From positions 1 through 23,198 of IMG/VR virus record IMGVR_UViG_3300025711_000237: a stretch of 23,198 nt of DNA; one strand, given 5' to 3'. The stretch comes from a virus. The notes below the pieces were generated by a model. That model was not told the origin of the DNA. It worked only from the letters and a program-made list of their open reading frames with translations, and ran no database searches. A program made the translations under genes and the position numbers. Of the stretch, positions 1-23,198 are shown in pieces. Position 1 is the stretch's first letter, and each line of letters opens with the position of its first letter.

Positions 1-441
1 GTGATATTCATAAGCGCCGGACGGCCCCGCCACGCTCATGCCCTCAAAGGCGGCGGGGATGCGTTGGCGCAAATCAGCGTCAGCCTCCATCACGGCCGCG
101 ACCGGCGGCACCGCCTCTGCATCGGCAGGCGTAATGACCAGGCGTTGAACGTCATTGTTGGCGGCCAGCTGGTCGAGGTCTGAGCCGAGGGCATAAGCCA
201 CCATCACGGCCTGTGCTGCCTCATTGACGCGTTGGCGCAAAATCACTTCGCGATAGGCGTTCTCCTGCAACAGTTTCACCATCGGCTCAGATTCCAGCGT
301 CAGCGTGCGGGCTATCGCGTCTTGCTGGTCAGTGGGATAAAGAGAAACAAGTGTGGCTTTTCGCTCCGCCAGCAAGGTTTCATAGTCCAGTGTTTCGACG
401 ACGTTCGGCGCGGGTAACTGGCTTAGGTCAATGGTTGCCAT
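1..441 (-). CDS. J: Baseplate assembly protein gpJ, N-terminal part (cut by window edge)
   Basis: This is the P2 gpJ (T4 gp6-like) baseplate wedge protein, part of the ring that surrounds the tail hub at the distal end of the tail. Only the first 147 codons are inside the window; the frame stays open to base 1. The start ATG is at 441, five bases after the W stop. The N-terminus reads MATIDLSQLPAPNVVETLDY and continues with LLAERKATLVSLYP and LLQENAYREVILRQRVNEA, which closely matches P2 gpJ as I remember it. It lies directly downstream of W in the V-W-J order of P2 and should share the late V transcript. Confidence 0.95.
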   Translation of the reverse strand, partial: MATIDLSQLPAPNVVETLDYETLLAERKATLVSLYPTDQQDAIARTLTLESEPMVKLLQENAYREVILRQRVNEAAQAVMVAYALGSDLDQLAANNDVQRLVITPADAEAVPPVAAVMEADADLRQRIPAAFEGMSVAGPSGAYEYH

Positions 442-445
442 GTCT

Positions 446-796
446 TCAGCTCACAGGTAAGGAAATGGAAAAAGCCGCCGCCGTGTCAACGCGGGTACCG
501 GTCATCTCAACCACCATTTTCCCCTCTTCTGTCGAGCCGTAGGTGATGCCGGTCAGGTTGACGCGTGGCTCCCATTTGAGGACGGCCATGTAACAGGCGG
601 CCATGATTTGCAGCGGCAGCGCGGGGTTCATAGGCATATCTATCAGGTCAGATAGCATCGACCCGTATTCGCGGCGCATGACGCGCGAGCCGATAGGCGT
701 GCCGAGAATGTCACTCAGCGACTGGCGAATGTGGTCAAGGTCTTCAATAGCCAGCCCGCTGTTGCGATTCATGCCGAGGTATTTTGCATTAGCCAT
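446..796 (-). CDS. W: Baseplate assembly protein gpW (T4 gp25-like)
   Basis: This 116-aa protein is P2 gpW, the gp25/lysozyme-like baseplate wedge component that links the sheath to the baseplate. P2 gpW has nearly the same length. The diagnostic central stretch LGTPIGSRVMRREYGS is present, followed by LIDMPMNP. The start ATG at 796 lies inside the end of V (8-base overlap) and is preceded by an AGAGGG ribosome-binding site six bases upstream. It is tightly coupled between V and J. Confidence 0.95.
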   Translation of the reverse strand: MANAKYLGMNRNSGLAIEDLDHIRQSLSDILGTPIGSRVMRREYGSMLSDLIDMPMNPALPLQIMAACYMAVLKWEPRVNLTGITYGSTEEGKMVVEMTGTRVDTAAAFSISLPVS

Positions 797-1433
797 AGGT
801 GCCCTCTGTTTTGTCTCCGCCGTGCATCACGCCGCCGTGGGAATGGTTATCGACCGCGATACCGTTTGAGGCGAGCGTGCCGCCCGAATGGTTGATATCG
901 CCGTGCATCTCGCCGCCTCCGGTGACCTTAAGCGTTTTGGTCACCAGCTCATGGGTGCATTCGACCGTGGGGGAATCCAGCAAGATTTTTTGCGAGGCCG
1001 TCACCGTCACCACTTTGGCGGCGGCAGTAATGGACTCGGACGCCTCGATGTTCGCGGAGGTGATCCCGATAGCCTTTAGCTCGCCGGTTGCGGGCTCGTA
1101 CTCAATCACCGCGCCGTCGGAAAAAGCGAAGTGAAGCGCCTCGGCAGAGGCCGAAGGGGCGGGAAAGTTGTCGGAGAAAATACCCGGCAAAACGAGAGCA
1201 GCATTCAGCTCACCGCCCAGGGAAAAAATCAGCACCTGCTCACCCACTGTAGGGGCGAACCATGTACGGGTTGCACCCGCACGGGCGCTAAGCCATTGCA
1301 GCCAGTCAGTAGTGTTTTCGCCGGTGAGCACGCGACACTTTCCCGCGACCAGGTCAACGTCAGTGACGGTGCCAATGCGGATCAGGTTGCGAACAAGGCG
1401 CAGGGTTTCGTTGAGTTCTTCGAGTAGATTCAT
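789..1433 (-). CDS. V: Baseplate spike protein gpV
   Basis: P2 gpV is the membrane-piercing tail spike at the tip of the contractile tail. This copy is 214 aa from the chosen ATG at 1433. From there MNLLEELNETLRLVRNLIRI aligns residue for residue with the P2 N-terminus. A longer reading from a TTG at 1469 has no P2 counterpart. Family landmarks are DWLQWLSARAGATRTWFAP (OB-like domain), VGEQVLIFSLGGEL, and a C-terminal beta-helix ending in NHSHGGVMHGGDK, which resembles the His-rich metal-binding tip of P2 spikes. There is no convincing Shine-Dalgarno before ATG 1433, and an Ogr-type box lies only about 50 bases upstream. Confidence 0.94.
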   Translation of the reverse strand: MNLLEELNETLRLVRNLIRIGTVTDVDLVAGKCRVLTGENTTDWLQWLSARAGATRTWFAPTVGEQVLIFSLGGELNAALVLPGIFSDNFPAPSASAEALHFAFSDGAVIEYEPATGELKAIGITSANIEASESITAAAKVVTVTASQKILLDSPTVECTHELVTKTLKVTGGGEMHGDINHSGGTLASNGIAVDNHSHGGVMHGGDKTEGTYG

Positions 1434-1479
1434 GAAGACATTACATAGATTATTTAAAAAAACATCCAAGCCATGATTC

Positions 1480-1497
1480 TGTGCAGGTCATGAGACA
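1480..1497 (-). promoter_or_regulatory. Ogr/Delta-type late activator box upstream of V
   Basis: The sequence shows TGT, twelve bases, then ACA at 1480-1497. On the V strand this reads as GTTGT-N12-ACA. P2 late promoters are activated by Ogr, which binds TGT-N12-ACA dyads centred near -55. Here the centre is at 1488.5, so +1 would fall close to 1434, next to the V start codon. A TATGTA hexamer at 1442-1447 on the minus strand could be the -10. Assignment as the V-W-J promoter is inferred from motif and position. Confidence 0.7.
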
Positions 1498-1543
1498 ACT
1501 GATATATTTGTCATTCCATTGAAAAGCTTAATTGAGGGTGAAA

Positions 1544-2635
1544 ATGATTTATTTCGAAGAAATCGGAGTTAAACGTTTGGTTGATAGGTATGTTAGAAAT
1601 CTTGAAGTACTAGTAAAATCTAATGAACCAGAAACTCCGGAGAAAAACGAAAGCTTTACGAGTACAAGAGATAAAGCGATATTACTAATTCTTAGGTCTA
1701 TACAAAATGCACCATCTGAGTGGGATGCATCATGCCCATTTAATATTCAACACATATCAGGGCATTTATCAACCGCATTGAGCGAGGACGCGTTTACTAA
1801 TGAAGGATTAGATGATGTGTTCTCTGTTCTTTTTAGGTTTTTGATGGAGAGATATATATCTACTCCAGATGAGTTCATATCGATATTTCAGAGTGTTAGA
1901 CACTTCGCCATAGCTAGGTCTAATGAGTTTTCTGCTGATGCCAAAGTACAGATTGAGTATGCCATTCGAGAAATGCCAATTGGATTGTTTAAAATGGTTA
2001 TGAATGGCGAAAGCATGCAAAGCATAAAAACGTTACATGCAACCATTGCCAATATTGATAATCTAAGAAAAGAATGGGATGCAGAACTTAAATTAAAAAC
2101 AGATGAAGTTAATGCATTGAGGGATGCATTAGATAAACAAACCATTGCTTTTAACTTCGTTGGATTGTACGAAGGGTTTAATACATTAAGCAATATCAAA
2201 CGATTGGAAATTTTCCGGTCTAGAATATTGGTTGGGTTTTTGGCAATGCTGGTTATATCCCCTTTATTGTTCGAGATCTATAGATTTATCAAAGCAGACT
2301 CTAGTAATTTATCTTTAGTACATTATGCTTCAGTAATACCTATAATTTCAATTACAATCATATTCATTTATTTCTTTAGGATTTCCCTACAGTCGCTCAA
2401 CTCGTCAAAAGCGCAAAGAGACCAAATTGAGCTTAGAAAAACACTATGTACCTTCATTCAACACTATGTTAGATACTCTGCAGAAATTAAGAAAGATGAC
2501 CCTGATTCACTTACAAAATTTGAAAATATAATATTTTCAAATATTCTGCCTAATGGTAATGACATACCATCAGCTTATGATGGTATTGAGCAACTTGCAA
2601 AACTGATTACTAGTGTTAAGTCATCTAAGAGCTGA
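1544..2635 (+). CDS. Unrecognised two-TM membrane protein, insertion between V and S
   Basis: I do not recognise this 363-aa protein. The ATG at 1544 is chosen because GAGG (1534-1537) sits six bases before it; a TTG twelve bases earlier is in frame but lacks such a site. Visible layout: a soluble, mostly helical N-terminal part (about 1-155); a charged heptad-like helix (about 160-205, with LRKEWDAELKLKTDEVNALR); two hydrophobic segments (about 228-249 and 259-279) separated by a short loop; and a polar C-terminal tail of about 85 residues. It is strongly AT-rich and lies on the opposite strand to the late operon around it. P2 carries the non-essential orf30 in this gap. The site and codon use suggest a horizontally acquired moron, perhaps an exclusion or effector protein; that role is inference only. 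Confidence 0.85.
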   Translation: MIYFEEIGVKRLVDRYVRNLEVLVKSNEPETPEKNESFTSTRDKAILLILRSIQNAPSEWDASCPFNIQHISGHLSTALSEDAFTNEGLDDVFSVLFRFLMERYISTPDEFISIFQSVRHFAIARSNEFSADAKVQIEYAIREMPIGLFKMVMNGESMQSIKTLHATIANIDNLRKEWDAELKLKTDEVNALRDALDKQTIAFNFVGLYEGFNTLSNIKRLEIFRSRILVGFLAMLVISPLLFEIYRFIKADSSNLSLVHYASVIPIISITIIFIYFFRISLQSLNSSKAQRDQIELRKTLCTFIQHYVRYSAEIKKDDPDSLTKFENIIFSNILPNGNDIPSAYDGIEQLAKLITSVKSSKS

Positions 2636-2642
2636 TGCTTAA

Positions 2643-3101
2643 TTAGCTGATTGATATCCTTGAAAGTATTAATTCATTAATATCAACCTGAAGCTCAGAC
2701 GACATACCTAACAACAGCCTCGCATCATACTGAACATCCTTATCCTTAGCATTTTTAGACGGCCTGTCACGCAGGCCGTAGTGATGCACCCGCGCCATGC
2801 GTTGAACGCTGCCCGCAAACTCCACCGTGGCGTCGTTGCTGGTGCCTTTCGCCTTCATGTACTTATTGGTGCGCAGCTTGGCGAACATCTCCCGCTTAAC
2901 CCGCCCCTTTTTGGCCCTGATTGAATGTTTCTTTCTGGCAGCAAAGGGCGTGCCGTCCGGCGCGCGCTGCGCCTTGATGTTTTGTTGCTGGCTGGCGCGC
3001 AGCTTCTTCGCAATCTCGGCGGCCATCTTCTTACGGGAAGCGGGTGAGAGATTGGCAATCAGCGCAGACAGGCGTTCTTCAAAGGCGGTTAATTCACTCA
3101 T
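2643..3101 (-). CDS. S: Tail completion protein gpS
   Basis: P2 gpS completes the tail so that it can join the head. This copy is 152 aa from the ATG at 3101; a GTG nine bases upstream gives a longer reading but P2-type proteins begin near this ATG. Family landmarks are FEERLSALIANLSPASRKKM near the N-terminus and the strongly conserved QRAPDGTPFAARKK. It is very basic, as is usual for the family. It overlaps the end of R by 8 bases, which fits translational coupling. The last ~25 codons, next to the inserted membrane-protein gene, are more AT-rich than the rest, so the C-terminus may have been altered at that junction. Confidence 0.93.
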   Translation of the reverse strand: MSELTAFEERLSALIANLSPASRKKMAAEIAKKLRASQQQNIKAQRAPDGTPFAARKKHSIRAKKGRVKREMFAKLRTNKYMKAKGTSNDATVEFAGSVQRMARVHHYGLRDRPSKNAKDKDVQYDARLLLGMSSELQVDINELILSRISIS

Positions 3102-3561
3102 GCCATTCACTTACCAGCTTGCCGTCGGCGAACAGTTTTGTCGGTGGTGTGTCGTTTTCAGGCTCCGGCGGTTCGGGTACGTGGTCAACGTGTAGCGCGC
3201 CGTTGATGTCTTTAACAATCACTCTCTCGGTGAGCTGCAAATCAATACTGATATCAATGGTTTTATCGCTTATCACATCTACCTTGAAGGTGTAGCCGGT
3301 ATCACGTTTTTCTTTCGTGGCCATGATGTCCGGCTGATTCACGCGCAGCCAGGCGAGCACCGGCACAATGAGTAAATCCACATCGCCGGAATAGTCGGTA
3401 ATAACGATATTGAGCTGATACTGATACTCAAACGACAGCGAAGCGGCCAGCGTCGAGACTATGCGGCCGTGCTCCACAAACATGTTAAAACTATCGGGAT
3501 TGCGTTGCAGGTAGGGAGAGGTTTTCGTCAACGCTTCGCGCAGCTGTTTGGGTTTCAACAT
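3094..3561 (-). CDS. R: Tail completion protein gpR
   Basis: P2 gpR acts with gpS in tail completion. At 155 aa it has the P2 length. The core STLAASLSFEYQYQLNIVI, DVDLLIVPVLAWLRVNQPDI and the C-terminal LFADGKLVSEWHE match P2 gpR. The ATG at 3561 follows an AGGAG site. Its 5' end overlaps the out-of-frame 3' end of the LysC-like gene by 71 bases and its 3' end overlaps S, so lysis and tail-completion genes are interlocked as in P2. Confidence 0.95.
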   Translation of the reverse strand: MLKPKQLREALTKTSPYLQRNPDSFNMFVEHGRIVSTLAASLSFEYQYQLNIVITDYSGDVDLLIVPVLAWLRVNQPDIMATKEKRDTGYTFKVDVISDKTIDISIDLQLTERVIVKDINGALHVDHVPEPPEPENDTPPTKLFADGKLVSEWHE

Positions 3562-3814
3562 CGTATTTCTCCTGGCACTGTTTTACGGCTTCAATCTGTA
3601 AACCACATGAGGCCAGCGCGGTTTCAAGCTGGCGTATATCGGCAGTTAAATCACCGTTGGCTTTGGGATTACTGGCCGGAAAAGGACAGCTTGTTACCCT
3701 CGGACACCCAACGTAAATAATCGTTGGCGCTGGCGAAGGCGGGGCGCTGTTGCAGCCGGACAACAACGCCAGGCAAAGCAGTAGTAACCCAGTTTCTAAA
3801 CGTTTCATTTTCAC
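3491..3814 (-). CDS. lysC: Outer-membrane spanin lipoprotein (LysC/Rz1-like)
   Basis: This is the small outer-membrane partner of the spanin pair that fuses inner and outer membranes at the last step of lysis. The N-terminus is a lipoprotein signal with lipobox LLSGC, the lipidated Cys being residue 21, followed by a Pro-rich stretch (NSAPPSPAP) as in Rz1 proteins. It is 107 aa, longer than lambda Rz1 and closer to P2 LysC. I take GTG 3814 as start because AGAGG lies seven bases upstream; an ATG two codons later is possible. About 146 bases overlap the lysB gene in another frame. Confidence 0.85.
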   Translation of the reverse strand: MKMKRLETGLLLLCLALLSGCNSAPPSPAPTIIYVGCPRVTSCPFPASNPKANGDLTADIRQLETALASCGLQIEAVKQCQEKYDVETQTAARSVDENLSLPATQSR

Positions 3815-4082
3815 TGATTAACCTCTGAATTTTTACCTCACGGGCTCGCGCTGCCGCCCCGGCCTCACCGAGCGATACCCGTAACGCCAGCTCGCTTTTT
3901 TCCCGTTCAGCAGATTCGCTTTGCAGGCGTGAAATGGCCGCGTCTCGGCTTTCTATACCGGCAGACAGCGTGCCGATTATCTGGTTAGCGCTTTGCAAAT
4001 CGCCCGCTAACAGATGGCTGTACCAGCCCGTACCGGCCAGCGCCAACAGCGCGATAATCAACAGCCCAATAGCAATACGCAT
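3669..4082 (-). CDS. lysB: Inner-membrane spanin / lysis regulator (LysB/Rz-like)
   Basis: A 137-aa protein with one N-terminal membrane anchor (MRIAIGLLIIALLALAGTGW) followed by a long periplasmic coiled coil (ANQIIGTLSAGIESRDAAIS, REKSELALRVSLGE, AREVKIQRLISENE). That is the plan of Rz-type i-spanins and of P2 LysB. The ATG at 4082 comes one base after the endolysin stop (TGAGATG), which points to termination-reinitiation. The lysC gene starts inside it, as expected for an Rz/Rz1 pair. P2 LysB is reported to affect lysis timing; membrane fusion with LysC is the likely main job here. Confidence 0.85.
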   Translation of the reverse strand: MRIAIGLLIIALLALAGTGWYSHLLAGDLQSANQIIGTLSAGIESRDAAISRLQSESAEREKSELALRVSLGEAGAAARAREVKIQRLISENETFRNWVTTALPGVVVRLQQRPAFASANDYLRWVSEGNKLSFSGQ

Positions 4083-4083
4083 C

Positions 4084-4590
4084 TCACACCCCACTCAGGC
4101 AAAGTTTGCGCTCGGCCAGGCGTCGGCGCTCCAGACCCGACGACACTACACCGTTGACATAAACCCAGCGTGGCAGCTGATTGCAGGCTTTCGACCACTG
4201 GCCCTTATTGATAAAAAACGCCAGGGTAGATTTACAGGCAGCGGTAATGCCGACGTTAAACGCGAACGCCACCACGGCGTCGTAGACCTGCTGGGGCATG
4301 GCGACGGCCATACAGCGCGCCATCGCCCGTTCGACCATCATCACGTCGGCAATCAGATTGCTCGCCGCCTGGCGCTCCGTGATGTGACTGCGGACGCTGA
4401 CACCGGCGGTGTGGCCAATGCCGTTTGTCCAGGTCCCCGCCTGGCATTGGTAAGGGGAGAGCTGACACCCTTCAAAATCGGCAATCAGGCGCAAACCGGC
4501 TTCGGAGGTATGCAACTGCTGATAATCGGGGAGCGTGGCGGCAATCAGCAGGACCGCCGCCGCCAGACAGCGTTTAACGATTGAATTCAT
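4084..4590 (-). CDS. SAR endolysin, GH24 lysozyme (P1 Lyz type)
   Basis: A muramidase that cleaves peptidoglycan at lysis, occupying the position of P2 gene K although K is not used as the symbol here because the residues match P1 Lyz. The N-terminus (residues 6-20) is a weak hydrophobic signal-anchor-release segment rich in Ala. The catalytic residues read E40, C49, T55 (FEGCQLSPYQCQAGTWTNGI), with a further Cys at 42 and one in the SAR helix at C8. P1 Lyz uses exactly this pattern (Glu, Cys, Thr, with a caging disulfide swapped by the SAR Cys). The start at 4590 has GAGG nearby and overlaps the holin end by 17 bases. Confidence 0.93.
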   Translation of the reverse strand: MNSIVKRCLAAAVLLIAATLPDYQQLHTSEAGLRLIADFEGCQLSPYQCQAGTWTNGIGHTAGVSVRSHITERQAASNLIADVMMVERAMARCMAVAMPQQVYDAVVAFAFNVGITAACKSTLAFFINKGQWSKACNQLPRWVYVNGVVSSGLERRRLAERKLCLSGV

Positions 4591-4804
4591 TGGCTACCTC
4601 TTCACTCATCCCCCGCGTGCGCAGCAGTTCAAGCGTTTTACGGCGGTAGTGCCAGTTCACGATGGCGCTGACCAGGTTGATAATCAGTGTCCCTACCGCG
4701 ACCAGGCTACCGACCATAAAGGCGATATCCTGCGGTGAATGGCGGCTAAACCAGGCGAGCAGCAGCGAGACAAAATAGGCGAAGGCCGTTTGTAGTCGTT
4801 CCAT
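4574..4804 (-). CDS. Holin, two-TM class
   Basis: A 76-aa protein with two hydrophobic segments (about residues 7-19 and 27-50) and a basic tail (HYRRKTLELLRTR), lying immediately before the endolysin. That size, topology and place identify a class II holin in the slot of P2 gene Y. With a SAR endolysin a small pinholin that only depolarises the membrane would be enough, but the sequence does not say whether large holes form. The ATG at 4804 lies two bases beyond the X stop. Confidence 0.85.
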   Translation of the reverse strand: MERLQTAFAYFVSLLLAWFSRHSPQDIAFMVGSLVAVGTLIINLVSAIVNWHYRRKTLELLRTRGMSEEVANEFNR

Positions 4805-4806
4805 GT

Positions 4807-5010
4807 TTAATCCCAGAGTTGGACGGTTTCGCGCACAGTGGCGTCGGTGATTTCCGGCATCTCCACCGCGTAGCCGTGGGGTAACATCACCCCCACGTCT
4901 GCCAGCCCTGGATTCGCCAAAAGAACCTGTTCAAGCACAGATTCGGTGCGGCCGTAATAGCGCCAGCACATCAAATCAACCGTATCCCCCTGCTGTGCAT
5001 AGGCTTTCAT
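4807..5010 (-). CDS. X: Tail protein gpX
   Basis: P2 gpX is an essential LysM-like tail protein. The 67-aa product has P2 length and reads MKAYAQQGDTVDLMCWRYYG near the start, then VLLANPGLADVGVMLPHGYA and a C-terminal VQLWD, all close to P2 gpX. The ATG at 5010 shares its A with the stop of L (TGATG), so it is translationally coupled; a GTG one codon upstream is less likely. Confidence 0.94.
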   Translation of the reverse strand: MKAYAQQGDTVDLMCWRYYGRTESVLEQVLLANPGLADVGVMLPHGYAVEMPEITDATVRETVQLWD

Positions 5011-5474
5011 CACAGTAGCCCGATAATGCAGGCCGAGCGCCCGGCGATTTTGCTGATACTGAACCGCGCATCACGCCACAACTCATCAGCAGACACGTTG
5101 ATTTCTTCCGCCTTGCGGGTGCCGCTGGCGTCATACCCGCGATAACGCTCAACGATGGTCGCGCCTGTCAACGCGCACACGGCAGCCTCGTAGTGCGTCA
5201 GCTTGATGCTTTCGCCGTCTATCTTGTCGGCGGGAACTTCGGCAAGCGTGAGATAGCCCGCATCCATTTGCTCGGTGCGGTAGTCGTACAGCTCGGCGTT
5301 CACTTCTGAAATCGCCGTTTTCACCGCCTGGCGCAGACGCTCGGCCGTCACGGTGCCCTCATAGCGCAGGGAGGCGCGCAGGCTTTTCAGGTCAACGTCC
5401 GGCCAGAAATAGGTGTTTTTAATCGGCAGCTCGTCAGCATCTGACGGCTTTGGGGCCGGTATTACTAGCGACAT
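5010..5474 (-). CDS. L: Head completion protein gpL
   Basis: P2 gpL finishes the DNA-filled head before tail attachment. The protein is 154 aa from ATG 5474, which has AGAGG five to six bases upstream; an earlier in-frame ATG at 5510 has no such site. Landmarks are YFWPDVDLKSLRASLRYEG, TVTAERLRQAVKTAISEVNA and a C-terminal LWRDARFSISKIAGR. Position between M and X is as in P2. Confidence 0.93.
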   Translation of the reverse strand: MSLVIPAPKPSDADELPIKNTYFWPDVDLKSLRASLRYEGTVTAERLRQAVKTAISEVNAELYDYRTEQMDAGYLTLAEVPADKIDGESIKLTHYEAAVCALTGATIVERYRGYDASGTRKAEEINVSADELWRDARFSISKIAGRSACIIGLL

Positions 5475-5567
5475 AATGACCTCTGAATGGGGGACGGTGG
5501 ACGACGGCATTAACGCGGTAAAAACCGGTCGCAGCCGTCGTGCCGTCCTGCTCGGGGAGCATGCTTT

Positions 5568-6230
5568 TTAGCCGCTGGCCTTGTTGCGTAACTCACGTGC
5601 CAGCCGCTCAATATCCTTGACGACACCGCAGCGGTCGTGCAGCTGCAGCGCCCGTTTTAAATGCTCTAACGCCTCCAAAGCCCTGCCCGCATCGCGCAGC
5701 ACATACCCGATAATCTTGTGCAGCTTGGCGCGCACCTGGTCGGGCATATCTTCTGCGCTCGTCAGCTCCAATGTTGCCAGCAGCGGCGCGGGGTCTACCG
5801 CGTCCTTTGCCGTCCAGGCGCGGGTAGCCGCTTCGGCGACGTCCTCGGCCAGCAAATAGGCCGTGCTGTTGCGCTTGTAGCTGTCCGGCGGCACCAGACC
5901 AAAGCGCAGCGCATAGCGGGCGATAGCCAGCGCGCCGGTAATGTCTCCAGCATCAAGACGCCAAATCATGACGGTCATTAAGATGGCATCTTGCGCGCCG
6001 CGCCCCTCGCTCAGGACACCGTTCACCCAGGGCGCATAGTCGGGCAGCAAGCGCCGTTTGATTTCGGCTTTCTTCTCCATCGACCGCACTTTTTTCAGGG
6101 TGCGTTTGTCCTCGTTGAGTTTCAGCATCATCAGCTCGTAGCCGTTGGCGTGGCGCAGCGGGCCAGATACCTGCTGCGCTGCTTCAACCGCTGACTGGCG
6201 CATTAAGTGACGGCGGGCAGGGCTTAACAT
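5568..6230 (-). CDS. M: Terminase small subunit gpM
   Basis: P2 gpM is the endonuclease subunit that, with gpP, cuts at cos and starts packaging. The 220-aa protein begins MLSPARRHLMRQSAVEAAQQ and contains LKLNEDKRTLKKVRSMEKKA and DAILMTVMIWRLDAGDITGA, typical of gpM. The ATG at 6230 is three bases past the N stop, so the two genes are coupled. The C-terminal third (HKIIGYVLRDAGRALEALEH) looks TPR-like. Confidence 0.93.
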   Translation of the reverse strand: MLSPARRHLMRQSAVEAAQQVSGPLRHANGYELMMLKLNEDKRTLKKVRSMEKKAEIKRRLLPDYAPWVNGVLSEGRGAQDAILMTVMIWRLDAGDITGALAIARYALRFGLVPPDSYKRNSTAYLLAEDVAEAATRAWTAKDAVDPAPLLATLELTSAEDMPDQVRAKLHKIIGYVLRDAGRALEALEHLKRALQLHDRCGVVKDIERLARELRNKASG

Positions 6231-6233
6231 GGC

Positions 6234-7298
6234 TTACTCTCCGGCCGGTTCTTTGGCGGCCTTAAATTCGCCGAGCTGAATATTTTCGACCAGCGCGCCG
6301 CAGCCGTAGTCCTCCACCACGTAATCCTCGTTGATGGATTCGTAGTTTTCGATGCGGTCGCGCTTCGCCACTTCATCGACCATGCGGCGGTTAGTGCCCT
6401 CCTGCCAGTAGATGGACAAGTTATCCAGGCGGGTGATCAACAATGCATTCGCGGGGAAGTACGGCACGCGCACGGCAGGCAGGTTGCCGATACGTTTCTG
6501 GCTGACAATCATGTCTCCGGCCAGCGCCTCGGTGTTGGCCTGCTTTTGGTTGATGAGCGGGAAATACTTGTCGGCCAGCAGTTGACGGCCGCAAATCACG
6601 ACCAGCTCGGGGTCTTCCTGATACCACGGCTCAATCAGGGTATTGGTGGCATCCAGCACCAGCGCGTCGAGGTTTTCATAATCGCCGTTCTCGCCGACAC
6701 GAACCGTTTCAGAGAGTACCGTGCCATCTTTGGCGCGGGTTTTGCTCATCACGCGCTTTGGCGCATTGGTGCGGTACTTCTGCAGCCAGCCCACGGCCAC
6801 GTCCTGCAGCAAAGGATTGGCGACGCGGTTGGAAGTTTTGGCACGGCTGGTGCCGTTGAAGCCGACCATAATGCGGTCGAGTGCCTGGCGCTGGATGATC
6901 GCGTCACGTAGTCGGGTCTGAAAATCTTCGTAACGCGCCCACAGGTCAATGGTGTTATAGCGAATGTGGAAATCGTAGTTAACCTGCTGGCACTCGTAGC
7001 CTTCGCTGTCGAGCGAGGCAAAGTCTGCCGTTTCGCGCTCGTCACCGCCCGAGGTGTCCGTGGTGCTGGCAATGGAGCCGCTGACGCCCACGCCGATTTT
7101 TTCACCCTTCATTTCGGCAACCGGCACGATATTGATGCGAGTCAGAAACTCGGAGGACTCCTGCACGCGGTTCATCAGCGTTTGGGTCACGGAAGGCTCG
7201 ACGCTGAATTTCTTGTTCAGGTCGCCGGTGTCTACGCCGTTCAGTTCGGCCAGGCGGGAGAGGAAAGCATTAAATTTAAATCGGGTTGCTGGACGCAT
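6234..7298 (-). CDS. N: Major capsid protein gpN
   Basis: P2 gpN forms the icosahedral shell. The 354-aa precursor matches P2 in length and begins MRPATRFKFNAFLSRLAELN. In P2 the first ~30 residues are cut off by gpO, so the leader here should be lost too. Other landmarks are LTRINIVPVAEMKGEKIGVG, NYDFHIRYNTIDLWARYEDF and MVGFNGTSRA. The ATG at 7298 has AGGAA eight bases upstream. It lies between O and M in the O-N-M late order. Confidence 0.96.
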   Translation of the reverse strand: MRPATRFKFNAFLSRLAELNGVDTGDLNKKFSVEPSVTQTLMNRVQESSEFLTRINIVPVAEMKGEKIGVGVSGSIASTTDTSGGDERETADFASLDSEGYECQQVNYDFHIRYNTIDLWARYEDFQTRLRDAIIQRQALDRIMVGFNGTSRAKTSNRVANPLLQDVAVGWLQKYRTNAPKRVMSKTRAKDGTVLSETVRVGENGDYENLDALVLDATNTLIEPWYQEDPELVVICGRQLLADKYFPLINQKQANTEALAGDMIVSQKRIGNLPAVRVPYFPANALLITRLDNLSIYWQEGTNRRMVDEVAKRDRIENYESINEDYVVEDYGCGALVENIQLGEFKAAKEPAGE

Positions 7299-7358
7299 GT
7301 GTATTTCCTAATCAGTTCAAAGTTTTTCAGGGTGTGCCTGGTATTCGGCGAGCCGCTA

Positions 7359-8210
7359 TCAGCAGTCGGTCAGCACTTCATTTTTGCCGTTGCCGCCGTT
7401 GGAGAAAGGGCGTCGTGCCTGGGTGCCGCTGTCCGTGTGGGCAAGCTTGTTACTCAGCTCGACCAGCTCCGTGCGGTCAGCGGCGGCGGCCTGTTCAATC
7501 TGGGTAAGCCGCTCGGTCAGCGCCTGCTCGGTCGCGGTCAGTTTGGTTTCGACCTGCCCAACCTGTTCCTGGGCAAAGGTGGCGACCACTTCAACCGCCG
7601 CATGCACATCGGCAAAGCGCGCTTCGTCCGTGGTTTGTTTCGCCGCAAACATCCCCTTGATGCGGGAAAGCAGCGTGACGCCTGGCTCCTGCACGTCATC
7701 AAACGTCATCTCGACTTCGGTCGCGGCAGAGAACAGGTTTTCAGGGGCAGCCTTGCGACTCGCCAGCGGGTTAACGGACGCCTTGGCGCTGAATGCCAGC
7801 ATTTCGGTGCCGAGGCTGGCGGGGTCATCGGTCACTGCAAGGCCGACCAGGTGGGCTTTGCCGGTCTTGGCAAAGTTGGGCTGAATTTCCATTGAGGTGT
7901 AAATCTTTTGCCTCTGGCCGACCATCGCCACCAGATCGTCGGTCGGGCTGATTTGCGCATAGAGTGCGCGCTTGCCCTTTAGCGCCGAATCGTCGTCAAT
8001 GGTGTCTGCTTTGAGTGCGGTCACGTCGCCGTAGCGCTTAAACTGGCTGTCGGGCAGCAGGCCCTTATAGTGCTCAAGGTTGACGCGGCAGCCGTAGACG
8101 CGGGGGTCAAAACCTTCTGCCATCTGGTCAATATCGGCGGCGCTGATTTCGCGGCCGTCGCAGGTATCACCGGCAACGCCGATGCGGATAAACTTCGATA
8201 CTTTTGGCAT
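7359..8210 (-). CDS. O: Capsid scaffold and maturation protease gpO
   Basis: P2 gpO is both internal scaffold and serine protease for capsid maturation. Numbering from ATG 8210 (283 aa; MPKVSKFIRIGVAGDTCDGR, aligned to the P2 start), the P2 catalytic residues Asp19, His48 and Ser107 correspond to D18, H47 (NLEHYKG) and S106 (YTSMEIQ). The C-terminal half is a coiled-coil scaffold region (FAQEQVGQVETKLTATEQAL). An ATG five codons upstream (8225) is possible; neither start has a strong ribosome-binding site. It is the first gene of the leftward head-tail-lysis operon. Confidence 0.95.
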   Translation of the reverse strand: MPKVSKFIRIGVAGDTCDGREISAADIDQMAEGFDPRVYGCRVNLEHYKGLLPDSQFKRYGDVTALKADTIDDDSALKGKRALYAQISPTDDLVAMVGQRQKIYTSMEIQPNFAKTGKAHLVGLAVTDDPASLGTEMLAFSAKASVNPLASRKAAPENLFSAATEVEMTFDDVQEPGVTLLSRIKGMFAAKQTTDEARFADVHAAVEVVATFAQEQVGQVETKLTATEQALTERLTQIEQAAAADRTELVELSNKLAHTDSGTQARRPFSNGGNGKNEVLTDC

Positions 8211-8289
8211 GGACAGGATTTCCATTCGTTGAGTGTTTCAGGACAAGGGCCAGTTTCCAGACCTTGCCCCCTCGCCACAACGAAGGCCG

Positions 8290-8311
8290 GTTGTGCGCCT
8301 TTTCACACAAC
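8290..8311. promoter_or_regulatory. Ogr/Delta-type late activator box between O and P
   Basis: A symmetric GTTGT-N12-ACAAC dyad lies midway between the divergent O and P genes. It fits the P2 Ogr target TGT-N12-ACA and is the better of the two boxes in the window because both half-sites extend to five bases. With the usual centre near -55, starts would fall near 8245 for O (leftward) and 8355 for P (rightward). I found no second box in this gap, so one dyad may serve both divergent promoters. Confidence 0.78.
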
Positions 8312-8355
8312 ACGCACCACGGGCGCGGGCGTGCGCGCCTCGGTAGCCTGTTGCC

Positions 8356-10119
8356 ATGAATACAACCCCGAGCCTCATCATTAGCGATCCAAGGCGGCAA
8401 GCGGCCCTGCTCTACTGGCAGGGTTTTTCCGTGCGCCAGATTGCGGAAACGCTGAACCAAAAAGCCCCGACCGTGCAGAGCTGGAAGAAGCGAGATGCAT
8501 GGGACGCCATTGCGCCCATTAGCCGCGTGGAAACCAGCATGGAAGCGCGGTTGATTCAACTCATCGTGAAAGACGCAAAAGACGGGAGGGACTTCAAAGA
8601 AATAGACCTGCTGGGCCGACAGATAGAACGCCTGGCGCGGGTGAACCGCTATAGCCAGTCTGGTAACGAGGCGGATCTCAATCCCAACGTGCGCAACCGC
8701 AATAAGGGCGAGCGCGCGCCGGTTGAAAAGAATCAGTTCAGCGAAGAAGCCGTGGAGAAGTTAAGCGAGATTTTCCTGGGGGAATCGTTCGGCTACCAAA
8801 TGGGCTGGCACAAGGCGGGACTTGAGCACCGTATCCGCAACATCCTCAAATCGCGCCAGATTGGCGCAACCTTTTACTTTGCCCGGGAGGCGCTGATTGA
8901 TGCGCTGACCACGGGCAGAAATCAGATTTTCCTCTCGGCCAGTAAGGCGCAGGCGCACGTCTTTAAAAACTACATCATAGACTTTGCGCGCCAGGTAGAC
9001 GTTGACCTGAAAGGCGACCCGATTGTGTTACCCAACGGGGCGCGCCTGATTTTTCTCGGCACCAACGTGCGCACGGCGCAAAGCTACACCGGCAACCTGT
9101 ATCTGGATGAATATTTCTGGATACCGAAGTTTCAGGAGCTGCGCAAAGTGGCCTCGGGCATGTCGCTGCACAAGAAATGGCGCACCACCTATTTCTCGAC
9201 GCCCTCCAGCCTGGCGCACAGCGCCTATCCGTTCTGGTCGGGGGAGCTGTTCAACAAGGGCCGCCGCGATAAATCGACCCGTATCGAACTGGATTTAACC
9301 CACAGCCACCTTGCAAAAGGCGTGCTGTGTGATGACGGGCAGTGGCGGCAGATCGTCACAGTTGAGGATGCACTAGCAGGCGGCTGTAACCTGTTCGACC
9401 TTAGCCAGCTGTCGATGGAATACAGTCCGGCAGAATACGACAACCTGCTGATGTGCGAATTCGTGGATGATGCCGCCTCGGTGTTCCCGTTCGCCGAGCT
9501 GCAGACCTGCATGGTGGACAGCCTGGAGGAGTGGCTCGACTTCAATCCTTACTCATTGCGGCCCTTCGATTACCGTCCGGTCTGGATTGGCTACGACCCG
9601 TCACACACCGGCGACAGCGCGGGCTGTGCGGTGATCGCGCCGCCGATGGTCAACGGCGGCAAGTTCCGCGTATTGGAGCGTCACCAGTGGCGCGGCATGG
9701 ACTTTGCCGCGCAGGCGAAATCCATTGAAGACCTCACTAAAAAATACAGCGTGGACTACATCGGCATCGACTCAACCGGCCTCGGCCAGGGCGTGTTTCA
9801 GTTGGTGCGCCAATTCTTTCCCGCCGTGCGTGAAATCAAATACTCCCCCGAAATCAAAACCGCCATGGTACTCAAAGCCAAAGACACCATTACCAGCGGA
9901 CGCCTCGAATACGACACCGGCAGCACGGACATTACCCAAAGCTTTATGGCGATCCGCAAAACCATGACCGCCAGCGGCAACCGCTCGACCTACGAAGCCA
10001 GCCGTAGCGAAGAAGCCAGCCACGCGGACGTCGCCTGGGCAATCATGCATGCCCTGTTAAACGAACCGCTTACCGCCGCAAGCGGCAACGACAGCCCGAA
10101 TATTTTGGAGTTTTACTGA
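8356..10119 (+). CDS. P: Terminase large (ATPase) subunit gpP
   Basis: P2 gpP is the packaging motor ATPase. The 587-aa protein starts with a helix-turn-helix-like segment (about 15-50; QGFSVRQIAETLNQ). Walker A-like KSRQIGAT is at about 165-172, Walker B LYLDE at 248-252, and the C-terminal nuclease-like domain has Asp residues at WIGYDPSHTGD (D414) and YIGIDSTG (D472). Length and order agree with P2. There is no strong ribosome-binding site. Its stop overlaps the Q start as TGATG. Confidence 0.96.
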   Translation: MNTTPSLIISDPRRQAALLYWQGFSVRQIAETLNQKAPTVQSWKKRDAWDAIAPISRVETSMEARLIQLIVKDAKDGRDFKEIDLLGRQIERLARVNRYSQSGNEADLNPNVRNRNKGERAPVEKNQFSEEAVEKLSEIFLGESFGYQMGWHKAGLEHRIRNILKSRQIGATFYFAREALIDALTTGRNQIFLSASKAQAHVFKNYIIDFARQVDVDLKGDPIVLPNGARLIFLGTNVRTAQSYTGNLYLDEYFWIPKFQELRKVASGMSLHKKWRTTYFSTPSSLAHSAYPFWSGELFNKGRRDKSTRIELDLTHSHLAKGVLCDDGQWRQIVTVEDALAGGCNLFDLSQLSMEYSPAEYDNLLMCEFVDDAASVFPFAELQTCMVDSLEEWLDFNPYSLRPFDYRPVWIGYDPSHTGDSAGCAVIAPPMVNGGKFRVLERHQWRGMDFAAQAKSIEDLTKKYSVDYIGIDSTGLGQGVFQLVRQFFPAVREIKYSPEIKTAMVLKAKDTITSGRLEYDTGSTDITQSFMAIRKTMTASGNRSTYEASRSEEASHADVAWAIMHALLNEPLTAASGNDSPNILEFY

Positions 10120-11138
10120 TGAGCAAGCGCAGGGGCCGCAAGGCATTAACGACACAAAAAACAGCCAGTCAGCCTGAACAGCAGGCGCAGGCGTTTACCT
10201 TTGGCGACCCGTCGCCGGTGATGGATAAGCGGGATATTCTGGATTACGTGGAGTGCATCGGAAACAGCCGCTGGTATGAGCCGCCGGTGAGCTTTGACGG
10301 ACTAGCCCGCAGCCTGCGCGCCGCCGTGCATCACAGCTCGCCGATTTACGTGAAGCGCAATATTTTAGCCTCGACGTTCATCCCGCACCCGCTGCTCAGT
10401 CAGCAGGAATTCAGCAAGTTTGCGCTGGATTACCTGGTGTTCGGGAATGCATTTCTGGAGCTACGTCGTAATGCGCTGGGCGAGCCACTGCGGCTGGAGA
10501 CATCACCGGCAAAATATACCCGCAGGGGAACGGAGGAGGGCGTTTACTGGTTTACGCAATACTGGAAAGAGGCGCACGAGTTTGAAAAAGACAGCGTGTT
10601 TCACCTTATCGAGCCGGACATTAATCAGGAGCTGTACGGCCTGCCAGAGTACCTCAGCGCGTTAAACAGCGCCTGGCTGAACGAGGCGGCGACGCTGTTT
10701 CGCCGCAAGTACTACCAGAACGGCGCGCACGCCGGATACATTCTCTACATGACCGACGCCGCGCAAAGCAGCAGTGACGTGGACAAAATGCGCCAGGCGA
10801 TGCGCGACACTAAAGGTCTGGGTAATTTTCGTAACCTGTTTATGTACGCACCCAACGGCAAAGCGGACGGCATCAAGATTTTGCCGCTTAGCGAAGTGGC
10901 CACGAAAGACGATTTTTTCAATATCAAAAAGGCCAGCCGCGATGACTTGTTAAGCGCGCACCGCGTGCCCCCACAGATGATGGGGATTATACCTGACAAT
11001 GCGGGCGGGTTCGGGGATATTGAAAAGGCGGCGCAGGTCTTTGTTAGGAATGAACTGACGCCATTGCAAGAAAGAATAAAGGAGTTAAACGATTGGATCG
11101 GAAAAGAAGTGATACTGTTTAGAGCATATTTTTTTTGA
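10119..11138 (+). CDS. Q: Portal protein gpQ
   Basis: P2 gpQ forms the dodecameric portal at the unique capsid vertex. The 339-aa protein is near the P2 length. Landmarks are FTFGDPSPVMDKRDILDYVE, YVKRNILASTFIPHP, GNAFLELRRN, YGLPEYLSALNSAWLNEAAT and PQMMGIIPDNAGGFGD. The last ~25 codons become AT-rich and the end (LFRAYFF) is where the accessory DNA begins, so the extreme C-terminus may have been rebuilt at that border. It is coupled to P. Confidence 0.95.
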   Translation: MSKRRGRKALTTQKTASQPEQQAQAFTFGDPSPVMDKRDILDYVECIGNSRWYEPPVSFDGLARSLRAAVHHSSPIYVKRNILASTFIPHPLLSQQEFSKFALDYLVFGNAFLELRRNALGEPLRLETSPAKYTRRGTEEGVYWFTQYWKEAHEFEKDSVFHLIEPDINQELYGLPEYLSALNSAWLNEAATLFRRKYYQNGAHAGYILYMTDAAQSSSDVDKMRQAMRDTKGLGNFRNLFMYAPNGKADGIKILPLSEVATKDDFFNIKKASRDDLLSAHRVPPQMMGIIPDNAGGFGDIEKAAQVFVRNELTPLQERIKELNDWIGKEVILFRAYFF

Positions 11139-11162
11139 CATGGCGGTGTAAGTATTGTTTTG

Positions 11163-11200
11163 AATAATAGTCACTGAACTCATAAGGCGTGACTATTATT
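11163..11200 (+). terminator. Terminator-like hairpin after Q
   Basis: A perfect 12-bp inverted repeat (AATAATAGTCAC, 11163-11174, and GTGACTATTATT, 11189-11200) encloses a 14-base loop and is followed by TTAATTTT on the plus strand. It would end P-Q transcription. It overlaps the last codons of the converging rloB gene, so it may also shield that gene from read-through. Confidence 0.7.
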
Positions 11201-11879
11201 TTAATTTTGCCTGTTTGCATTTTATGGCTTGTAAATATGTTACGAGCTCATGGATCTGTGTTGACGGGTTCTTTATTCCAGTGCTTTCACTGGCATCCAT
11301 AGCTCTCTTGCTGTTAGCTTTTGCAAATTCAAGTTGTCCAAGCAGTGAAGTAAATACGTTATTTTTCCCTTTCTCGTAATCAGGCATGTATGCCTTTAAT
11401 TCAGACAGTAATTGTTTTCCTGAACTATTATCGGGAAGGTTTTCATATGCTTTTGTTGTATAGCAAAAATGAAGCAAAAGCCAGTATTCAAAGCAAGGGA
11501 AAGAGGCAATGGCTGAAAACACTCCCTTTGGTTTGATATTGTAAACACTATTTATAGCCTCATCGAAATCAGTATGTGCATCTCTATCAATGACACAAAA
11601 AACCTTATCAAATGCGGAAGATTCATTTTGCGATTTTTTAAATAAATCCTTCGCAAAATTAACTACAGTTTTAGGGCTAGAACCTGATTCACCGCTAATT
11701 TCAATGTTGGTCATACTTAATTCATAATGTTTCCTTATCTCTTTAAAGTAATTAGGCTCAGTTTTCTCTCCTTCACAAACTATCAAAATCCTCTCATATG
11801 GGGCTATTCTTGCCTTCACTCGCGCAAGGTCACCGATTTTTTTTGCTTTTCTTTTATGAAATAAGTTATCAGAGCCCAC
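11196..11879 (-). CDS. rloB: RloB-like TOPRIM-type protein
   Basis: A 227-aa protein of the RloB family, found next to AAA ATPases in restriction and defence loci and related in motif layout to TOPRIM nucleases. The motifs visible are ILIVCEGEKTEPNYF (glutamates at 36, 38 and 41), then VFCVIDRDAH (D98, D100; the DxD), then SFPCFEYWLLLHF. It starts at GTG 11879 directly after the RloA stop, with GGAGG eight bases upstream, so both come from one leftward transcript. By analogy with Old, Gabija and PARIS-type systems the ATPase would sense and RloB would cut or block nucleic acid, but RloB activity is inferred here. AT-rich relative to phage structural genes. Confidence 0.88.
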   Translation of the reverse strand: MGSDNLFHKRKAKKIGDLARVKARIAPYERILIVCEGEKTEPNYFKEIRKHYELSMTNIEISGESGSSPKTVVNFAKDLFKKSQNESSAFDKVFCVIDRDAHTDFDEAINSVYNIKPKGVFSAIASFPCFEYWLLLHFCYTTKAYENLPDNSSGKQLLSELKAYMPDYEKGKNNVFTSLLGQLEFAKANSKRAMDASESTGIKNPSTQIHELVTYLQAIKCKQAKLK

Positions 11880-13148
11880 TTATAAAACCTCCAAATCCCC
11901 AATGAATGGTAATGCGCCATAACGACCTGAAAGATAAGAGATTTCTAGGTTTTCTCTTCCTTTTTTAGGACTAAAGCTAGATAATGGATAAATGATGGTT
12001 GCTTTATCTTCGAGCTTATCGCAAAACCAAATTTGATCACGCCTAAAAATATCTTGAGTTAGAATGGATGTCTCATGAGTTGTGAAAATAAGTTGTGCAT
12101 TATTAGGGTTTGTAGTTCTGCTATGAAATAACTTCACCAAAAAATGAACTAATTTAGGGTGTAAGTTATCATGTAACTCATCAATAAGTAGAACATTTCC
12201 TTTTTTCAATGAATGCAACCATGGGCCGGAGAAAGAGAATAACTTCCTTGTTCCATCTGATTCATCCTCAAATTCAAATGGAATTAATTCACCATTAACA
12301 TTTTTGTGTTGAGTTTTAATATCAAATACATCTTTGTCTTTCATATTTTTTGAAATTAACTCCCTTACATGCTCGGGCATGCTCTCAGGAAGACTTGATG
12401 GGTCAAACTTTTCTTTTTTAACTAAAATATCATCAATATCAATGTCAGCAGCTTTTAGGAAATTCAAGATCTCTAGTTTTTTCTCACTAGTACACAATCC
12501 TGCGCTATAATCATCGCTCCAGCCTGAAACGTTTGTAAACCTTAATTTAAGCTGGAACCAATCGTAAATAGGTTTCAGCTGGGCACTGTTAAGTTGAATC
12601 GCCGTAGAAAGGAATAAAGCATCGTCTCTTGTTGCTTTCATCCAAATATTTTTATCGCCGGTAAGAGCATTACCTAGGTCCCATTTATAACTATTTGAAC
12701 TGACATCCCAAACACGACTAAACCAACGTTGTGTTCTTCCTTTCGGATAAGCCATAAGCCATTCGTCATGAATTTTAGTCTTAGTGGCACTAAAACCATA
12801 TTGATACCGAACGCCATCGGCAATAAATACGATTTCAAACTCACTTGGTTCGTCCAACGAAACTGGATCTAACTTAAAGGGTTCGATATCAAATCTATCG
12901 GCTTCCTGATGATTAGACGCAGAAAAGGCAACGATGTCACTCATAGTTGCCATTGCTCTTAAAAAGTTAGATTTTCCCGCTGCATTAGGCCCATAGATGG
13001 CTGCAGAGCTCAAAAGCTCAAGTTTATTTGGATACTCTAGAGAGAATGTGTTCGTCCCTTTAAGTTCATCTCCCTTAGACGCACTCATAGAGAAGCTTTG
13101 CGTGCCCTTGATAGACCGGTAATTTGTAACCGAAAATTCAATCAACAT
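11880..13148 (-). CDS. rloA: RloA-like AAA (ABC/SMC-type) ATPase
   Basis: A 422-aa ATPase of the AAA_15/RloA group. From ATG 13148: N-terminal MLIEFSVTNYRSIKGTQSFS, typical of Old/RecF-like ATPases; Walker A IYGPNAAGKS (about 51-60); a signature-like ESDGTRKLFSF (about 296-306); Walker B VLLIDELHDNLHP (about 319-331); H-loop FTTHET (about 355-360). A TTG 17 codons upstream is open but unnecessary. It is followed without gap by rloB. It lies between cos and Q, a stretch that is short and gene-free in P2. Likely the sensor half of an abortive-infection or exclusion module. Confidence 0.9.
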   Translation of the reverse strand: MLIEFSVTNYRSIKGTQSFSMSASKGDELKGTNTFSLEYPNKLELLSSAAIYGPNAAGKSNFLRAMATMSDIVAFSASNHQEADRFDIEPFKLDPVSLDEPSEFEIVFIADGVRYQYGFSATKTKIHDEWLMAYPKGRTQRWFSRVWDVSSNSYKWDLGNALTGDKNIWMKATRDDALFLSTAIQLNSAQLKPIYDWFQLKLRFTNVSGWSDDYSAGLCTSEKKLEILNFLKAADIDIDDILVKKEKFDPSSLPESMPEHVRELISKNMKDKDVFDIKTQHKNVNGELIPFEFEDESDGTRKLFSFSGPWLHSLKKGNVLLIDELHDNLHPKLVHFLVKLFHSRTTNPNNAQLIFTTHETSILTQDIFRRDQIWFCDKLEDKATIIYPLSSFSPKKGRENLEISYLSGRYGALPFIGDLEVL

Positions 13149-13178
13149 AATGAAATCACTCAAATTAGGAAACTTAAG

Positions 13179-13200
13179 CTTGTGCTTAAAATAGCACAAG
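13179..13200. repeat. 8-bp inverted repeat in the rloA leader
   Basis: CTTGTGCT (13179-13186) and AGCACAAG (13193-13200) pair perfectly around a six-base A/T loop, about 30 bases before the rloA ATG. It could be an operator or an RNA hairpin in the 5' leader. There is no T-run, so it is not an obvious terminator. Confidence 0.6.
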
Positions 13201-13335
13201 ATATCATTTCACCTTTGTTTTTGGTTTTTATTGCCAAAATTAACAATGAAATGCATACATGCACCATAGCATATACAAAGATGGGGGAGCTGCAAGTATT
13301 TATCACCCAAATGCCCTTATATGCCTGAGCGCGCA

Positions 13336-13354
13336 ATACTTTCCCCGCCGCGCC
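13336..13354 (-). other. cos: Phage cos site (19-nt cohesive end region)
   Basis: Read on the minus strand the sequence is GGCGCGGCGGGGAAAGTAT and continues TGCGCGCT. The P2 cohesive end, as I recall it, is GGCGAGGCGGGGAAAGCAC followed by TGCGCGCT. That is 16 of 19 positions identical in the overhang and eight of eight beyond it. The orientation is also right: reading into the genome from this end one meets Q from its 3' side, as in P2. This is where gpM/gpP would cut. Exact nick positions are inferred from P2. Confidence 0.88.
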
Positions 13355-13400
13355 TGCCCGCTTTGTAGGCCGTTTTTAATGCACTTGCACGATGGTGAAA

Positions 13401-13421
13401 AGACCAGGCTTTGCCTAGTCT
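13401..13421 (+). promoter_or_regulatory. Hairpin just upstream of a Shine-Dalgarno near cos
   Basis: AGACCAGGC TTT GCCTAGTCT forms a nine-pair stem with one mismatch and a three-base loop. It ends two bases before AGGAGG (13424-13429) and ATG 13432. The arrangement could modulate translation of the tiny ORF that follows, or belong to the cos recognition region. No test of function is possible from sequence. Confidence 0.45.
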
Positions 13422-13431
13422 GTAGGAGGTA

Positions 13432-13521
13432 ATGCGATCCTGTACGGATCATGCATATTCATGCGCTATATGCATGCAGGGTAGGGGACTAAAGATTTTA
13501 TCGTTATTTGTTATCATTTAA
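13432..13521 (+). CDS. Possible 29-aa Cys-rich peptide next to cos
   Basis: An ORF of 29 codons begins MRSCTDHAYSCAICMQGRGL and ends in a hydrophobic tail (LKILSLFVII). AGGAGG precedes the ATG but only two bases separate them, closer than usual. Three Cys lie within the first 14 residues (C4, C11, C14). It converges on, and overlaps by 18 bases, the 57-aa gene on the other strand. The DNA also holds a 9-bp inverted repeat (13450-13458 and 13468-13476), which could explain the reading frame as chance. I do not assign a function. Confidence 0.35.
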   Translation: MRSCTDHAYSCAICMQGRGLKILSLFVII

Positions 13522-13677
13522 CTCCCTCTCTCCGTCTTCTAACGCCATATCTGCCAACTCTGATATCAGGTTAATAACCACGCTAAACTCGTCTTTCGAA
13601 CACTGCGCAGTACTGGCAATGTCTGCGACCAATCGAATACGAATAAGAGCTAATTCTTGTGCTCGGGAGGATTCCAT
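13504..13677 (-). CDS. 57-aa protein behind a LexA-like box
   Basis: A short gene: ATG 13677 with GAGAGG five bases upstream, a strong site. The product starts MESSRAQELALIRIRLVADI and is helical with an acidic C-terminal half (INLISELADMALEDGERE). I do not recognise the family. It lies between A and cos, the place of the SOS-controlled tum gene in phage 186 and of tin/old in P2. It is far shorter than Tum (~146 aa), so homology is unlikely; a similar SOS-induced role, or a DinI-like modulating role, is only suggested by position and the operator-like site upstream. Confidence 0.75.
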   Translation of the reverse strand: MESSRAQELALIRIRLVADIASTAQCSKDEFSVVINLISELADMALEDGERELNDNK

Positions 13678-13692
13678 TACCGCCTCTCAGTG

Positions 13693-13712
13693 TACTGTAT
13701 GCATAACCAGTA
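13693..13712 (-). promoter_or_regulatory. LexA (SOS) box-like operator
   Basis: The 20 bases TACTGTATGCATAACCAGTA fit the enterobacterial LexA consensus TACTGT...ACAGTA with the core CTGT-N8-CCAG. The same core deviation (CCAG) occurs in the E. coli uvrB box. The site ends 16 bases before the 57-aa gene start, just above its ribosome-binding site, and a TTGCAC (13721-13726, minus strand) could be the -35 of the promoter it would block. Confidence 0.72.
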
Positions 13713-13811
13713 TGTTACGGGTGCAAGTTGAATAATTCCACACATTCTTTTGAAAATGCTTAAAAATTTTAATACCTCTAGACTAATTCAGCATTTAGAT
13801 GGCCTCTTAAC

Positions 13812-16031
13812 TTATTGATAAAAATCGCCCCAATCCGCAATAGCTTCATACTGAATAATCTCATCCCCGAACGTCATAAGTGCACCTCGGGTTAACGCCT
13901 CAAGCTGCCATTTCTCCGGCGAAATCCCCTTAGCAGCCAATTCATGCCGGATTTTTGGAATTCTGGCCCGTTCTGCCTCGGTTAGTCGGGCAGACGGGGC
14001 AACTTCACGGTACTTAAACGGGTTAACACTTCTTTGTTGACGACTCACCTGAGGCGAATCTTCCTTTACACGCGCCACAATCGCCCTCACGGCGGCAGTG
14101 TCAGTCCAGTCAATCACCGCATATTGGTCTCTAAAGAATGCCTCTGCGTGGCTCCCAGCCTCGCCAGCGTGGTTATTTGTTGCCGCTTTGCTTTCGAGCA
14201 ACCCACAGTTATTGACAGGACTCCGAGGCGCGCCAGAGGCGCTTTTTAAAGTCAAAAGCTCAACGTCAACGGCAGAAGAGACAATGCGCCACTGGGTTGT
14301 CCTGGTTTCAAATACGTTGGATTCACCTAAATGCGGGGCAAAGATGCCCACAACCTTTTTCACTTCCTCGTCATAGGCGTTTAGCTCATCTGCTGTGCGG
14401 CGGGCAACACGCACGGTCTGGCTTTCGCGTGGCGTATTGGCTCCGCCCTGGGCCTCAATGTAGGCGGCAAAATTTCCCGCGTCGGCTGCGGCGCGCACGG
14501 CTTCCACTTCCTCGTCGAAAGTCTCAGTCAGGTTGAGTGAACGGATGCGCCGGCACTCACGGTAAGCGCCCATTGCAGGCAGGCCGATTGAGTGAAATTG
14601 AGGGATACGCCAAGTTGCTGCCCATGCGGTCACAGCAGCGGCGGCATCGGAAAGTAGCTCGCCGGTTTCAAAGTCGCGATCCCCTTCCAACGCATAGCCA
14701 TCGATATTTTTAGCGATGTACTTTGCGATATAACCAGCAGCGCCGCCTTTGTTCATATGCTTGCAGTCGAAACGGTTCTTTGCGGCCCCGCGCTCGTCGC
14801 CGTCTTCTTTCATGGCGTATTTGCGCATGATGTCGATAATCTGCTGGCGCTGAGCGCGCTTGGCGAACAGCATCATGTGCCAGTGCGGCGTTGCATCATG
14901 GTGTGGCTCAACAACGCGCATGCCGTAAACTTTCAGGCCGTTGTCTTTAAAAGCGGTGCGGATTTTTGCCCAGACCTTGCATAGGTAGCGCTGGCCGTCT
15001 TTTGGCGTATAAGCCTCTTTATCCCAGTTATGATTAAACTGAACGCGTTTTTCAGCACCTACGGTGCGCGTCGGGTGATATTTTGATGGGGTGGTGATGG
15101 TAATGAACATGCCCACGTCGCCATTATCTGCGGCGTATTGCTCAGTAAAGGCGATGGTGTTCATTAGCTCCATGCGGCGGATCTCGGGATTCGAGATACT
15201 GGCCATTACCTTTTCAATCAGGCTGAAACGCTCGCCGGTTTCAGTATTTTCAAGCTCGCAGCTTTTCAGATATTCCAGATTAGACAGGCGGCGGGCTTTA
15301 ACTTCGCGGATTGCGTGGATACTGGCATAAGCCGACGCGGCCTTATCACGGCTCACCGAACCGATAGCAATTAGCAACGCTTCGCGCCACTGCGTGCGCT
15401 GGGCCTTGAATTTCCGCTCCCACCACTCCGCATTGACCAGGCGTGACAGACTGGCGATTGCCGAACGAGCATCCATTTTGCCTTTGCAATAACGCACCCA
15501 GTGCATCGGCTGCACGTTGAACGCACGCGCCATGCCTGCAATATGGCCGTATAACTCAGACTGCGTCCGGTTATCAAAAAGCACGGCGTTATCGCCCTCA
15601 TTTGCCGCGATCAGCGCTTCGCACTTTTCCTCATAGATCTGCATCAACTGTCCGGCCACGCGCATGCACAGGTTTTTTAACTCTTTGTCTTTCATGCCTG
15701 GCAGGCGGTTGTATTGGTCAGCCTCAGAGAGAAATAACAGGGAGGCGCCAGCGTCCATAAAGTGCGCGCTATTCACCGACTCGATGCGGGGCAGGATTGA
15801 CCGACCCAGCGTGAAAACGAGGTACTTATTTGCCGCGTGATTGCCCTTTTCTTTCAAAAGGTACTTGTGACGGCTCAGAAATTTTTCGGCCAATTCATAC
15901 GGCAAAGTTTTAACTTTCGCTAAAACGGCTTGCCCCTGATGGAATTCATCACGGGTAAGCGGTCTTTCCGGCCCTGCAATCGCAGGGCGCGGGGCGTTCC
16001 ACGGGTAAGCCCATTCAACAGCCTGGGTCAT
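13812..16031 (-). CDS. A: Rolling-circle replication endonuclease gpA
   Basis: P2 gpA nicks the phage origin and starts rolling-circle replication. The 739-aa protein has the HUH-type metal site PHWHMMLFAKR (about residues 380-390) and the paired catalytic tyrosines in YIAKYIAKNIDGY (about Y434 and Y438), equivalent to Y450 and Y454 of P2 gpA. The N-terminus (ERPLTRDEF, LPYELAEKFLSRH) is also family-typical. In P2 the origin lies inside A; I could not locate it by eye. The ATG at 16031 overlaps the stop of the zinc-finger gene (ATGA), so A is the last gene of the early operon. Confidence 0.95.
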   Translation of the reverse strand: MTQAVEWAYPWNAPRPAIAGPERPLTRDEFHQGQAVLAKVKTLPYELAEKFLSRHKYLLKEKGNHAANKYLVFTLGRSILPRIESVNSAHFMDAGASLLFLSEADQYNRLPGMKDKELKNLCMRVAGQLMQIYEEKCEALIAANEGDNAVLFDNRTQSELYGHIAGMARAFNVQPMHWVRYCKGKMDARSAIASLSRLVNAEWWERKFKAQRTQWREALLIAIGSVSRDKAASAYASIHAIREVKARRLSNLEYLKSCELENTETGERFSLIEKVMASISNPEIRRMELMNTIAFTEQYAADNGDVGMFITITTPSKYHPTRTVGAEKRVQFNHNWDKEAYTPKDGQRYLCKVWAKIRTAFKDNGLKVYGMRVVEPHHDATPHWHMMLFAKRAQRQQIIDIMRKYAMKEDGDERGAAKNRFDCKHMNKGGAAGYIAKYIAKNIDGYALEGDRDFETGELLSDAAAAVTAWAATWRIPQFHSIGLPAMGAYRECRRIRSLNLTETFDEEVEAVRAAADAGNFAAYIEAQGGANTPRESQTVRVARRTADELNAYDEEVKKVVGIFAPHLGESNVFETRTTQWRIVSSAVDVELLTLKSASGAPRSPVNNCGLLESKAATNNHAGEAGSHAEAFFRDQYAVIDWTDTAAVRAIVARVKEDSPQVSRQQRSVNPFKYREVAPSARLTEAERARIPKIRHELAAKGISPEKWQLEALTRGALMTFGDEIIQYEAIADWGDFYQ

Positions 16032-16258
16032 TGAGACTCAGCGCCGCGATAGTGTTTTCCCTTACTCTCGAATATCTCCTGGCAAGGTACACAGCGGGAA
16101 ACGCCTATCAACTTCTCACGGCGTAAAGCAGGAATGACCTCCTCGCAGTCTTCACAGAAAAACGCAGATACAGAAACCGGCTTATTGATTGCCGCCTTGA
16201 TATGACGCTCTAACGCTTCGGCCTGGCGCGCCTGTTTTAAATCCATAGAATCCGCCAT
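16028..16258 (-). CDS. DksA/TraR-type zinc finger protein
   Basis: A 76-aa protein with a four-Cys zinc finger (FFCEDCEEVIPALRREKLIG then SRCVPCQE), the pattern of small TraR/DksA-like proteins that enter the RNA polymerase secondary channel. Such a gene sits just before A in most P2-like phages. Helical N-terminus with ARQAEALERHIKAAI. Coupled at both ends by one- to four-base overlaps (TAATG before it, ATGA after it). Confidence 0.9.
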   Translation of the reverse strand: MADSMDLKQARQAEALERHIKAAINKPVSVSAFFCEDCEEVIPALRREKLIGVSRCVPCQEIFESKGKHYRGAESQ

Positions 16259-16512
16259 TAGTGGATCTCCTCAGACTCGTTGCGGATACGGTCAGCTTCC
16301 TGGCGCAACGTCTCGACGGCCCCGCGTCCGTCAATGTCGTTCTTAACCAGAAATGCCGCGATAGCCTCAAGCCTTGCAGCGAAGACAGCAGAGACGTTTT
16401 TACGTTCGTCCAGACGAGCGTCGTTTAGCGCCAGCAAAAATCCTTCGTGAGCGGTAGGAGCTTGAACCGTTTCTGTTCCAACTTTTATCTGGAGTGTTTG
16501 AATATTTCGCAT
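16258..16512 (-). CDS. DUF2732 family P2-like early protein
   Basis: An 84-aa protein that resembles the DUF2732 proteins found between cII/fil and A in P2-like phages: MRNIQTLQIKVG at the start, LNDARLDERKNVSAVFAARL in the middle and AVETLRQEADRIRNESEE at the end. Function is unknown. ATG 16512 has AGGAA nine bases upstream. Its stop overlaps the next start (TAATG). Confidence 0.8.
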   Translation of the reverse strand: MRNIQTLQIKVGTETVQAPTAHEGFLLALNDARLDERKNVSAVFAARLEAIAAFLVKNDIDGRGAVETLRQEADRIRNESEEIH

Positions 16513-16582
16513 TTATATTTTTCCTGTTTTTAGGCAAAAGAATGCCCGACGCTTAGAGCGCCTTTTATTTAAAAAAGGGGAA

Positions 16583-16885
16583 TTAGTGGTTAGTGTTTAT
16601 CTTGCAATCGTCTTCACTGATAAATCTTGGCAGCGTGCCCGTAAAATCAATTAAAGAATTCAGTGCAGAAACCACTTTCAAGCGTTCCGTATTATTTAAC
16701 TCCTGGAACTTCATAGTTAAATGACGCTCTTTCAATCCAGCCATAAAGCACAAGGCTTTTTTCATGTGCGGCGGAGTGGTATCGAATGTCTCCTGCGCCA
16801 CATTCTTACGGGTGCCTATCATTTCTTTAATGCGAGAAATATGTGTAAGGCCAATCTCTCTTTGTTTTTTATCTGCAAGTAACAT
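16583..16885 (-). CDS. DUF5347-like early protein
   Basis: I place the start at ATG 16885, which has GAGG five bases upstream and lies just after the stop of the Fil-like gene; a longer frame from a TTG at 16999 would overlap that gene by about 100 bases. The 100-aa product contains ALCFMAGLKERHLTMKFQEL and NNTERLKVVSALNSLID, which recall DUF5347 proteins of P2-like prophages. Function unknown. The core matches the family but the assignment is from memory. Confidence 0.7.
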   Translation of the reverse strand: MLLADKKQREIGLTHISRIKEMIGTRKNVAQETFDTTPPHMKKALCFMAGLKERHLTMKFQELNNTERLKVVSALNSLIDFTGTLPRFISEDDCKINTNH

Positions 16886-16892
16886 AAATGCC

Positions 16893-17051
16893 TCAACTGA
16901 ATAAACGTTGAAAGAACTTCTTTTGCTGTAGTGGTGCGCTAACTTTTCGTGCTGGATTCCAACGCTTGCCGCCAGGTAATTCAATCCAGCCGTGGCCAAA
17001 ATGGCGCGATGGGCTTTGCTGCTTTAATAAAGGTGCAATTGAAATAGCCAT
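16893..17051 (-). CDS. Fil-like (DUF2724) small early protein
   Basis: A 52-aa gene: MAISIAPLLKQQSPSRHFGH, then GWIELPGGKRWNPARK, ending in a basic tail. The core (QSP..H.GHGWI....GKRW.P) is that of the phage 186 Fil / DUF2724 family, small early proteins; 186 Fil causes host filamentation when expressed. AAGGGA lies about five bases before the ATG. It sits between the CII-like and DUF5347-like genes as expected for a P2-like early operon. Easy to miss because a longer ORF overlaps it in another frame. Confidence 0.68.
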   Translation of the reverse strand: MAISIAPLLKQQSPSRHFGHGWIELPGGKRWNPARKVSAPLQQKKFFQRLFS

Positions 17052-17059
17052 GACTTCCC

Positions 17060-17569
17060 TTAGCTCAAGCCGATTGACGCACCCAGCCCGCTAATCACTT
17101 CGGCGGTGGATGACAACGCAGGGTTAGAATGAATACGAGCTTGTAACGATATTCCGGCCAATGTCAGGCAACGGATCGCAGAATTAATGCCAGCAGTGAA
17201 GGTGCTATGACGGCTTGCTGTCATGCGTTCACTTGATACGGCTTCGGCGGCTACGCTGCCTATCGCTGCAGTGGCTTTCATCACGTATACCGGCAGTTGC
17301 TCGGCAGTCATTTCGTTTACCGGCACTGACGGCAGGCAGTTAATCTGAGCCAGCATCCCATCTAACAACGTCGGGTCTTCGGTCAAATCGGTTAACAACA
17401 TCAAGTCTTCAATAGTGAGCTTGTGTGCCTGGTCAGGGTTTAACTTATTGCGCAGCACCTGTGCAGTGATGTCAGCTTTGGCCGCTAACTCTTTCAGATT
17501 GTGGCTCAAGGCAAATTTTCTGCAGGCTTCGTCGAAGTAGTGATGTGTGGAAACTTTATAATCAAACAT
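17060..17569 (-). CDS. cII: P2/186-type CII-like regulatory protein
   Basis: A 169-aa protein of the P2-like phage regulatory CII family: FDYKVSTHHYFDEACRKFAL, AAKADITAQVLRNKLNPDQA (helix-turn-helix), HKLTIEDLMLLTDLTEDPTL. In 186, CII promotes establishment of lysogeny by activating repressor transcription. Its start has GAGGAG about seven bases upstream. It is the second gene of the early leftward operon, after the Cox-like gene. Confidence 0.85.
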   Translation of the reverse strand: MFDYKVSTHHYFDEACRKFALSHNLKELAAKADITAQVLRNKLNPDQAHKLTIEDLMLLTDLTEDPTLLDGMLAQINCLPSVPVNEMTAEQLPVYVMKATAAIGSVAAEAVSSERMTASRHSTFTAGINSAIRCLTLAGISLQARIHSNPALSSTAEVISGLGASIGLS

Positions 17570-17599
17570 GATTAACTCCTCAAAACTTGCATAATCAAG

Positions 17600-18001
17600 T
17601 TATGGTTTGATATATCGACATTTGACGGCCTGTTGGCGATTTTTCTCGCGCCAGGCGGCGACATTGATAAGAGCGATGCCGTGTTTTTCCATTACATCAG
17701 TGCGCTCTTTGCCGGTTTCCTTGCAGGTGATAGTGCGCTTTATTGTCGTTGTTGGAGTAGGGGCCAGGAGCACTACGCCATTAGCAATCCATTTCTCTAA
17801 GAGAGAATCACTGATGCGGTTTGCTGCGGCGAAATCTTTTTTAGACATCGTCGCTGAGGCATTCATAACAACGGCACGTTCTACGGCGCTACCTAGCGCT
17901 TGGCTCAGTGAAGGCATCAGAAGTGCTGTAATGCCTTCTATAAATTCTTTAGAGCCAAGTAGGTCAGATGCGAGCTGAGTATTTGCATTTTCAGTATGCA
18001 T
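17600..18001 (-). CDS. Cox/Apl-like early regulator
   Basis: First gene of the early operon, head to head with the repressor, the place of P2 cox and 186 apl (excision and repression of the lysogenic promoter). The 133-aa product is longer than P2 Cox (91 aa). The central part MSKKDFAAANRISDSLLEKW, with IANGVVLLAPT, looks like the Cox-type winged helix; the end reads INVAAWREKNRQQAVKCRYI. The first ~45 residues are an unassigned helical extension. AAGGAG lies ~10 bases before ATG 18001. Assignment rests on position and the helix pattern. Confidence 0.65.
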   Translation of the reverse strand: MHTENANTQLASDLLGSKEFIEGITALLMPSLSQALGSAVERAVVMNASATMSKKDFAAANRISDSLLEKWIANGVVLLAPTPTTTIKRTITCKETGKERTDVMEKHGIALINVAAWREKNRQQAVKCRYIKP

Positions 18002-18115
18002 AACGCAGTATCTCCTTTAGTCAGTTGTGTTCTATGGTGTTACATGTGGTGTGTAGTCACTTTAGATCGCTTTATTTGAACTGTAAATATCTTTTAGCGA
18101 TTTCTGGTAAATAAA
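18002..18115. promoter_or_regulatory. Divergent control region between Cox-like gene and CI
   Basis: On the minus strand TTTACA (18082-18087), a 17-base spacer and TAAAGT (18059-18064) make a credible early promoter for the cox-cII-A operon. An inverted ATCGCT (18066-18071) / AGCGAT (18096-18101) pair lies over and beside it and could be repressor half-sites. A rightward promoter for the repressor must also be here or in the adjoining gene but I could not pick one. Operator assignment is tentative. Confidence 0.5.
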
Positions 18116-18964
18116 ATGCGTCTAGAAAATGCTGTGGCTTCCGATGTGCTTGAGAGAATCCTTTCCGCTTATGGGTTTACAATGCAGAAAGAGCTAAGTG
18201 ACAGGCTTGGAATAGCGAAGAGTAATGTTGCGAGCTGGTTACAGCGTGGGCAGGTACCGGGCAATGTTCTAGTGCAATGTGCGCTTGATACTGGTACGGA
18301 TGTTAACTGGTTAGTAACCGGTGAACTTGAAAATGCAAGCCAGAACATTTCCCAGCCTGAAACTACAGGCAAAGCGCTCTACGATGAAATTATGTCCAAC
18401 GGCGGCAAAGCTGTTTTGCGACGGATCATGGATGCTTATGGATTCACACTGCAAAAAGAACTTTGCCAACTTCTTGGCATATCTTCCGGTACAGTTAGTA
18501 CATGGGTAAGAAGGGAGTATTTTCCTGGTGACGTTGTCGTAGCATGCGCTTTAGAAACGGGCGTATCTCTGCGTTGGATTGCTACAGGTAAAGGCGAAGC
18601 AAAAAAAACCACTGCAGCAAGCCTGGAACAGGCATCTATTACTCTTCCTAAAATGCGTTTGGAATCGGGCCGACTCAAAGCGATTGGTAGTTGGTCTGCT
18701 GATCCGTCGATGTTTAATGCAACGTCTGTAAGTGCAGCTTATATCGAAGGAATTAAATACTCATGGTTAGTCGATTTATCACAAACAGAAATTGGCAATG
18801 GCCGATGGATTGTGATTGTCGATGGTTCATATGATGTTTATGACGTTGTGAGATTACCTGCTGGAAAAATTAGACTTGTAAATGCAAGCATTGAATTTGA
18901 ATGCTCCTTAACAGATATAGATGTTTATGGAACTGTGCTTTTTACATTTGAAAAACACTTATAA
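18116..18964 (+). CDS. CI-type repressor with two tandem DNA-binding domains
   Basis: A 282-aa repressor that should hold the prophage silent. Residues 11-70 (VLERILSAYGFTMQKELSDR...) and 100-159 (VLRRIMDAYGFTLQKELCQL...) are two copies of the 186 CI/Bac_CI_repr helix-turn-helix domain, identical at roughly half of 60 positions by my hand alignment, joined by a 30-residue linker. The remaining ~120 residues resemble the C-terminal oligomerisation domain. 186 CI itself is ~190 aa with one such domain, so the extra length is the duplication. The start at 18116 has only a weak ribosome-binding site. Faces away from the early operon. Confidence 0.9.
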   Translation: MRLENAVASDVLERILSAYGFTMQKELSDRLGIAKSNVASWLQRGQVPGNVLVQCALDTGTDVNWLVTGELENASQNISQPETTGKALYDEIMSNGGKAVLRRIMDAYGFTLQKELCQLLGISSGTVSTWVRREYFPGDVVVACALETGVSLRWIATGKGEAKKTTAASLEQASITLPKMRLESGRLKAIGSWSADPSMFNATSVSAAYIEGIKYSWLVDLSQTEIGNGRWIVIVDGSYDVYDVVRLPAGKIRLVNASIEFECSLTDIDVYGTVLFTFEKHL

Positions 18965-19312
18965 ATGGAAGTTATGAAAAAACAAATTATTGCAATAACA
19001 TTATTGTTTATTAGTCCCTTATGCGCTGCCAAAGATAACTCTGAGGCGGTATTTAAAAAGGACTTTGGTGCTTCCTGGCCTCTCAAATTCGATAGTGCAG
19101 TGCTAACTTGCATACCTGGCGGTGCTGTCTTCGTTATGAATCCTAAGAATGACAAAGCTTATCCGGTAAATGGTACCGCATCTGCTTTCGTCAGATCGGG
19201 ACGGGTGAAAGGTGAAGACCTAAAATCGGTATGGCTAGATAACCCTGATTGGCCGGGTACGAAAATTGGGATTGGTGAGTTATTGGAACGCGGGCTTACG
19301 CTATGCGACTAA
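18965..19312 (+). CDS. Exported DUF2511 (YebY-like) protein
   Basis: A small secreted protein (115 aa) that follows the repressor stop directly. If it starts at the second ATG (18974) it is MKKQIIAITLLFISPLCAA, a standard signal peptide cleaved before KDNSEAV. The mature part, VLTCIPGGAVFVMNPKNDKA and GELLERGLTLCD, resembles DUF2511/YebY-type periplasmic proteins. Two Cys in the mature part may pair. Sitting in the lysogenic transcript with CI, it would be expressed in the lysogen, so it may be a conversion gene. Function is unknown to me. Confidence 0.82.
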   Translation: MEVMKKQIIAITLLFISPLCAAKDNSEAVFKKDFGASWPLKFDSAVLTCIPGGAVFVMNPKNDKAYPVNGTASAFVRSGRVKGEDLKSVWLDNPDWPGTKIGIGELLERGLTLCD

Positions 19313-19536
19313 CTCTGAACTGCTAAGGTTTTAAATCTTCCATTGGCACTATTAATATCAGCTTGGCTTTATGAGCAGAATAATAGATTGATAAAGTAGG
19401 CTAGCTTTTTGTAGACGGATATTACTAATAAGCTGTTGTGACCTATTGACTGCAAATGACCAAAAAAGCATGTTTTATAGGTAACTTGAGATGTAGTCAT
19501 TTTGTCGTCAAAGTTGGGTCTAAGTCATTGATTTTA
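19313..19536. other. AT-rich gap, no gene seen
   Basis: Together with the terminator and the bases up to 19622 this is a 310-base gap between the DUF2511 gene and the integrase stub. In P2 the integrase follows the repressor here on the same strand; I found no integrase-like frame. The attachment site may be in this gap but no repeat pair could be identified because the other end lies outside the window. Confidence 0.6.
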
Positions 19537-19567
19537 AAAGACTGAAAACGTATTCGGTCTTTTTTTT
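19537..19567 (+). terminator. Strong Rho-independent terminator after the repressor operon
   Basis: AAAGACTGAA (19537-19546) pairs with TTCGGTCTTT (19553-19562) over ten positions (one G-T pair) with a six-base loop, followed by more T residues to 19567. It closes the repressor-DUF2511 transcript. Confidence 0.88.
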
Positions 19568-19622
19568 GCCCACTATTCAAACCAAAAACTTACAGTAAAA
19601 TCAACTACTTAACCTCATCTAG

Positions 19623-19835
19623 TTACCCTGAATTGCTCCCAGAAAGAACCTCTGTAGCCATTTTACCGCCACTTTTGGCAGGCATTTTTGCACCCAAAAT
19701 CGATAACGGATTATTGGTTAAGGCATCTTCTAAATGGTCAGGGGCAAAGTGGGCATAGCGCATCGTTACGCGGATATCCGAGTGGCCGAGAATGCGTTGC
19801 AGCACGACAATAATGCCGCCGGACATCATAAAGTG
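19623..19835 (-). pseudogene. int: C-terminal stub of a P2/186-type tyrosine integrase
   Basis: The last 70 residues of an integrase: HFMMSGGIIVVLQRILGHSD then IRVTMRYAHFAPDHLEDALT. The H-loop and the nucleophile Tyr (MRYAHFAPDHL) are present, but everything before HFMM, including the first Arg of the catalytic set, is absent; upstream bases read as unrelated sequence. The orientation is opposite to that of a P2 integrase, which runs the same way as the repressor. So this is either a remnant of a second element or an inverted leftover. Confidence 0.85.
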
Positions 19836-19837
19836 GC

Positions 19838-20007
19838 GGTTTTTTATACCTAAGCTCAACGCATTCCCAATCCTCTTCATCTGGCAGAGACTTTGGAATG
19901 CGTGACCAAAGTTGCTCAGCTTCCCCTGCTTGCTCACTCTGCGGTGCCGTTTGGCAAAGAATAAACGTCCAATCCTGAGGCGTAACGCCACCCTTTGCTG
20001 ATGACAC
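19838..20007 (-). pseudogene. Unrecognised coding fragment joined to the integrase stub
   Basis: In a different frame from the integrase stub, the sequence reads GGVTPQDWTFILCQTAPQSE, then SRIPKSLPDEEDWECVELRY. The composition looks like real protein, and it breaks off where the integrase homology begins, so a deletion seems to have fused two genes. I do not recognise it. It could be chance. Confidence 0.3.
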
Positions 20008-20124
20008 CTAAGGACCATAAAGATTGGGTAAATTTCGAGACCGCTCTTAAGTCGTGGGCATTCACCATCGGCGAGTTAACCACCGGTTGGCTGCCGCTGT
20101 GTCAGGGATATATCGGTTCAAATC

Positions 20125-20325
20125 GTGAGGAAAAAAATCACAGGCAAAGTCACGCTTGACGGCCCTGTCGAAATCAATAAAACACTGATAGTCGAGGGTA
20201 CAGTTACGCAACCTGAAGAAGTTAAGGCAAAAATTTTAGCGTTATTTCAGAGGCCAGAAGTTAAATTTATTCTGGCCCATAATGCGAAAAAGGGATGTTT
20301 TTCATGTCGAATAACTCGTGATTAG
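20125..20325 (+). CDS. Hypothetical 66-aa protein
   Basis: A GTG-started frame of 66 aa: MRKKITGKVTLDGPVEINKT near the start, ALFQRPEVKFILAHNA in the middle and CFSC near the end. No ribosome-binding site is evident and another open frame (ATG 20001 to stop 20159, with WVNFETALKSWAFTIGELTT) overlaps its start. Not recognised; either frame, or neither, may be real. Confidence 0.35.
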   Translation: MRKKITGKVTLDGPVEINKTLIVEGTVTQPEEVKAKILALFQRPEVKFILAHNAKKGCFSCRITRD

Positions 20326-20380
20326 ATTTCTGATGATTGTCTATTCCATAACCCGCCCGGCCTGTTAGAAAAAGGGTGAT

Positions 20381-20578
20381 CTAACTCTTTTCACTTTTCC
20401 AAATTATTGCTTGGGCAGCGATCACGGTCTTTTTGTCAGAGTCGTAGGTAATTGCCGGATTTCCGTAAAGCTCATACCCAAGCTCAAGTGCGGCAGAAAC
20501 ACGATGACAGAAAGATGCGTCATCCGGGCCAGTCAAAAGCCTGTATCTTGGTAAGCCTTCGGGTGGATTATTTGGCAT
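20381..20578 (-). CDS. DUF1737 domain protein
   Basis: A 65-aa protein from ATG 20578, which has AAGGAAG about six bases upstream. Its core, LPRYRLLTGPDDASFCHRVS then ALELGYELYGNPAITY and a terminal VIAAQAIIW, is the DUF1737 pattern. Small DUF1737 proteins are widespread in Proteobacteria; function unknown. It overlaps the upstream gene by 11 bases, so both should be one unit. Confidence 0.85.
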   Translation of the reverse strand: MPNNPPEGLPRYRLLTGPDDASFCHRVSAALELGYELYGNPAITYDSDKKTVIAAQAIIWKSEKS

Positions 20579-20843
20579 GTATAGCTTCCTTAAAATTGAT
20601 GTGCTCAATTGCCGCTAAGATATAAGACGAGTTGAAAGTAACGTCGCGATAGGTTATTGGCATAATGCCTCCCGTCTTTTTAAACAGATTATGAAACTCT
20701 TCTAACTCGGTTTGACGCAATGGGCGTTGATTGCCTTTGGAGTTCAGGATAAACAGTCGGCTATTTTCACTGTAAATACTGAAAGATTTCTTGCGGGCAG
20801 CCGTGAATAGTTCGACCGGTGTGACAAAGTAAGCGGTCATCAT
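20568..20843 (-). CDS. Unrecognised 91-aa protein, possibly starting upstream at an ATA
   Basis: The conventional start is ATG 20843 (or 20840), but neither has a good ribosome-binding site. Fourteen in-frame codons upstream, a GGAGG (20891-20895) stands five bases before ATA (20883-20885), and the codons between are open (ESISALSSERFLS). So the gene probably began at an ATG that is now ATA. The protein contains TAYFVTPVELFTAARKKSF and SENSRLFILNSKGNQRPLRQ. Family not recognised. It leads the unit with the DUF1737 gene. Confidence 0.6.
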   Translation of the reverse strand: MMTAYFVTPVELFTAARKKSFSIYSENSRLFILNSKGNQRPLRQTELEEFHNLFKKTGGIMPITYRDVTFNSSYILAAIEHINFKEAIHAK

Positions 20844-21165
20844 GCTTAAAAATCTCTCTGAAGACAGAGCGCTAATCGACTCTATGGTTACCTCCGAAAA
20901 TAAAACCGTTTTGATATAATCTGCACGCTATCTAAATCTTTTAACATTCTATTTAAAGCTATCAGAAATTCTCATTTCTAACCATCGAAAGAGCCGCTTT
21001 GACGTATGTCTCATCTGGTTTAAATCTCGACATATACGCAGGCAGATCACTAGGATTTTTTTCCGTTGATCGTTGCTATAAACGCTTGACCTTGACCCAA
21101 AATCCTGCTCCATTCAGAAACAGAATTCCGGCATGATATTGACTCCCCTGAACGGAGGGGGGCAG

Positions 21166-21441
21166 ATGAAAAAGTCACGATTCACCGAAGAGCAGATTGT
21201 CTTTGCTCTCAAGCATGCCGAGCTGGGTATCTCCGATGCCACGTTTTACACCTGGCGCAAGAAATACGGCGGAATTTCTCCTTCTGAACTCAAACATATG
21301 CGGCAGCTGGAAGAGGAAAATCTGCGGCTGAAGAGGCTGGTTGCTGACCTCAGCCTCGACAAGGCGATGCTGCAGGACGTGCTGGCAAAAAAGAACTGCC
21401 GATGGCAGCGCACTGCGCCTGCGTATCCGTGGGATCACTGA
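21166..21441 (+). pseudogene. IS3-family OrfA, internally deleted
   Basis: From ATG 21166 (GGAGGGGGG just upstream) the frame reads MKKSRFTEEQIVFALKHAEL then GISDATFYTWRKKYGG and a leucine-zipper-like LEEENLRLKRLVADLSLD, as in OrfA proteins of this group. About a dozen residues of the helix-turn-helix are missing between AEL and GISD. After KK the frame runs into OrfB sequence and stops at 21441. Confidence 0.82.
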
Positions 21442-21734
21442 AATGCGAATTCTGCTCTGAATTTACAGGAAAAATGCTGGACAGGTGGACGTATGAAAGA
21501 GGGGTAAGGATCGACTTCTCACGCCCAGGAACGCCGACGGACAATGCGACGGTGGAGTCCTTCAACGGCAGGTTAAGGCAGAAATGCCTGAACGATAGTG
21601 GGTTTATGTCTCTGGAGGATGCCCTCCGAATTTGCCGGTTTCCAGAATATGCAGCCAGAATGAAGCCGGTTATTCCTGAATATGGCTGGATCACATACGG
21701 GGAGCGGGTCAACAAGTTTCACATCTCATCTTAG
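21401..21734 (+). pseudogene. IS3-family OrfB (DDE transposase) fragments
   Basis: Two pieces. From 21401 one frame gives DGSALRLRIRGITEMR, an internal OrfB motif, then stops at 21460. From about 21445 another frame gives CSEFTGKMLDRWTYERGVRI, FSRPGTPTDNATVESFNGRL and MSLEDALR, the third quarter of a DDE domain with the Glu of VESFNG. The preceding DNGSEF is changed to EFCSEF, losing the Asp. The end after EDALR does not match the family. Confidence 0.82.
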
Positions 21735-21969
21735 TCATTAACGACATCTTACTTAGCGTGAAATATTGCTCTCTATAATAGCCTTAAAGCCTGTCCTATC
21801 ACCCCATCCTTGCGCTACATCAACATCCCAGATAATGAAATTAACTAAATTACTCCCCGCTGTTTATGCGTCGTGAGTCTGGGGCCAAATTCTTTTAATC
21901 CCGCTCCCATCAGCCCTAAGAAAAATAGCGACAAATTTTAATGCTGTTGAAAATATCTGGGTAAAAACA

Positions 21970-22293
21970 ATGTTTACGTTGTTCTATTTGTCCGTTGTTA
22001 TGGTATTTGAAATCACTCTAAGTACGGTTTGCCGACGAGGATATCTAAAATATTTAAAAATCTTCCATCGTTACCATTTCCGTTCTCTCCGCAAACCTCG
22101 TCAGCTACTCTTTATCCCGCACGGTCATCGTTGGGAAATTCTAAAACTTCAGCATTTAGGCGCGATGAGCCCATCAGGCAGAGCTTATCCTTCTACCTAC
22201 GTGATTGCCCGCTGTCAGGGATGCGGGGTCCGTAAGCACAAAGTCTTCTACAACAGCCATCTCAAGGTCTCTCAGTGCAGGCGTTGGTTATAG
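21970..22293 (+). CDS. Unrecognised Cys-rich ORF
   Basis: A 107-aa frame: hydrophobic N-terminus (MFTLFYLSVVMVFEITLSTV), then HGHRWEILKLQHLGAMSPSG, then CQGCG and a final C six residues from the end, perhaps a zinc ribbon. No good ribosome-binding site. A shorter start at the Met of GAMSPSG would keep the Cys part only. Not recognised; may be real or chance. The 235 bases before it and the 164 after it hold nothing I can name. Confidence 0.35.
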   Translation: MFTLFYLSVVMVFEITLSTVCRRGYLKYLKIFHRYHFRSLRKPRQLLFIPHGHRWEILKLQHLGAMSPSGRAYPSTYVIARCQGCGVRKHKVFYNSHLKVSQCRRWL

Positions 22294-22457
22294 GAGCAAG
22301 GCGCAATGTCTCTATTCTTATTACCTTAACATTCGTGCCTTAAATATCTGAGAGCTCTGAGTGTCGCGTTCAGTTTGACGAATAAATCTGTCATCTGATG
22401 GTCTTATTTTTTATCTATCTTTTATAAAAACATCCTCTCTTTCTTACGGAGAAGCTT

Positions 22458-22862
22458 ATGCAGCCGTACCAGGAATCACTATTTCCCGTCTCGATTAAGG
22501 GGATTGTGCAGATTAGCGACAAGATTCTGCTATTAAAAAACGAGCGGGAAGAGTGGGAGTTGCCGGGGGGAAAGCTCGAGAAAGGGGAAACGCCTGAAGA
22601 ATGTCTTATCCGTGAAATGTATGAGGAGACGCAGATAGCGTCGTCGGTGCAGGGCATTATCGACGCCTGGCTTTACCGGATTTGTGCTAAAGAAATATTG
22701 ATTGTGACCTATCTCATGAAGGTTGAACCGGCCTCAAGCCAAACGATAAAAGTCAGCCATGAGCATAAAGAAATAGGGATGTTTAGTCTGAATGAGATTG
22801 CAGAGCTCAATATGCCAATGGGGTACAAGACGTCGATAGGGCGAGTCATTAACCCAGTTTGA
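22458..22862 (+). CDS. Nudix hydrolase
   Basis: A 134-aa single-domain Nudix hydrolase. The Nudix box spans about residues 38-60: GKLEKGETPEECLIREMYEE followed by TQI, giving G-x5-E-x7-R-E-x-x-E-E with Gln where Gly is usual at the last-but-one position. WELPGG before it is the typical lead-in. Substrate cannot be told from sequence; the family hydrolyses nucleoside diphosphate-linked compounds. GGAG lies about six bases before ATG 22458. It stands alone, with a hairpin beyond its stop. Confidence 0.92.
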   Translation: MQPYQESLFPVSIKGIVQISDKILLLKNEREEWELPGGKLEKGETPEECLIREMYEETQIASSVQGIIDAWLYRICAKEILIVTYLMKVEPASSQTIKVSHEHKEIGMFSLNEIAELNMPMGYKTSIGRVINPV

Positions 22863-22905
22863 GAGCCTATAGGCAAAGGATGCAGCGACATACGCATAAT
22901 CTGAC

Positions 22906-22951
22906 CATCACAAGGCACATAAGGTATCGCGCCCTGTGATGAAGATTTTTT
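22906..22951 (+). terminator. Hairpin with T-run between converging genes
   Basis: CATCACAAGGC (22906-22916) pairs with GCCCTGTGATG (22931-22941) with one mismatch, then AAGATTTTTT. It fits a terminator for the Nudix gene and lies just past the stop of the converging YmgB/AriR-like gene. Confidence 0.55.
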
Positions 22952-23198
22952 AAATCAGGTCGTCCGGGGTACGAAATACTACTGTTTCGAGGGCGTTTCG
23001 ATAAATATCTGATTTGACCACGTCTGTTTCTATTTCTAATCGTTCGAGCAGTTTTGCCATGATTGCTTTGTTATTGACCAGTCGTCCTTTGAGGGAAAGT
23101 TCTATCTTTATTTCCTGAATGACGTCTGATTCGCTTTTAATGGCATGAGCAGTCTTGACGCGGGATTTTTCTAACTCAACGCTGTTTATTTGAGACAT
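22950..23198 (-). CDS. YmgB/AriR-family biofilm/acid-resistance regulator
   Basis: An 82-aa protein that resembles the YmgB/AriR family: helical, with ESDVIQEIKIELSLKGRLVN, then NKAIMAKLLERLEIETDVVK and a C-terminal LETVVFRTPDDLI close to the family end. E. coli AriR (YmgB) affects biofilm formation and acid resistance. The ATG is at the very last bases of the window, so a further upstream start cannot be excluded and the promoter is out of view. Confidence 0.85.
   Translation of the reverse strand: MSQINSVELEKSRVKTAHAIKSESDVIQEIKIELSLKGRLVNNKAIMAKLLERLEIETDVVKSDIYRNALETVVFRTPDDLI

What the first reader, a model, noticed from the sequence alone, without database searches (positions are those of the whole stretch)
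11196..13200. RloA/RloB ATPase-TOPRIM pair inserted between cos and Q of a P2-like prophage
The AAA ATPase (Walker A, signature, Walker B, H-loop all intact) and the RloB protein (E...DxD intact) are back to back in an AT-rich block at the virion left end, between the cos site and the 3' end of Q. In P2 the Old exclusion gene (ATPase and TOPRIM in one chain) lies on the other side of cos. So this phage seems to carry a split, Old-like defence module on the opposite flank of cos. Activity is inferred: I see motifs and place only.
Basis: partly seen in the sequence, partly recalled or inferred. Interest (0 to 1): 0.82.

Follow-up and report, generated by a model that had tools for sequence, protein, structure and literature searches.

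The report
AbiL defence pair in P2-like phage
A P2-like phage carries two adjacent genes, an ATPase and a predicted nuclease, that form a known kind of phage-defence pair (AbiL) in the usual defence-cargo slot of such phages, so the find is mostly ordinary; the one new detail is a conserved DNA palindrome in front of such pairs that appears to travel with them.

Summary
An ATPase gene and an RloB gene lie head to tail on the minus strand between cos and the 3' end of Q, with intact motifs. The ATPase should start at ATG 13148, not TTG 13199.

The pair is best filed as AbiL (PADLOC AbiLi E=2.8e-98, AbiLii E=3e-29; Pfam AAA_21 and RloB), not as a split P2 Old. The AbiLii model's top structural match is an OLD Toprim domain (Z 8.5), so 'works like OLD' is reasonable.

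The place is the published gpA-gpQ hotspot of P2-like phages. The cos-Q flank is not unusual: 9 of 14 described P2-like genomes I compared have 1.3-2.3 kb there; Erwinia phage ENT90 is the empty site. Five other P2-like genomes carry AbiL in this slot; close AbiL relatives lie on the Old side of cos, so the module has changed flank.

One addition: a 21-bp dyad, TTTTGRC-N7-GYCAAAA, precedes abiL in 19 of 27 non-redundant loci (0.27 expected), inside and outside P2-like phages (13219-13239 here). It suggests regulation carried with the module. Defence activity, nuclease target and trigger are untested. New member of a known kind.

The parts
11880..13148 (-). abiLi ('RloA'): ABC-type ATPase, 422 aa, ATG start
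   Evidence: Pfam AAA_21 3.5e-41, PADLOC AbiLi 2.8e-98; invariant Walker A/B, signature, H-loop; model pLDDT 89.8, Rad50/SMC/PtuA-type head
11196..11879 (-). abiLii (RloB): predicted Toprim-type nuclease, 227 aa, GTG start
   Evidence: Pfam RloB 1e-42, PADLOC AbiLii 3.1e-29; invariant E36, D98, D100; model pLDDT 83.8, best VIA match OLD Toprim 6nk8 Z 8.5
11888..11892 (-). GGAGG, likely ribosome-binding site of abiLii, inside the 3' end of abiLi
   Evidence: sequence
13219..13239 (.). 21-bp dyad TTTTGGC-N7-ACCAAAA (minus-strand reading), operator-like, 71-91 nt before the abiLi ATG
   Evidence: 1 mismatch to TTTTGRC-N7-GYCAAAA; same dyad before abiL in 19 of 27 non-redundant loci, 0.27 expected
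13179..13200 (.). perfect 8-bp inverted repeat CTTGTGCT-N6-AGCACAAG before abiLi; not seen in relatives
11162..11201 (+). hairpin with T-rich tail between convergent Q and abiLii, terminator-like
   Evidence: -13.4 kcal/mol, z -3.4
13336..13354 (-). cos core
   Evidence: P2-cos match with flanks; same place in ENT90, P2 and other P2-like genomes
10119..11138 (+). Q, portal; one border of the hotspot
   Evidence: PHROG portal 1.4e-171
13812..16031 (-). A, replication endonuclease; other border of the hotspot
   Evidence: Pfam Phage_GPA 5.8e-98
11084..13328 (.). stretch absent from ENT90, between Q and cos (cargo insert and borders)
   Evidence: DNA similarity to ENT90 stops at 11083 and resumes at 13329

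Best explanation
The pair is an AbiL-type defence operon carried as swappable cargo in the cos-proximal gpA-gpQ hotspot of a P2-like phage. Shown here: family, intact motifs, operon layout, slot, empty site in a relative, the same pair in the same slot in other P2-like phages. Inferred: AbiLi, an ABC-type ATPase, senses infection by other phages and controls the RloB/Toprim nuclease AbiLii; once released, AbiLii cuts nucleic acid and stops the cell or the invading phage, as AriA and AriB do in PARIS. RNA (tRNA) is my preferred target at low confidence; DNA is not excluded. The conserved upstream dyad suggests that the operon carries its own regulation.
For: PADLOC AbiLi/AbiLii and Pfam AAA_21/RloB; invariant catalytic motifs; the two genes abut and stay together in nearly all relatives; AbiLii model closest to OLD Toprim, AbiLi model to Rad50/SMC/PtuA heads; slot is a defence hotspot with tested systems (PMC9122126); empty site in ENT90; same slot in L002, L022, L028, L029, L035; AbiL is a lactococcal phage-resistance system, and RloB was linked to OLD Toprim by HHpred (PMC10440598).
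Against: No activity data for this pair. Fusobacterium AbiLii is toxic in E. coli but its AbiLi did not neutralise it, and lactococcal AbiLii was not toxic (PMC3985639), so the PARIS-like hold-and-release step is not established for AbiL. Foldseek alone found no significant match for AbiLii and Z 8.5 is only just above unrelated rows.
Confidence: 0.8

Rival explanations
1. A functional analogue of P2 Old split into two chains: a DNA nuclease that degrades invading phage DNA, for instance on sensing inhibition of host RecBCD.
For: ATPase plus Toprim, cargo of a P2-like phage next to cos as old is; OLD Toprim is the best structural match of AbiLii; AbiLi aligns with the Walker B/H-loop part of P2 Old.
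Against: AbiLii is RloB (PF13707), P2 Old is PF20469; profile comparison of AbiLii with Old found nothing, though that test was weak. Nothing here tells DNA from RNA.
Confidence: 0.25
2. A toxin-antitoxin pair that mainly keeps the prophage in its host, with phage defence secondary.
For: AAA/Toprim and RloB pairs lie in the type II toxin-antitoxin network (PMC10440598); the conserved dyad looks like a self-regulation operator; Fusobacterium AbiLii is toxic (PMC3985639).
Against: The slot is a defence hotspot (PMC9122126) and the AbiL prototype is a phage-resistance determinant; AbiLi of Fusobacterium gave no antitoxin effect.
Confidence: 0.15
3. Decayed or silent cargo without function.
For: The record is a fragment whose integrase is only a 131-aa remnant, with transposase fragments near the right end, so the prophage may be defective.
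Against: Both frames open, all motifs invariant, good ribosome-binding site for abiLii.
Confidence: 0.07

Closest known systems
AbiL (abiLi/abiLii), Lactococcus lactis plasmid system (Deng et al. 1999, as cited in PMC3985639)
   Same: Two-gene operon, AAA ATPase then RloB protein; PADLOC models for both hit
   Different: Phage-borne in a Gram-negative host, about 30% identity to the Lactococcus phage copy found; activity untested
AbiL pair of Klebsiella phage ST13-OXA48phi12.1 and E. coli ETEC4091 P2-like prophage
   Same: Same genes, order, orientation and slot between cos and Q
   Different: 58% (AbiLi) and 46% (AbiLii) identity; different phage genus
P2 Old (class 1 OLD nuclease)
   Same: ABC ATPase plus Toprim, cargo next to cos of a P2-like phage
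   Different: Single chain, Toprim family PF20469, on the A-cos side
PARIS (AriA/AriB)
   Same: Separate ABC ATPase and Toprim nuclease genes
   Different: Different Toprim family; AriB is a shown tRNase with known triggers (PMC12409363), AbiLii is not
Septu / retron PtuA
   Same: ATPase is among the nearest solved structures by sequence and fold
   Different: Partner there is an HNH nuclease (PtuB), here RloB

Membership tests
AbiL | AAA ATPase matching AbiLi | tested here: met
   PADLOC AbiLi 2.8e-98, far above AriA and others
AbiL | adjacent downstream RloB-domain protein matching AbiLii | tested here: met
   PADLOC AbiLii 3.1e-29, Pfam RloB 1e-42, genes abut
AbiL | intact ATPase and Toprim catalytic residues | tested here: met
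   invariant columns
AbiL | phage resistance | not testable with these tools
   needs plaque assays
OLD class 1 (P2 Old) | ATPase and Toprim in one chain | tested here: not met
   two separate genes with stop and start between
OLD class 1 (P2 Old) | OLD-like Toprim family PF20469 | tested here: not met
   AbiLii hits only RloB above cut-off; P2 Old hits PF20469
OLD class 1 (P2 Old) | Toprim fold | tested here: inconclusive
   OLD Toprim is the top VIA row (Z 8.5) but barely above unrelated rows; motif order E...DxD agrees
PARIS | AriB-type Toprim partner | tested here: not met
   no AriB family reported for the partner in PADLOC at E 0.1 or Pfam
P2-like gpA-gpQ defence hotspot | variable cargo between A and Q next to cos, absent or different in relatives | tested here: met
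   ENT90 empty site; different cargo in other phages

The most novel reading that the evidence does not exclude
AbiL operons carry their own operator: a 21-bp dyad TTTTGRC-N7-GYCAAAA, mostly 37-104 nt before abiLi, conserved in P2-like phages on either flank of cos, in other prophages and in chromosomes. The module would repress itself in a toxin-antitoxin manner through one of its two proteins, perhaps the conserved basic N-terminal tail of AbiLii, and derepress on infection.
Probability: 0.35. Interest if true: 0.5.

Novelty: new member of a known kind. Interest (0 to 1): 0.3.

Why it matters
It adds a clear AbiL example to the P2 defence hotspot and shows that both flanks of cos serve as cargo slots, with close AbiL relatives on either side. 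The conserved dyad, if bound by AbiL itself, would link AbiL to self-regulated toxin-antitoxin modules and gives a simple DNA-binding test of that idea.

Tried and rejected
Megablast of the block against E. coli genomes: no match; the pair is too diverged. phmmer of each protein against solved structures: nothing usable; the AbiLii profile returned designed helix bundles on its C-terminal helices, rejected as coiled-coil artefacts. hhalign of AbiLii against P2 Old: nothing, but with four near-identical Old sequences the test is weak. Rfam: no RNA at gathering score in the window. Sigma-70 scan: no more hits than in shuffles, uninformative. The dyad as a pattern in two whole genomes: at or below the control level, so no sign of a host regulon there. 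A one-frame AbiLi-AbiLii fusion in L010 was not used as evidence: the junction looks like a single-base frameshift in a metagenome-assembled contig. Held-out test of the dyad: three new loci of at least 58% identity score 11, 13 and 13; none of eleven more distant ones reaches 12, so the exact sequence is limited to the closer clade. Literature: no held paper found that describes AbiL in the P2 hotspot or an AbiL operator; most subscription papers and supplementary tables were out of reach.

Full report
What was claimed. An intact ATPase gene and RloB gene between cos and Q of a P2-like prophage, read as a split Old-like defence module on the opposite flank of cos.

Observation. The window is a virus record of 23198 bases (IMG/VR) with P2-like gene content and order: baseplate genes, a cargo gene, tail-completion and lysis genes, L, M, N and O on the minus strand, P and Q on the plus strand, then the pair, cos, A and the CII/CI region (some gene names by position in comparison with P2). 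The nearest described phage by DNA is Erwinia phage ENT90 (79% identity over 61% of the lysis-head block). RloB is at 11196-11879 and the ATPase at 11880-13148, both minus. I move the ATPase start from TTG 13199 to ATG 13148 because relatives align from there. The ATPase stop TAA is followed at once by the GTG of RloB, with GGAGG eight bases upstream inside the ATPase gene; this is typical of translational coupling, and co-transcription is inferred from it, not shown. A 13-pair hairpin with a T-rich tail lies where Q and abiLii converge. cos is at 13336-13354.

What it is. Pfam gives AAA_21 and RloB; PADLOC gives AbiLi (2.8e-98) and AbiLii (3e-29). Motif residues are invariant in alignments of 27 and 28 homologues. 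The AbiLi model (pLDDT 89.8) matches Rad50/SMC ATPase heads and PtuA of Septu and retrons (Foldseek E down to 6e-11, VIA Z 16-20). The AbiLii model (pLDDT 83.8) has the OLD Toprim domain 6nk8 as best VIA match (Z 8.5, 153 residues), with 6njv at Z 7.8 over 156 residues; Foldseek alone gave no significant hit and unrelated folds follow closely in Z. By eye, the motif order agrees with P2 Old: LLVEGKTE and DCD in Old, LIVCEGEKTE and DRD in AbiLii.

Where it is. Rousset and colleagues describe the cos-proximal gpA-gpQ region of E. coli P2-like phages as a hotspot with 1,650 gene arrangements, several shown to be defensive (PMC9122126). In ENT90 the cos-Q gap is 217 bp; in the window it is 2,214 bp at 37% GC, and DNA similarity to ENT90 stops at 11083 and resumes at 13329. 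I measured the gaps in 14 described P2-like genomes with a known or recognisable cos, P2 included: nine have 1.3-2.3 kb between cos and Q, holding AIPR proteins, a retron-type reverse transcriptase, a SEFIR/TIR protein, an HNH protein, AbiL and others. P2, with old and tin between A and cos and 187 bp between cos and Q, is one layout among several. The sample is hand-picked, not random.

AbiL on both sides of cos. AbiL lies between cos and Q in Klebsiella phage ST13-OXA48phi12.1 (L002), E. coli ETEC4091 (L022) and viral contigs L028/L063, L029/L064 and L035 (in L035 the contig ends before Q, but the pair lies beyond cos as seen from A). It lies between A and cos in L036, L037/L066 and L041. 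In a tree of 30 AbiLi proteins, L002/L022/L035 (cos-Q) and L036/L041/L066 (A-cos) form sister clades, each with 100/99 support, so the flank changed between close relatives; the window is a separate branch whose nearest rows are L063 and L064 (64% and 62% identity). AbiL also occurs in other prophages, chromosomes and plasmids.

The upstream dyad. Looking for operator-like repeats I noticed TTTTGAC-N7-GTCAAAA before several abiL operons. In 27 non-redundant upstreams (150 bp, under 75% identical), 19 have a site of at least 12/14 at spacer 7; shuffles give 0.27 on average and at most 2; spacers 3-6 and 9-12 give 0-2, and 8 gives 9, which I take to be largely the same sites shifted by one base. 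Stretches elsewhere in the same loci reach that score in 1.3%. The pattern was drawn from some of the tested loci, so the count is inflated; of held-out loci, two of three close ones pass and none of eleven distant ones. Symmetric changes occur (TTTTGGA/TCCAAAA in L072, TTTTGGT/ACCAAAA in L074, ATTTGAC/GTCAAAT in L031), as expected of a dimer's binding site. The dyad accompanies abiL in different neighbourhoods, so I infer that it is recognised by AbiL or by a widespread host factor; a pattern search of two genomes gave no sign of a regulon. The window's copy has one mismatch (13219-13239).

How it likely works. In PARIS the ATPase AriA holds the Toprim tRNase AriB and releases it on sensing a phage protein (PMC12409363). 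By analogy AbiLi would sense infection and control AbiLii. For AbiL itself this is not shown: Fusobacterium AbiLii is toxic but its AbiLi did not neutralise it, and lactococcal AbiLii was not toxic in E. coli (PMC3985639). Target and trigger are open.

Verdict. Observation confirmed; interpretation partly supported. It is a well-formed AbiL operon in a known hotspot: a new member of a known kind, of modest interest, with a conserved operator-like dyad as the one detail I found no report of in the papers held.

Noticed in passing
window 1532-2635 +: Second AT-rich cargo gene (367 aa, about 35% GC, PHROG 9373 of unknown function) between a baseplate gene and the tail-completion genes; relatives at 37-44% identity in Yersinia P2-like phages. 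Probably a second cargo slot.
   Followed up: partly
window 13179-13200: Perfect 8-bp inverted repeat CTTGTGCT-N6-AGCACAAG just before abiLi, not found before other abiL operons.
   Followed up: partly
window 18116-18964 +: CI-type repressor of 282 aa, about 90 residues longer than the ENT90 one, with weak hits to a further helix-turn-helix at residues 24-50.
   Followed up: no
window 19626-20018 - and 21133-23198: Only a 131-aa piece resembling an integrase, then IS3-type transposase fragments, a NUDIX gene and a YmgB/AriR gene: the prophage end may be defective or the record may run into host DNA.
   Followed up: no
L010:2409-4181: abiLi and abiLii in one open frame (590 aa) in a rumen proteobacterium contig; the junction looks like a single-base frameshift rather than a designed fusion.
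   Followed up: partly
L025 (CP100022.1, whole plasmid): A 4.7-kb E. coli plasmid carries a distant AbiLi-like ATPase (30% identity) followed by a short gene of unknown kind; similar small plasmids exist in Klebsiella and Salmonella.
   Followed up: no
window 11196-11879 -, residues 1-25 of AbiLii: Basic N-terminal tail (MGSDNLFHKRKAKK) strongly conserved among close relatives but predicted disordered: possible DNA- or partner-binding tail.
   Followed up: no

Follow-up and report, generated by a model that had tools for sequence, protein, structure and literature searches.

A tandem-HTH CI repressor in a PSP3-type prophage, with one variable and one nearly invariant head

Introduction

How temperate phages gain new immunity specificities and yet keep repression throughout is an old question. 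A related system by protein fold is the CI repressor of phage 186, in which the C-terminal domain (CTD) mediates oligomerisation and the dimers assemble into a wheel of seven dimers. The single HTH of 186 CI reads two distinct sequences, according to the title of Shearwin et al. 2002 (cited in PMC8565304). Two covalently linked DNA-binding heads are placed on one site by the immunity repressor of mycobacteriophage TipsytheTRex, which is a monomer on an asymmetric site and has a stoperator domain as its second head; its authors tie the dual domains to the evolution of immunity specificities (PMC9283540).

The subject of this study is a CI repressor with two HTHs, encoded in a 23,198-nucleotide stretch of viral DNA (IMG/VR record IMGVR_UViG_3300025711_000237, positions 1 to 23,198), hereafter called the window. 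The tandem architecture is already present in the public PSP3 record, and no paper describing it in PSP3-type CI was found in the open-licence literature; what is new here is that the two heads evolve differently and that the operator and the N-terminal head behave as a cassette.

Domain architecture and genomic context

The repressor gene, its domains and its neighbours are the following:

18116..18964, plus strand: cI, tandem-HTH immunity repressor of 282 amino acids (open reading frame; two PF07022 and one PF16452 matches; PSP3 CI homology)
18146..18325, plus strand: N-terminal HTH (N-HTH or N-head), residues 11-70, the variable head (PF07022; five-helix domain in the AF2 model; operator covariation)
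18233..18235, plus strand: Ser40 codon, in the N recognition helix (model helix 35-44; prediction of the -14 base)
18371..18397, plus strand: conserved inter-domain helix, residues 86-94, GKALYDEIM region (AF2 secondary structure; column conservation)
18413..18592, plus strand: second HTH (C-HTH or C-head), residues 100-159, the nearly invariant head (PF07022; low pN/pS; helix SSGTxSTWxRR)
18638..18952, plus strand: C-terminal oligomerisation domain, residues 175-279 (PF16452; Foldseek match to the 186 CI CTD)
18965-19312, plus strand: DUF2511 gene, downstream of cI
18002-18115: intergenic region between the apl/cox-position gene and cI
17600..18001, minus strand: first gene of the lytic operon, 133 amino acids, phrog_3554, in the apl/cox position (synteny with PSP3 gp30 and 186 apl)
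17060..17569, minus strand: CII-like regulator, PF06892

Pfam matched PF07022 twice in the 282-residue protein (E 5.3e-51) and PF16452 once (residues 178-274, E 3.3e-15), and Foldseek superimposed its CTD on that of 186 CI in 2fkd (TMt 0.89, rmsd 1.6). By fold and family, the window CI is a 186-type CI repressor (Phage_CI_repr plus Phage_CI_C). Its gene also diverges, as in the 186 type, from the apl/cox-position gene and cII, over an opposing minus-strand lytic promoter, and the order of the CII-like gene, the apl/cox-position gene, cI and the DUF2511 gene matches that of PSP3. The 186 type has a single HTH per chain and the window CI has two, so that the latter is a variant and not a canonical 186-type CI.

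An ungapped alignment at an offset of 89 pairs residues 11-70 with residues 100-159, 31 of 60 positions being identical, and the local alignment score of 179 compares with a mean of 24 (sd 4.5, maximum 49) over 2000 shuffles. Synonymous sites are saturated between the two copies (pS 0.82, pN 0.35), which indicates an old duplication that has been maintained as protein and does not stem from an assembly error. An assembly or reading error is ruled out by this saturation together with the presence of the tandem architecture in independent records, namely PSP3 CI (AAN08403.1), 80 viral contigs and 13 sequenced bacterial genomes. A preliminary description of this DNA, made from the letters alone, had seen in these segments paralogous HTH copies about half identical, both of one family, whose recognition helices had diverged after an old duplication; all of this is borne out, since PF07022 is found again in the second domain, the identity lies far above shuffles and the helices do differ between the copies. 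It was equally right in giving 186 CI a single HTH. The AF2 model supports the individual domains (mean pLDDT 81), with low-confidence stretches at residues 73-81, the linker before helix 86-94, and at 163-172, and it gave no usable arrangement of the two heads (pTM 0.40).

Elsewhere in the window, positions 19623-20018 (minus strand) contain a P2-type integrase remnant reduced to the last ~55 residues (PSP3 Int residues 293-347, 65% identical), and its orientation is the reverse of that of PSP3 int; the inverted remnant is also found in the close relatives L002 and L003. An IS3-like insertion remnant is located at 21133-21734 (plus strand), with a transposase HTH (PF01527) followed by an rve_3 fragment. 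An AbiL-like pair at 11196-13199 (minus strand), made up of an AbiLi/AAA_21 ATPase (11880-13199) and AbiLii/RloB (11196-11879), is likely anti-phage defence cargo of the prophage, and a NUDIX protein at 22458-22862 (plus strand) also matches the PADLOC candidate defence model PDC-S07.

Occurrence and origins of the tandem architecture

The tandem-HTH architecture is present in PSP3 CI and in more than 90 Enterobacterales prophages, so the window's tandem CI is not unique. The relatives were fetched with the window CI as query and comprise 80 viral contigs and 15 genome loci, two of which do not carry both HTHs: the single-HTH locus L095, from Chimaeribacter, and the distant L096. A search of 295 genomes of the order gave eight ORFs with two PF07022 matches, in seven genomes. 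The closest named relatives of the window CI are the repressors of Salmonella phages SI22 and SW9 (60% identity), followed by those of SEN1 and PSP3 (58-59%).

In a tree of single HTH domains, all PSP3-type N copies fall into one clade (100/100), and the N and C copies together are split from other CI HTHs (97/90), with the HTHs of L095 and of a Yersinia phage inside the group. As judged from this tree, the N1 and C1 HTHs of the PSP3-type CI derive from one shared duplication. The HTHs of the tandem CIs of Klebsiella phages 4LV2017 and ST437-OXA245phi4.2 are found among Fels-2-like single HTHs, the N copy next to Kc166 and the C copy near KP12, and a duplication common to these proteins and the PSP3 type is ruled out by the domain trees. 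A third tandem CI, L121, groups with a Salinivibrio phage type (100/99); in L122, which is a fourth candidate, the first HTH is partial and unplaceable in the tree. Because the Klebsiella and L121 HTHs occupy separate tree positions, tandem-HTH CIs seem to have at least three origins, with few alignment columns and uncertain deep forks behind this count.

Two departures from the tandem plan were seen among the relatives. The single HTH of L095 (2980-3570) groups with the C copies, which may be either the ancestral state or the outcome of an N-head loss. In two Serratia inhibens loci (L076:3001-3693 and L090:3001-3693), cI retains both HTHs and its ORF stops early in the CTD, at 230 amino acids, possibly a natural loss of the oligomerisation domain.

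One variable and one nearly fixed head

In 80 CI sequences, the recognition helix of the C-head, S-S/T-G/A-T-x-S-T-W-x-R-R, hardly changes, at a mean column entropy of 0.50 bits, whereas that of the N-head varies, at 1.18 bits. Among paired positions of the two HTHs, 35 are more variable in the N copy and 14 in the C copy. Median pN/pS is 0.33 for the N-HTH, 0.15 for the C-HTH and 0.56 for the CTD, and pS is near 0.8 in each of them, which shows that the C-head is kept by purifying selection and not by recent homogenisation. Recognition helices are also fairly conserved within the Fels-2-type and other single-HTH CI groups, and the unusual partner may therefore be the variable N-head and not the fixed C-head. 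Taken together, these patterns suggest a first head that is exchangeable and phage-specific and a second one that is nearly fixed. The CTD is the fastest-changing domain of CI by the same measure, perhaps through antirepressor pressure.

The candidate operator and its probable reading by the first head

The sites proposed in the intergenic region are listed below, the operator and its half-sites being given irrespective of strand:

18066..18101: candidate 36-bp operator, ATCGCTTTATTTGAACTG to the left and TAAATATCTTTTAGCGAT to the right of the dyad at 18083/18084 (conserved centre; outer arms; residue-40 covariation)
18066..18071: left outer half-site ATCGCT, in which position -14 is C18070
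18096..18101: right outer half-site AGCGAT, in which position +14 is G18097
18059..18087, minus strand: candidate lytic promoter TTTACA-17-TAAAGT, overlapped by the operator (promoter scan; hexamers conserved in relatives)

The promoter was called exactly beneath the candidate 36-bp dyad, and, since promoter-like sites in the scan were no more numerous than in shuffles, its support lies in conservation and position and not in the scan count. When 25 divergent operators are averaged, dyad symmetry peaks at the TG-TA step inside TGTAAA (z 3.4 against other centres), a symmetry that none of 2000 permutations of the right half reached. In the window itself, the outer arms are 24 bp apart and the dyad is imperfect (9 of 18 matches, shuffle P about 0.02). 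At this centre, operators of the window's N-head clade are strongly symmetric and those of several other N-head classes show no symmetry; a dyad universal to all N-head classes was not found, the PSN, PAAN and AKHS types misfitting the TG-TA centre, and the geometry is thus supported mainly for the window's clade. In the NNISGW class (L163, L168, L216 and L221), outer arms resembling ATCACAAA and TTTGTGAT lie about 35 bp apart, suggesting that the CIs of this class may have long operators too. Between the -10 box and the outer half-site, a GATC at 18065-18068 is kept in most relatives and is not needed by the promoter boxes; a Dam-methylation role or a contact with the C-head is possible.

Operator sequence follows the first head of the repressor and hardly the second. 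In pairwise comparisons across 44 loci, the correlation of operator identity with that of the N-HTH was r 0.70 (partial 0.72 given C-HTH and CTD, 0/500 permutations); for the C-HTH it was 0.15 (partial 0.17), and the partial value for the CTD was 0.13. The N recognition helix made a further contribution beyond that of the remaining N-domain (partial 0.32, 0/500 permutations). The window's N-head clade comprises the CIs with S36/N37. For every one of its 25 distinct operators, the bases at -14 and at +14 can be predicted from residue 40: S40 goes with C/G and G40 with G/C at -14/+14. Residue 40 is the only one of the 282 residues that is perfect for the -14 base in these operators. The closest pair, L065 and L088, has N-HTHs that are 97% identical and differ only at residues 40 and 45, and the bases are swapped. 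The rule was then confronted with 12 new distinct operators, from contigs fetched after it had been set. Position -14 fits residue 40 in 12 of 12, and +14 in 9 of 12, where S40 is accompanied by G in 7/7 and G40 by C in 2/5 and by A in 3/5, but never by G.

In CI/Cro-type HTHs, bases are classically contacted by positions 1, 2 and 6 of the recognition helix; in the modelled helix 35-44, residue 40 occupies position 6. A global residue-operator scan likewise ranked residues 36 and 40 highest among those of the HTH. On an N-domain tree built without codon 40, bootstraps of the S40 label give four to six S/G changes, of which the well-supported branches force only one, and residue 40 has probably changed repeatedly. 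The rule applies to the left and to the right of the dyad, so that the outer half-sites, 14 bp from it, are most likely read by two N-heads.

Pairs of related loci point in the same direction. On the cox side, up to the operator, the DNA of L041 matches that of L060 at 93-100%, and from residue ~118 onwards at about 97%; from the operator through the N-HTH, identity falls to 40-60%, which we read as a natural head swap. Conversely, L001 and L071 are alike in operator (93%) and N-HTH and different in their flanks. Between L001 and L005, identity is about 95% up to the end of the N-HTH and still 80-90% into the C-HTH, but their CTDs are very different, the CTD exchange starting at about codon 137. 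With swaps on the N side and in the CTD on either side of it, the C-head stands as a conserved joint between two exchangeable parts. By this pattern, operator and N-head behave as a cassette traded between phages with the same C-head and CTD.

A model of repression and its alternatives

These data are probably best explained by a PSP3-type (P2/186-like) prophage immunity repressor of which two chains sit on one 36-bp dyad, with the N-heads outside and the C-heads inside. The two chains would pair via their 186-type CTDs, one on each side of the dyad, and, as the dyad overlies both the -35 box of the lytic promoter and its -35/-10 spacer, their occupancy would shut the promoter off. As covariation indicates, the phage-specific half-site read by the N-HTH of each chain would be the outer one, about 14 bp away from the dyad; the nearly invariant second HTH would most likely lie further in, close to the dyad, on an inner half-site that overlaps the conserved TGTAAA. 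This element coincides with the -35 box and would hence be conserved regardless of any contact with the C-HTH. The outer N-sites, 28 bp apart, are too wide for a normal HTH pair, given that the 186 FL and FR sites total 17 bp, and the gap between them offers space for two more heads. New immunity specificities could then arise through swaps of the operator and N-HTH cassette or through changes in the recognition helix, such as those at position 40, with the second HTH retained throughout. Such exchange would mean that the duplication separates a variable specificity head from a conserved one.

The preliminary description had offered other uses for two heads. It had proposed that one chain could bind both half-sites; the N-head signature instead recurs to the left and right of a single dyad, an arrangement that suggests two chains with one side each. 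Nor does simultaneous binding of two operators find support, because a scan of the window and of the ~6-kb loci, which would miss diverged or shorter sites, gave no further copy of the 36-bp operator that exceeded shuffle level. As to its suggestion that the two recognition helices may read different sites, the helices have indeed diverged, and operator sequence is tracked by the N copy and not by the C copy.

It is improbable that the association of N-HTH and operator reflects linkage only, neighbouring DNA being co-inherited without recognition. Although the cI residues nearest to the operator (2, 3, 5 and 6) correlate strongly too, partly outranking residue 40 in the global scan, and residue 3 predicts the -14 base in 96% of cases, residue 40, about 150 bp from the dyad, beats every operator-nearer codon for -14 within the clade. 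The bases left and right of the dyad change in concert, the contribution of the recognition helix goes beyond that of the rest of the N-domain, and the rule held in new loci. What the second HTH does is a separate matter, and here an arrangement in which the N-HTH alone recognises the operator and the C-HTH reads no specific DNA, as a structural joint, an oligomerisation element or a non-specific clamp, is unlikely but has to be reckoned with. It would account for the near lack of association between C-HTH and operator sequence, and no C-HTH motif separable from the promoter boxes was found among the relatives. Against it stand the C recognition helix at residues 124-132, which is among the most conserved parts of CI, with a pN/pS of 0.14 despite saturated synonymous sites, the retention of a C-type helix as the sole DNA reader of L095, and the space left for two further heads between the outer N-sites. 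The upstream regions of the single-HTH relatives L095 and L114 share no clear motif that could be a C-head half-site.

Alternatively, the heads could read separate operators, bridging or looping the DNA, with the N-head on the lytic promoter and the C-head on, for example, flanking or late-control sites. 186 CI binds the flanking sites FL and FR and pB besides pR, and a common distant target would fit the invariance of the C-head; the single occurrence of the 36-bp operator above shuffle level leaves this with a small chance, a C-head-only site being one that would escape the scan. A monomeric chain with its two HTHs on two unlike half-sites, as in TipsytheTRex, is very improbable. The two CI heads do differ in sequence and a two-domain phage repressor on an asymmetric site provides a precedent (PMC9283540), but the base that covaries with the N-head is symmetric across the dyad and the window CI carries a CTD of the 186 fold.

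Beyond this locus, the two-chain, four-head reading can be extended to a recurrent tandem-CI design with at least three origins, in which an exchangeable head with a residue-40-to-±14 code is joined to a fixed one and four heads cover 36 bp; taken as a whole, the extension is tentative, with somewhat less than an even chance of holding. If true, a new immunity group would require the swap of one ~75-residue domain and ~50 bp of DNA, and a duplicated head free to vary beside a constant sister would offer a concrete route to new immunity. The S40/G40 pairs and their matching operators constitute natural near-isogenic material, and the tandem CIs offer orthogonal repressor-operator pairs on one common scaffold.

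Relation to known repressors

The nearest relatives are the CIs of PSP3 (AAN08403.1), SEN1, SW9 and SI22 (Eganvirus and others), which share with the window CI the tandem PF07022 plus PF16452 architecture at 58-60% identity. PSP3 and its relatives also have cI, the DUF2511-position gene, the divergent cox/apl-position gene and cII in common with the window; they differ from it in their N-head class, AKHSVSG, and in their operator, and in place of int the window has the inverted integrase remnant. 186 CI (PF07022 plus PF16452; PDB 2fjr and 2fkd) has the same CTD fold and HTH family and is likewise placed opposite apl/cII, over the lytic promoter, but it has one HTH instead of two. Its sites also differ: FL and FR, annotated as 17 bp, three sites at pR and two at pB, as opposed to one 36-bp dyad in the window; 17 bp is too short for heads 28 bp apart.

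The CIs of Klebsiella 4LV2017 and ST437-OXA245phi4.2 resemble the window CI in having two PF07022 and one PF16452 domains, whereas their HTHs are of Fels-2-like affinity and of independent origin. Finally, in contrast to the TipsytheTRex repressor, the second head of the window CI is PF07022 again and its site is a dyad, two features that set it apart from the mycobacteriophage two-domain monomeric type; by analogy, the window CI may nonetheless work partly like that repressor.
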